This document shows positions 1-64,000 of a stretch of DNA of 64,000 bases, in pieces. The notes beneath the pieces are model-generated. The model was not told where the DNA came from, did not search any database, and saw only the letters and a list, made by a program, of their open reading frames with translations. Location of the stretch: the NCBI GenBank assembly GCA_030062745.1, contig CP099839.1:2237001-2301000 (forward strand). The letters are read 5' to 3'. Made by a program: the position numbers and the translations under genes. Every line of letters begins with the position of its first letter. The stretch's first letter is position 1. This DNA comes from Capitulum mitella. Its lineage: Eukaryota; Arthropoda; Thecostraca; Pollicipedomorpha; Pollicipedidae.

Positions 1-589
1 CTTGTGACCAGAAACGAATGCTAAAAGAAGCCTATGCAGAAAATTCGTTGGGTGTAGACCTGGCAGTCGCCAAATCGTTCAAAGGTCTAGGGGCCTGAGG
101 AGTGCAGCGCTGGATTGGCGGCACAGAATCGTTGAACCATAAAGCTTCATGGCCGGTGATGAAAAAAAGTGTTTGTTCGTTTCGTGACAAAAAGGTGACG
201 AGGTCGAATTGCTTCAGTGCACCTGTTCCTCTCAGAGTTAACCCCGCGTCCTAAATTAAAAGCTATCTGACGTTCCATGAATTCGACCTCGCGCTGTTAA
301 GACAATTAAGAGCGAAAGACGCTGTCCATTCAATTAAGATTAGAGAGGTCAAACGGCCATTCTTCTCGACAAGGGTTAAAACGCAAGCCTTAATTGAAGC
401 ATTGTCATAAAGCGCTGTGAATGAGGCGCGAAAGCCACGGAATGCGGAAATAGCCAGGTCCACGGATCACGATTTAAATCATTCTTCACGGTCGAGACTC
501 AGCAGAAACGCCACAGGTGTCGAATGCAGCTTAATTTTGTATTCACGACTCCGACCTGGGCCGGCAGTGTCCTTTACTGTAACCCAGTT
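1..589. other. Left edge, probable intron 2 of the EFCC1-like gene
   Basis: No exon, RNA gene or mobile element is recognised here. On the minus strand it follows the exon 2 donor array, so it is inferred to be intron. Confidence 0.4.
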
Positions 590-940
590 TGACTATGGTC
601 CGGTGTGACAAGGTGTCCGATGATCTGACACGTTCTGACAATGGGTCCAGTACTGAGACTCGGCGTCACAGTGTGTCCAGTGCTCTGACCCGGCCTGGCA
701 GTGTGCCCGGTGCTCTCTGACCAGAACGGACAGTGTGTCCTGTATTGTGACCAGGCGTGACAGTGTGCCCAGTGCTCTGACTGAGCTGGCGGTGTGTCCA
801 GTGCTCTCGCTAAGCTGGCAGTGTGTCCGCGGCTCTGACCCGGCCTGACTGCGTGCCCGGTGCTCTCTGACCTGAGCTGACGGTGTGTTCTGTACTGTGA
901 CCTGGCCTGGCGGTTTGCCCGGTGCTCTGACCTGAGCTGC
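590..940 (-). repeat. 30-bp tandem array seeded by the EFCC1-like exon 2 donor
   Basis: Read on the minus strand, about 11 diverged copies of a roughly 30-bp unit have the core CAGCTCAG|GTCAGAGCAC and then a CACACTGT-like tail. The first copy is the real exon end plus donor at 930-939. Several later copies keep GGTCAGAG intact, so the intron starts with a series of donor-like sites. Confidence 0.75.
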
Positions 941-1114
941 TGCAGGTTTTCCACAGTAGTCGTGCTCGCCTGAAGCATGGCCTCCCGGTCGGCCAGCTGG
1001 GCGCGAGCCCAGCCCAGCTGGTGCGAGGTACGCTCGTGAGCCAGCCGCTCCATCTCCTGCTGGTGCCGGGCCGCCTGCAGCTCGCTCCGCAGCTGCTCCA
1101 GCTCATCCTGGGCC
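932..1114 (-). CDS. EFCC1: EFCC1-like exon 2
   Basis: It encodes a charged coiled-coil segment beginning R-AQDELEQLRSELQAAR and ending ENLQQL plus two bases. The acceptor AG is at 1115-1116 and the donor GT at 930-931 (CTCAG|GTCAGAG). The frame continues exactly from exon 1. A tandem array starts at this donor. The next exon is not found in 1-590. Confidence 0.6.
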
Positions 1115-4100
1115 CTGCCGCAGACGAGAGCTGTCAGAAGCCGGACGGGCGGCGAGACGGTGACGCGTGACAGCGGATCTGACAGAGTTTATCGGCTTTC
1201 TTTCAGTCAACCCGGAAACGTAGGACTCATCACGTGTGCTTATTATAATAATGTTTACTGTGTTCTGTCTCACGAAAATGCAATAAACCAAGACCACCAT
1301 GATGAGGTCGCCACCGCAGCCTACGCCCTCCGACCGCGCTTTGGTCCATGAGCACCTATGCCATTGTCTGCTCCGAGGTAAACGTACTTAAATTGGGGCC
1401 TTTCTCCTCATTTTGGGACACTCACTCTAACAGTTCTGAGTTTATATCCCTGGGCTGGGTATTGACCATTGTGGCAAGAAGCGCACCTTCCTCCACAATC
1501 CTATTTTTCCGCGTTCGATGTGACGAAATTGCATTCATCGGACCCACTCAATAATCGAGCAGAGCAGTGTATGGACTAAGTGCTTGAGGCTGGTATTCAT
1601 GTGCATTAGCTATCCATTCCTTTTGCCTTGGATTTCAAAGAAATGCACATTTCTACTCCTTGTTGGGAATGAAATTTTTCTGTATGCTAGCAGCAGAAGT
1701 GTTTCAGTTTTTTTAGGAACGCGTCGAGATTTGTAAAGACTTTGAACAACGCAAGCATTTCACCTTTCAATGGCATCAGTCATTTCAATGGCGGATAAGT
1801 TTGTGTTTGCTTAGTCTTGACTTCGTGTGTTTGCCCATTAAACCGTATTGGCCTTTTGCAAACACCATCCGGAGGATTAATTGACGCTATTGATCACTGG
1901 TTATAAATCGCTTCAGATGAGCATTTCTGCGTCTTTTGGCAAAGCGCATTTTAATTAACAAGGCGTATCTTGATGTGCTCAGTGATCAAAGGCGACAGCG
2001 CATTTACCCCAGGCTTGAAGAGAAACTATTGTAAATCCCCCTGAAGCCGTCTTAAGATCGATAAGTCGCAATGTGATGGGCTTTAGAACAGCACAATCAT
2101 TGATCTTTCTCATCGAAGATCGAGTAAAAACCGTCTGCCTGTTACGTCACTGCTATCGGCTCGGCAACGCGTGAGAACGAGGTCACGGGTGACGGTGATA
2201 GTTCGAAATGTGCCGCACCGTGAGCGATACCGGATACACGGCGTTCCCCGTTTCCGGCTCCCGGGACAGTAGAACAAAAAGCTGAACGCCGTCGGCCAGG
2301 GAACGCGTGGAAAGGTCTAATGGCTCTCTTTCGTGCGGTTAATGACCGCCTGACGGCCGGCCGCGTCTCGAGAAGCCTCTCCGCTGCCGATATCACTTTC
2401 CTTTGTGGATGCTTTTGTGGAGGTCACAGAACAGTTGACTTCACTTTCCAGGGCAGAACAAATGCATTGTGGAATGTTTTATCACGGTGCTGAAACGCTG
2501 AACGCACCACAGGTTTTTGTTCTAGTCCGTGGGGACTTTTTGTGAGAAACCTTACGTGTTGGCAGGAGTGTGTTTTGCCTTGTTTCAAGCAGATCCCAGT
2601 CCCCAGAACATTGTCTGAGTCTCGCAATGGTACTCCGCTTCTCCTGTCAATGCATGATTTAAAATACCAAATAGGATTCGATGATGAAGAATACTTCCGA
2701 ATAGGTGCTACGACAGTGGAAAACGCTCCAAATCAGGAGCTATGTTAAATAAAAAAGGATGACATTTTTGCCGTAAAAACGGCATTGGCTAAGTGATTAA
2801 AACCCATCATGCTTGAGCATTTTCTGCGCTAAGTATGGTAAGATGACGATACGAAGGCTAAGTGCTTTCAATGTTTCTCCTTGTGATGTGAATTTTGGTC
2901 AACCCTTCTCGCCGCGTTTAACTTGTCTCGTGAAATAACCTGTTAAGTGCTGCTATCATGCTAAGAGCCTATGTAGTTTCATTTCGTCACGACTTTGGCT
3001 CTTAGCAGTCTCAAAAGTTTCGTATTCGTGTGTGAATTACGCAACCAGCCTTTGGAAAATCGTGATTAACCAGGTCATTACACCGAGATCCGGTCATTGC
3101 AACTTCGCAAACCGAATCCCAGACGCGGTACGTATGCAGAGCTCCGTTCATAGCAGCTGGGTTACCTCCCTCTCGGCAGCCATGTCCAGCACCGCCCAGC
3201 TCACAGCACAGACGCCATCTGAGTTCGCACGACATCAACGCCGTGAGCCGGTCCTCACCTGGCCGCCGCCGCCTCGGCCGCGAGCAGGTCCTGTCGGGCG
3301 AGCTGGACCTCTCGATCCCGGCCGCGCAGGCGGCCGCGCGCGCCGCTGATGACGGCCCGCGACCGCTCCAGGTCCGTCTGGGTCAGCTGCAGCGCCTCGT
3401 ACGTCTGCTCCAGCTCGTCCTCCAGCGACAGCTCCGGGTGAAAGGGCGCGCGTGGCTCGCTGATGGCCCGCAGCTCGCGGATGAGCGCGTCGAAGTTGCG
3501 CTGCGCCTCGTTGAGCGAGCGGCTCGTCTCGGCCTCGATGGCGTCCGAGACGGCCGGCGCGGCGCGGGAGGGCTCCTCGGCGGCCGGCGGCGCCGGCTCG
3601 GGCGCCGCCGGCGCCGGCGCCGAGACCGGCCTCTCGGCGGCCAGCTCGCGCCGCTCGGCGGAGACGACCATGTCGCCGGCCGCCGGGCGGCAGGCGCGCA
3701 CCTGCAGGCCGATGTTGCGCGCGTCGGAGACGGCCAGCGAGCGGCGCAGGTCCTCGACCAGCTCGCGCAGCGCCTCGAGCTCGCGCTCGAGCAGCAGCAG
3801 GCTGGCCGGCTCGTCGCCGGCGCCGGGTCGGCCGGCCGGCCGGCCGAAGGGCAGGCCGAGCCGCAGCCGCCGATCGCTGCCCGGCCTGGCCGCCTTTCTG
3901 CGACGGCGGGCGCCGGCGGCTGGTACCGCGCTGTCCAGGGCCCGCTCGATGTCGTCGATGGCGGCCGCGCGGCGCCGCACCGTCACCTCGACGTTCACCA
4001 GGCGTGCACTGGCCGCCGGCCGCGCGCCGGCCGCGCCGAAGTGGTCGCACAACGCGCGCCGGAAGGCGGCGAGCCCGAGTGCGGGTTGGCCCGCGTCGGC

Positions 4101-4340
4101 GTCGGCGTCGGCGTCCGGAAATACCGCGTCGGCGCGGCCGTCCAGCAGCGCGCAGAGCCGGCGCACGTCGGCGCGACTGACGCCGCGCGGGCCGGCCAGC
4201 TGACTGTAGACCAGGCCCAGGTACTCGTCCAGCCCGAGCGAGAGCACCAGCGCCGCGTTCGGCAGCTCGGCCGGCGGCGGCCGGGCGCGCGCCGCCAGCG
4301 CCGGCCCCAGCAGCGCGCTCTCCGCGGCCGCGGCCAGCAT
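932..4340 (-). CDS. EFCC1: EFCC1-like EF-hand/coiled-coil protein, exons 1-2 (5' part of gene)
   Basis: Two exons, 3259-4340 and 932-1114, encode the first 421 residues; the gene continues beyond the left edge. The start is the first ATG (4338-4340) after an in-frame stop at 4422-4424. Recalled human EFCC1 (CCDC48) matches in order: GLDEYL followed by a RADVRRLCALL segment (residues about 36-67), an AFRRALCDHF segment (92-101), a basic stretch, then LRELVEDLR and SDARNIGLQV (191-215), followed by coiled coil. The exon 1 donor (CCAG|GTGAGG) leaves two bases, and exon 2 (acceptor CTGCGGCAG) supplies the third, so the phases agree. Acidic DADADADA near residue 75 comes from a GCGTCG hexamer run. 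The human protein is poorly characterised, so no function is claimed beyond the domains. The family assignment rests on remembered sequence. Confidence 0.62.
1115..3258 (-). other. Intron 1 of the EFCC1-like gene
   Basis: AT-richer DNA lies between the two exons, with donor GTGAGG at the 3258 end and acceptor CAG at the 1115 end. No further feature was seen. Short open frames here lack splice signals or coding character. Confidence 0.55.
3259..4340 (-). CDS. EFCC1: EFCC1-like exon 1 (coding part)
   Basis: The exon has 360 codons plus two bases. It is very GC-rich, and the antisense strand is also open for over 500 codons, which is a composition artefact. The minus frame is chosen because it carries the family motifs, amphipathic coiled-coil heptads (for example the EDELEQTYEALQLTQTDLE region near residue 315) and a good donor at 3257-3258. 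Confidence 0.65.
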
Positions 4341-6300
4341 TCCGGCTCCGTCGTCCGCCGCGCGACACTCGCGGCGCGCCGTCACCGAGCGCCGCTCGCC
4401 GCCGCCGTCATGCCACTGCGGTCACTGCCACTCCGCGCGAGTTCACTTCACTTTCGCCGGCGACGGGTCTTTGCTCCTGGCTCATTCCGTCACTGTTCCC
4501 CACTCGACGTCCATCTCCGGCGTGTCGCTCTTAACTCCGAGCCCGGTCCCCTCTGCAGCGTGCTCTGCCCGTCACCGGCCGACCTTGCCGCTCCCCTCAC
4601 GGTCACTCCTCACCCGTCGCCGGCGCGCGGACCGCTCCGGTCTGAGCCTCTCCGCCGCTCCGGACTCACTGCGTGCTCCGGCCGCGCGGCGCCGCGTGAC
4701 GCCCGTGACGGCGGCCGGCGGCGGACGCGCGCCTTCGGCTGCCCGACATTCGGCCGGGCCGCTGAGAAAACACGCCAGAAAGTAAAAGTCAGAGAGCAAA
4801 CAGGCGCGCGACCGCCGGGTCGGCGGGCGCCGCTTGCGCCACGGCCGCGCCGGCCAATTGCTCTGGCGAAACGCGGCCGCATCAATTATAGCGTGTCACG
4901 CTAAAACAATCGTGTTCTCGTGGGGCGCCCTCGCCGGGCGGCCGGCGGCCGTGACCGGCCGCTGAGTAATGTTTGTCCCGGCGCTCATGAATAAACGCCG
5001 GCCGGAGGCGCCTTTTGTGGCGGCGTCAGCGCTGTGTGATTACCCGTGTGGTTTTTGTCGCGGCGCGCGTGACAGACGCGGATGCCATCACGTCCCGATC
5101 ACCGCGGCGACCCCGTGACACGCAAAGCCACTTTGCGTTTCACAAGTCGGCGGCCGCACTCCTTTGGCACTGATTGGCACGTCCCCGCTGAGTGCCTGCC
5201 CAGTGACTCTCATTCTACTCAATTTACTTCCCCCACGTCACATTACGTTGAGGTATTGAGGCAGGGGCGATGTCTTCCGGTCGTTACCAGGAAGCCGCCG
5301 CGTCCCGTGATCTCGTTCCGGGAAGAGTCGGACGCGGGCGGCGGACCCGCGGCGTGCCGCCGGAGCTGCGTTCTGCGACTCCAGGCGGCCGCCGAAACGC
5401 GTCATTATTTGGCACATCATCGACCGCGCCAGCCGGCGGAGCGGCCTCGTTTCCGGCTAGCAAATCAGCGGCAAACGACTCCAATCCCACCGTTGCGCCC
5501 ACTGATTCACCCGACTTGAGGGCACGGCCGCAGTTACTCGACGGCCCTCATCTCGACCAGGCGCTAAATCACGACCTGTCAGCCCCCGCCCCCGCCCTCC
5601 GACTCTCCGCACGTACCGAGCGGCCGTTCGTCGGCGCGGCTTACGGCCGGCGACGAGCCCGCCCAGAGCAGGGCTCCCCCGGACGGCGCCACGCTGTCGA
5701 CATGCCGCCGCTCCCAGTTCTCCCATCAGCGCCTCGGGGCGGAAACAGGCGGCGATGTGCCCCGCCGCCCATCGCGGGGTCCCCTCGTAAACCGGCCGCG
5801 GCGCCCGTCAGGCGCGGCCGGCCGCCGCCGTCACGGCCGCCAATCTGCCCGCCTCGCCGCCGGCTGAGCCGCCCCCAAGCCCTCCGGCTCGACTTCGATA
5901 TGGGCGGCGGCGCAATTAGCCGCAATCTGAGGAATGGAAATGAGCCGCCGGCCGGGAGGCTCGGCGGCCGGCGCGCCGCCGGAGCCGTCACGTCAGGCCG
6001 GCACGGGCGTCGGCTGCGCCGCGTCACGGCAACGGAATTAGCCGCCTCCCGCGCGGCGACGGCGGCGACGGGGACGGCGGGTCACGCCGCCGGTCGCCGT
6101 CGGAATCGATGAAGCGGGCCGGCGCCGAGCGGCGGCAGGTGAACTGCGGCGACCGCGGCGCGCCCGGCGCCGACGGCGCCCAGCTTCTGAACGTTTCAGC
6201 CCGTCTGGTCGCTATTGGTGCGTATTTTTGTTTCCTTCTGGCTGTATATTTTTCCTGCCGAGGTCAAAAACAGCAGTATTGCGTATTTCCTTAGCTTGCT
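4341..6300. promoter_or_regulatory. CpG-rich 5' region of the EFCC1-like gene
   Basis: This is about 2 kb of very GC- and CpG-rich DNA directly upstream of the EFCC1-like start. It contains short AT words such as CAATTA, ATTAGC and ATGAATAAA in a GGCCGG-rich matrix. Many long open frames on both strands are composition artefacts. A promoter or developmental enhancer role is inferred from position and base composition only. Confidence 0.35.
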
Positions 6301-6552
6301 AGCGATGTAATTATTTAACCGTCCCTGTTTTTACCCGGGCTGAGACGTCGTCTCTCGTCTCAGAGCGCTCTGTGTCGGGCCGGCCGCCGTCCAGCCTGTT
6401 GCCAGGTCCAGGATTTAGATCGGTGTCTTGTTATCTTCTCCCCGCCGCTGGAGGTTTCCGGCTCCCGTGCTCTTTTCTCGACAGACTGTTACCCCGGCTA
6501 ACGGACATGAACGACAGCGCGTTACTGCCGTCATAGTCTGCCGGCCCGGGGC

Positions 6553-7305
6553 TCAGCCTCCTGTGGTCTCCTGCCGGCCTTGGACTCTGGATTCTGGAGT
6601 CCCCTGCCAAGCCGGGATCACAGCTTCTCTAGTCTCCTGTCGGAACCCCCGCTCCTGCAGGCTACAGTCTCCTGCCGAACTGAAACTCCGGTTCCTGAAG
6701 TCTCCTGCCGGGTCGGGATTCCAGCTTCTGTAGCCTCCTGCAGGGACCCCACCTCCTGCAGTCTCCCACCGAGTCGGAACTCCGGCTCCTGTACTCTTCT
6801 GTCGAGCCGGAACTCCGTCTCCTGCAGTCGCCTGCCGAGCCGGAACTCGGTCTCCTGTAGTCTCCTTTTTCGGGTCGGGTCTCCGGCCCCCGTAGTCTCC
6901 TGCCGGGCTTGGACTCCGGCTCCTGTAGCCCCCTGCCAGGCCGGGGCCCCGGCTCCTGTAGTCTCCTGCCGTCGGTCCGAGGCCCCGGCTCCTGTAGTCT
7001 CCTGCCGTCGGTCCGGGGCCCCGGCTCCTGTAGTCTCCTGCCGTCTCGGGGCCCCGGCTCCTGTATCTCCTCCGGGGCCCCGGCTCCTGTAGTCTCCTGC
7101 CGTCGGTCCGGGGCCCCGGCTCCTGTAGTCTCCTGCCGTCGGTCCGGGGCCCCGGCTCCTGTAGTCTCCTGCCGTCGGTCCGGGGCCCCGGCTCCTGTAG
7201 TCCCCCGCCGTCGGTCCGGGGCCCCGGCTCCTGTAGTCTCCTGCCGTCGGTCCGGGGCCCCGGCTCCTGTAGTCTCCTGCCGTCGGTCCGGGGCCCGCGG
7301 CCGGC
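6553..7305. repeat. 36-bp minisatellite
   Basis: The proximal part is diverged (6553-6900). About nine near-identical 36-bp units follow (6940-7300), with the plus-strand core CCGGCTCCTGTAGTCTCC. Because 36 is a multiple of three, every frame stays open across it. A GGCAG|GTGAGA donor-like site lies just after the array at 7319-7325. No gene is recognised. Confidence 0.85.
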
Positions 7306-8547
7306 CAGCGTCGGCAGGTGAGATAAACACGACGGCTGGCAGCTGTAAACAAACGTCCCACGCATCGCCCGGGCCCGCCCCAGGGACTGACACGGGAGTA
7401 CGACGGGCCAGGGCCTGCTGTCTGGGCCTGCACCAGGGACAGGTGCGACGGACAGGGGCACCTGAGCCTGCCGTCTGGGCCGTTTCCGCGCGCTCTGATG
7501 TTCCTCCTCAAGCACGCCGACGTCGATGGAACAAGGTTTTTTAGCTTTTGTTCTGTCTTTACCTGTTTATGATTCTGGTGTTTTTTGGGTCAAGCCCAAG
7601 AATCATATTATCACTGAGATGTGGTAAACTGTACGTTTACGTAATTTAACGACACCCTCAGGCGCCACGTGCATGTAACGTCGAAGTCTTTTGCACAGAC
7701 GGCGGCGTTAGTGGCAGGGGTAATCTGCCGAACGGCGCATCGGGGACGCCGTGTTCCCAGAACGAGCGCTCCAGAGAACCGCGGCATACCCGGCGACCGG
7801 GCACGGCCGGCTCTCCGGCTCCAGTATTGGCGGGCATTACCTGTCGGATTCCGCCCACCGGCCGCCTCCGCGCCCGGCGCGTGCGGTGCATGCGAGATCC
7901 CTTCGACAGAAGGAGGGGCACTGTCTGCGTCATCGGGTGCGTCCTTGGGCCGGCGCGTTGGTCCGGTTCCGGCGAGAATTCGAGAACGGCCCCCTTCTGG
8001 GAGGCGCTCGAGGCGGGATGACGTCATCACCTGATACGCACCGCGACAGTCAACATCGTGGTGCAACCGAAGCCGTCTCGCAAACGTGCATGCATTTGGT
8101 GCCGGCTGTCTTCCGCGTTTTCAAATGGAAGCGGTTGTTGCATGGTTTATTCATGTGCGAGGGCGCACCCAGGTCGGGCCTCAGGGAAGTGGACGGGCTT
8201 CATCAGGGTCCTACCCATTCCATGTGGTGAGGCATTCAAGGATGCGCAGTCGCAATTTTTGCACGAAGCATAAAAAATGTGTTTTAATTGTTATGAGGGA
8301 GGCCGGCGGTAGAGTAAGCTTCACTTCAACTTGCATGAAAAAAATCAAATTGAGCAGCCAGCCCGGTCATAACGTTTTTGCAGGCTAATAACTTCCAAAC
8401 TACTGAGCAATGAACTATGATTTTTTTCATCCGAGGATGGTCTAATTGTTTAAAAGCTTGGCATTTGCATCCACAGTCCGTTATCTTGCAGGCTTTTTTC
8501 CCCACGTAACATCCATTCCACAATTACGTTGGAATATGTCTATTTCA
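7306..8547. other. No recognised gene
   Basis: Unique-looking DNA of mixed composition, GC-rich to about 8030 and AT-richer after. Open frames on both strands overlap each other and none shows family motifs. Confidence 0.4.
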
Positions 8548-8681
8548 TCAATCCGAAAAAAGACCCGTAGGAGGGGACCACCACAGGGGCATCTCAGGGA
8601 GGCGGCAGCCGGAGAGGACGTCCTCCACGTCTATCTGCCCCCATGGTGCCCCGTTGGTCGTGTCATGGCCTTCGTCGTTCT
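8548..8681 (-). CDS. Candidate terminal exon of an unidentified gene
   Basis: On the minus strand a strong pyrimidine acceptor (CGGCTTTCTTTCAG) is followed by 43 codons with G or C at most third positions, starting NDEGHDTTNG and ending with TGA at 8548-8550. The flanks are much more AT-rich. The peptide contains IDVEDVLSGC and is acidic with a W-rich end. I do not recognise the protein. It could be the last exon of a minus-strand gene whose upstream exons lie to the right. Confidence 0.3.
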
Positions 8682-8683
8682 CT

Positions 8684-9825
8684 GAAAGAAAGCCGAGCAG
8701 TGAGTGAACGTTGTTGCATGGCTGTGGCAACCACAGGCAGAAGTCAAACATTTTCAATGTTGGTTACTCTGGGATTCACGGGACGAGAAGTGAAGGCTCT
8801 AAGTCATCGGCGATGCAAAACTCTAGAGCTTTAAGCGCAGCTCCAGTGATCGGCACACGCACGAGTTTAGGAACTTAATGCCTACTGGGAAGGAAAACGG
8901 AAAGGATGTATGTAGGAAAGGAAGCAGGTAGAATACCTTCTCCTACACTTCCAAAGTTTTTCTACACTTCCAAAGAATTTCTATGTAAATTTCGCGTTTT
9001 TTTATGCCTGATGATTTAAGAATGGCGATGTAATGATGAAAAATATTCACATGAAGAATACCCAGGGGGCCCAACTTCATATTGTCATTATCAACACGAC
9101 ATCGCCTGAAAGCACGCAGCATGTTTAGAATTTGAACGGCCGGACCGCATTTGTTCACCGAGACCGGCCGACAAAACTCGACCTTCCAACCGGCAGCCTG
9201 AGGCCAGACCAGAGCCGGCACGTCTCAGCAGGTCATGAGAGAAACGGACTGCATGCACTGCGTTCCCCGGCTAGTGAGTCATAAACACAGGTGAACCGGA
9301 GGGCGGAGAGGGTCACCGGTAGATCAGGAGGTGACTTGGTCCGCGCAGCACAAGAGGTGCAATGTTACAACAATAAAAATGGGAGTCGTGCCGCTCCTGG
9401 CGTCTACTATCGCTACATCAACGTACTAAATCACATGGCAGAGGTACAGCCATTCAGTCTCACAAGCCATCCGCACGCCTGTTTCAGTCACATCAATAAG
9501 ACAGTTTATGCACACTACGGAGTGTTTTCTTACCCGCGAAGGCCTTGATGTTTCCACACAAACAAACGGAAACCGATAGGGCCCGTGAATAATGCAGTAA
9601 ACTGGCTGATAGGCGACATAACATTTCATTGCCCATGCAGCGTTTGTAGACAAGCTTCCGCAGCCATGCAGCGGGATGCTCTTGTGCTCATTCAGCCGGA
9701 AATCAGTCTGAGGACTGGGCAGTCAAGCACTGCAGTCGGTTCAAGGTTGAGCCAGGTGGCCAAGTGTCAGACTGCCGTTCACCAGCCGCGGCGGGCAGCG
9801 CTGGTCTCATTGTATTGCTATCTGT
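8684..9825. other. No recognised gene
   Basis: AT-leaning sequence without a convincing exon or element. A CTACACTTCCAAAG duplication lies near 8945-8970. Confidence 0.35.
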
Positions 9826-10380
9826 GACGCAGTGTGAGTCTCCGTTAATTGCCGTCTGTGGCGGGTAGTGTTAGTCTCCGTTAATTGCCGTCTGTGAGAG
9901 GTAGTGCTAGTCTTCGTTAATTGCCGTCTGTGACGGGTAGTGTTAGTCTCCGTTAATTGCCACCTGTGACGGGCTGTGTTGGTCTCCGTCAATTGCCACC
10001 TGTGACGGGCAGTGTTAGTCTCCGTCAATTGCCACCTGTGACGTGCAGTGTTAGTCTCCGTCAATTGTCACCTGTGACGGGTAGTGTTGGTCTCTGTTAA
10101 TTGCCAACTGTGATGGGAAATGTTTTTCTTTGTTTATTGCAGCCTGTAACGGGGGAAGTTAGTCTGTTTATTGCCACCTGTAACGGATAGTGCTCGTCGA
10201 TGTTAACTGTCCCCTTCGACAGTATTGACGTCTGTTAATTGTCACCCGTGATGTGCAGTGTTAGTCTCTGTTAATTGCGGCATCATCATCATCACCATCA
10301 CCTGTGATGAGCAATGTCCGTCTGCGTTTATTGCTTTCTATGATGGGCAGAACTAGTATCTGTTCATTGCCACCTGTGAC
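9826..10380. repeat. 36-bp minisatellite
   Basis: About 15 copies of a 36-bp unit with core GTTAGTCTCCGTTAATTGCC are well conserved from 9830 to 10100 and increasingly diverged to 10380. Frames stay open because the period is a multiple of three. A short CAT trinucleotide run lies at about 10280-10300. Confidence 0.85.
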
Positions 10381-13300
10381 ACGTCAGCTGTGCGGCATCC
10401 AATTATCTCTTCACCAGTCCAAGTGGAAGCTCAATACGGCCCAGTTTCATTTTAATGCGTGCAGTCTCAGTGGGTCGACCGACCTCGTGGGCTGTCGTGT
10501 TAATGGGCGCTGCCAGTCGTGTATGAATGAGGGCTGTGTGTGGGCTGGGCCCCGGGCGTGTGGTGCTGTTGGCAGTGGGACAGAGCGAGTGGGAAGCGCC
10601 GTCTGGGGCCTCACACCCGGCTGTCCTGACCAGATGGGCGCCGTCGTTCGTCCCCGTCTGATCCTGACAGCCACCGCTGGCCAGCCGGGCGGTCTGGGGG
10701 GCTCCGACAGGACCACCCGACACGTGTTCCCGGTGAGAGACCTTCACCGCCGCGGGGCTCTCGCGATCCCAGAAGTATCACGACTTACAGGTATCAAAAG
10801 GCCACCGATCGTTGTAATCGATCTGCTGAGATCTGCTCCAGTTCAGTACGGTTGAGAGCTGTTGAGAACTGCTCCTGTGCAGCGCCACTGAGGACCGCTG
10901 AGACCTGTTATGGTTCAGCACCATTGGGCGCATGTCTCGTTAAATCAATGAAAGTGCCGACATGAAAACAGCTGCCTTTATGTTAAAACAAGCAACAAAA
11001 ACAGACGAACACAAAATAAATACCTTTCGCGGATAGGAACCCAGTGACGACTCGGTTCCTGGCGTAGTGCGGAAATATTCCACGCTCATGAACTAAGCGT
11101 TCGTGTGCGGCGGTAGTTTCCTACACGACCGACACCACATCCAGCGTCACGCCTGGCCAGAGTTAGCTGACAGCCAGACGTCTGCCCGCCGGCTGGCGGC
11201 GCCCTTCGACCGATGGCAAAAAGCGCGGACCGTCCAACAGGCCTGCTCTGCCGCTGTCTCGGCTAGCTTCTCCGCGGCCGCGAGAGGCGAGAACCCCCGT
11301 GGAGTGGACCGGCCGCCGATGGCTCTGCTACGCCCCGCCAAAGCGTTTTTCCACTTCAGAGGGCGGCCGAAGCGCATCAAAGTAAGCACCGTCTCGTCCG
11401 GCGGGCGAATCCGAAAAGATTGGTCATTCTGGAGATCCTTCAGGACGGATTGGGCCAGAGCTTACTTAAGACCTGGAGCTTAGAGAATCTGGGGCGAATT
11501 GGCGCAGGTTTACCTAGGACTGGCGACGCAGATATAGAGGACTTTTCATGCTGGATATAGTACAGACGGAGGGCTACCGGTATTAGTGAAGAAAAGAAAA
11601 CGGGACACCCGCACTGGTAACGGCGTGAGGAGCAGGGCTAGCTAATCTCCGGCAGGCGCAGGACGAGGTCGCTCTGAATGTGGAATCCCCGGCAAGGTTC
11701 CGAGGCTGACACGACAAGCGCCTAATTCTGTGCCGGTCTTCCCCGGCTCAGATGTCTGCTTCAGCAACCGAAGCCCATCAGCGCGCTAAGTCTCCCAGAC
11801 TGGCCGCGTGCTCACCGGCCGTCCCGGTGTCTGTTTGAGAGACGGTTGTTTGGCGCCTGGAGGTCCGAACATCTGTTTGGTTCTGGATGTCTGAGCGCTT
11901 GTGAGGCATCCGTCTTGCGTTTGGATGTTTGAGCGTTTGTACGGTGTTCTGTGGTGTTTGGAAGTCTGATCGTCTGTGTAATATCCGTGGACAGCCGAGT
12001 AACGCTCGCGTGTCTGGACGTCTGCATTATCTGCGATGTTTGGGGTGTCTGCGGTTTCTGCGGATATGGATGTCTCCGGCGTCTGTGCGTCAGGATGTCT
12101 GTTTGTGCCCGTGGGCACCGCAGCGCGCCCCCGCCAATAACTGTGTGGTGTCTATCCGTCTGGGTGTTCGCCGATGACAGCGGTACCGCCGACTCATCCC
12201 CGCCGCCGGCCGCGTGACATCACAGGGAGCGGCACCGGCGGCCGACCGTACGGTCGGCACCTGGTCGCTGGCGGACTCCAACGCGCGTCTCGCCCTGTCA
12301 TATCAGGTGATGCATAGGGCGCCAGTCGCACGTGGCCACGGCGGGTAACGTATGTTCAGCTGCCCGGACTGTCACATCCAATGGCACACAATTGTGACGC
12401 ACTGTCATACGAAATCGCCCAACACTGCGTGGAATGTCACATTTAAAACGCCAGGAAGGCCGCTTGGTGGCAGATGACTTCTGTAGTGCCAAGAAAGAGG
12501 TCTGGTGGCACTGGCGAGCTAAAATCAGCCATTACACAAAATGTATTATACAAGACGCGAACCCGCCGCATTTAATGGCAATAGCCCCGTCTGCGCATAA
12601 AGTATCATACGTGGGGTCGTTTTCCACTTAATGGAAAGTGCCAAAGCGGTTTTCTCTCTTGTCGTGCTCGTAACTTGACACTGACGACAGCTTCTCTTCG
12701 CCCCACAGCTGGCCCCAAAATGCCATACGGTTGATGGCTTGGGGACAGTGGAAATATAGCTGGGATGGACGGCTTAAAAAAAAACGACGTGTGAAGGAAA
12801 TTCTCAATAAATGAAGCCCGATAACCTGGAGTTGTATGTCTATTTTCTATGAGCAAAACATACATAAAATATAGCCCTGCCTAAAATATATCAATAGATG
12901 CCTAACAGTAAGGTGGTCTGGTCCAATTTCTTGAATAGGCATGGTAACTCTTTTTAAAAAAAAAATAACCAAACCTTTCTCATGTCGGAGAGGATAGCTG
13001 TTTTCGTTCGCTTTTATTGGTTTTTACGAATGTAAGAAATAGTAGTCTGTTTTCTTCTCTCTAAATCGTCTGCCTCTTAAATGCTATCATGTATCTCACC
13101 TTCAGGCTCAGAGCTGTCTAAATCATCCAAACCTGTCAAAGAAAGCCAATGCCTTTTCCATGTTACTACAACGACATGCAATGACTGAACAAGATACCTC
13201 TTCGCTACTGACCGAATATTTGTGCCTTTTCCGATAATGAAAGTTTGCCAAGGACTCGAACTCCATCATTGGAGTCATTGCCATGAATATACAGTAATGT

Positions 13301-14510
13301 AACTTTTGTTCACTAGACTTGGTAGCAATCTAAGAATTGATCAGGAAAGTGATTTTTCTTCCGAAGGAAAACTGATCGGATGAAAAATGGATTGACTGCA
13401 TCAGTTCAGCTGGCATAATTGATCTCAATTGGGTTACGCAGACCTGAACTGAGTAATCGACCATGTGATCTATGGAGCCACATATTTCGCAACACGCCGG
13501 ATGGTAACCTGGTCAAAACTAGCCGGCAAAATACATACGTTCATCATTTGACATCCGTGAAAGAGATCGCTGCGGCGCAGTTCGCCATCGCGCTAGAAGA
13601 CGACCGCAGTGTGCGCACGTGCGTAGATCACACGTGCCGAGCAGAGGCAGTCTGACTTAACCTGAGGCTTTTGGACCAATCAAAATCGCGCCGCACCCGT
13701 CACCTACTACATCATCGAATGTAATGGAAAATAAGCATGATGATTACCATGGTGATGCGTATGTGCACGTGTTGCAGCGCATGGGTATGGGTGCGTGAGT
13801 GTGTGCTTGTTTATCCACTTGCGAGGGCAAAACGCATTTATGCGTATGAGACTGTTCGTTGTTGCTTGGTCCCGATCTCATGCCCTGGACTTCCTCGCGG
13901 CCCCTTTTCTGTGCTGCGTCCTGCGTCCTCGCGGCTACCCACATGTCCACTTATTGCCTGTATTATTATTCATAATAATACAAGTAATACTTCATAATAA
14001 TACAGTCCGTAATAATGCAGTAATACTCCATCCCCAGGTCTACTTCCACAAGCCCTCGCTACAATGACGTGCCCTTTCCCCGATTTTGTCCCCTACCAGG
14101 ACATCTCGTGCCTTCTCATTACTTTCCTATGCACCAAAATACCGCTGTCAGTGCCTACCGCAGAGGACCGCTTCCCATTTGGCATTCCTCAACGTGACCT
14201 CTCGCTGCCGCTCTCCAACAGACCCGTGTTCTCGCGCGCACCGGCACGTGCCGTTACGCCCGCCCGTGCTGCCCGTGCGCAGATGTTTCTCAGCCAGCCG
14301 TGCGGCGCACGTGGCCCGGCGTGCCTGCCTGCCGGGACGGAGCGGTTAATATTAGCCGCCGCCGACATTCTGAACGTGCCCGGCCACATGGCAATCGGCC
14401 GCGGGTGCGAGTGGCTGGCGGGCCAGACGGGGTGTTTGTCGCGTGAGCGGCGGCGGCGGCGGCGGCGGCGAATGATTGTCGCCCTGCCGTCGGCCGTGTG
14501 ATGCCGGCTT
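10381..14510. other. No recognised gene; degenerate repeats and a GC-rich patch
   Basis: Mostly unique sequence. A degenerate GTCTG/GGATGTCTG-type repeat covers about 11815-12180. A CpG-rich patch at 14200-14510 contains a (CGG)n run at 14449-14470. No open frame here could be tied to a family or to a consistent set of splice sites. Confidence 0.35.
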
Positions 14511-14539
14511 ATTAGCGGTCCTCGGTGGCGCCGACAGGT

Positions 14540-14800
14540 TGCGGGTGCCGCAGGCTGTCAACACCAACACGAACGCCGGCAGGAATAGAAACTGCGCCTG
14601 TGAACCCGTCCACCTCGGGTGCCGCAAACTGTCAACGTCAACAGCGCAAACCCTCCTTCTCAGAACCAGCCTGCCTCGGGTGCTGCGCACTGCAAACACC
14701 AACACCATCAGAAACAGAAACTGCGTCTGAGGACCCGTGCGCCTCGGGTGCCGCCGACTGTAAACACCAGCAGCGGGATCCCGCGTCTGAGAGCCCTCAC
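14540..14800. repeat. Degenerate 63-72-bp tandem repeat
   Basis: Four diverged units each begin with a GGGTGCCGC-like word followed by a CTGTCAACACCAACA-like word. This explains the overlapping open frames on the plus strand. Confidence 0.6.
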
Positions 14801-16180
14801 CGGAAAGGCGAGGGTTTTCAAGAGGGCTCTCACGCTTTATCGGGGAAGCCGCGAAACAAAGAACCTGGGGGTACTTGGACGAGACCACGCATATTGCTCC
14901 GAGACGTGCAGTGTGAAATGATGGCGTAGTATGTCGTCGCTGCGTCACCTTTGGTACCTCGTTCTGTCGTTCTACGACAGCATGCTCGAGTCATAGCCGG
15001 CGTGTGGCGGGGACTGTTGTTCAATCCTCAGCTGAGGCCGGCGCTGTTTGACGGGAAACAGAAGCGTTCACTGGGACCAAGTGGCGGCCCGTGGTAGCAC
15101 TAACGGTTCACAAAAGATCCCAGAGCCGTCTGGTCCGGTGCCCCGGGGCAAAACTACACCGGATTTGGGTGCATTTCCAACGGAAAACCTCGAAGTTTGC
15201 ACAGCTTGGTGTGGCCCCTAATCCCATCACCAAAGTCTTCAAATGATCCTTACAGATTTAAGGAAGCGTAAAAATCCTGTCAGGCTTATGAGATTTCTCG
15301 TACGCATCACGTGATTCTCTCACACGATGCTGATGAAACTGTGGAAAGCATATCAGGTTGGGCCGAAATGTGTCGCTGTTTTGTAACATCAGTCATTTTA
15401 TTCCCGTGTTCTCGGAAAAATTTAATCCACAGCTGAGCAAAAAATGTCATCGCAGACTCATATAACAAGATTCCTGTTAGAAAGACTAATGGAAACAAGA
15501 CCAATGGAAACGTAGTTTTGTTCCGGCATGCATATTTAAGAGTGGTTCCAATGAAGAAGAAGCCCTGATGTAAAGGAGGACGCGTTTTCGCGCTGCTGTC
15601 AACAGCCATCGTCGTCCAGCGTCGGACAGTATCATACGTTAAATCAATGCGGATATGGCGAATGGTACTACATGCATGTCCAACAGATGCTTGTTTTATT
15701 AGGAGAGGTGTGCCATCTGCAGTGGGTTGAGTCTGGTAATCGCTGGTTTATTGTCGTTCTCGCACATCAAAATAAGCTGAATTCACTGGGTTCAGAGCCA
15801 GAGACTGCGCAATCTAAAGGATCAGCTGGACGGCAACACGATATCGCTGATACTGGGCAGTCTGTGCTGCCATATATCGTTAGGACCGCTTCTCCATAAC
15901 TCATTCTCGCTTCTCCATGACCCTTTAGCCCGATAACAAATGGAAAATTCTGCCTCTACAGCATTCACTATTTAGTCATATTCCTGGTTGTGAGTTAAAC
16001 CGGTAACACCATGCACTCTGCTCTTTAATTACAGAATAAAACGTGTTGCTATCATAACAGAGTCTGTGAAGAAGATTGTCTGCAGGTTTTAACGGTTCTC
16101 GATAATACAGGAATACGTTTAGCCCATTCTCAAAGGATGAATGTATACGTAAACATAAATGTATTATGTATGTTTTTAAT
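14801..16180. other. No recognised gene
   Basis: Unique AT-rich sequence. The minus-strand frame at 15307-15609 has a hydrophobic stretch but no splice or family support. Confidence 0.35.
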
Positions 16181-16183
16181 GTG

Positions 16184-16238
16184 TTTGTAAAGCACAGATT
16201 CTACCTCCTAACATGCATTTGTAAAGCACAGATTCTAC
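16184..16238. repeat. 21-bp direct repeat beside a candidate exon
   Basis: TTTGTAAAGCACAGATTCTAC occurs perfectly at 16184-16204 and 16218-16238, a 34-bp period. On the minus strand each copy begins GTAGAATC, the donor proposed for the neighbouring candidate exon. Confidence 0.85.
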
Positions 16239-16390
16239 GAAAACTCCCGTGCGAGCGGTAAGCGTTCGATGTAAGGACGTGGTCCATCTCTTCATGATTA
16301 GAGACAATACATGCACCAAACAATGTACAACTGTGTCCGTGCGGGTGAGCGCAGTAGACTGCTAAAGGGAGGGGGTCTTCGGCCCCTGCC
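16239..16390 (-). CDS. Candidate internal exon of an unidentified gene
   Basis: On the minus strand, acceptor CGTGTTTTAG is followed by an open segment of about 50 codons. It contains DPLPLAVYCAHPHG and then GACIVSNHEEMDHVL, ending at a possible donor TTTTC|GTAGAA. The peptide is cysteine- and histidine-containing and not low-complexity. I do not recognise the family. Its donor sequence is tandemly duplicated immediately downstream, as at several proven junctions in this window. Confidence 0.3.
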
Positions 16391-16559
16391 CTAAAACACG
16401 GGATAGCCATCTCGTCAGGAGGTATTCGGAGACAGCGGAGCCGACACGGTGCGGCGCCGGCGCCGGCCCGGGTAGACGCCCCGTGGGGCGCCCGCTGCAG
16501 GCCGCCGGGACCGTCTGCAGCGAACGGAGACGGCCTGGTCCCGGACTTCCGCGCCGCCC

Positions 16560-16905
16560 TCCGGCCGGGTCTGCTGTGAGTCTGTCGGCCGGGTCTGGTC
16601 CGGTTCTACCAGTCAGGTCTGTTGTGGATCTATCAGCCGGGTCTGGTCCGTATCTGCCAGCCGGGTCTGCTGTGGATTTACCAGCCAGGTCTGGTCCGGA
16701 TCTACCAGCCAGGTCTGCAGCGGATTCACCAGCCGGATCCGATCCAGATCTACCTGCAGGCTCTGCTGAGGATCTACCATGCGGGATCTGCTCCGGACCT
16801 AGCAGCCGGGTCTGCTCCAGATCTAGCGGGGTCTGCTCCGCTTCTACCAGGTGGATTCTGCTCCGGGTCTACCAGCCGGGTCTGCTGCGAATCTACCAGG
16901 ATAAT
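16560..16905. repeat. 24-bp minisatellite (48-bp dimer)
   Basis: About 14 copies of a 24-bp unit occur, such as GGTCTGCTGTGGATCTACCA, arranged as alternating variants. The core CCAG|GTCTG or CCGG|GTCTG looks like a splice donor, and the sequence just upstream (16500-16567) is GC-rich and open, but no exon can be proven. Confidence 0.8.
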
Positions 16906-17650
16906 CAATTCATTCCGACAGCGCGGCCGTCCTACGACCCTTTCCTTCTTGTGGTCAGAGACGTTTTTACAGGGTGATGAGAATCCTAAATAAACAACCC
17001 TTCGTCCGCTTGTCAAGACCATTCTTTATAAATCGAATGACACGTTTCATGCCGGGGCGGCACCGGCGCCTTGGAAATGGGTCAACAAGTCAGAACCCTT
17101 TCTGAGGTTCCACTTCCGCTATTAAATGGCATATTACGCATTCAATTAATTTTCTTAACGCCGTACATGTCATGCCGCCGCCGGCATCTGGTTTCACAAC
17201 ACATTTCCACGGATTCCAGTAAACATTTGCAGCGTAAAGATAGCGTTAATATATTCTCTATCCACAGCTCACCAAGTCAAACAGAATAAAAAGCCTCACA
17301 CCCAAATGACAAAAGCACCTTCACGTAGCACATCCGCAAGCGTACACTGTGACAGCATTTAAATCCACTAGTCAGTTTATTTGTAGCTTAATGCCATGAA
17401 AGGGAATGACACTGTCACCGCCATGTCCCTACAATTTGACCAAGCCAAATACCATTGAGTGGCTTATCCCATTCAAGAAACCACTTGCATACTTTGCGCC
17501 AGACTAGTATTGTCGAAAACTCATGTAATCCACGAGTTTCTCAAATCTTTAGTTATTTCCGCGTCAGACGTATTCGTTCACCTGCGTCACATTTATCCAG
17601 CAGCAGCGGAACGTCTGTGGAGAGGGGGCTCTGTGGAGAGGGGGGCGACG
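16906..17650. other. No recognised gene
   Basis: AT-rich unique sequence without supported features. Confidence 0.35.
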
Positions 17651-17760
17651 CGATTTTTTACCTCGTTTCTTTCCATGTCATAGGGTAATGTTAAATGCTG
17701 CCCAAAGTTGGGGGGACTCCTGCCCCCCTGTCCTCCCCTTTCAACCTTCCAGCATTTGTT
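17650..17760 (+). repeat. Dispersed repeat, copy 1
   Basis: It shares GCGATTTTT, TTTCTTTCCATG, ATAGGGTAA, GCTGCCCAAA and a C-rich end, in the same order, with 26870-26990. This indicates an interspersed repeat of at least 110 bp. The family is not identified. Confidence 0.65.
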
Positions 17761-17859
17761 GCTTTGCCCGTTTCGCTCCGATGAGTTTGGACTTAATCAT
17801 TCTGGATGAACGAAATTTACGAAGTGCAAACATAATATTTTCTTGCTGTGAATATTTCG

Positions 17860-17878
17860 GCATTATATATATATAGAT

Positions 17879-17928
<50 letters not shown>

Positions 17929-18200
17929 GTATACATATATTTCGGAAATTCAGGAGCAGAATTTCTCGTAAGCAAAGATCATTAAACACGACAGCGTTTT
18001 CGAATGACACCTTTTTTGTACACATTTTGAAGTCTTCTTATAACTTTTCGTTGTTCAGCAGTGACATTATGAAGCGAGTCGCCAAAAGAATTAACAATAA
18101 AGACAAGAAAAAAACTGCATTATCGTAACAGCAGGCATAGCAAAAAGTCATATGTTACATGATATGTATCTTTATGTATCATGTTACCAAAAAAATGAGA
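17860..18200 (+). repeat. Interspersed repeat with (AT)n end, copy 1
   Basis: An (AT)n tract of about 75 bp (17860-17940) is followed by about 230 bp that match, in reverse, 18880-19160. Shared words include AAACACGACAGCGTTTTCG and AATTGCCAAAAGAATTAA-like sequence. Two copies in opposite orientation lie less than 1 kb apart. It may be a SINE or Penelope-derived unit; the family is uncertain. Confidence 0.7.
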
Positions 18201-18331
18201 CAAGTAAACCTGCGAGCGAAAGCGAGCAAAATCGCTAATACATCATCGCTAATATTTATCACTAATATCATCAAGACTTCCTCTCTTGTCATGCGTAACA
18301 AGGCGTTCAAACCAGCAAAAACTTAACAAAC

Positions 18332-18549
18332 CGATGTAGGATACTGTTTCAGATTTATTATCGGAGACTGTGCAACCCACAACGTATAGTACATGGGTCA
18401 CGTCACTATCACTCTCGGCCGCCGCCTCACAATGTACCTCCAGTTGGATGGCCCTTAGGACCACCTTCGAGGACACCACGGACAGAGTCTGACCAGGGCT
18501 AGCTGACGAACAACACTGCAGTGTTACGACAAACGTCGGTTGACGGTTG
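18332..18549 (-). CDS. Candidate internal exon of an unidentified gene
   Basis: On the minus strand, acceptor GTATGTTGTCTCAG precedes about 72 open codons starting NRQPTFVVTLQCC and containing VVLRAIQLEVHCEAA, with ESDSDVTHVLYVVGC near the end. A possible donor ATCG|GTTTGT is at 18330-18331. The alternation of hydrophobic residues suggests beta strands of an extracellular or Ig-like fold, but this is inference. The third codon positions are GC-richer than the flanks. No family is recognised. Confidence 0.35.
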
Positions 18550-18717
18550 CTGAGACAACATACAGCAGAGGCCACACACCAGTTATCAACGCAAGGTACA
18601 AAACACATACACACCTGCCTCTGCTCAACAGAACATTAGCCGTGTAACTCTGCGTGTATAGGTATGTCGCTTGGTGTGAAATGCCTGACTAATCACTGTG
18701 CAAATTGTTTTGATGTT

Positions 18718-18822
18718 TTGCTGTCTGCCTGTCTGTCTGCCTCTCTGTCTGTCTCTTTCCCTCTCTCTCCCTCTCTCTCTTTCTCTCCTTCTCCCTCTCC
18801 CTCTCTCTCTCTCTCTCGCTCT
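18718..18822 (+). repeat. Pyrimidine (CT)n-type microsatellite
   Basis: About 100 bp of CTGT/CTCT/CCCT repeats. Confidence 0.9.
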
Positions 18823-18839
18823 ATAACCGTATGACTTCG

Positions 18840-19094
18840 CTATAATTCGATTGCTGAAGACGACCCATGGAGGTCGAAATGTTGATATACATAGAAATAG
18901 ACATCATGTAACATATGGCTTTTTACTATACGTACTATTATCTTAGTGCAATTTTTCTTGTATTCATGTTTAATTCTTTTGGCAATTTGCCTCATAATGT
19001 CCTCGCTGAACAAAGACAAGTTGCAAGAAAATCTGAATATGTCCTCAAAAACAAGATACAGCCCGAAAACGCTGTCGTGTTTAACGATCTTTGC

Positions 19095-19160
<66 letters not shown>
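18840..19160 (-). repeat. Interspersed repeat with (AT)n end, copy 2 (inverted)
   Basis: This is the reverse-orientation partner of 17860-18200, again bounded by an (AT)n tract (19098-19158). It extends further than copy 1 to include TGAAGACGACCCATGGAGG and TCGAAATGTTG (plus strand, 18854-18885), a motif type seen near the ends of Penelope-like elements. Confidence 0.7.
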
Positions 19161-19162
<2 letters not shown>

Positions 19163-19559
19163 GCAAACTGGCAGCCAAGTTGTGTTGTTAGATGGCGAGG
19201 CAAACAACGTGTAATGACGTTATTCTCCTATTATTGGACTTTTAAACTAAAAAATAAGCATATCAAGATAAACCTCCGAAACCTGCTCCAGGACTTTGTG
19301 CCATTGTCCTCCCAACTAATTGTACTAGACATACATGTTGAAAAGGCACGTTAAGAAAAACATGCCCTTTCAGCTGGTAAACAGTGTTTACATTCTTGAT
19401 CCGTTACAGTTCATCGCTTGCACACCCACTTCAGGAATGACGTGGACTTTTCCGTCAAAAATGCAACAGAAAGCTGACAACCTGAAAGCGGCATCCATTT
19501 CTGTACCAGAACATAGCTGTGCACCTTGCTCACTGTACATGTTTTTTATGAACACTTGA

Positions 19560-19705
19560 TTTCGATGAGTCCGCGCATCACTGCCTCGCGCTTTTCTTGC
19601 TCTTCCGCCTTTGCGATACAAACGAGATATTTCATTCTCGCCAGAGTGCGTCCTCCATAGACCACAGTGTTAAACCATTTAGTTCCGAAACTCGCCGCTA
19701 AGGCG
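19560..19705 (-). CDS. Candidate exon or exon remnant, unidentified gene
   Basis: On the minus strand an acceptor-like GTCTGCCGTCAG is followed by ALAASFGTKWFNTVVYGG and KYLVCIAKAEEQEKREAV, a non-repetitive protein-like peptide. A second protein-like segment in another frame (RLSAFCCIFDGKVHVIPEVG, about 19420-19490) follows closely, suggesting a second exon or a broken gene. Donor support is weak and the protein is not recognised. Confidence 0.22.
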
Positions 19706-20345
19706 CTGACGGCAGACGTCCGGCGGCAGATCATATGGCGGCAAATGCAGAATTGCAAAGAGTTCATTTTCGTCGATGCGCTCTCACCGTAACTCCGAAT
19801 ATCTCATCTGTCTGGGCCCAACAGACCACAACCAAACTGATTCCCTGTCCACTGTCGTCACAGGCGGAGCTATCGCGATTCATTGTTTGCATGCGATTGA
19901 TTAAAAACGTATCACTCCGCTAGGGAGATCGGTCCTCACAAAACAATGGGCTCCTTATTGGACTTTCTCAGTGCAAAAATACCATAGAATGTGAAATCCT
20001 ACGTGAGGATAACAATGCTGCCAAAATCGTTGACAGCTTGACCTTCTTTGTCTTACCAAACCTTTCGTGCCTTACGCATTTGTCCCCTTTCTGTTTCAAT
20101 GCGTGATAAAATCCAGCTGGTTTACGTCAAATGTTCTCACCCCATTCAACTAAAATTTAAAACACGCGTGTTCCATATTTTTCAACAGCTTAAAAAGCGT
20201 GATTAAGAACGGTTCAAGTTTGCGGTCGTTTGTCAGAGCCGTGCTCATCCATTGTCGCCAAGACATTTATTGCATTTTTCTGTCACCCTTGGAGAGCAAA
20301 CGAATGCAGTTTCTGGTCACCAGAGGACCTCGTGTACCCTGGTGG

Positions 20346-20607
20346 ACACAGACAGAGCCTGAATGCGGCTGATCATGCAGACCTCTGATTCATGGAAGTC
20401 TGTGATTAGATTCTGCCGATTTTCATAATGTGTGCCAATATTTATCATGAAAATAGCGTGCTGGGGTCTTTTGAGGATATCTGAGGAATGCAGTCGTAGC
20501 ATACCGTCGTGAGGCAGAACAAAGAAATCTGCCTGAGAAGCTTTCAGGCCAAGCGCGGCATCACCCGATTGCAGACCACAAAGGCTGCCATTCACAGGGT
20601 TTTCCTT
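20346..20607 (-). CDS. Candidate exon with cadherin-like pattern
   Basis: An open minus-strand segment contains GLQSGDAALGLKASQADFF, then VLPHDGMLRLHSSDILKRP and HAIFMINIG. The spacing F-x-L-x3-G-x-L-x-L with a following hydrophobic strand resembles part of a cadherin repeat, but the calcium motifs are not visible. A donor CCAGG|GTACAC is possible near 20346; the acceptor is weak. It is on the same strand as the other candidates, and linkage to them is only inference. Confidence 0.27.
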
Positions 20608-20679
20608 GCCATTCAGTTACCTAAACATCCCTGTTGAGGGCTTTGCAGAATGACCACGACTTTGATGCGGGGCCGCACT

Positions 20680-21550
20680 CAGCTCCCGTCAGCAGGGGTG
20701 ACGGGTAAGGAGGGCGGCAGACGGCCGCGGCGGAACCGGCCGACTGCCCTGCAGGCCGGCCTTGCAGCGGCTACGGCCAGCCCGCGCGGCAGCGGCCGCT
20801 GCAGGCGCTCCGAGTTGGCATGCCGGCCGGCCGGCCGGTCCGGGCCCGCCGCCGCGGACGGCCGGTCTGAGACGGACGGGCGGCTGCCGGCCACCTGACT
20901 GCCGCCCCCCGCTCGGCCAGCTGCGGGCCACTCCGGCGGCCGGTGCGAGCGGCTCGCGGCTGCTGGGTGTCGGTCCCGATCTGTGGCCCGGTGGCAGACT
21001 CGGTGCCGGCACGCGGCAGGCGTGGTGCCGGCCCAACCCAGCTGGATGAGCTGGAGTCCAGTTAATTTTTCCGTCAAGGCACGTATGTCGGCGGAATCAT
21101 TACTCAGGCTGCAGGTGAATGTCTCGCTTGGTCCCCAACGTGCAGACCAGGAAATGAGATCCATGTCCCGAACTCAGACTTTCTGGGACGACAATGTTTC
21201 ACAATGAATGAAAATCACACAAACCGGACAATCTCACCGCGTTTCGGGCGCTGCAGCAGCACACGGCTTGTGCCGACTGACGACGCGCTCACCTGTGAAC
21301 GGGTGCCGGCTGGTCGTCAGGTGTCGGCCCGAGGCCGGCTGTGCACGAGCCGACAGCTCGGTCGGCCACCTCCCGCCCGCCGCTCTCCGGACACGATTGT
21401 CTGGGGAGCCGGCCGGCGCCGCTGCCGCGGAGGTCGGCGACGAAACAATGCCCTGTTTGGCGCGCCCTGGGCCGCGATTCGGACCGTCTGCAACACGGCA
21501 AAACAGTGCCGACCGGCAGGGAGCCGCGCCGGGCGGCCCTGACCTGACGC
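20680..21550. promoter_or_regulatory. GC-rich island
   Basis: CpG-dense sequence with overlapping open frames on both strands. It contains ACAATG words near 21190 and 21446. No exon is supported. A regulatory function is inferred from composition only. Confidence 0.25.
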
Positions 21551-21654
21551 GGAAGTGTCATGTCCTGAGGCGCCGTACTTTGGCCTCGATAAACTTCGTC
21601 CACACCAAGCTGTGCAAATATCAGTCTTGTGCCGGAGCTAGGTAAATGGATGGA

Positions 21655-21740
21655 CAGATAGATGAAGAGAGAGAAAGAGACAAAGAGAGGGGAAAGAGAA
21701 AGAGAGGGGTGGAGAGAGAGAAAGGCGGGGAGAAATTGTA
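21655..21740 (+). repeat. Purine (GA)n microsatellite
   Basis: An imperfect GAGA/AAGA tract of about 80 bp. Confidence 0.85.
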
Positions 21741-23700
21741 GTGGAAATACGAACAAAGAAAAACACATGTTGGCCGATATGCCGGCATTTCATAATCACG
21801 CTTGACCGGTCCCGTGAAGTTTGCCTGATTTGTTGCGGTTAAAGGCGATTTCTCGTAAGCTGCGCCGGTGGCCTCGCTGCCTCGCCGCAGCGTTTGAAGT
21901 CAGCAGGCAAGTGCCTCGGTCAGTCTGGTGCGCCCCGTCGACTCGCGGCTGCTTAATTCACCATGGCGCATGGGGCGATCAGCCAAACAGTCCTCACCGC
22001 CGCCGATAAATATAGCTTTTGGCTAAGCTCACCGGAAATGACTCATGCCCTGAAAAGCCAGGGTGTTGCAGAATCTTAGTTAGGGATTTAATGCTGCCTT
22101 TCGCTGGAGGTAGTTACGTTTTACTTCCTGCGAATGGTACTCTTAAACGATTCGCGTCGGTGAATGATTAGATGTAATGGACAAGTTATGTTTCTGGGCG
22201 GCAGGGTCCAAATAAGGCACAGGAGACGTCAGGACTAGAAGAATACAAATGATCCACAAAACAACACCATTGTGACATATCTCGGTTAAATATTGCAGAG
22301 ACAGGTCCCTAGTAGACGAATAATTTTTGATTTAGCAATATGTTATCAATCGTCACATTTTCTACATCACTACGTTATTCAGTGGTGTACTTGCATTTTA
22401 TGTTTTTCATAGTCTCCGCTAAGGTGGCATAAAAGAAACTATAAATGCTTGGAGTACCAGGCCGAAGGTCCTACAACCTAATCTCCCCCCAGATGTGGGT
22501 TTCTCAACGGATTCAGCCCTTTTTAATTTTTATCAACAGAAATTTATGAGTTTCTTGCTACTATTTTTCAAATGAAAATTGGATATATCCCCATGTATAT
22601 AGGTATATATATATAGATATATATATATATACATATATATATATACATGTACATACATGATAGGAAGATAAATGCATGATTTGATGCGTTATTCTACACT
22701 TCTTGCCTATCTCGTATCCCTTGCGGCCGTTCTTTTCGCTGCAATGGCCCATTTCCCTTTAAAATCGACAGAAAATATTGGAGGGGCCCAAACCAACATG
22801 AGGGCCAAATAAACACTGGGGGCCAGATTCCTCTTTGGAAAATGCAAATCGACACCCCTTGTTATTAGTAAAACAAACGAAGCTATTTATAAAAAATAAG
22901 GCATTCAGCGGCACTTTCTTTTTTATCAAAATGCTTGTTTGCAGCGTTTTCGTGGCTTAAAACATCCAACATCCCCAGAAAAACAGGAATTTATGTCCTG
23001 TTTCTTGGTAGTACTACAACGTCCTCATGACGTCTTGCTGCCTGTTATTTGTATAGCACCAGTTTCAATTTTCAGAATATTTTCAATTTGCGGAACGCGA
23101 AGCTTTCGCTAAGGGGACAGTGATTCCTGCAGGATCGAATTAGAAATGTGAGCGCTGCCGCCTGTTACGAGGCCAGCCGCCCTATGCTGGTCAATGTCGA
23201 ACCTACTGGTCGATAGCTGGACCTGTCTGCTCTCGCGAGTCGGCTCGTATTGGCGAGCATGGCTCCGCTACTGTTGTGCCACAGATGACTGACAGCCAGC
23301 CGTGCTGGCGCCGAGTGGCCAATGCAGAGGCGGCGTTAGAGATTTGTAACTGTAGGGTGCTACCAGGGGCGCAGCCCAGACGACGAACTCATGAAGGGAG
23401 ACCAGCCCTTCTCGCTCAAAACTGTTTTTCTCCCCGGATCCGGGCATCTTGGTTTTACGACGTACGATCTTTACAATAAATACCGTGTCGCTTATCTGGC
23501 CAAAATAACGGCCTACAGAAAATCCCCCTAAAGAAAATTTTGCTTTTTACATCGGCAAGAAAACCGTCTCCTTCGCTCTCCACCACATGTTCTCACAAAT
23601 TTTGTAATTTGCCTCCTAGGATAAATCCAAACTCAGCGCTAGGTGTAACGGCCGGTCAGCAAGTCGTAAATAATCGTAACTCGTGAGGTAAGTCACCTCA
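21741..23700. other. No recognised gene
   Basis: AT-rich DNA with an interrupted (AT)n microsatellite at 22600-22650. No supported coding feature. Confidence 0.4.
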
Positions 23701-23712
23701 CAAGCTGCAATT

Positions 23713-23748
23713 ATTGTGGGGTACTGGGTGTGAGCAGTACCCCACAAT
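23713..23748. other. Perfect 13-bp hairpin
   Basis: ATTGTGGGGTACT (23713-23725) and its exact reverse complement (23736-23748) flank a 10-base loop. It lies about 160 bp upstream of a long minisatellite. Function unknown. Confidence 0.85.
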
Positions 23749-23837
23749 CAAATGACTGGGGTACTGGTTCCCCACGTGCCCCACGGTGGCGCCGCCCATG
23801 GGCTGAGGCCAGTCACTTCCCGTCCAGACGCTGTCAG

Positions 23838-23910
23838 GACGTGCTCGACGATCGCCAGTTATTGGCGGCCAGTCTGGTCTGGCAGATGACGCAGGGAGGG
23901 CCGGCCAGGG
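23838..23910 (+). CDS. Tentative exon at the head of the 30-bp array
   Basis: After an acceptor-like GCTGTCAG, 24 codons read DVLDDRQLLAASLVWQMTQ and end at CCAGGG|GTCAGA, the first copy of the unit repeated downstream. The proposal rests on analogy with proven junction-seeded arrays in this window and on the protein-like peptide. There is no family match. Confidence 0.18.
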
Positions 23911-25090
23911 GTCAGACGGTACAGGGTGGGCCGCCCAGGGGTCAGACGGTACAGGGCGGGCCTCCCAGGGGTCAGACGGTACAGGGCGGGCCGCTTAAGG
24001 GTCAGACGGTACGTGGCGGGCCGCCCAGGGGTCAGACGGTACAGGGCAAGCCGGCCAGGGGTCAGACGGTACAGGGCAAGCCGGCCAGGGGTCAGACGGT
24101 ACAGGGTGGGCCGCTTAAGTGTCAGACGGTACGTGGCGGGCCGCCCAGGGGTCAGACGGTACAGGGCAAGCCGGCCAGGGGTCAGACGGTACAGGGCAAG
24201 CCGGCCAGGGGTCAGACGGTACAGGGTGGGCCGCTTAAGTGTCAGACGGTACAGGGCGGGCCGCTTAAGGGTCAGACGGTACGTGGCGGGCCGGCCAGGA
24301 GTCAGACGGTACAGGGCGGGCCGCCCAGGGGTCAGACGGTACAGGGCGGGCCTCTTAAGGGTCAGACGGTACAGGGCGGGCCTCCCAGGGGTCAGACGGT
24401 ACAGGGCTGGCCTCTTAAGGGTCAGACGGTACAGGGCGGGCCTCCCAGGGGTCAGACGGTACAGGGCGGGCCGCTTAAGTGTCAGACGGTACAGGGCGGG
24501 CCGCTTAAGGGTCAGACGGTACAGGGCGGGCCTCCCAGGGGTCAGACGGTACAGGGTGGGCCGCTTAAGGGTCAGACGGTACAGGGCGGGCCGCTTAAGG
24601 GTCAGACGGTACAGGGCGGGCCGGCCAGGAGTCAGACGGTACAGGGTGGGCCGCTTAAGGGTCAGACGGTACAGGGCGGGCCGCTTAAGGGTCAGACGGT
24701 ACAGGGCGGGCCGCTTAAGGGTCAGACGGTACGTGGCGGGCCGGCCAGGAGTCAGACGGTACAGGGCGGGCCTCCCAGGGGTCAGACGGTACAGGGTGGG
24801 CCGCTTAAGTGTCAGACGGTACAGGGCGGGCCGCTTAAGGGTCAGACGGTACGTGGCGGGCCGGCCAGGAGTCAGACGGTACAGGGCGGGCCGCCCAGGG
24901 GTCAGACGGTACAGGGCGGGCCACCCAGGGGTCAGACGGTACAGGGCTGGCCTCTTAAGGGTCAGACGGCACGGGGAGGGTCACTCAGGGGTCAGATGGT
25001 ATGGGGCGGGCCACTGAGAGGTCAGATCCTATAAGGTGGGCCAACCAAGGGTCAGATGATGCAGGATAGGCCTCTGAGGGTCAGAGGATG
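23890..25090. repeat. 30-bp minisatellite, about 40 copies
   Basis: A highly regular 30-bp unit (core GGTCAGACGGTACAGGGCGG) has variant halves GCCCAGG, GCTTAAG and GCCAGG mixed along the array. The last three or four copies are diverged. The period is a multiple of three, so all plus frames remain open for over 360 codons; this is not evidence of a protein. Confidence 0.95.
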
Positions 25091-26530
25091 CAGAGCAAGC
25101 CGCTCATCGGTCAGACGGTGCTTGCATTTGTGGGTCGCTCCATCGAGGGAAATGCAGCGAATACATCAATGTCAGCTCCTACCGCGAGCCTGCGGCGGTC
25201 CCCTGCAGGCGATGGAACAATGGCTCTCCAGAAGTCAAGCTCGGGGAACGCGAACCAGTTCGATACTAAGGGCCGAGATGTCGGTGTGCGTACTGACTCT
25301 GCCCAAGAGCTTGTCTGCATATAAATTTGCGGTATTCATCTGACTTCTCGTGACTGATGAGCGGTAAGTGCACCGTCATCTCACCGTTAGTGTTTTCCTG
25401 GGCCTCGCCTGTGCTACCTTAACAGCATCTTTTTCTTTGAGTTGTTGATGCTGCGCCCTTATTGGAGTGAAACTGAGCAAGACATAGATCTTGCTTACAT
25501 CGTCATTTTTGAATTCTTCTGGGAGAGTACGGTGCGTTGTTTGTCCGGGCACTGGGAAAGATGGTGTTACCCGCCTTGGCTTTTCCTGGTATTTCTACCT
25601 GTGGCTATGGTCGGGTTTAGGTAATGATCTCTAACAGACCATGGTCCTTGCATAAACATTCGAAACATAGATGCTCATGTGAGCCGGTCGTGCTTTTTGA
25701 CCTGAGGTGAAGGTTAGACGGCGACCAAGAAGGAACTCCAACGTAACCAAAGCTTCTTGACCGTCCCGATTCTAGTCTGGGATATATACGCGCTGCGGAT
25801 AACCTTTCTTATTCCTTTTAATATGAAAGTTACGTTTGATGGCTGTGCTAATGTTGCTTTCGGAAATTTCTGCCGCCCTGGATGTCGGGGACGATTTCGC
25901 TGGCTCGAGGAAGGTTATGAAGTGGCACGAGTGCTGGGGAATATCGTTCTTGTTTCTGTGTTTGAGAGCTGATGTTATTGCCTGATCTTTATGACGTGCA
26001 CGGTATCCGGTTATGTCTGTCCGTTGGAAGGATCAAAGCATTTTCACTATAAGCATTATTTTTAAACTATTGCAGACGGAGTGCATGAGAAAGGACATGA
26101 AATGACAAATTAATTCCCTTCACAGGGGTCTTATTGAATACCGTTCCATTTAGAGACGCATGATGTCATGCTGATGTATCAAACTAATGATCTGAAGAAT
26201 TGACTTACATGGCAAAAATGCAGTTTCAAAACATGCAAAAAACAAGTGAACTATGCCGAATTCAGTTGCCCGTGAGTCGATTGACATATTTTCCGTATTA
26301 TATTGTATGCTTGACGTATTATAAGTGGTCTTTTGCTGTATTTGTTCTTATGTTCAGTCGTGCGTGGTCCCTCCATGCGTTACCCGTGCGCAGCGCTCAC
26401 TTTATGCACCTTAGCCGTCAGTTTCTGTTACCCAGCTTTATGTCCTATTTTCTGGAGACGTCCACATCGCTGCAAATGTGCGTAATACCGCATAACGGCA
26501 TAATGCATTCAGGATAGTCTGGATTCCTAA
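25091..26530. other. No recognised gene
   Basis: Mixed sequence. A minus-strand open segment at 25150-25290, with acceptor CTCTTGGGCAG and a possible donor GCG|GTAGGA, could be an exon but the plus strand is open too. The rest is AT-rich and featureless. Confidence 0.3.
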
Positions 26531-26531
26531 C

Positions 26532-26679
26532 CACGTGGTGGGTGGACGATGGCGCGTATTTCGAACAGGCGAGTATTGTCACATCGGACAGATATCCTTT
26601 TGTATATCGACTTGTCTTGACTCGTCCTGAAGCTCGGCTTCCCTTCGCAGAATAATCCCTTGAAATGCAAATTAAAGGA
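26532..26679 (-). CDS. Candidate internal exon of an unidentified gene
   Basis: On the minus strand a pyrimidine-rich acceptor (CTTTCTGTCTCGAG) precedes 49 codons containing FNLHFKGLFCEGKPSF and SIYKRISVRCDNTRLFEIRA, ending at donor CACGTG|GTTAGG. The peptide is complex and beta-like. The product is not recognised. Confidence 0.27.
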
Positions 26680-26869
26680 CTCGAGACAGAAAGACTGTTG
26701 TGCAAGACTTTTATGCAATTAGCTGCCAAAGTGATCCAGGAAAAATGGTCCGCCAAAGGGCAGAACTGAGTCAGATGACGTTGAGCTCGATAGATCTTGC
26801 GTCCCGCCTATATTGTGGGACTCGACGGCCAGTACCAGTAGCGCTTAAACATCCGTGGAGATTGAGGAC

Positions 26870-26990
26870 CAAACGCGATTTTTACGTTGTTTCTTTCCAT
26901 GCACCACCATAGGGTAAATGCTAAATGTTGCCCAAATCTGGAGGGAGAGGGATAGCTGCCCCCTCCTCCCCCCCCCCGGTTTCTACTCCC
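26870..26990 (+). repeat. Dispersed repeat, copy 2
   Basis: This is the partner of 17650-17760, sharing the same block order including TTTCTTTCCATG, CATAGGGTAA and TTGCCCAAA followed by a C-run. Confidence 0.65.
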
Positions 26991-27538
26991 CTGACCCAAG
27001 CGCATAGCCAGGATTTTCCTCGCCCAAATGTGAAATTCTGCCATTTGCTTTAAGCATATGGCAGAATTTATAGCAAAAGGTAGCAGACTGATGTAACTGA
27101 CCTCATATTTAACGCACAGGGAAATATATAATGTTTGCTTTCGCATTACATATATAATCACTGGGTATTCCGCATTCTCGCCAAATTGCTAAATATCTAG
27201 TGTAGTCTGCTTGGCCCAGAGGAGACAATGGCCCCCATGCCCCCCACCCTTGGCTACGTGTCTGCCTTGGCCAGAACGACTGCTTTATATTTGGTCAGAG
27301 ACCAAAAGGGTCTGCCGATCGAGGAGACAGACATGCCATGACTTTAAAACACCCTGTCAATTTTATGTTGGTTAGGCTAATGGGAAAGACTGCTTCAGTC
27401 TCATATACATTAAAATATGGGCATTTTATATGTTTTTAGGAATGTTTCGCATCCTCCGATCCCAGATTAACTCGCAGCAATCACTGCATCTGTACTCTTA
27501 TCCATGACAATTGAGGTAGCGACATCTGACATATTTAA

Positions 27539-28731
27539 CCCTATTCCCGGATGACTGGACGGTATGGCCGATTCCCGGCAAAGGGCGGCGGATTCGCCCC
27601 CGCCCCGAGATCTCGAAAACTACACGTCTGATTTCATCGCAACAAACGGCAATCGATTTGCCATGATGTAAACTACATTTTACAGAAAGAAGTTTATAAA
27701 ATTTTTGAAATGGGTGGATACAGGAGCAAAAGAGTCAAAATGGCGGTATTTTTGGGCTTCTTACAATTTCGTTATTTATGGATTGATTTCGACGAAATTG
27801 GCATGAATCGCGAAATTATGGATGGGACTTTTGCCGTTGGTCCACACATTTGAAATTTCGAGAAAATTCATAGGCGTTCACAGGGTTTTGAAAATAGGAG
27901 ACCTAGTTCTTCACAAAGTGATTTAACAAAAAAGTTCAAGGCACTTTTCTGGCTTCTACTGGTCATGCTATGCTGAAGAAGTACAAATCGTATCACAATG
28001 TTTGTATTATGTTATCATAGGCGGCGCCAAGGACATGAAAAAGGGGGGAATTCATGGTCTCGTTCTTCAGATCAGCTGACGACCTTTGACCTGAAATGAC
28101 CCCCAATGACCTTAGAGTCGCTTGAAATAATCTCGTGTACATTAATATTACCTGAAAACGTTTTCAATCATTTGAATTCACTCTGTTTCCGAAATTCCAT
28201 TTTCCTGCTGTTGCGATATGGGGTGCGCACACTGACATTTTAGGTCATAGCTCCATGACTTGACCTGGTATCGAGCCGAAATTTGGTACACAAATAGAGA
28301 GCACCCTACTACGTCCTATATATTCCTGGATTTGGAATTTAAAAAAGAAGCCCCAAACTTTTGCTATGGCACCCAATTTTGACCTAGACCTTGACCTGAC
28401 CTTGTCAAGCGATCCCGGATGAATAAAGCTGTATTTGTATGTTGCCAAACTATTTACCTATACATGCATATAAAGTCCTAAGTTCTATCTTAAAACGCTA
28501 CTTTTGACAGTCATTTTCCTTTTACCCCTAACAGGGCCAAAAAAGCCTGAGGTGCCTCCTAAAAACGTTGCCTGACTCCGTCCCTGAACAAAAAGAATTA
28601 CGAAGTTTTGTCACAGTACGTACAAAAAATAGCTAGGAAAAGTGATCAGGTTTCGTGAAGTGCGTCAAAAACCTTGGAACTGGCAAACAAAAAACCCGAG
28701 GGGATGGATTCAGCCCCTGCAGAGAATAGGG
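27539..28731 (+). mobile_element. piggyBac-type MITE, copy A
   Basis: A non-autonomous DNA element of 1193 bp. It begins TTAA|CCCTATTCCCGG and ends AGAATAGGG|CTAA (a decayed TTAA), matching the terminal inverted repeats and TTAA target of the piggyBac superfamily. Subterminal GGCGGATTC and its complement reinforce the inverted ends. It has no transposase frame. The interior is homologous to copies B and C and holds several TGACCT nuclear-receptor-type half-sites. Confidence 0.82.
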
Positions 28732-29460
28732 CTAAAGGATTACAGACCATGCATATACGGCAGATATTCAATATTTATTATTGCTTACGCCGCACCTTTC
28801 TTTGTGATCGATTAGGCCAAAGACGTCATATACGGGCTGACTCAGGACCTGGCTGATTCAAGGAATGGACAACCGAGAAAAGACTTTCGCGGCGCACCAA
28901 AACATCTTCCTTAAATGTTTGCGAAATTGTGTGGTGGCGAAGGAACCACCAAAAGACATTTGTCAAGTTAGGAAAGAGGTATGTTAAGGTGTTTGTTATG
29001 ATAACAGGCTGAGGCTGTGGATATGCCGTAGTCGTATGCTATTATCTTCTTGTGTCTTGTATCGGCGCGTTGTCGTTGCCTATCTTCCTCCACAGAGTAC
29101 TAACTTGGGTTGCTCGCCTGAGATGGTTGACAGGAGCGCTTTGGTGAACGACATTTAAGATCAGATCATGGACGGACTTAAGCATCATCTTTGTTGTTTT
29201 AGCTTCACATTATAGATAACCATGGGTATATCTGTAATGTAAGAAGGGCCATGTGGTACCATTTGTCATCCATTTGTACCAACTGCTTGTTTGTCAAAAA
29301 AATTGTAAGGAAGGATAAAAGTAGTGTTTGTGTGCATGTCTACAAACTCTATATGAGAAATGTCATGCAGTGATGTGGAATGTGAAGAATCATTGAATCA
29401 TATTACCATGCTGTATTCTGCTAAACCCATTCTGATTTGTTGTTTGGATGTATTGTGACG
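28732..29460. other. No recognised gene
   Basis: AT-rich sequence in which CpG frequency falls toward the CpG-free block that follows. No supported feature. Confidence 0.4.
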
Positions 29461-31261
29461 TGGCATTTGCCTGGTTTGTGAGCATCCAATTTGAACATAA
29501 AACATTTTGAGTTTTAGGACTTTGAATCTTTGTTAATGCTATTTAGTGACAGTTCTAGTGCTAATAAGCTAGTAAATAATCTAGTATGACTTAATCTAAC
29601 CTAATCTAATGTAACCATCACTTTATGATACCTTGATCCTGTGGTGTCATCAATTTTTTGGCAGGAAATCAAAGCATCCTTGGAGCAAAAATAGACTAAA
29701 CAAGATTGAATCATACAATAATTTGGCATCTGCTCATAGTGCATTATAATTCAGTTTTATTTAGGCATGTAACCAGAATTGACAGGTGTTATCCATTCCT
29801 CACAAAACTCAATCAGTTATACTACTCATTGTGTATAACAAAATCAATGTAAATAGGTTGAAATGGTGGCTGATGCATGAGAAGATGTATGTGCATTGTA
29901 TACTACAAACCATGGCAGGCTCTGATGGCATCCTTTGCACACAGTGCAGTTTTGGAATGTGCTGATGTGAATCATTATAAAAACATTATAAAAGATGGGA
30001 AGGTTTGTTGGGGATGTCACATGTAACCATGACATGTTAGCACAATGTCATGTGGACCTGTCTTACCTCATGTACACAGTGTACTCAGTGTGCAGTCTAG
30101 TGCATGCTTGTAACAAAGAAGGTACCAGTACATTTAAAGTATTGTTAAGACAAAATAGATGTCAGTATGAAATTTGGACTCACATTAATCTTGGGAAGTT
30201 TTAATGGTTCTGATTGTAGGACACAAATAATTTTAATGCTTTCTCTTCAATAATGGGCTGTGGTATATAGCACAGGATGTTGTGGTCTGTTGGATGTATG
30301 TGCATATTGCCTTATACCAGGGTCCAGCCAGCATGTTGCAGCAGAAGTTTACCAGATGTGCACCAGGATCACAATTTTGGCTGTCAATGCTCTGTCCTTG
30401 TTTTTATGAGCACATTTTGAAGCAATTTTTGTTATTTTTCATATTTGCTTGTTTTCTTGTTGTAGGCATGTTTTCTGGTGTTCATTGGTGCACAAAAAAG
30501 CATGATGTGCACCTAAAGCATGTGACAGTGAAAGATGTTGCTGCAACAGGCTATTTTTGAAACATGTCATGGTTTGTATTCTGGGCCAGGGTTGGAACTT
30601 CCCCTCAAATTTTCCCAGCATGCTGCTCCCCATTTCTCATTTATTCATTTCCTTGACAGCCCAAACCATAACAAAAAAAAAACATCTTCACTGGCCTAAT
30701 ATGTTACTCTTTTGTCTAGTTCAGCAAGTATGTTTGCACAAGAAGCTGGACATTAATGCAATAGAAACACAAAACATTTCAGCATACTTTTGTGGTTGGG
30801 TGGGTTGCTGACAGGTTTTGTCAGTTTTCTGACACCCAGACATACAGAAAGCCCTACCTGTGCATTATGATGCTGGGTCATGCAGTATGGCATTGCTGTT
30901 AGTGTGTGCTGCAGTGAAGTAAACCATTTTGCAGAAATTTGCAGTTTGGTTCATGCTGTTAAATGTCTTCATTTGCAGATTCATCATGTGTTCTTGGTTT
31001 GTATACTTTGTGTCATTTTCCACCCTGCCACCCTATAACCTTTGTGTGTGCTTTGTTGCAGTGTCATCTGACTTTGTAAGTAAAATGTGTAGTTTGCACC
31101 TTGCTGGTATTTTTGTATCCACATGTTTCCTTTTTGATTGTGAGAATCAGATGATGGAATCAGTCATCTGTAGCTGATTCAGTTATGTGCACTATGTGGC
31201 AACTTCAACTTTCATTACACATGCTTTCATTTAATTTCATTTTATTCTTTCATTGTCCTGT
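29461..31261. other. CpG-free block upstream of KANSL2
   Basis: Reading every line, I find no CG dinucleotide in these 1.8 kb, while TG and CA are abundant. The last CpG before it is at 29459-29460 and the next is at 31262-31263. The plus strand is T- and G-rich in its right half. No open frame exceeds about 92 codons and no repeat family is recognised. It could be long-methylated, deaminated DNA or a foreign or UTR-like sequence. Confidence 0.85.
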
Positions 31262-31546
31262 CGTGGTTTGGACATATTTGGGCATTGTGTGGCCTTCTGA
31301 CCATGGTTGGAGATTTGTTTGTTTCTTTTTCTTGATGTTGGAGTATAATTTCGTTTGGGAGAACAAAATTTTGCAAGCAGTTATGCTGGTTTAAGTTGGC
31401 ATTTTTGATGTAAGCCAGTCATGACATCATGCCTGTTTTTTACTGAATGGAGACAGAGTCACAGGCTTGCAGAAGTTAGAAATTTGTCAACATGATAATA
31501 CTGTAGCTTTTTGACAGAGGCTACACTATTAGATCAAACTTTTGGG

Positions 31547-31733
31547 CGGTAAAATGTTTTTGGAGCGCGTTTTCTGGTGTTCTTCAACACCAAAAAACAG
31601 CACCTTTTCCGGCCTTGCCTGTGACCTGGTTTGGACGTCATGTGGACAGCGCGCGGTCGGGCCGAGTTGCCCGTTAATGTTGATGCGGCTCTCATTGTGA
31701 CACTGCGTTTCAGCCTGCGTCCCGCTCGCCAGG
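31547..31733 (+). promoter_or_regulatory. KANSL2 proximal 5' region
   Basis: CpGs reappear abruptly at 31547 just before the KANSL2 start. A small hairpin (TGGTGTT-CTTC-AACACCA, 31575-31592) and the start context CCAGGATGC at 31729-31737, with A at -3, are visible. No TATA box is evident. The transcription start is not determined, so the promoter role is inferred. Confidence 0.35.
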
Positions 31734-31826
31734 ATGCGGCCTCTGCGGAGCGGCCGAAGTCGGGCTCAGCCGTCCCAGTCGGCCGTCGGCACCGTCTGCA
31801 AGTACCCGCACCACTTCTGTCAAAAG
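31734..31826 (+). CDS. KANSL2: KANSL2 exon 1 (coding part)
   Basis: Thirty-one codons, phase 0. They carry the first two zinc cysteines in CKYPHHFC. The donor is CAAAAG|GTACGG. The last bases of this exon with the donor are repeated eight more times in intron 1. The first Met of this frame is used; an earlier non-coding exon is possible. Confidence 0.88.
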
Positions 31827-34800
31827 GTACGGAGCTCAGGGAGTAAGTGCTCGAAATACTTCTGTCGGAACGTACGGAGCACGGGAAGTAGTACCCGCAC
31901 CGCTTCTGCCAAAAGGTACGGAGCTCAGGGAGTAAGTGCTCGAAATACTTCTGTCGGAACGTACGGAGCACGGGAAGTAGTACCCGCACCACTTCTGCCA
32001 GAAGGTACGGAGCTCAGGGAGTAAGTGCTCGAAATACTTCTGTCGGAACGTACGGAGCACGGGAAGTAGTACTCGCACCACTTCTACCAGAAGGTACGGA
32101 GCTCAGGGAGTAAGTGCTCGAAATACTTCTGTCGGAACGTACGGAGCACGGGAAGTAGTACTCGCACCACTTCTACCAGAAGGTACGGAGCTCAGGGAGT
32201 AAGTGCTCGAAATACTTCTGTCGGAACGTACGGAGCACGGGAAGTAGTACTCGCACCACTTCTACCAGAAGGTACGGAGCTCAGGGAGTAAGTGCTCGAA
32301 ATACTTCTGTCGGAACGTACGGAGCACGGGAAGTAGTACTCGCACCACTTCTACCAGAAGGTACGGAGCTCAGGGAGTAAGTGCTCGAAATACTTCTGTC
32401 GGAACGTACGGAGCACGGGAAGTAGTACTCGCACCACTTCTACCAGAAGGTACGGAGCTCAGGGAGTAAGTGCTCGAAATGCTTCTGTCGGAACGTACGG
32501 AGCACGGGAAGTAGTACCCGCACCACTTCTACCAGAAGGTACGGAGCAAAGGGTGGGGTGCTGGACGTCGTCCGGCCACAGACGGGCAGCGTGACGGGCG
32601 GGTCCTCGGCGGCTCGCCACCGGCCGGCTCCGGCGGCGGCCTGGACCGTCCTCCCCAGCTCTTGGTGCGTCCACGCGCGCCGTCCTGAGGCCCGGCCGGC
32701 CGGCCCGCCGGCGTCGTGCCGCGCCGATGCCGGACGTTTTTGCGCGGCGCCGTGCGGCCGGCGGCCTGGTCTGACTCTCAGAGGATTGGGAGGTGGTCAG
32801 CCGGAACCCCGGCCGATTGATGACATCATTAATGGACAGCTCGCTCCCGCTGGTCGGCGCCTCTCTCGGCTCGCATAGCAGAACTTCTCTGAGAGAGAGC
32901 GGGCTCAGTAGCGGTTTGTCTCTGGGGAAAGCCTGTTTTGGGGCGAGAAAAAGTGGACGTAGTAAAGCTTTTGTGTGCTGTACTTTACCGGTAAGTGTCA
33001 CAGGGCGTTTGTGGCGGAGTTGCTGGCGGGGACCGGGATTGAAGCCCGGGACGGCGCCGTTTGCCTTAAGGGATTTCGGGCGCCCACGCTGCTTAAACCG
33101 TTTTGGGTAAATTAGTGGCCAAGCACCGCTTTCTGCATGATATTTCAGCCTTGTCACGGTGGTTACTGAGAACGTTCATGATGTTCCGTCAAGCCTGGTG
33201 CCTGTATTCCGTGTGGCGCTACTGCCGCGATAACATTATTTCGAGCCGCTTCTGAGACACCCTGGTTTGGCTGGCCGGGCGGGGATGTGCGGGCTCCACA
33301 GGGTACCGAGGCTCCCGTCTGCAGGTCGCGGTGCAGGCGAAGGCGGTGTCCGGGCTGTACAGCCCGTTTCTCGTCCGGCGCGCCTGTCCGTGTCCTCCGT
33401 CGGACGGCCAGTCACTCACTCCGCGGCCGGACATTGTTTTGGGCCGACCCCTGTGATGGCTCCAAGGCACGGTTCCCCGCTCTGTGGGCTCAGCAGGCTT
33501 GCTGACTGACTCTCCCCGTCAAGATTCTGAACTCAGTGAGCCTGCTGACTGGCTCCGCGTCCTCAGGAGTGCCTGGAGGGCTTCTCTTTGTGCCAGCTTC
33601 ACATCCTGGAGGATCGCACGGCGCCCTACCGACCCTGCTCCTTCATCTACGGCAACGGCAGAAAGTGCGGCATGCCAGTGTCCAAGAAGGACAGGTAAGA
33701 GACGTGGGCAGTCCATTTGCGGATTGATTGTTTCCTTCCACTGTTGGTCTGTCGGTCCGTCAGAGGCCCTGGAACATTTTGTTTACGGTGACTGGACCAG
33801 GAGAGATGATATGTGCCGCGTGCTGGCGACCTGTCTCGTCCGTGGTCTGTTTGGTCTTTCTTTATTCCCCTCGTATTGGTTGACTCTGCCGGTACGAAGT
33901 GTGCTATGTGCTGGGGTATCCAGCCAGTCCCCGGCCAAATGTGATACGAGACGCTGGTGATAGGTTAAGGCTAACGTCCTCATTTATGATGTGTTACGTT
34001 TTTTTATGTCTTCTGGGCCGTTCCGGTACCCGTGGCGTACTCTCAAATCTGGCCGTTCCCGTGTCTGTCCCTTGTTTGCCCTCCAAACGTCGTGCTGTTC
34101 GGCCGTGTGCGGTGCTGTTCTGCCGTGTGCCGTGCTGCGCCGCTGTGTGCCGTGCTGTTCTGCCGTGTGCCGTGCTGTCCCACCGTGTGCCGTGCTGTCC
34201 GCTGAGTGCCCGCTGTGTGCCGTGCTGTTTGCTGTGTGCCGTGCCGTCCCTCTGTTCGCCGTGCTGGGTCGGTCGTCGGCCCGTGTTACCGCCGTCCTGC
34301 TGAGCGGCCGCCGTGCCGTGCTATGAGCCGTAACGCGGCGGGCGGTGCCAATAGGCCAGCTCGGGCTCGAGCAGTGGGCTCCCCTCAGACATCGGAGGCG
34401 TCGGTGTCGCCGGGGCAGAGGCTGCCGGGACGGCCTGCCCTGCCACACTGGAGTGGACTGTCTGTAATGCATCCTACTGTACTGGACCGCACCGCGCCGG
34501 CCCGTACTGTACTGTACTGTACCATACCATACTGTACCATATCATACTGTAACATACCATACTGTACCATACCACACCATACCATACCATACCATACCAT
34601 AACACAACATGTAATACCATGCCATATCATATCATATCATGCCGTGTCACACCACGTCATGCCATACCATAACATACCACACCATGTTGCAACTGTCATG
34701 CCGTACCATACCATACCATGCCGTACCGTACTGAATTGGAGCGGGTCGTATTGGGCCGTGCCCTGTCGTGCCGTACTCGCCCGGGCCACACCGGGGCGTG

Positions 34801-37800
34801 CCGTACCGCATCCTACCTTACCTTGGTGCCTTTCTGTACCGGACCGCACGGTATCTTACGGTACACCCTATGGTACCCCACCATGTCACATCGTACTCAA
34901 CTGCGCGTCACCGTACCTGGGTGGACCGGGCCCCAGTGCACGAGAGGGGATGTTGTGCATCATACCGAGCCCGGCCGGACCGCGCTCTATAGCGCCCTGT
35001 CGGAGCGGCGGTGCCGGCTGCCACGGGGCAGGGGTCGCGGCCGGAGAAAAAAGGCGTCTGGCTGCGCCTGAAGCGCCGGGCCGCCGCCGACAGACGGGAG
35101 CGATCCCCTGACGGGCCGGCGGCACAGGCGGCCGTCCGACGCGCCGCCAGGAAACGGAATCAGCCTCGGCAGACGGCCTGTTTTGCATGCCGCCCAGCCC
35201 CCTCCCCTTCCCTCAGAGACCTACAGCGGCCGCGGGCGCCAGTTTGTTGCTGTTCGTCTTCGGTCACGTCGTCTGCTGGAACACTTTTTGTTTTGTCCCC
35301 ATTTGTCTTGTTTGTTTTGCTCTTTTCTTTCGAACCTCGACCAGCCGGCTACATGTGCAAACATGTGAGACGGCAATATGCCAGGTGATAAATCTCGTCA
35401 TCTGAGACAGCGGGTCGTTATTTGTTGCTGCGCCATCGAGGGTGATTTCTACGTTTCTGCACATGGCGAGAAAGTTCTGTGAAGGCCATCTCTTTATTAC
35501 GTTCGTTTTAGGTCATGTATGTATGGGCTGTACGCCATAGATTGAATTCAAGCGGAAAAAGTAGTGACATTGGATGGGAGATTGGAAAACTTCCCTTGGA
35601 GTGTGATTATCGATGAAATGTTTCCGCCGGACGTTCGATTGCGACCGGTTCCGAAGGCGGGCTCCGTTCTCGGGGGGTCTCCGCGATGGCAGCTCCTCTA
35701 AAGTATTGGAAACCGAGCCGGGCTTAACGATCATTTTCATTTTGGGCTTGGGTCAGGGGAAATGGCGCATAATTCCAGCGTCGTGCGGCCTCGAAATCTG
35801 CCCAGTTCCCTCTCTGGAATAATTAAATGGACGCTACATCCGAAATGGGAAATTGGAAGTCGTGTCAGTTTAGATGAACGATTGCCGCGGCACGTGCCTT
35901 CAAGAAAAGGCCATAGCTAAGCTTCTGTCGGATTGTGTCACAATTCATTGTGTGCAAATGTTGTAATTCTTAGCATTCAGTGACAGACGTCCAAGGTGGA
36001 GGATGTTGTTCATTGATGATTTTGTCAGCATGTTGAAGAAAAATCATATGACTTGTTATATGACTTGTTGTGGTCACGGTACATTCGTACAGGTTGACAT
36101 GCTAGCAGGTCACGTTTGGACAGACTAAATGATCTCGTTAGAATTTGCTGACCATTGCCGTTGACTATGCGTGGCCATTGTACCTTTTGTCCGCAACGGT
36201 TGGTTGGTTGGTTATTGGGGCTTAGGGGGCGCACCGACTTCAAGGTCATTCGGCGCCCATTTGTCCGCAACGGCACGGTCGTCTTGGACAAAATGGGATA
36301 CAGTTGGACTTCCTGTTGTTTTGTCTTTTGGGTTTTGTTGTTTGCTTAATTTTTGACTATTTTATCTGTTTGTTGATTTCCGTCTTTTCTCCAGGCATAA
36401 TGCACCAATAATTGGGACATGTAGCACGACCATGTCACGGTTCTCGTTAACTGGAAGCCAGATCAGCGTGGGCGCGATTGTTCCGCTGATGCGGCGAGTG
36501 ATCCGTCTCGGTCGGCCGTTGACGGCCGCGGCGTGCCGTTTCAGCCAGCACCAGTGTCTGGAGCACCGGCGGCGTCTGATGCTGGCTCGAGACAGGGCCG
36601 AGCGCACCAAGGAGCCGCCCGAGTCGCTCGACTCGCTCGCCGACCAGCTGCGCCAGTACCAGGCGAACGAGTCATCCCGCTCAGGTCTGTACTGCTGTGC
36701 TGCTGAGAACGGCGGCGCTGTGTAGAGAGGGCTGATCAGGTCCGCACTGCTGAGAACTGCAGCACTGTGTAGAGAGGGCTGATCAGGTCCGCACTGCTGA
36801 GAACTGCAGCACTGTGTAGAGAGGGCTGATCAGGTCCGCACTGCTGAGAACTGCAGCACTGGTCCACAGGGGGCCGCTTACGCCGCCGTCCGGGAGAACT
36901 GTAGATTAGACTGCGGATAGAAGAGAATAGAATAGAGTAGAATAGATTCAAGTAGAGTAAAATAAAACAAAGTAAAATAGAACAAAAATATAAATATAAT
37001 GGATTGCTGATCATGTTTTTAGAATAGATTAGAATAGAATAGAATAGAATAAAATGAAATAAAATAAAATAAAATAAAACAAAGTCAAACAAAATGGAAC
37101 AAAGTAAAATAGAATAAAAATAAAAGCATGATAGGTTGCTGATCAGCTTCGTACTGCTGAGAATTGTTGCACTGGTCTGTAGATCAGTGCAGAGGCTTGC
37201 CAGGTCTGTAGTGCAGAGACCAGTTGCACTGGTCTTCAGAGGGTCGCTCAGGCCCGCCTATCTTCTCTTCTGCATGTGCAGCTGATAACTGCCCTGTAGA
37301 AATGTCTCGAGAGGGCTGTGAGCCGTTTTATGTCGTCCGTGGACGTCAGACGGTGGCAAATGTTTCGGTTATCAGAGCATCCAGGCGCCGTCTGGCAAGG
37401 ATTGAGCCGTGGCGGTCGCCACTGCGGCCGGAAAACGGGCCAGTATTTCTGTCAGCTCTGCTGCGCTCCGTCTCCCCGCCCTCCTGCCGTGCCGTTCTCC
37501 GCCGGACCTCCTCTCCCCCGGCGGTGTCGGTGTTGTTTGGTGCGCCGGCTGTGACCGGTGCGGGACTGAAACGGAGGACTTCTCCATCCGACTTCTGTCC
37601 GGCGCCCGCTCTGCCTTCGGCACGCCGCTCCCCCGGCGGTGCTTTGATCAGGATTTTCCGGAAACTAATCGGTAGGTGTCGCGCGCAGGCCAGCCCGGCC
37701 GTCTCTCCCCGTTAAAAATTCATCCCCGATGGCGGGCCGGCCGGAGTTGGTGCCGCCGCGCGCCGCCGCAGGGCAGGCTGGAATGTGCCGGGATCGGCGT

Positions 37801-40800
37801 GTTATGTGCGACAGGAGAGACGACGGTAATCTGGAAATGGACCAGGAAGTACGAAATCCGGTCTGGCCGCACTTCGAATGTTTGAGTTGTATTGGCACTG
37901 GAAGTGCTCATACAGTCCAGTGCTGTGGTGTCGAGACCATCAAGACAGGGCGACGAAGGAATGCTTCATGTACGTCGTGCATTTTAGAGCGAAGAATTCA
38001 CAGCAGCCTCGTTTGTTTTGCTTTCGTTTGCTTGCTTTGCGTAAATCTTCGTGCGAGACGTGATCTGTCATCCTCATTTGGACGCTTTGTGCGTAGCCAA
38101 AGATGACTCTGTATCAAATGCCAGGCTTGCTCGATGAAGGGCATCGGACGTTTCAAACCTCTGGCTCGGTGTACTCTGATGTTGACTCCTCCCCGCGTAA
38201 GAAATGGTTTGAATGCAGTGCATAAGTTGCCCTCTCGCCGACAGGTGAGGGCTGGGAGCTGGCCCAGCGGCCGCTGCGGTACCGGTCTGACACCGACTCG
38301 GAGGAGGAGGAGGGCGACCGGCTGGTGGAGAGCCCGCTGGAGCCGGCGCTCAGCTCCGACGACGGGCTCAGCGGGCTCAGCGACGACGACGAGGGCGACC
38401 CCCTCCGCCACGCCGGCGTCTACACCGACGAGGAGGTGAGGTCAGGGCACAGGGAGGGTGTCTGGTGAAGATGGGCCGTCTCTGTCCGACACGCCGACGT
38501 CCGCACTAACGAGGAGGTGAGGTCAAGGTATGGAGGAGGGTGTCTGGTGGTGGTGGTGGTGCAGCGTGTCTCTCCTGCATGCCGGCGTCTGGATTCGGGG
38601 AGATAGCACCTGCGAGTGCCTGAGTCGATTTTGTGGTCAACCCGGACGAGAAAGAATGCACCCAGGCCGTTACTGACAGACGGTTTCTGTTCGGCGAGAT
38701 GAGTTAATTGGGCTGAACGAGACGGAAGCACGGAAACACGGCGGAGTACACTGATAGGATGTACTTGTATGAGGAGGACTTACTGAGGAGCATGTCGATC
38801 CTACCTCTCCCGTTTCTGCGCCCGCTCGCTGCCGGCTGGTGCTGGCTATGTCCCAGGGGGCTGTTACAAATGCTGCGTGCTACCCCTGGCGCTCTGTTGG
38901 TTTCTGGTTGTGTACACTACAGTGTCCTGTGTGTACAGACGGCCCGGCTGTCCGTACCCTGGTCGGAACGGAATATGCCTCATGCCGTGGACTCCCCGCC
39001 ACCCCAGGTGATTCGGCTGGCAGAGCAGAGGCTGCGCCGCCTGCAGCGGCTGTACCTGGGCCAGTTCGACCGGCTGAAGCACGTGCTGGAGACGAAGCGG
39101 CGCGCCTACCTCATCGACGTGGCCCGCGAAAAGGAGACAATGAGTGAGTGTCGCGCTAACCGCTGCCGGGGCGGAGCGGTAGCCTGTTAACCATAAGAGC
39201 TGGACAGGTACAGAATAAGCAGGCTTAGGTCAGTATTGTAGACGCGTTGGCCTGATAGCCGACGTATGCGTAGAAAGGACAGCACAGGATGTTATGTTTG
39301 TCGTTAATATTTCTTTTTAAGAGTCGTTTGTAGATTGACATGTAATCAGTAGTGTTGTCATGTAGTCCGATATGTAGTCAGACGTGTTCGGAGCTACGGA
39401 TGAAGTAAAGGCGGGTTTTGTGCTCATGTTATCTCGGTACGCTCGCATTGGCCGTTGCCCGTGATATGGGTAGAAGGCGTGAGTGGTAACACTTGTAAAC
39501 ACCATTGAATGAAGTCATCGAGGAATAACACTGGGCGTGATCTAGGAATAACGCTAGCCTCAACTGCAACGCAGTTTACGTGATATGCTTGTTTTTCATT
39601 ACCCACAGTGTGGCCATTGCTGATCAGATTTAAATGGCAATTTGCGGAGAAATATATGTTTACATGTGCGTAAATATGTAATGTATTTGATTGTGGTCAT
39701 TTCAGAAAATTCTACTCTACGATTGTTTTACTTAGACCTTTACAGAACAGAACTTTCAAAACAGAAGTTCTGGAAGTTCCTCGTGTCATCGTTCCGATGA
39801 CCAGAAAAGAGCGGCAAAATGGTTTGACCGAAATGGTTTCGCCATTTTTCTTGAACATTTCGGAAGGCTTGGCCAAAGAACTCGTCTGAAATATAGCAAT
39901 GATGGCCGAGTTTTCGGAAAAATTCGCGATCATATACGGATTATGGACACCTCCGGGAGTTCACAGAACTTGCCGGTAGGTTTCCAGATGGATGAAAGGT
40001 CAGATACGTCTCTGCGTTTGGGATGGCGCATACAGCTGCATTAGCGCGGGCGGTTTTGCCCGGGCCTGGACAAGAGAGCGGTGATCGCTGGTGGTGCCAG
40101 TCCAGGGGTCCGTGTGTCGGCCGGCCGCCGTGGACCGTGCGGCGGTGACCGGTGCGTGTTGGGAGCGGTGATCGCTGGTGGTGCCGGTCCGGGGTCCGTG
40201 TGTCGGCCGGCCGCCGTGGACCGTGCGGCGGTGACCGGTGCGTGTTGGGAGCGGTGATCGCTGGTGGTGCCAGTCCGGGGTCCGTGTGTCTGCCGGCCGC
40301 CGTGGACCGTGCGGCGGTGACCGGTGCGTGTTGGGAGCGGTGATGGCTGGTGGTGCCAGTCCAGGGTCCGTTGTCGCCCTGGACCCGTGCGGCGGTGACC
40401 GGTGGTGTTGGGAGCGGTGATCGCTGGTGGTGCCAGTGGGTCCGGCCGGCCGCCGTGGACCGTGCGGCGGTGACCGGTGCGTGTTGGGAGCGGTGATGGC
40501 TGGTGGTGCCAGTCCGGGGTCCGTGTGTCGGCCGGCCGCCGTGGACCGTGCGGCGGTGACCGCTGCGTGTTCCGCGCCCCAGAGAGCATCAGCGCCGCGC
40601 CCAGGGAGACGCTGTCGGAGCAGCAGGCCTACGACCAGCTGCGGGCGTACGGCCACTACCAGAAGCCGGCCGGCAAGGACTACCTCTTCTGGCACCACCG
40701 CAACGCGAAGCGCGCCGCCGAGGTACGCGCGCAGCCCGGAGGCGGCCCCGCTGCCTGCTGCCCAATCGTCTGCTCGCTCATTTCCGATGTTGAGTGCAAC

Positions 40801-40828
40801 TGGTGTATGAATGGCATCGGTGGTCTTA

Positions 40829-40882
<54 letters not shown>

Positions 40883-40890
40883 TAAGACCA

Positions 40891-40951
<61 letters not shown>

Positions 40952-43920
40952 CAAAATAGCACTTCTATGTAAATCCAGTACAGTAGGATACAGTACAATA
41001 CCTGTGCGTGGCGCAAGTTCCGTGTAATGCTGTGGGGGTCTGTCTGCCTCTTCTCTCTCCTCACGTGGTGCTCTGGTTCCCGTTACGCCCGCAGCGTGCC
41101 GGTGAGCCCGTAGTGATGAGCCGATCGCGCCTCTGTTACAGGCCGGCGGACCGGCGAGGAGCTCAGCCTCCACGCGGTGCGCGCACGCCGAGGGCCGTGT
41201 GCGCTGCGCGCAGAGGACGATCCCGCTCAGCAAGTACTGCCTGAAGCACATTCTGGAGGTGAGGGCAGTCGCCCGGGCGGGGCACAGAGCCTGTAGACCG
41301 GGCTGTTATTGTCCGTGACGAGGCCGAGCCGGGCGGCCGGTAGCTCCCGGTGAGGAGCAGCGGGAGAAACGCGGACGGGAGAGGAGACGCTGGGAATTGC
41401 GGCGCGGCCGTGCCTGACGTGCCACTTTCGCCGGCAGGTCGTGGCCGTCTGCCGCCAAATGACCCTTCTTGAAATATGGACCCAACTGAATGGTTACATT
41501 GGCCTGCCGCGGAACACAATCACTGAGGAAGTTCGGAGCCGTTATAACGGTCCCATGTCCGCAGAAAAGCTAAAATGTAGAAAGCCTTATGTTTTTCTCT
41601 TTATTATAGAAGACACCCGTTGCGGATGTCAGCTGCAACGGGTGTCTTCAGCAGGTTCTTCAGCGGAGGATAATGGGCTCCTTTGGGCGTGTGTTGCGCT
41701 AAGTGGTGCATAAATCACCCTGGGGGCCGGCTGTGGACCGTCCTTTATTGTCTCGAGAAGGTATGGTGTCCAGTCCGTCATCCCCCTCCCCCCCCCCACT
41801 GCGCTGCGGCCCAGCCACGGGCTCACTGCGTAGCCAGCAGTCTGGTTTGGCGTCGCCTGCAGCATCAGCATCTGCAACAGTTTTCCGATGCATGGTGACT
41901 ACGTAACAGTAATTTTGATAGATGAAACCGGTGCGGAGACACATTGTTTGACCTGCGGTGGTGGACCGATTTTCACTGGGATGTCCACGTTTCGTTCACA
42001 GGTCGCTGGATCAAATGTTGCTGCTCCTTGACTCCTGCTCAAATCTCATGATGTTGAAACGCTCGTTTATATGTCTGTTGTTTGGCGACGCTTCAATTCA
42101 GTGTTCGTAAAGCGTGAGCTGGTCTTGATCGGTTTTCACTGCATCCGTGGTAGTCATCGGGTTATGTGTGGTCTGCTGACGTTACCCGGATGTTGCTCCT
42201 GGTGTTGGTTGTCAGTACCATTACCAGGTGCTGTTGGTGTATGTTGTGTTGGTGATGGCTGATGGCGGTTATTGAGTGTTGGTGTTGTGGGCGGTGTTGG
42301 TTCTCAGTACCAGTACCAGGTGCTGTTGGTGTATGTTATGCTGGTGATGACTGGTGGCGGTCGGTGCTGGTGTTGTTGGTGTATGTTTTGTTGGTGACGA
42401 TTGACAGCGGTCGGTGCTGGTGCGGTGCTGGATGGTGACTGACGGCGGTCGGTGTTGTTGCTTAGGACCAGCACCAGGTGCTGTTGGTGTTTGTTGTCTG
42501 GGTGACGATTGACGGCGGGCATTGTTGGTGCCCGGGACCAGCACCTGGTGCTGTTGGTATGTGATTGGTCCTGGTAGCGACTGACGGCGGTCGGTGTTGG
42601 TGGTCAGGACCAGCACCAGGTGCTGCTAGTATGTGTTGTCCTGGCGGCGACTGACGACGACCGTTGTTGGTGCCGCAGGACCAGCACCAGGTGCTGTTGG
42701 TGTGTGTTGTCCTGGCGGCGACTGACGACGGTCGGCGTTGATGCGCAGGACCAGCACCAGGTGCTGTTCCGGCCGTGCGGCGGCGGCGGCGCCGGTGAGC
42801 CCTGCCAGACGCCGGTGGCCGCGATGCAGGAGCACAGCCGTTGTCAGCTGCACGTCCGACTGCCGGCCGCCACGGACGTCCGCATGCCAGAGGTCAGTGG
42901 CCGGGTCACGGGAGATGTGTCAGATCCGGCTGGGACCAGAGGCCAGTGACCGGGTCAAGGGGCCTGTCCTGTGGTACCTGGCTGGGACCAGAGGTCCAGA
43001 GGTCAGTGGCCGGGTCACGAGAGATGTGTCAGGTCCGGCTGGGACCAGAGGCCAGTGACCGGGTCAATGGGGCCTGTCATGTGGTACCTGGCTGGGACCA
43101 GAGGTCAGGGGCTTGTTGTGTCAGGCCAGGCCAGGACCAGGGGTCCGGGCTGCCGATTGGACCATGGCGCCGCCGGGCGACGCTCATTTTGGGCCCGGTC
43201 ATCTAAATTGGTTTGTATATTTGGCCGTCTACCTGGCTGCGTACCTGTGGATTTGTTCAGATGTATGTGTTTGCCTGTGCATCTGGCTTGATCTGTGTGT
43301 GCCGGTTCGTATTTCGAGGTTGGCTTGACCTGACTGGAGCGTTCCAACCCAGGACGCAGCCTGTAGGTGCGGGACTGACCGTGCTGTGGCTGTGACGTGG
43401 CCTGTCTGCAGCCGTGCCCTGTGGCTGACCGCTACCGCTGCTCCTGCCGCAGCTGCCGGACCCGGTGGAGGCGATGCTGGGCCTGGCCGCCGGCGACGAC
43501 CTGCCGCTGGACGAGACGCAGAGCCGCCTGGTGGCCAGCATCGCCAGCCGGCTGATGGCCTCGGCCGGCGGGCTGGACGGCGCGACGGCAGGCGGCGCCC
43601 CGCAGCCGGCCGCCGGCGGCGCTGCCGGCGCGGCCGGTGACGCCCGGCCCGAGTCGGCCTCCGAAGGTGGACGTGACGGGCGTGACCAGGTCGGCCTCGC
43701 CGTCGGACGCCGGCGCCGCCGGCTCGCCGACCGAGGTGGACGTGGCGGGCGGAGTGGGGTCGCCGTCGGATGGGGGCGGCACGGGCGGCGCCGGGTCCCG
43801 TGTCGCCGGCGGGCGGGGCCGCTCACGGGTACGGGACTGGAGGCCGCCGCCGCCGCCGGAGACATGGTGGAGTACGGGGACGGACAGGAGGCCATGGACA
43901 CGTCAGGGCCCGGAGCGTGA
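31734..43920 (+). CDS. KANSL2: KAT8 regulatory NSL complex subunit 2, nine exons
   Basis: KANSL2 is a nuclear scaffold subunit of the NSL complex with the acetyltransferase KAT8/MOF. Joining 31734-31826, 33567-33694, 36545-36684, 38245-38435, 39008-39143, 40583-40722, 41142-41258, 42749-42892 and 43453-43920 gives 1557 nt, 518 residues plus stop; all junctions are GT-AG and all phases agree. Residues 22-81 and 289-350 form two zf-C3Hc3H modules (C22, C29, C40, H43, C55, C65, C78, H81; C289, C298, C309, H312, C325, C334, C347, H350) with spacing like human. Between them are an acidic stretch, DPLRHAGVYTDEE (172-184, human DPLKHAGVYTAEE) and a coiled coil. INO80D shares the zinc modules but not this middle segment. 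The human protein is about 490 residues. Neither neighbour is functionally related. Confidence 0.95.
31802..32546 (+). repeat. 89-bp tandem array seeded at the KANSL2 exon 1 donor
   Basis: Nine units start at 31802, 31891, 31980, 32069, 32158, 32247, 32336, 32425 and 32514; the last is partial. Each carries GTACCCGCACCACTTCTG-like exon sequence plus AAG|GTACGG. Each unit is itself a dimer of a 44-45-bp monomer (ACTTCTGTC...GTACGGAGC twice), and each also holds GGA|GTAAGT. Confidence 0.95.
32547..33566 (+). other. Rest of KANSL2 intron 1
   Basis: GC-rich intronic DNA ending at the exon 2 acceptor. Open frames in it (for example 32793-33110) have no family match. No element seen. Confidence 0.6.
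33567..33694 (+). CDS. KANSL2: KANSL2 exon 2
   Basis: Acceptor GCGTCCTCAG and donor GGACAG|GTAAGA. It encodes ECLEGFSLCQLHILEDRTAP and on to KCGMPVSKKD, matching human LEGQEFCIKHILEDKNAPF closely. It leaves two bases of a codon. Confidence 0.97.
33695..36544 (+). other. KANSL2 intron 2
   Basis: A 2.85-kb intron between phase-compatible exons. It contains a CCGTGCTGT-type repeat (34085-34260), an ACCAT pentanucleotide satellite (34500-34720) with diverged continuation to about 34900, and a GC-rich patch to about 35250. The remainder is unremarkable. Confidence 0.75.
34500..34720 (+). repeat. (ACCAT)n pentanucleotide microsatellite
   Basis: An imperfect pentamer tract of ACCAT/ACTGT/ATCAT words lies inside KANSL2 intron 2. 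Confidence 0.9.
36545..36684 (+). CDS. KANSL2: KANSL2 exon 3
   Basis: Acceptor GCCGTTTCAG supplies the base that completes Ser74. QHQCLEH then closes the first zinc module at the same spacing as human GVSFCAEH. A charged helix follows. The donor CGCTCAG|GTCTGT leaves one base and is tandemly repeated downstream. Confidence 0.93.
36681..37260 (+). repeat. 47-bp array at the KANSL2 exon 3 donor plus pentanucleotide tract
   Basis: TCAG|GTC words recur at 36681 (the real donor), 36736, 36783 and 36830, with a 47-bp period after a first unit of 55 bp. Each is followed by a TACTGCTG- or GCACTGCTG-like word. An (AATAG/AATAA)n tract at 36918-37110 interrupts, then two or three diverged units resume (37138-37255). 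Confidence 0.9.
37261..38244 (+). other. Rest of KANSL2 intron 3
   Basis: A GC-rich half followed by AT-richer sequence, ending at the exon 4 acceptor. No supported feature. Confidence 0.6.
38245..38435 (+). CDS. KANSL2: KANSL2 exon 4
   Basis: Acceptor CTCGCCGACAG, donor GAGGAG|GTGAGG. It encodes an acidic region (SDTDSEEEEGD) and the KANSL2 signature DPLRHAGVYTDEE. The exon end is partially copied in the next intron. Confidence 0.96.
38407..38600 (+). repeat. 81-88-bp partial duplications of the KANSL2 exon 4 end
   Basis: The exon end and donor (GACGAGGAG|GTGAGGTCA at 38427-38444) recur at 38508-38525 as AACGAGGAG|GTGAGGTCA with upstream exon-like sequence. A third partial copy of GCCGGCGTCT is at 38581. 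GTGTCTGGTG follows both donors. Confidence 0.88.
38601..39007 (+). other. Rest of KANSL2 intron 4
   Basis: No feature beyond the acceptor of exon 5. Confidence 0.6.
39008..39143 (+). CDS. KANSL2: KANSL2 exon 5
   Basis: Acceptor CGCCACCCCAG, donor ATGA|GTGAGT. It encodes the coiled-coil helix with RLQRLYLGQFDRLKHVLETK, aligned to human [20 protein letters not shown]. It leaves one base. Confidence 0.96.
39144..40060 (+). other. KANSL2 intron 5, left part
   Basis: AT-rich intronic DNA with no recognised element. Confidence 0.55.
40060..40570 (+). repeat. 86-bp minisatellite abutting the KANSL2 exon 6 acceptor
   Basis: GTGACCGGTGCGTGTTGGGA recurs at 40145, 40231, 40317, 40395, 40470 and, diverging at its right end, 40556. 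Spacings are 86, 86, 78, 75 and 86. The final copy runs into the exon 6 acceptor. Exon sequence capture is not clear here. Confidence 0.93.
40583..40722 (+). CDS. KANSL2: KANSL2 exon 6
   Basis: Acceptor CGCGCCCCAG, donor GCCGAG|GTACGC. Phase continuity picks this acceptor over the AG two bases later. It continues the helical middle region (TLSEQQAYDQLRAYGHYQKP). A minisatellite ends within about 15 bases of the acceptor. Confidence 0.88.
40816..40950 (+). repeat. (TA)n tracts with a flanking 12-bp inverted repeat
   Basis: GTGGTCTTAGCA and TGCTAAGACCAC flank a (TA)n run (about 40831-40874), and ATCG/CGAT words extend the palindrome. A second (TA)n run follows (40896-40950). It lies in KANSL2 intron 6 and could form a cruciform. 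Confidence 0.88.
41142..41258 (+). CDS. KANSL2: KANSL2 exon 7
   Basis: Acceptor CTCTGTTACAG, donor CTGGAG|GTGAGG. It encodes the first half of the second zinc module: RCAHAEGRVRC then SKYCLKHILE, with the spacing of human RCLAFVDDVRC and RHCLTHICQ. Phase 0 at both ends. Confidence 0.95.
41609..41649 (+). other. Perfect 15-bp hairpin in KANSL2 intron 7
   Basis: GAAGACACCCGTTGC (41609-41623) and GCAACGGGTGTCTTC (41635-41649) are exact reverse complements with an 11-base loop. It is too short for a typical microRNA precursor and not followed by a T-run. Possibly the end of a small inverted-repeat element. Confidence 0.9.
41650..42180 (+). other. KANSL2 intron 7, left part
   Basis: No feature beyond the hairpin just before it. 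Confidence 0.5.
42210..42770 (+). repeat. 70-bp array carrying copies of the KANSL2 exon 8 acceptor and exon start
   Basis: ACCAGGTGCTG-type words recur at 42223, 42315, 42473, 42543 (one mismatch), 42615, 42686 and 42756, the last being the real exon. The four just before it reproduce GACCAGCACCAGGTGCTGTT, the first 20 bases of exon 8, with 0-2 mismatches; three of the four also keep the AG before it. Expected decoy exon starts are 42466, 42536, 42608 and 42679. Confidence 0.93.
42749..42892 (+). CDS. KANSL2: KANSL2 exon 8
   Basis: Acceptor ATGCGCAG, donor CCAGAG|GTCAGT. It begins DQHQVLFRPC (human DTNQVLFKCC) and ends the second zinc module with SRCQLHVRLP. Both borders of this exon have been copied into tandem arrays in the adjoining introns. 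Confidence 0.95.
42887..43130 (+). repeat. 109-bp array at the KANSL2 exon 8 donor
   Basis: CCAGAG|GTCAGTGGCCGGGT occurs at 42887 (real donor at 42893) and again at 42996 (decoy donor at 43002). Half-unit variants CCAGAG|GCCAGTGACC are at 42936 and 43045, and another CCAGAG|GTC at 43098. Confidence 0.92.
43453..43920 (+). CDS. KANSL2: KANSL2 exon 9 (terminal)
   Basis: Acceptor CTCCTGCCGCAG, stop TGA at 43918-43920. The start (LPDPVEAMLGLAAGDDLPLD) and the end (GDMVEYGDGQEAMDTSGPGA) look coding. Residues from about 43667 to 43840 are arginine-rich in this frame, whereas the +2 frame reads like a typical Ser/Asp-rich linker and contains a diverged 69-bp duplication. A small additional intron or a population frame difference is possible; the sum of all exons is nevertheless divisible by three. 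Confidence 0.8.
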   Translation: MPDPVEAMLGLAAGDDLPLDETQSRLVASIASRLMASAGGLDGATAGGAPQPAAGGAAGAAGDARPESASEGGRDGRDQVGLAVGRRRRRLADRGGRGGRSGVAVGWGRHGRRRVPCRRRAGPLTGTGLEAAAAAGDMVEYGDGQEAMDTSGPGA

Positions 43921-43985
43921 AGTCGCTTTGGCAGCGCGTTCGCCCTCGTTCATAATGTTCTGACCAAGCCGTGTGTTTCGTAAAA

Positions 43986-43991
43986 AATAAA
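43986..43991 (+). terminator. KANSL2 poly(A) signal
   Basis: AATAAA occurs 65 bases after the stop codon on the gene strand, giving a short 3' UTR. Confidence 0.7.
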
Positions 43992-46560
43992 CCTTATCTA
44001 CCCAGATCACTGACGCATTGAAAACTCGCAGTGGTAGTTTAGACGCACGCTTATGGCTTTCATGAAATGTGGATGCAAGATTCTGGTTCGTCATTAATGC
44101 TTGTTCGTTCGTTTACTGTTCCCGGTGATTTGGCGCGTTTTATTGGTATTCATTGGGCAAGTTCGTGATTCAAACAGGGATGAAGTTCCTCTGTCGGTAG
44201 ATATCGCCTGGGTCGGTAACTGAAGATTATTGGCTAGTGTTGATTCGGTTACTTTACATGTATATAAATGAAGTGAGTTATGGTGGTATTTGTCACCCAG
44301 TTCGACGAGTCGCTGGGTATTCTGTGCAAGACCGCTTTCTGTTTTCCACGGTGAAATTGCCCGACGTGGTATATAATGCTGTGTTCTCTAAAGCCCATGC
44401 GTTCCGTTGCCGTTATCATATCCTGTCTCTCTGGACCTGGTCTCGATGCAGCATGTGTGAGGTGGCTGATGTCACTCGAAGACCCGGGAATGGCTCAGGA
44501 ACACCGTTTGAATAACGTATTGGCTGCGCCCTCAAAACTCGAACAACAGCCAGGAAGCCATGGTGTTTGATCGGCCATGGTGTTTCATCCGTGGCGTGGT
44601 CGGAAAGAGGACGCAGGAGCCACCTGAACCTCACCCGGCGACGATGAAAGCACTGGGCTGCAAACAGCTGTTTCAGCTACACTCGCGGAGTCCGGACTTA
44701 ACGTCAACTCGCGGTTATAGCTGTTGCGAACGGGCATTTCAAATGGCGTTGACGTTCGCACGTTGAATTCTGTGTAGTCTCACAAGCCTTTCAGGACACC
44801 GCCAAAGCTTCATGTGCTGTGGATACAGGGGCTGCGAAATCCTGTCCAACATAGGAGCCAGGCTGTGGATAAGACTGATCCTGATCCAGACCCGGAGCAC
44901 CGCTGGAGCATTGCTGACGTAAAAACATCTGTGGCTGGTGGCTGTTTGGCATGGGAATACGGTTAATGCTGTCACTGCTGTCTGTCTTAGATTCAAACTA
45001 GCACAGAGTGGCAGCCAGCCGTGTTCGAGAGTGAGAACCTGAGTACAGGAAAGCGGCCGATACGAGGCAAACCAGCTAAGCTGGTGCAGTGTCAACCATT
45101 TTCCCGTTGAGTGAAACGGCGAGCAGCATTTCGGAAACTCGCGTGCTCTGCTGCGTAAACTTCATTGGAGCGTCCTTTCGAGCCCCTCCGGCTCAACAGA
45201 GTATGAACAACTATCTGTCCTGCCCTATCGTGTATGCACACCCGGCCGGGTCAGGGCACCGTGCCGCGGAACCGTCAGGGGGAGCCGTCAGAGCGCAGCA
45301 GACCCGCAGCCCAGTTTCGGGCCGCGAGGGGGGGGGGACGGGGGACGTCAGGTGCAGCGGACCCGATCGGAGCGGCCGCCGCAGCCCTGTCCCTGCCCGG
45401 GGATCGGTCGGCCGGCGCTGGCCCGCGACCGCGCGATACGCACACCACTCTGTGTGTTATTGCCGTCTCACTGTACACAGCCGGTCCGGCGGCCTCCGGC
45501 GCCGACACGGCCTGGCTGACGGCGCCCGGCGCGCCGCTTTCAGCGGCAAAACAGCGCCGCCGCGCCGGCATTGTCTCGGCCGCGCCGCCGATGGCCAGAA
45601 AATGACGCGCCATCTGGCCGGGCGCGCGCGTGCCGAGTGTTTGCCGGCGCCGCGGACACGGCTGGCTGCCCGCCGCCGCCACTCAATCGGTCTGTATTAC
45701 CGGCGCATTGTCGGCCGGCGCGGCCGGGTCGGCCGCTTAGTTCCGGCGCCGGCCGCCGGGCGGCGCTCCGGCGGCGTCTTTGACACCGGCTTCCGCGCCA
45801 TTACCCTTTGGCGCGCGGCGGGCCGACAAAGAGGCGGCGTTCCGGGCGGGCGCCGCCTGCCCGCCAGCGCTGACAGCTGAATGGCGGTCGGTGATTGGCG
45901 ACAGGCTGCGACTCTCCCCTTGGCGGCTCTGCTCTCACCGGGGTAACACGACCACCGCCGGCGGCTGGCCGCTGGCCGGGGCCCGACCACGGTACGGGCT
46001 CCGACTGGTGCCGGTAGTGGTCCTGTCGCTGTTCCTGTTCGGATTGTGCCCTCTGCCGATGGCCACCGTGGACGTGTTCTTCGACATTACGCGCTTGTTT
46101 GGCCATACTGTGCCAGGCAGATGCATCCCTGTCTGAGATACGGACACCAAAAGATGCAGAGAAATGTGTTCCTGCAAGTCTTTGTTTTTCCGCAAAAAAA
46201 GAAAGAACAGTGAACGGAGGACATATAGTCGGGAAGGACTATCTACGTGTCATGAAAGAGACCCTCACCCCACCACCACCACCCCCCAAAAAACGGATTA
46301 TAGAGTAAAACGCATGTTCTGTTTGGGTGCTAAAGAACCCGCCCTTCTGTTCATGATGTGTACTGTGTCCTATTTGCTTTTATCACTCGAACTTTCCATC
46401 TTATCGTTCCCGGTACCGCACCAGTCCGGGTTCCAGTGATAAAGGTATCGTATAACTTGCGGCAGGTGTGTTGCTTGCTTATCTCCTGTGTGTGGTAGCT
46501 GGTCAGGGGCCGAGCCTTAAGACCCGTTAACCAGCGCAGTGAACAGCTATTCCATGTAAT
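43992..46560. other. No recognised gene; GC-rich island at 45230-46080
   Basis: AT-mixed flank, then a CpG-dense island with several open frames on both strands that look like composition artefacts. CATTGT and ATTACC words lie inside the island. No exon is supported. Confidence 0.35.
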
Positions 46561-46649
46561 CCGCTCATGAGCGCGCGACCTGGATTCGTAATTCCGGCTT
46601 TGATAAGCGGTCCGGAGATGGACTACCTCCCGTGAGGTCGGCGTTTTCC

Positions 46650-46830
46650 CGACTCGTGACGTCACGCGCGCCGCTCTCCCGTCGTTGGCCTGTGCCGCTA
46701 CGCGCCAGCCGTGAACACCTGACCGGCGTGACGACCGTCACGTGACGCCGCCGGCCGGCCGTCAGCGTCACGGCGTCACGTGACGGGCGGCGGCCGGCGC
46801 CGGAGATAAATGGCCGAGCTGTCGCCGCGT
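46650..46830. promoter_or_regulatory. CRE and twin E-box cluster in a GC-rich block
   Basis: A perfect CRE palindrome TGACGTCA (46657-46664) and two perfect TCACGTGA E-boxes (46738-46745 and 46776-46783, the first inside GTCACGTGAC) lie within 130 bp of CpG-rich DNA. These are CREB/ATF and USF/MITF-type sites. Such clustering suggests an active promoter or enhancer, but no transcript start or first exon is proven nearby. Confidence 0.4.
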
Positions 46831-47059
46831 GCGAGCCGACTCCCATCCGTTTAGCGGCCGCATTCGGCGCTTATGATGTGTGAAATCGAACTAATCCCGG
46901 TGTGTGGTGTGTTGATTGAGATAGCGGGGACCTCCCGTTGGGCGGGCCGTCTGTGCCGCCGGCTGGCCGCGCGCCGGCTGCTGGGAGCCGGGCCTGGCTG
47001 GGAGGAACGGAACGCTGGTCACACCGGCTCACCGGGCACCACTGGCCGCTGCCGCTCCA

Positions 47060-47300
47060 GGAGAGGAGTCAGACACCGAGGAGAAACGAGGGGAGGTCAG
47101 ACACAGATCAGACACGGAGAAGAGCCAGACACTGAGCAGAAAGGGAGAGGAACCACTCACCGAGAAGAAACGCAGAGGAACCAGACAATGAGCAGAAAGG
47201 GAGAGGAACCAGACAATGAGCATAACTTGAGAGGAATCACATTGAGGAGAAGCTGGGAGGGGTCAAACTGAGAGGAAACCAGACAACTGAGGAGGACGGG
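47060..47300. repeat. Degenerate purine-rich minisatellite, about 30-bp unit
   Basis: Variants of GAGAGGAACCAGACAATGAG recur about eight times. It keeps minus and plus frames partly open. Confidence 0.75.
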
Positions 47301-50300
47301 GAACGGTCGAGGTGGTAAGTTGCTGTGACACAACAGTTCTTTTGGTCTTGACGTGACTGTTTTCTCCTGAATGACCCTTTTCTTTGTTACGCAACCAATC
47401 GCCATGTCTGGAAGAAAAATCGAGGCCAGTGGTGCAGCTCTCATTCGGGAAAACCTATGAGGCGGGATTTAACCAGCCCAGCGGTAACGAATGGGAAAGA
47501 TCGGCAAGAACTTGGAGCGGCTGATCAGCGACGTAAAAACAGTAGATTTGGCCAGTGAGGAGAGGTGCAGGAGCAGTGAATACGGAGCCGTACTCACGCT
47601 ACAACAATTCTGGCTGAAATAGTCAGCTGGCCTGCCTTTCTCCTGCCACCACGGCTGCGTCCATTCCCGCACGGCTTCTTTTGGAAGGTTTCGTATCTGT
47701 TTTCTATCGCCGAGTCCCAACAACAGCATGATTTGTCCTTCGCCCGTATAGTGCCCCTGTACAGACCACCAACTGCCAGATGAGGGACACTTGCCTTATG
47801 TAGTGCAGCCATAACGTTTCAGTATTCATGGCTACGAGTGATCGTTGTACTGAACACCGGTCCCTCGTTGGCGCTGATGACTGCCATTAACGTGCGTTCT
47901 GCGACTGACTTCCGGTGGAAAGCTCTACACATTGAAACAGTGATTTAAACTGACAACTTAATGTCAAGATCTAATGTTTTTTTTTTTTATAACGCGGTCC
48001 ATTAGCCTCTTTCGCACGTTTCTTCCTTGACGATTGCTCCGATAATCTTACAGACTGGATGTCGCATGCCCATCCATTATCTTGGAAACACAAAATATCT
48101 AAGGGTGCCCACTCCATATGGCCTTATGTTAAATCTGTAAATCTTCGGGGTGCCCGTTCAATGCTGGGGTTCCGTCATGCCCATAAAAGGAGAGAAAATT
48201 ACACCCATTTCGCAAAAAATACATTTTTCCCCCAGTAACTCTTGGATTTCGCTGGCGTAATGCCATGACCACGGGCTTGCTAAAAGTCGGAATTCTGATG
48301 AAAATTTTAAATCTAGGAGCGGTATTCAACGCTTTTTTATACATTTTTGGTGGTATATTTGTCCATCGAACACTGCTACCACCACAAGTCGTGGCATGAA
48401 AATGCATCTATAATTCGCAATACGTCAGACCGTATCTTTTAACTGCTATATGCCTTGGATAGGTCGCTTGCGTTTGTAACACGTTGCTTCCTTTCTAAAG
48501 TCAGTCTCCAACATTTCAGCCAAAGCATCTCCTTTATAATTCAGGTTAGGTTCATCGTCCATCACTTCTACTTTCCCACAGGAAATACGTGTAGCAGCCA
48601 ATTGGGCAGATAGGGCGGCAGATCTATCCGTTTGACGGCAGCCCAACCAGCTTCAGACTATTTAGCATTAGCCCTAAGATACTGCATATAACGGAAGTTG
48701 CCCATAAAAGATCTGAAAAACTGAGACCCGTTGAAAACGTCCTTACACTGATGCGAGTGATCCCATCTCGTAAGGCGGGTTAAATCGCTACTTTTTTTAC
48801 TTGAATCTCCACTTGAAATTAAATCTGAGCTGGACTTGTTTACGGTTTTCTGGCGGCGTGTCATTTCCTAAGGTAGCCTGACCTGCCCTGGCCGTTGTGT
48901 TGAATCAGGTACGTTTCGTCTTGTTAACGAGGTCCATTGTTCTCTGCAGAGAAATGCGTTAAAAAGCACTTCATTGCATGCTTCCCTTGTTTTTAAAATT
49001 GCGTCATCAATCGATTCGCATCACTTTGCACACATGATTGGTTCTAATCATTTCTTATTAGAACACTTATTGTCTTGTCGTATTTTACCAGAACGCTGCA
49101 TACATTCAAAGTTTGGGGAAGGCAGTTAACTGCCTCCCATTAATTGAGATCGCCAGATTATTACAGGGTATTAAAAATGCGCAAACCAATGTTAACGCGT
49201 ACTTAATGACTGCTCTGTTGGCATGCACGTGAACCAGCTAACCAGCCAACCAAAGTCCCTTACACACAACAATTTAATTCGCGTTTCATATTAATTTTCT
49301 GCATATTACGTGGGCATGCGACAGCAAGCCGACTTTGATCCCAGCGAAATCACAGAGTAAGCGTCTGGTCCGCAGTCAGCGGCCCTGCGCCGTCGGCACC
49401 TGCCGTCGGCGGCCGTCGGCGGCAGTCAGCGGCCCGGCGCCGTCGGCACCTGCCGTCGGCGGCCGTCGGCGGCCGTCGTTTTCGACGTGCCGTCACGGGC
49501 GGCAGGCGGCCGTCCCCGGGGGACCGCCGCCGGCCGCCGCGCGCCGTTATCGGGCGCCGTCAGACCGGACGGCCCCGCCGGCGGCCGCCTCCCCGGCCGG
49601 CGCGCTGTTCCACGTCGGAGCCGGCGTTAACCACTTAATCCTATCAGCGGCCGGCAGCGGTGCGGCGGCGGCCGCGGCGGCGGCGGCTGATGGCTGCTCG
49701 GGAGGAAGAGCGGCCGCCGCCGGCAGGTCTAGATCGGCTCTGGAGCCGGCAGCCGTCGGTATCGTGGGCGAGAGCTCTGGCGCTAGACTGTCCGAACCAA
49801 TCAGATCACACCGAGAAGACCCAGACAGCCGCGTACGTGTTTAAGTCTAGCAGCAAGCGACCTTTGACTCTGCCAGTCATGTCTTACCCGTCAAGAACAT
49901 CAGTGGGAAGTATCTAACGTGAGATCTACCCATTTTCGTAACATCTCACGGATTTAACGTTATGAACATTGGGGGCATATATAATGAACTTTGGTCATAT
50001 TGCATGAATACGGCATAGGTACTGTGCAGTAAACCAGTAACACGTGTCGACCGTAGCATGACGAGCAAGGCCTACTGCATTCCCCTTGAACTTTGCAAGT
50101 GCGCCTTTAAATTTGGTTCAGCATGTTTCTTTCCTACCGTATTTCGCAACATGAACGGACATTTGTCGATCCATTTCAATAATCTGCACCCGTGGAATTA
50201 CAAGTTTCATCGTTATACGCACCCAAGGTCCGCTGTCATTACTGAACGGTCCAAAATCACCACAGAAAAAAGGTGTCGACGAGCAACATCATCCCTCCCA

Positions 50301-50870
50301 GAAAAGTAAAATGTGCAAAAGAAATTAAATCTAAACCATTGTGACAGGGAATGCAAAGGTCGTAAAGAAATGATTTTTCTTTTGGTGAAAACAACATGAC
50401 ACCATGTCAAAAGGTTGTTAAGTTCTAGATCGGCGTAAAGCGTCATGGCCGAACTGGACCATATCGGGCCGGACCGGACTGGCTTCTTAATCTAGTTTTG
50501 TTCTGTTAACTTCATGAAATTGCCGGTCAGGCGAACAGTGGTAGATGTTTCTACAAGTTCGCCACAGATGACACCGTGTTCGAAAGAACTGAGCTGGTCG
50601 CGGACAGTACCAAAAACCTGCAAATCGCCTGACTGGAGTGCAGGGATTTCCGCTTGACCAAAAAGAAGGTGCAGCCATAACCCTAAATACATATGTCATC
50701 ATTACCAACGCTTGCACCGAAACACCTTGAGGGAATCATCATTCAAACAGCCCGTCTCAAGCCCTCCGTCTGGCGAAGATGCGTGAACGCACGTTTATTG
50801 TAAGACTCCAGACTCCTCCGGCCTCACGGCATGTGGGTGGCACACCGTTCTAGCAGTTTGCTCAATCAGT
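47301..50870. other. No recognised gene; GC-rich island at 49370-49770
   Basis: Mostly AT-rich unique DNA. Minus-strand open frames at 48446-48646 and 48658-48864 are protein-like but unrecognised. The GC-rich island contains a GCCGTCGGCGGC tandem run near 49380-49475 and a TTAATCC word. Confidence 0.35.
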
Positions 50871-50879
50871 TCGTCATGC

Positions 50880-51060
50880 CCTAAAGATCCTGTACTCCGT
50901 GAAGAGGTGAAGGGCGCTGTCTACAGGTTTTCTTGCCAGTGCGTCGCCAGCCATTTCAGCGAGACTGGCCGGCCTCTCGCCGTTCGCCGGAAAGAGCATC
51001 ACTACGAATCTGAACTTCGGACGCATCAGCACCTCATCCTCAGCCGATCACTTCCTCCAG
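50880..51060 (+). mobile_element. Penelope-like retroelement fossil (endonuclease part)
   Basis: The translated stretch GAVYRFSCQCVASHF followed by SETGRPLAVRRKEHH matches the end-domain pattern of Penelope-like elements (GIY-YIG type: V-Y-x-I/F-x-C ... ETGR-L-x-R-x-K-E-H). Only this short part is recognisable and the element is an old, broken remnant. Confidence 0.5.
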
Positions 51061-51129
51061 AGCCACAAACAGGTAACTGTTCTTCAGGCCACGATTGATT
51101 CTGGCCGCCGAGCCGCGGTGACGAAGACC

Positions 51130-54100
51130 AGTCACCCGGATAGTGATTGAAGTAAAGAAGGCTGGCATTAATAAGGAATGCGGGAATGTTTTCATCAGAC
51201 ACATATGAAAGTTTGCTTTAAAATCTGGATTTGCAGTTTTAATGCCAGCCTGATCACAGATTATCTTGGTCCTCTGCATTGATAGTGTTCGCCTTTAAAA
51301 TGTTTCTCCTTCATAGGACTTTGATAATAAATACAAACGTAACATCATTCGAAGCGCTTATTTTTATAATAAACGCCTTTTTATGTTTGCCAATCACTTA
51401 TCCCACTAACGAAGGCATATTCAAGCTCAGCCAAAATATTTGAGCGTTTTATATATTTATATATAGACACCATTCTCATTATTATTCACACATAAATCGA
51501 AAAAATCAGTCATTAACATTTCAGTAAAAACGGCATTGCGGACTTAGGACTTATATCGGGGTCTTAGGATGATGGGCTATCTATTGTCGTTTGAATCGTA
51601 GAGGGACCACTGGTCCTCGAGATATAAACAAGCGACAAAAATGTCCCTTGCCAGGAACTGATGGTCGACGAAATGCCCTCGTCAGTGTTGGGTGAAAAGC
51701 CACAGGTCATGTAAGGCAAGGCCAACAGCCAGGTAAAGCAATGTTCATGTATCTTGGTTTTGTGGGATAGGACAGGAGACTACTGACGGTCGTTTTGAAG
51801 TTTATTTTGCTGGCGATGCGCGCCTCGAAGTAGCCTGTCCCTAACAAACGCCAGCTGGGATCATGTAACATCATATCAAGTCACATAAGGTTAATTTTCG
51901 TGGCTGTCGTAGCTTAGTCGTATAGTCGTCGTAGTCGTAGCTTCAGACTGGACTGAGCCAAGCGTGCCGAATCAACGCCGTTTGATCGCTTATATCATTC
52001 CAAAACGTCATTATATGATCAAGGAAGTATAGATAATTGTTACACTGCACCAGGTCAGGTAAGGTCAGATGAGGATTGCATATATAACCTCGCATTATAC
52101 TAACAGCAGATGTGAGGCATCACAGAATGGGACCCAAAATGATGGGATAGTTGGATAATTTACGACGAATCAGATGGCCTCAAACAGGTGTGTTCGTCTA
52201 TGAAAATGAACTGCGCTCGCTGACCTAAGAGCGTGATATCCAGGATGCTGTCAAATGAGGTCAGCAAAGGAAGCTATGATGAATCTGTTTTACATCACGA
52301 AGACATCATAATGCGAATGGGAAAAGAGCGATGCACAATTTAACATTCTATGCAATTTTATACCACGAAAGATGGCATCCTTACTCTAATAATGAAATGA
52401 ATTATAAAATATTAAAAAATGAATAAAAATTAATGCAATAGAAATGGAATTCGTAAATTCATGTCAAATTGCGTCAGTCTTTGTCAGATCAGGCCAGATA
52501 AAAACAAAATGAAAGAATAAAAATATGGGAATAGTCGGGTCATAAAATCATAAGAATGTCACGTGAAGCATAAAATCACAGCACACTGCAACTCATTGAA
52601 AAGTAAAGCAGCTAGGTAAAGCAGCATTATCCCCATTTCCATTACATAGGGCTCTTTAACCCAAGGAACTTATTATGTTTTCATGCTACTGAACCACCGT
52701 GAAATGTTCTCGTCACTTAACAGGCACGGAAGTCAATATCTTTACATGTTAAAATCCACAAAATATCCATAGCGCCTCAGTAAGGAGACCTCAGATGAGT
52801 GCTATTCAGCCAAATATGAAGGATTGCTATGAATTTTACGGAAAATGGGCTTATTTCCGTGACACGCTTTGATCCTTGATTCAGGATCTTGGTAATCTCT
52901 GGCGTAAGTCTATTAGACGTGCCTTGTTTAAACACAGACTCAGTGGCATTGCATGATCCGATTTTACATCCCTCCAGCTCGAATGAACCTGATTCGACTA
53001 GAACTGGCCTCGTCACTTCACTCATATATGCGTCCTTGATTAGGATTTCTGCACCGATGTATTAAAAATGTATCACCTCAGGAGGTTTACGACGTGCGTG
53101 TCACATGTTTAGTCCAATGCTGCACACACGAAGTATCGTGGTGACAGTAGAAGAATGCTGCCTGACATTAATGAAGCTCATTACCAGGGCTTCCTTCCAT
53201 TATAAAGGTTAAGAGGGGGTGACAGCAGTGTATAAGCATTTCGTCAAAGCATCTCTGAGTGCTTTTTCTGATATAAATGTCGCTTTCTAAAAAAGGAAAA
53301 TAAACAATCCGATAAAAACAAAAATAAACAGTAAAAAAACATCAATAAAATCACTATCCCTGCTGATTTTTGGTCATGATTCCCTCATTTCTGCATAAAG
53401 ACTATTTCCAAAGGCCATTCACCCCCCCCCCCAAAAAAAAACAGATTTTCAAATGAATGTCGATCAAGGTAAGACCGTCTTTTTGGTTAATTTGATATAA
53501 CTCAACAAATACTTTCCTGTAAGCCATTTGTGAATCGATTGTGAAAAAAAGCTGTGACATCAATGGAGTACTGCAGAGTACAAAGCGGATAAATTGAACC
53601 TGATCCGATTAAATCCGTCTCCGGCCAGGCTAAATTCGGATCCAACCCATATAGATAAATTTCCTCTTAGGCCGATTCATGTTGATTTCTGAAGGTCATA
53701 GTTATAAAAGACACGGGAAACTCCTAAAATTGGGGGCGGGGGAAGGGAGACACAGTTTTACCCTCTCTGTCAATGCGGAACAACTAGGTTAGTGCTGAAT
53801 TTTGAACAGATCACGGGGGAATCCTTTGCCCCATTCCCTTTCTCCTTCGCTATAGCTGAACCCATTTCCAAGAATGGCCTGTGGCCGAAACATCATACAG
53901 AGATTTAATAAAACTATTTCGCATTGTGCAGTAAACTTTAACTTGTTTTGCCTTAGTTTTTAAGCATTTCTTGTCGGTTAATTAAATACCATAAGTTCAT
54001 GAAACTTCAAATCCAAATCCAATCCCAGTCAGTGTTTTGAACAGATATGTCAATCTCATCCGGACCCAGTCCAGCAAACTGAATCGGATTGTAAGATTTC

Positions 54101-54160
54101 CCGGACTGATCAGTCCGTTTCATGTTCTGGAGTACTGCAAATGACTCTCAAAGGCTACCA
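51130..54160. other. No recognised gene
   Basis: AT-rich DNA with few open frames above 80 codons and no motif, array or element that I can support. Confidence 0.45.
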
Positions 54161-54169
54161 AACAAAATT

Positions 54170-55240
54170 AGCGTATGTCAGAATATCGTGTCGAAAATAC
54201 TAAAAGCGAAATATCGAAAACAAAATGTCGAACGGGATAAATACTGGCCGCCCCAGTTATTCAATGAGGAAACTGTCGAAGAGCAAAATATCCAGTAAGG
54301 ATAAATATCGAAGGTGGGTATTTATCTAAACGAAGAAATATTTTGGGCACAAAAAATCGAATGGAGGAATGACGGACAAAAAATACCGAACACCAAAAAT
54401 ATTGGCCAGAATCAATATTACATTTCCCACGCCACAGAGAAATGGCAGAGAGTAACAGAACCAACAGAGCAAAGCCAAAATACCGAATTACAACATATCA
54501 CCAACACTTGGAAGTCGTGGTACAGAAACGGGCATCAAAGGCCAGCTGTCTCGGCTTGCCGCAAGTGCAGTAATCAGTTTGCTGTAGGATAGGTAATTGG
54601 TTTGCCGTAGGTACAATTTTGGGTTTTACGTAAGCGCGGTTTGTCAAAGGCGTAGTAAATGGTTTGCCGTACGCGCAGTAGACGAAGGTGTAGTAATCGG
54701 TTTGCCATAGGTGTAGTTATCGGTTTGCCGTACGCGTAGTAATCGGCTTGCAGTAGGGGTTAGGTTAGGTTAGACCAGGTTATCTAAGGTTAATTTAGGA
54801 ATGCTTATCTTTATCTCGAGCAAGCAGTGTTGCAGCGGATTTTAACTACTCAATCAAAAATTGGCCCTGCGTGCCACGCATTGCATTTTACACTAAAACC
54901 ATTACCCGGTTCTGTCCACCACGTTTGTTTTTTTATACATTTCACTCATTTGGTATAAAATACATTAATATTTATTTCCCTCGATGTTTCTGTTTCATAT
55001 TTTGCGCTCGATATTTTGGCATTTGACATTTGGTCATTCGTTGTTTTGTTCCGACGTATTTTTTTCATTTCTATATTGACCCATGATTTCTACTTGCCAG
55101 TGAACATTTTTCCTTACCATATTTTTCCCTGTTGATATTTACGACATCGGATCGTTTGCTTTGGGCACCTTGCTTTCCATATTTTTCCGCTCGACAATCC
55201 ACTATACGATATTTCGTCCTGTAATCGTTCTCAAACATCC
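54170..55240. mobile_element. Foldback-like element with subrepeat-bearing inverted arms
   Basis: The left arm (54170-54560) is built of degenerate AAAATATCGAA / AAAATGTCGAA words. The right arm (54960-55240) holds the same kind of words in reverse complement. The middle (54560-54770) is a different tandem repeat with core CGGTTTGCCGTA. Long inverted arms made of short degenerate repeats are typical of foldback elements. The ends are not exactly defined. Confidence 0.45.
54550..54770 (+). repeat. Degenerate tandem repeat, core CGGTTTGCCGTA
   Basis: About seven or eight units of 25-30 bp (GTAGTAATCGGTTTGCCGTA variants). Confidence 0.8.
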
Positions 55241-55489
55241 AGTAAACTGCCCATTGTTCAAATTGCCTGATCGAATGTTATTGTTACAGTATAATGTTCG
55301 AGCAAGTTGGGACTTGAATTCATTGATCGCTTTTCACAAGTAACAACAGTTAATCGAAAAATGTCCGAACTCCTCTGAATGAAAACGTTTTCAAGCCCAA
55401 ACATTTCCGCGTTCCTTATTAGTCGTTGTCCACTGCTTTTGATTCTGTTTTGCCCACGTTTCAACCCTTATGAATGTCACCCCGCCCTG

Positions 55490-55840
55490 ACTCCACTGTG
55501 AGTACTGATGGCAACGCGATTTTAGCCCGACTGAGAACTGACTGTGACCTTTTCATTACCCTGCCGTGATCGCCCTGCACTTCCGCTGTGACGTGGTGAT
55601 GGTTTGTTTTGCTCTACTCTTACCCAGCCGTGACCATCCAGGCAGCAGTGTGGCGTGGCTGCACCCTGTCGTTACCCTTCCGTCACTTTACCGTGACCAC
55701 TCGGCCATAACACTGTGACATGTAATGCCCCTTCTTTCCCCGACTGCGGCCCCACGTTGTCCTGTCGCGACCCGACACTAGCCCGGCTGTGACGCACCTG
55801 TGACCCGACTGTGACCTGCGTGTGCCCGGCGGGCCCGTCC
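55490..55840. repeat. Degenerate CTGTGACC-type repeat
   Basis: Recurrent ACCCTGCCGTGA- and GACTGTGACC-like words spaced about 25-40 bp. Strongly diverged. Confidence 0.5.
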
Positions 55841-56069
55841 GGCCGGCCGGCCGCCGCCGATCGCCGGACGAGTTTTACAGTCGGCAGTATCGCCGAATGC
55901 CGTGTCTGGCTGCAGCTGCCTCTGTTTCCGCCCCGTTCAGCTAACGAGGCCGCGCCGCGACAGCCATCCATGTTTAATGCGCCGTGATCGTCCCTGACAC
56001 GCCACCGCACGTCGCCGAACACCGGGCCCGCGCGCCGGTCGACCGCGTATCGGCGTCGGATACCGGCGC

Positions 56070-56480
56070 AGACCGAGCCGATCCGGATACTGGATGGACC
56101 GGCCCGGTCTGGATACCGGGGCCGGATACCGGGACAGACCGGCCTGGTCTGGACATCGAGATGGAATACCGAGACAGACTGGCCCGGTGCAGATACTGGA
56201 CAGACCGGCCCGGTCTGGACACCGGTTCCGGATACTGGGCGGAACAGCCAAGTAAAGATGCCGGGACAGATCAGCCCTGTCCGGAGAGCGATTAAGACTG
56301 GCCTGATCCGGATCCGGGGACCGGATACCAGGGCAAGACCGGCCGGTTGTGGATACACGGACCAGACACCGAGGCTGGATGCCGGGACAGACCGGTTGGC
56401 CCGCACAGCGGGGACCGGATACCGGGACAGACCGGCCCGGTCCAGACTCGGGACTGGGACTGACAAGTCTGACCCGGACT
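56070..56480. repeat. Minisatellite, core GACCGGCCCGGTCTGGA
   Basis: About ten diverged units of around 40 bp with words ACCGGGACAGACCGG and GGATACCGG. Overlapping open frames on both strands are by-products. Confidence 0.8.
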
Positions 56481-56489
56481 CATCTGATG

Positions 56490-58180
56490 CCATGATAGAC
56501 CACCCTGCCGGGATACAGAACAGGGCAGAGCAGAGCAACGGGATGCGAATACCGGTCGGGATTCCGGTTAATGGTTTCCTGTTCCGGGTTGCTCTTCCGG
56601 AGAAGTCGCGGCTCCTAAATCAATGGCATCCATAAGCCGACAGTAGTCGTTTCCACAACGCTGAATTGGCTCCAATGCACCAGACAAAGACTCTGATATG
56701 ACACTTAAATCTGCATTTTTTTCAAATCCGCAGGGCCATACTGGATCTTCTGTGGGGCACTATTGCACCAGTTCACCTTTGTGAAAACGGCGGGTGTGAT
56801 GATATAATATGAAAAAATGGTCATCACTTCTCTGTAATCGTGCCTTTCGGTCTTCGTTGGGTGCATATTTTGTGGCGAGACTCGGCATCGCATCAAGATA
56901 GCATAGGAAGTGTCGATGACTTCTAAGAGCGCCGTTTTAAGCAAGTCTCAAATTTTCGATCAAGCCCATGCAAGGCATCTAAATCCGATTCAGGTTTACC
57001 AGTCCTAAGATGAACCCCGAGAAGATAAACTTGATTGGTTTGACGCGCAGGCTTCTGTAAAAAAAAAGACAGAAGCAGCCGTGAAGACGATATTACTATA
57101 CCCACTACTGAGTAAGCCGAATCCACAATAGCATTTTATACACGGGTCGGCCAGTGTCTCTTCCAGTCTGGTTACCTCCCCGACATAGTTAAACAACATA
57201 GAGGCTTAATTTCATCTCCCTACGAGACTGGCCATCATTCTACTTGTCATTCCTGCATCTCTTAGTTCAAGTTCACGTCTCCTGAATCTTGTATTGCATC
57301 TCAGCGTGGGGTGGCGCCTACCGATGTCAGCCGAGAAGAAGTCTGTTTTGCCAAGAAGCTGGTGACGGACGGAGAGGCCGCATCATTCCGGGTCTTCCAG
57401 TGCTCGGGTGGAAGTTCTGGGTCGTCTCGGCACGCCGTGATCCTTTGGACGTGTTCAGAGCCCCGCGTGTCAAAACTTCGCCTCCAGCCTTGAGAGCCGC
57501 GTCAGCAGCCGGCGCTGCGCGGTCCACGCCCCAGAGTCGGTCCGTCTCCGCCGGTGAGGGATCCCTGCGGAGGTTTGCCGCGAGTCAGACCAGCCGGCAC
57601 GCAGTGGCTCTTCCCGTATAGGTGCTGCGATTGTCTGGAGGTGCCGGCCCGGCGCAGCATGTCACGGCCACCCACATGTGATTGCATGAACATTTTATTT
57701 CCGTGCCTCATGAAATGCTGGGTGCCTCGCATACTTGTTACTTGACTGAGCTTTTCTATGCGAGCACCCTCTGAATAGACGACTCTGAATCCGAACTGGA
57801 ATCTGAACACGGACGTCAAATATTTGACAACATTGGAAGCTTTCTATTCAGAACGCTTCAAGAAGTTCTTAAATTTACTAGGAGGCAATGTTTGATAAAA
57901 ACTGTCAGTCAAGAACTAATCTGAGTACATCAGCCACAACTACAACGGTAAAAGGGCTCAATGTCAAGTTCCTCACCACATATTACACTAAGTCAAGTTA
58001 GCAGCGCGCCCTTCCCCTTCAAGCACGTCGTAATCGCTGCAAAACGTTCCACACTCGGTCAATCGCAGGTACGGTATAGTTCCTTAAATACCAGTAATTC
58101 CGTTCACGGCCCGCACCATGGAGGTGTCCTCTGGCGTCTGGATGCCGAGTAGTTAGCACGGGGTAAGGAGGAACGCGGGC
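56490..58180. other. No firmly supported gene
   Basis: Minus-strand open stretches at 56705-57199 include YLLGVHLRTGKPESDLDAL after a pyrimidine-rich acceptor-like TTTTTTTTTACAG. They could be exons or a decayed element; none is recognised. A plus-strand open segment at 57304-57492 follows a CATCTCAG acceptor-like site. Confidence 0.3.
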
Positions 58181-58189
58181 AACGCCCTC

Positions 58190-58980
58190 CGCCATTCGTA
58201 ACGACACGCTTTCCAGTTCCGGCCCCGCGTGACGCCGCCGGCGAATCACGTCTGAATGGCAGCGCGCGCCGCGCTGGCGTGAGCCGCGGTCGTCGCGCGG
58301 TGCGCCACGACCGCCGCCGACGGCGACACAACGCCCCGTCCATCGGCAGCGCGACTAATGGAGCGGACCGCCGCGCGCTGGCCGGGCGTGACGCGGGGCG
58401 TGTGGCTGCCGACCGGTCAGACAATACCGGACGGCCTGGTGTGGCGGCGCCCTCCTCGGCGGCGCCCGCGGCGCATTGAGCCCGCTCATGACGGCGCGCT
58501 GCGTCCGTCACCGTCAGCCGGCTCGTTAGCTGCGACAGGGTCGCGTGCCGCGTCAGATTGGCCGCCGCGCCCCGCTCGGCGGCGCATTCAGCGGCGGCGG
58601 CGATTCCGGCGCGCTGGCCATTACCTGCGGCGGTGGTGCAATGCATCACCGCCGCTCCGATCGGCGACGATAGCGGCGGCGGCGGCGGCGGAGCGCGCGC
58701 GTGCCCGCAGAACGCGACCTGGCCATTTGTCCCGGCGGCGCCGGCCATCGGGCTCCGGCAGCGGCGGCCGCCGCCCGCTGATTGGCCGCCGCCGGCCGCC
58801 GGCGTGACGCCGATTGGCTCCGGTCGCGGCGCCGCGCGCTGATTGGCGAAGACGGCCGGCAGCGCAGCCGGTGTCCGCGGCAGGGCGCCGCCGGCGTCTC
58901 GCCGCCGGCAGAGCAGTGATTTCAGCCGGGGCCGGGGTGGTGTGCGGATCTGTCACGATGCCTCACACAGGTAGGAGAGC
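58190..58980. promoter_or_regulatory. CpG-rich island
   Basis: Very CpG-dense sequence with repeated GATTGGC (CCAAT-box complement) at about 58556, 58781, 58811 and 58841, and ACTAATG and CATTACC words. Repeated CCAAT boxes favour a promoter, but no transcript could be traced. Confidence 0.35.
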
Positions 58981-59939
58981 TCGTCGCCGAGAAGGAGCGC
59001 GTTATAGGCTCGTTAGTGCCGCTAAGGATAGCCGTCATAATTGACTGCATGCTTATGAGGCACGTCGAAAGGAACATCGTTACGCGAGACCGTTACGCTG
59101 AGGTAAATCGATGTCGACGGCCGGACCGCCATCAGAATGTCTAAAAGACATGACTTGTCAGCTTTACTAGAGCTACGTGGAATTCTAGACATCTTTTTTT
59201 ATAAACAGTTGAAGTCCCTGGTGTTCTCGGTTTCGCTCACGCTCACAGATCACGTGGTACTGCTTGACTGCCTGGGGCAGAAATGCAGGCTGCTGAAAGT
59301 CTTGTTGATGCTCACGTTGTCGCCGGACTGACCAGCCTTGATCGCGTGACCGCATGCGAACCGTGATGGTAAACGGTTCATGTGATCGCCAACAGCTGCC
59401 TGATCCTTCAGAATCTCCTTTTGACCTCTCGTGCAACACAGCTGATAACGTGCCACATAGCTAGCCAGGATTTTGGCAAGGAAAGGCGGATTTTTTAGGG
59501 GCGCCAAAACGATGTTGTGGAGCCGCCAAAATCGCACCGAAAGGCGCCAAAACCGCGCCGGGAGGGCGCCAGACTTGATCGTAATAAGACATAAATCACA
59601 CGAAACTGTATGTGACGGCCGGCTTCAAAACAGCTCACGAAGGCACTCGTTCGCGCTTGAAAGTGGAATGACCATATCATATAAAGGCATATTGTATGAT
59701 ATACAGATTAAATTATGTCCGCTTCCTCGATGTTGCAATGGCCCCTTTTTAACGGAAAAGTGCCCATGTCCTGTTACAAGAGCGCACGATGCCACATGTG
59801 CTCTCTTTAACGGTAGGTCGCTTCTACATCAACGGACGAAATTCATCCGAGCAAAACTGGATGAAGAACCAATCGGAGCCACTGTATCACAAAGGAGCCA
59901 TTCTAACAAAAGGGCCGGTTACTAAAACGTTGGTGACTG

Positions 59940-62216
59940 CCTGATGTTACTAGGACATTATTTTGAAGAACAAGGTGCCGGTTTTTCACCGTGGTGCGTT
60001 TGTTCTCTGGGCGCCTTTTGAGTGTCAGGGCGCCCTTACTCCATCACAGGGGCGTTCTTGGTACCACAGCAGAGCCTTTTGACACCCATGCCCCATCACA
60101 GAGATGACTGGTGTCAAGTGGCGCCCTTTAACCCTATTCCCGGAGAGCTAGACGGTATGGTCGATTCCCGGCAGGGGGGGAGGCGGATTCGGCCCCCCTG
60201 AGATCTCGAGAACTACTTATCCGATTTCATCGCAACAAACGGCAATCGATTTGCCGTGACGTGAATACATTTTTATAAAAAGAAATTTTCAAAATTTCGA
60301 AATTTGTGGATACAGGGGGGCAAAAATGTAAAAATGGGAGGTACTTTTGGACTTCTTATAACTCCGTTGTTTATCGACCGACTTCGATGAAACTGGCATG
60401 AATCGAGAGATTATGGATAGGTCTTTTACCATGGGTTCGCAAATCTGAAATTTTGGGAAAATTCATGGGCGTTCACAGGGTTTCAAAAAAAGGAGGATTA
60501 GTTTTCTAAAAACTGAATGAACAAAAGAGGCAAACACCCTTTTTTGGCTTCTGCTAGTCATGTTATACTAAAGAAGTGCAAATCGCATTACAATGTTTGT
60601 ATAATGTTAACATAGGCGGTGCCAGGGGCATGAAAAAGGGGAAACTGTCATGGTCACACGTTTCTCAGATCAACTTGTGACCTTTGACCTTAAATGACCT
60701 CCAGTGACCTTGGGGTCACCTGGAATGATCTCGTGTGCATTTAATATTATCTGTAAACGTTTTCAATCATTTGAATTCATTCTATTTCAAAAATTCAGTT
60801 TTATGGCTATTGCGATATAGGGTACGCGCACTGACATTTTAGCTTCATAGCTTCATAACCCATCATAGCTCCGTGACCCGACCTGATATCAAGCTAAAAC
60901 CTGGTACACAAGTAGAAGGCACCCTTCTACGTCATATATATTCCGGGTTTGGCATTTGAAAAAACGGCGCCGAAATTATTGCGAAAAACAAATTTTGACT
61001 TTTGGCCTTGACCTGACCTTGTAAAACGACCTCAGATAAACAAAATTACATTTGCACATTGCCCAACTATTTAGCTATACATTCATATAAAGTTTTAAGT
61101 TCTATCTAAAAACTCTGTTTTTGGCAGACATTTTCCTTTTACCCTCAACATGGCCAAAAATGGCCTGAGGTGCCTCCCAAAAACGTTACCTGGCTCCGCC
61201 CCTGAGCAAAATAAAATTTTGAAATTTTGTCACGGCACGTAGAAGGAATAGCTAGGAAAAGGCACCAAGTTCCGTGAAGCTGCGCTAAAAAGCCTGGAAT
61301 TGGCAAGCAAAAAACCCGAGGGGGGGCGGATTCAGCTCCCCCCTGCCGGGAATAGGGTTAAACGACAGGACGCCCGTAATCGATCACAGAGTCGCCTCCC
61401 TGGTGCCATGGGGCACTTTTCGTCGACAGCGCAATCATACTCTGTCGCAGGGGTGGCTCTGTCGTGTCGCAGGGGCGCCTTTTGGTCGACAGGTTGATCA
61501 CCAAGTTGTCACAAGGGCTCCCTCTTGATGTCACACGGACCTTTGGAACGACAAAGAGTCCCAGTTCCATCACAGGAGCGCATCCTTGGTGTTACAGCGT
61601 CACTTTTTTTTACCAACAGTGAACCATACACCATCGCAATGTCGTCTTCATGGCGTCGCAGGGGAGTATTTTGAACGACAGGGCACCCATAGACTGTTCC
61701 AGACCATTGCCTCCTTGGTGTAACCAGGACGCATTTTAAATAACGGGGTGCCTATACGCCATTACAGGAAAGCACTCCTTGTGTCACAGGGACGCCCTTT
61801 GTACAGCAGGGGCACAGATGATGCATATGGATGCGTTTTCAGTGTCACCGGCATGCCCTTTCAAATCATACGGCCTGTGAATTAATCACAGCGACACCTT
61901 CTCTGAATGTTATGCCATCGAAAGGGGACATTTTGAATGTTGTGCCATCGAAGGGACGCCTGCGTGTCACAGGGGCGTCATACTAACGAAAAGATCATCC
62001 ATGTACTATAACGCTGGCGCCTCCTCGATATCAGCTGGGCGCCCTTTTGAAGGCGCCTTGCCCTGTCACAGAGACGCATCCGTTTTGTCACAGGGACGCC
62101 TTTTCAATGCCAGGGCGCCCATACACCATTGGACGGCCGTCTATATGTCCTCTCTGTACATGTACATGTGTACATGCCCTGTCTGCGTCACATAACTCGA
62201 TGTTACCAGCATCTGT
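59940..62216. repeat. Degenerate GTCACAGGGGCGCC minisatellite, interrupted by MITE copy B
   Basis: Units of about 60-65 bp alternate TCACAGGGGCGCCTTTT and CAGGGCGCCCAT-like words over 59940-60130 and again over 61362-62216. The 1.2-kb MITE between them was evidently inserted into an existing array. Confidence 0.75.
60132..61357 (+). mobile_element. piggyBac-type MITE, copy B
   Basis: The best preserved copy, 1226 bp, has perfect TTAA target duplications (60128-60131 and 61358-61361) and inverted termini CCCTATTCCCGG / CCGGGAATAGGG. It contains a perfect DR1-type site TGACCTTTGACCT at 60678-60690 and further TGACCT half-sites. There is no transposase frame. Confidence 0.88.
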
Positions 62217-62220
62217 TTAA

Positions 62221-63394
62221 CCCTATTCCCGGCGGGGGGACTGAATCCGCCCCCTTCGGGTTTTCTGCTTGCCAATTTCAGGGTTTTTGATGATGCAGCT
62301 TCACGAAACTTGGTGACTTCTTCCAGCTTTTCTTTCTACGTATCATAACAAAATTTCAAAATCATTTTCTCCTCAGGGGCGAAGCCAGGCAACATTTTTG
62401 AGAGGCATCTCAGGCCATTTTTGGCGCTGTGGAGTGTTGAACAATGTTGAGTGTCAAAGGAAAATGACTGCCAAAAAAAACGTTTCTAAAATAGAACTTA
62501 AAACGCCATGTGAATGTATAGCCAAATAGTCGCGCAACGTACAAGTACAATTTTGTTCGTCTGAGGTCACTTGACAAGGTCAGGTCAAGGTCAAAAGTCA
62601 AAATTTGGCATTATAGTAATGATTTTGGCGCTTATTTTTCAAATGCAAATCCTGGAATATGTATGACGTAGAAGGGTGCCCTCTGCTTGTGCATTAGGCT
62701 TCAGCTTGATATCGGGTCGTGTCACGGAGTTGTGGCCTAAAATGTCAGTGCGCCGATCACAATAGCCGTAAAATGGAATTTTTGAAATAGAGTGAATTCA
62801 AATGATGGAAAACGTTTTCAATCAACATTAAATGCACGTGACATCATTCCAAATGACTCCAAGGTTACTGGAGGTCATTTAAGGCCAAAGGTCGCAAGCT
62901 GACCTGTAGAACATGTAACCATGACAGTTCCCCCTTTTCATGTCCCTGGCACGGCCTATGCTAACATTATACAAACATTGTGACACAATTTGTACTTCTT
63001 CAGCATAACTGATGAAGAAGGCAAAAAAGTGCTTTTATCTTTTTTGTTCATTCAGTTGTAAAAAAAAAACTAATCCTCCCATTTTTGAAATCTTGTCAAC
63101 GTCTATGAATCTGCGAATTTGCTTAAAAGTTAAAATGTGTATACCAATGGTAAAAGTCCCATCCATAATCTCTCGATTTATGGCAATTTCATTGAAATCG
63201 GTCCATAAACAATGGAGATATAGGAAGTCCAGAAATACCTCTATTTTGACATTTCTGCCCCCTGTATCCACCTCTTTCAAAAGTATGAGAACCTCTTTTT
63301 TAAAAGTGTAATTTACGTCATGGCAAATCGATTGCCGTTTCTTGCGATGAAATCGGATCTGTAGTTCTCGAGACCTCGGGGGGGGCGGATCCGT
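62221..63394 (-). mobile_element. piggyBac-type MITE, copy C (inverted, one end lost)
   Basis: It begins TTAA|CCCTATTCCCGG at 62217-62232 and is the reverse complement of copies A and B through CGGATCC at about 63390. The other terminal inverted repeat, about 50 bp, is missing and different DNA follows. It lies 0.86 kb from copy B in opposite orientation. Confidence 0.82.
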
Positions 63395-64000
63395 GAAAGA
63401 TCTAGCTTTTCAGAAGGAGTGAGTTTTCGGTAAACAGCCTTGCGACGGATCGCAAGGCCTAGCTTGCTTAACAATATCACCATACAAAAGCCCAGGCCCA
63501 GAAATTTGAAAAATGTAAAAATGGCCCGCGCCAGTGCTCTTTTTTTACTCCTCTCTCCTGCGACTACGGTCATGCTTCGTAAAAGTCACATAAACTGCTT
63601 TTTTTAAGGCAAAGAGGTGGGATTCGGGATCGGTGGCCAAAGAACGAACGATTTCTTTTGCCGATCAGCGGGAAATTTCAACATGAGCTGCCCGACTGGC
63701 TTGGCGGTGACAAGAAACCTTGACAAGAAAACAAGAAAACGGGAGTCTTTCCGACTCCCGAAGTCATATCCGAATGACACTGGAATTTTCCTGGCCAGTG
63801 ACTTGCACCCCCCTTGTGACATTTCTGGATTTTACCCAGCAGGCGTTAAAAAAATAAAAGTGTCAGTGCCGTCGAGGATAATTATTGCTATAAATTGCAA
63901 GATGTGTACAAAACCCAAAACCGCTTACGATGAAACATTGCATGTCATCCTAAAATGCCATGCCTTTTGATTTGCATTTGAAATGCGTTTCGTGAACTGA
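63395..64000. other. Right edge, no recognised gene
   Basis: A small hairpin CGGGAGTCTTTCCGACTCCCG lies near 63740. Open frames on both strands (63313-63573 minus, 63617-63970 plus) are unrecognised. Confidence 0.35.

Follow-up and report, generated by a model that had tools for sequence, protein, structure and literature searches.

Ordinary intronic minisatellites are GC-rich head-to-tail repeats that show higher-order units and homogenisation. Rogers reportedly put forward, in 1989, a model of intron gain through tandem duplication of AGGT segments. In amphioxus, tandem repeats that run across an exon-intron boundary have been described as mirage minisatellites; in that account they occur at donors and acceptors, carry AG/GT in many units, have units between 10 and about 160 bp long and are accompanied by a proposed model of intron gain (PMC3087553). 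The amphioxus genes concerned are Adh3, the globins BflGb6 and BflGb9, troponin C and PGBD5 (PMC3087553, PMC3902484); the second source adds the PGBD5 mirage and cites Adh and troponin C, and both, in the sections available, treat mirages as a cephalochordate feature. Undisturbed mRNA splicing and length instability, whether between haplotypes or somatic, also count among the marks of a mirage. For intron gain through duplicated AGGT segments, the published example is the potato RdRp case (PMC4974935).

The arrays that we found in the barnacle Capitulum mitella have features of each of these systems. Like ordinary intronic minisatellites they are GC-rich head-to-tail intron repeats with higher-order units and homogenisation, but 8 of the 16 arrays in mapped introns take in the splice junction itself. 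They resemble the amphioxus mirages, as far as these are described in the available text, in spanning boundaries at donors and acceptors with AG/GT in many units, and they differ in setting: the amphioxus cases were reported gene by gene in cephalochordates (PMC3087553), whereas here an arthropod has four such junctions in KANSL2 and 11 among 91 junctions in 354 kb, examined with a test of placement. With the AGGT model, as presented in the accessible part of PMC4974935, they share the tandem duplication of DNA with a splice-site-like AG/GT; in contrast to it, the counted barnacle arrays touch one intron end only (0 of 8 reach both). A sequence-only reading of the locus knew of no gene described with so many independent cases; the impression that the kind itself is undescribed has to be given up, as the amphioxus mirages share both the structure and the proposal on intron gain (PMC3087553). 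No paper came up in a full-text literature search on barnacles, minisatellites and introns together, and no junction-spanning repeats in crustaceans were found among the matches listed, judged by titles and abstract openings. Within the literature searched, what appears new is the occurrence in a barnacle, together with the local frequency and the test of placement.

The window is the whole stretch of 64,000 nucleotides that was analysed around KANSL2, and positions below are those of the window unless a contig position or a locus is named. KANSL2 lies at 31734..43921 on the forward strand, where nine exons join into a single open frame:

31734..31826, forward strand: KANSL2 exon 1, coding part, ending CKYPHHFCQK/
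33567..33694, forward strand: KANSL2 exon 2, by open frame and protein alignment
36545..36684, forward strand: KANSL2 exon 3, by open frame and protein alignment
38245..38435, forward strand: KANSL2 exon 4, by open frame and protein alignment
39008..39143, forward strand: KANSL2 exon 5, by open frame and protein alignment
40583..40722, forward strand: KANSL2 exon 6, by open frame and protein alignment
41142..41258, forward strand: KANSL2 exon 7, by open frame and protein alignment
42749..42892, forward strand: KANSL2 exon 8, by open frame and protein alignment
43453..43921, forward strand: KANSL2 last exon (9) as modelled, by open frame

The gene name that had been given from the sequence was correct: the closest protein to the first 411 residues is KANSL2 of Pollicipes pollicipes (76% identity), and identity to the Amphibalanus amphitrite protein is 60%. 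Both protein searches took in these 411 residues, with the C-terminal part of exon 9 excluded. The same residues were aligned with KANSL2 from nine other animals (ten proteins in total), and the model appears sound over exons 1-8. The modelled C-terminal region (43453-43921) looks partly repetitive. The C-terminal part of the last exon may hold a further intron or be read in another frame.

Arrays at the KANSL2 junctions were characterised with Tandem Repeats Finder, blastn self-comparison, local alignment across the junction compared with 300 dinucleotide shuffles, and unit listings:

31801..32547, forward strand: donor-1 array, 89-bp unit, 8.4 copies, the first unit reaching over the real donor into 26 nt of exon 1
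36700..36861, forward strand: donor-3 array, 47-bp unit, starting 15 bp inside the intron and weakly similar to the junction
38404..38589, forward strand: donor-4 duplication, 81-bp offset, 75% identity, reaching over the donor GAG/GTGAGG into 32 nt of exon 4
40076..40571, forward strand: acceptor-6 array, 86-bp unit, ending 11 bp short of exon 6
42201..42768, forward strand: acceptor-8 array, units of ~70 bp, the last reaching over the real acceptor into 20 nt of exon 8 (DQHQVLF)
42887..43106, forward strand: donor-8 array, 109-bp unit in which a half-unit of ~49 bp is more weakly visible, reaching over the donor GAG/GTCAGT into 6 nt of exon 8

Donors 1, 4 and 8 and acceptor 8 fit the definition of a mirage minisatellite, a unit across the exon-intron boundary, and for each of them the score of the crossing alignment was reached by none of 300 dinucleotide shuffles. 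At donor 1, AAG/GTACGG is kept without change in all eight later 89-bp units, and the unit listing resolves each 89-bp unit into two diverged halves of ~44 bp. Copies close to the exon differ and inner copies are more uniform in this one assembly, a gradient that fits ongoing turnover. Donor 4 has a single 81-bp duplication rather than an array and is absent from the Tandem Repeats Finder list. Across the listed blastn self-matches, identity between copies ranges from 66.6 to 98.5%.

Five junctions had originally been placed inside arrays; the four above stand, while donor 3 lies 15 bp before its array. The donor-3 units have only TCAG/GTCYGYACTGCTG in common with the junction (24-mer match 16/24), the best alignments stop short of crossing it, and the junction scores below 28 in the test that required 34. 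Given the 15-bp gap, the 16/24 match and the non-crossing alignments, the donor-3 array is unconfirmed as junction-derived. The acceptor-6 array does abut its junction as had been described, ending 11 bp before the exon; exon sequence was looked for in this array and none was found, and its best alignments do not cross the junction.

Three of the four exonic copies encode residues that do not vary among the ten proteins aligned: the donor-1 copy C29, where exon 1 ends; the donor-4 copy H176, A177, G178, V179, T181 and E184, where exon 4 ends; and the acceptor-8 copy D316, Q319, V320 and L321, where exon 8 begins. Because the copies at donors 1 and 4 and acceptor 8 encode invariant residues, the exon is the old copy and the intronic units are derived, so that copying in KANSL2 ran from exon to intron. 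For these three, this agrees with the direction that the sequence-only reading had proposed; for donor 8, with 6 nt, the argument is weak.

The KANSL2 introns had also been described as made of serial decoy splice sites, and the counts bear this out. The splice dinucleotide is retained in 60 of 70 intronic copies from 13 arrays, a count in which the arrays were already picked, donor 3 and the Cys-loop acceptor are included and the score used to choose copies includes the dinucleotide itself. With the dinucleotide left out of the copy choice (66 copies), retention was above that of inner controls in 9 of the 13 arrays, below it in 3 and equal in 1. The pattern of the amphioxus mirages, in which many but not all units carry AG/GT, is thus reproduced by these 60 of 70 copies. 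Since the dinucleotides are mostly retained, the decoys are tolerated, which is no proof that they are used. The unit lengths of the eight spanning arrays are 89, 81, 70, 109, 30, 35, 78 and 41 bp, and 3 of the 8 are multiples of three, as by chance.

The sample for comparison was 354 kb, one stretch of one chromosome, with 91 splice junctions in eight genes: KANSL2 (16 junctions), a CCDC48/EFCC1-like gene, a Cys-loop channel, a Pax gene, a DJ-1 homologue, a CCDC117-like gene, a PTP-like gene and ABCC5. Protein alignment underlies 57 of the 91 junctions (KANSL2 and ABCC5), and ab initio prediction the other 34. The ab initio exon finder was trained in part on KANSL2, and false exons inside arrays were removed by hand; three of the nine matches in a count over 102 junctions were false exons of this kind. 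Pfam supports the Pax, DJ-1 and Cys-loop genes, with sub-threshold Pfam matches for the CCDC48-like and CCDC117-like genes, and the labels PTP-like and CLK-like are provisional ones based on motifs. ABCC5 junctions were mapped by the Pollicipes and Amphibalanus proteins plus phase; candidate sites were picked by homology and phase, including the matched acceptor 308847 over 308858, and an exon missing from the model probably lies within intron 4 of this gene.

At an alignment score of at least 34, tandem copies cross 11 of the 91 junctions (7 of 75 without KANSL2), comprising 5 donors and 6 acceptors, so that both 5' and 3' boundaries are affected. Those outside KANSL2 are the EFCC1-like donor, the Pax acceptor, two DJ-1 acceptors, the PTP-like acceptor, and a donor and an acceptor of ABCC5. 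At least one junction is copied within 1 kb in 6 of the 7 other multi-exon genes, and in 5 of 7 under the stricter score-34 test. KANSL2 had been singled out as an exceptional gene, a view that these 5 of 7 other mapped genes contradict. The EFCC1-like case lies in the window:

602..939, reverse strand: EFCC1-like donor array, ~30-bp units with 8 exon nt, CAGCTCAG/GTCAGAG...
932..1114, reverse strand: CCDC48/EFCC1-like exon, ab initio, Pfam score just below the cut-off

At the ABCC5 donor (contig position 305742, L026:1742), a 41-bp array repeats ~25 nt of exon and 16 nt of intron, the exon part being 34 nt by blastn, and the ABCC5 acceptor at 308847 (L026:4847) has 78-bp units with 36 exon nt. 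The DJ-1 acceptor at 264300 (array L012:284-822) has 16 copies of a ~35-bp unit, 13 of which keep the AG; a second DJ-1 acceptor with a junction-spanning array lies at 267994 (L012:3994). Upstream of the paired-domain exon of the Pax gene, the exon start (QAGVNQLGGVFVNGRPLP) recurs twice in tandem (contig 175672-175850, L003:1672-1850). By eye, the Pax acceptor and its pyrimidine tract look like an altered exon copy (CCGCTSCCSSAG/GTCAGG). The PTP-like acceptor at 294272 gave a mixed result, with non-crossing best alignments in the shuffle test and a score of 44 with a shorter query. Upstream of the Cys-loop acceptor at 50690 (L018:690) are diverged units of ~32 bp, apparent copies of the exon start; this borderline case (1 of 300 shuffles, score 28) was left out of the 11 crossed junctions. 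The EFCC1-like acceptor at 94407 was excluded, as its short match is above 300 of 300 shuffles but scores below 28 in the score-34 test.

Two further arrays of C-rich units (L018:6175-6660 and L026:5887-6461) end 6-8 bp before acceptors, as if the pre-acceptor tract had been multiplied. Elsewhere in the window, a 30-bp array of ~38 copies (23892-25026) leaves three of the six frames open for 373-454 codons.

Placement was assessed by array counts on 16 minisatellites in 41 mapped introns, under a null in which the founding unit is placed uniformly or with GC weighting. To arrive at the 16, a pair of KANSL2 arrays was dropped whose units are 5 bp long and which lie away from junctions. The Pax acceptor, the DJ-1 acceptor 267994, the PTP-like acceptor 294272 and the Cys-loop acceptor 50690 stand outside this count, either because the intron is not bounded at both ends or because blastn called no array. 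Eight of the 16 arrays span a junction, against 1.68 expected under uniform placement (P = 1.3e-5) and 2.26 with GC weighting (P = 2e-4); without KANSL2, 4 of 9 do so where 0.62 to 1.02 would be expected (P = 6e-4 to 6e-3). If arrays within 15 bp of a junction are included, 12 of 16 qualify against 2.3-3.3 expected, and 6 of 9 against 0.9-1.6 without KANSL2. These stronger P values use unit lengths set by hand from lag profiles, several first lengths having been overestimated; the script was overruled for KANSL2 intron 7 (70, not 92) and ABCC5 intron 7 (33, not 26). With the first unit estimates, 8 of 18 arrays span a junction against 2.23 under uniform placement (P = 3.7e-4), and 4 of 9 against 0.92 without KANSL2 (P = 0.005); GC weighting raises the expectation to 3.24 (P = 0.006) and, without KANSL2, to 1.55 against 4 observed (P = 0.042), the weakest version. 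As the neighbouring genes were unselected and the excess persists without KANSL2, the claim on placement is supported locally beyond KANSL2. The 33 arrays outside mapped introns have a mean flanking GC of 58%, against 50% in the background. We regard the excess of arrays at junctions as genuine but moderate, with GC accounting for some of it.

Counting positions instead of arrays gives another picture. Within KANSL2, 21% of sampled positions have a match of 19/24 within 3 kb, and 4 repeated junctions of 16 are therefore no excess by share of positions. Over all genes, at a score of at least 34, copies cross 11 of 91 junctions, 10 of 91 points at +60, 11 of 91 at +120 and 6-7 of 91 at +180 to +360, with 0-1 of 91 in exon interiors 30-60 nt inside; the series without KANSL2 is 7 of 75 at the junction, 5 at +60, 6 at +120 and 2-4 deeper in the intron. 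Other thresholds gave similar values (at 30, 11 at the junction vs 12 at +60 and 12 at +120; at 40, 9 vs 10 and 8), and a looser test showed a plateau, with 13 of 91 at the junction vs 12-16 of 91 at offsets from +20 to +300. Per position, junctions are repeated no more than the adjoining 120 bp of intron. The two measures of what is more than chance thus disagree, the array count showing an excess that the share of positions does not. The expectation of the sequence-only reading, that array starts fall nearer to junctions than chance, accordingly holds in this local test for array counts, above both the uniform and the GC-weighted null, but not for the flat density per position.

The pattern could come from chance overlap alone, if many minisatellites arise in GC-rich DNA, exons are GC-rich and some arrays straddle their edges with no preference for junctions. 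The profile that stays flat from the junction into the nearby intron speaks for this, as do the 58% flanking GC of the 33 arrays outside mapped introns vs the 50% background, the 21% of sampled KANSL2 positions that are repeated, and the rise of the expected spanning count from 1.68 to 2.26 of 16 under GC weighting. However, the excess survives that weighting (8 vs 2.26, P = 2e-4; without KANSL2 4 of 9 vs 1.02, P = 6e-3), if less strongly when the first unit estimates are used (P = 0.006 against 3.24 expected and, leaving KANSL2 out, P = 0.042 against 1.55). By reasoning, uniform seeding followed by growth also predicts a coverage at junctions below that of the interior, and the observed coverage is not below it. 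We therefore consider chance overlap unlikely as the whole account; GC content explains only part of the over-representation at junctions.

Selection for competing or regulatory splice sites, acting in alternative splicing, U1 recruitment or intron retention, would agree with the dinucleotide present in 60 of 70 intronic copies and with the eight donor-1 copies that are identical across nine donor positions. Homogenisation can explain such retention, which exceeds that of inner controls in just 9 of 13 arrays, and multiples of three among unit lengths are at chance level (3 of 8), so that we hold functional copies to be very improbable. We would give still less credence to the idea that the arrays mark introns recently born from duplicated AG/GT exon segments: AG/GT does occur in many units, the Pax acceptor and pyrimidine tract look exon-derived by eye, and the same model has been published for amphioxus globins (PMC3087553), but not one of the eight spanning arrays extends across its intron from one junction to the other, and non-repeated sequence remains beside the arrays in those introns. 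Repeats made or multiplied by the assembler seem hardly credible. Tandem arrays are error-prone in assembly, yet the copies differ by up to about a third (66.6-98.5% identity in the listed self-matches), unit lengths vary between genes and unrelated genes show the same pattern.

The analysis shows directly how the arrays are built, which way they were copied, that they recur in neighbouring genes and that more of them lie at junctions than uniform or GC-weighted placement predicts; we think it probable that these results reflect mirage minisatellites, that is, near-neutral tandem duplications that straddle junctions and then expand into the intron. Short tandem duplications (units of 30-109 bp at junctions) would arise often in GC-rich gene DNA. 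When one falls across a junction, the exon-proximal splice site would stay usable, and the extra copy would land in the intron; because the message need not change, we infer that such a duplication is nearly neutral. The decoys would normally be skipped. The array would then grow and homogenise inside the intron, presumably by slippage or perhaps by unequal exchange, while selection on the protein would fix the exonic copy as an anchor and the introns would fill with copies of donors or acceptors. Beyond the mirage reading, we put forward only tentatively, and with more doubt than belief, that junctions are hot spots of minisatellite birth in this barnacle lineage and that introns grow from their ends by copying of exon edges.

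The ~12% of 91 sampled arthropod junctions suggests that junction-spanning minisatellites recur across distant animals. Rows of identical donors or acceptors are natural arrays for testing how the exon-proximal copy gets selected, and they offer a setting in which the lengthening of introns, the shifting of junctions and the gain of introns by duplication can be sought directly. For annotators, the decoys are a possible source of faulty gene models. If junctions are indeed hot spots, about one junction in ten would carry serial, functional-looking decoys, which would amount to a natural experiment on site choice by the spliceosome and would provide standing raw material for moved junctions and new introns.
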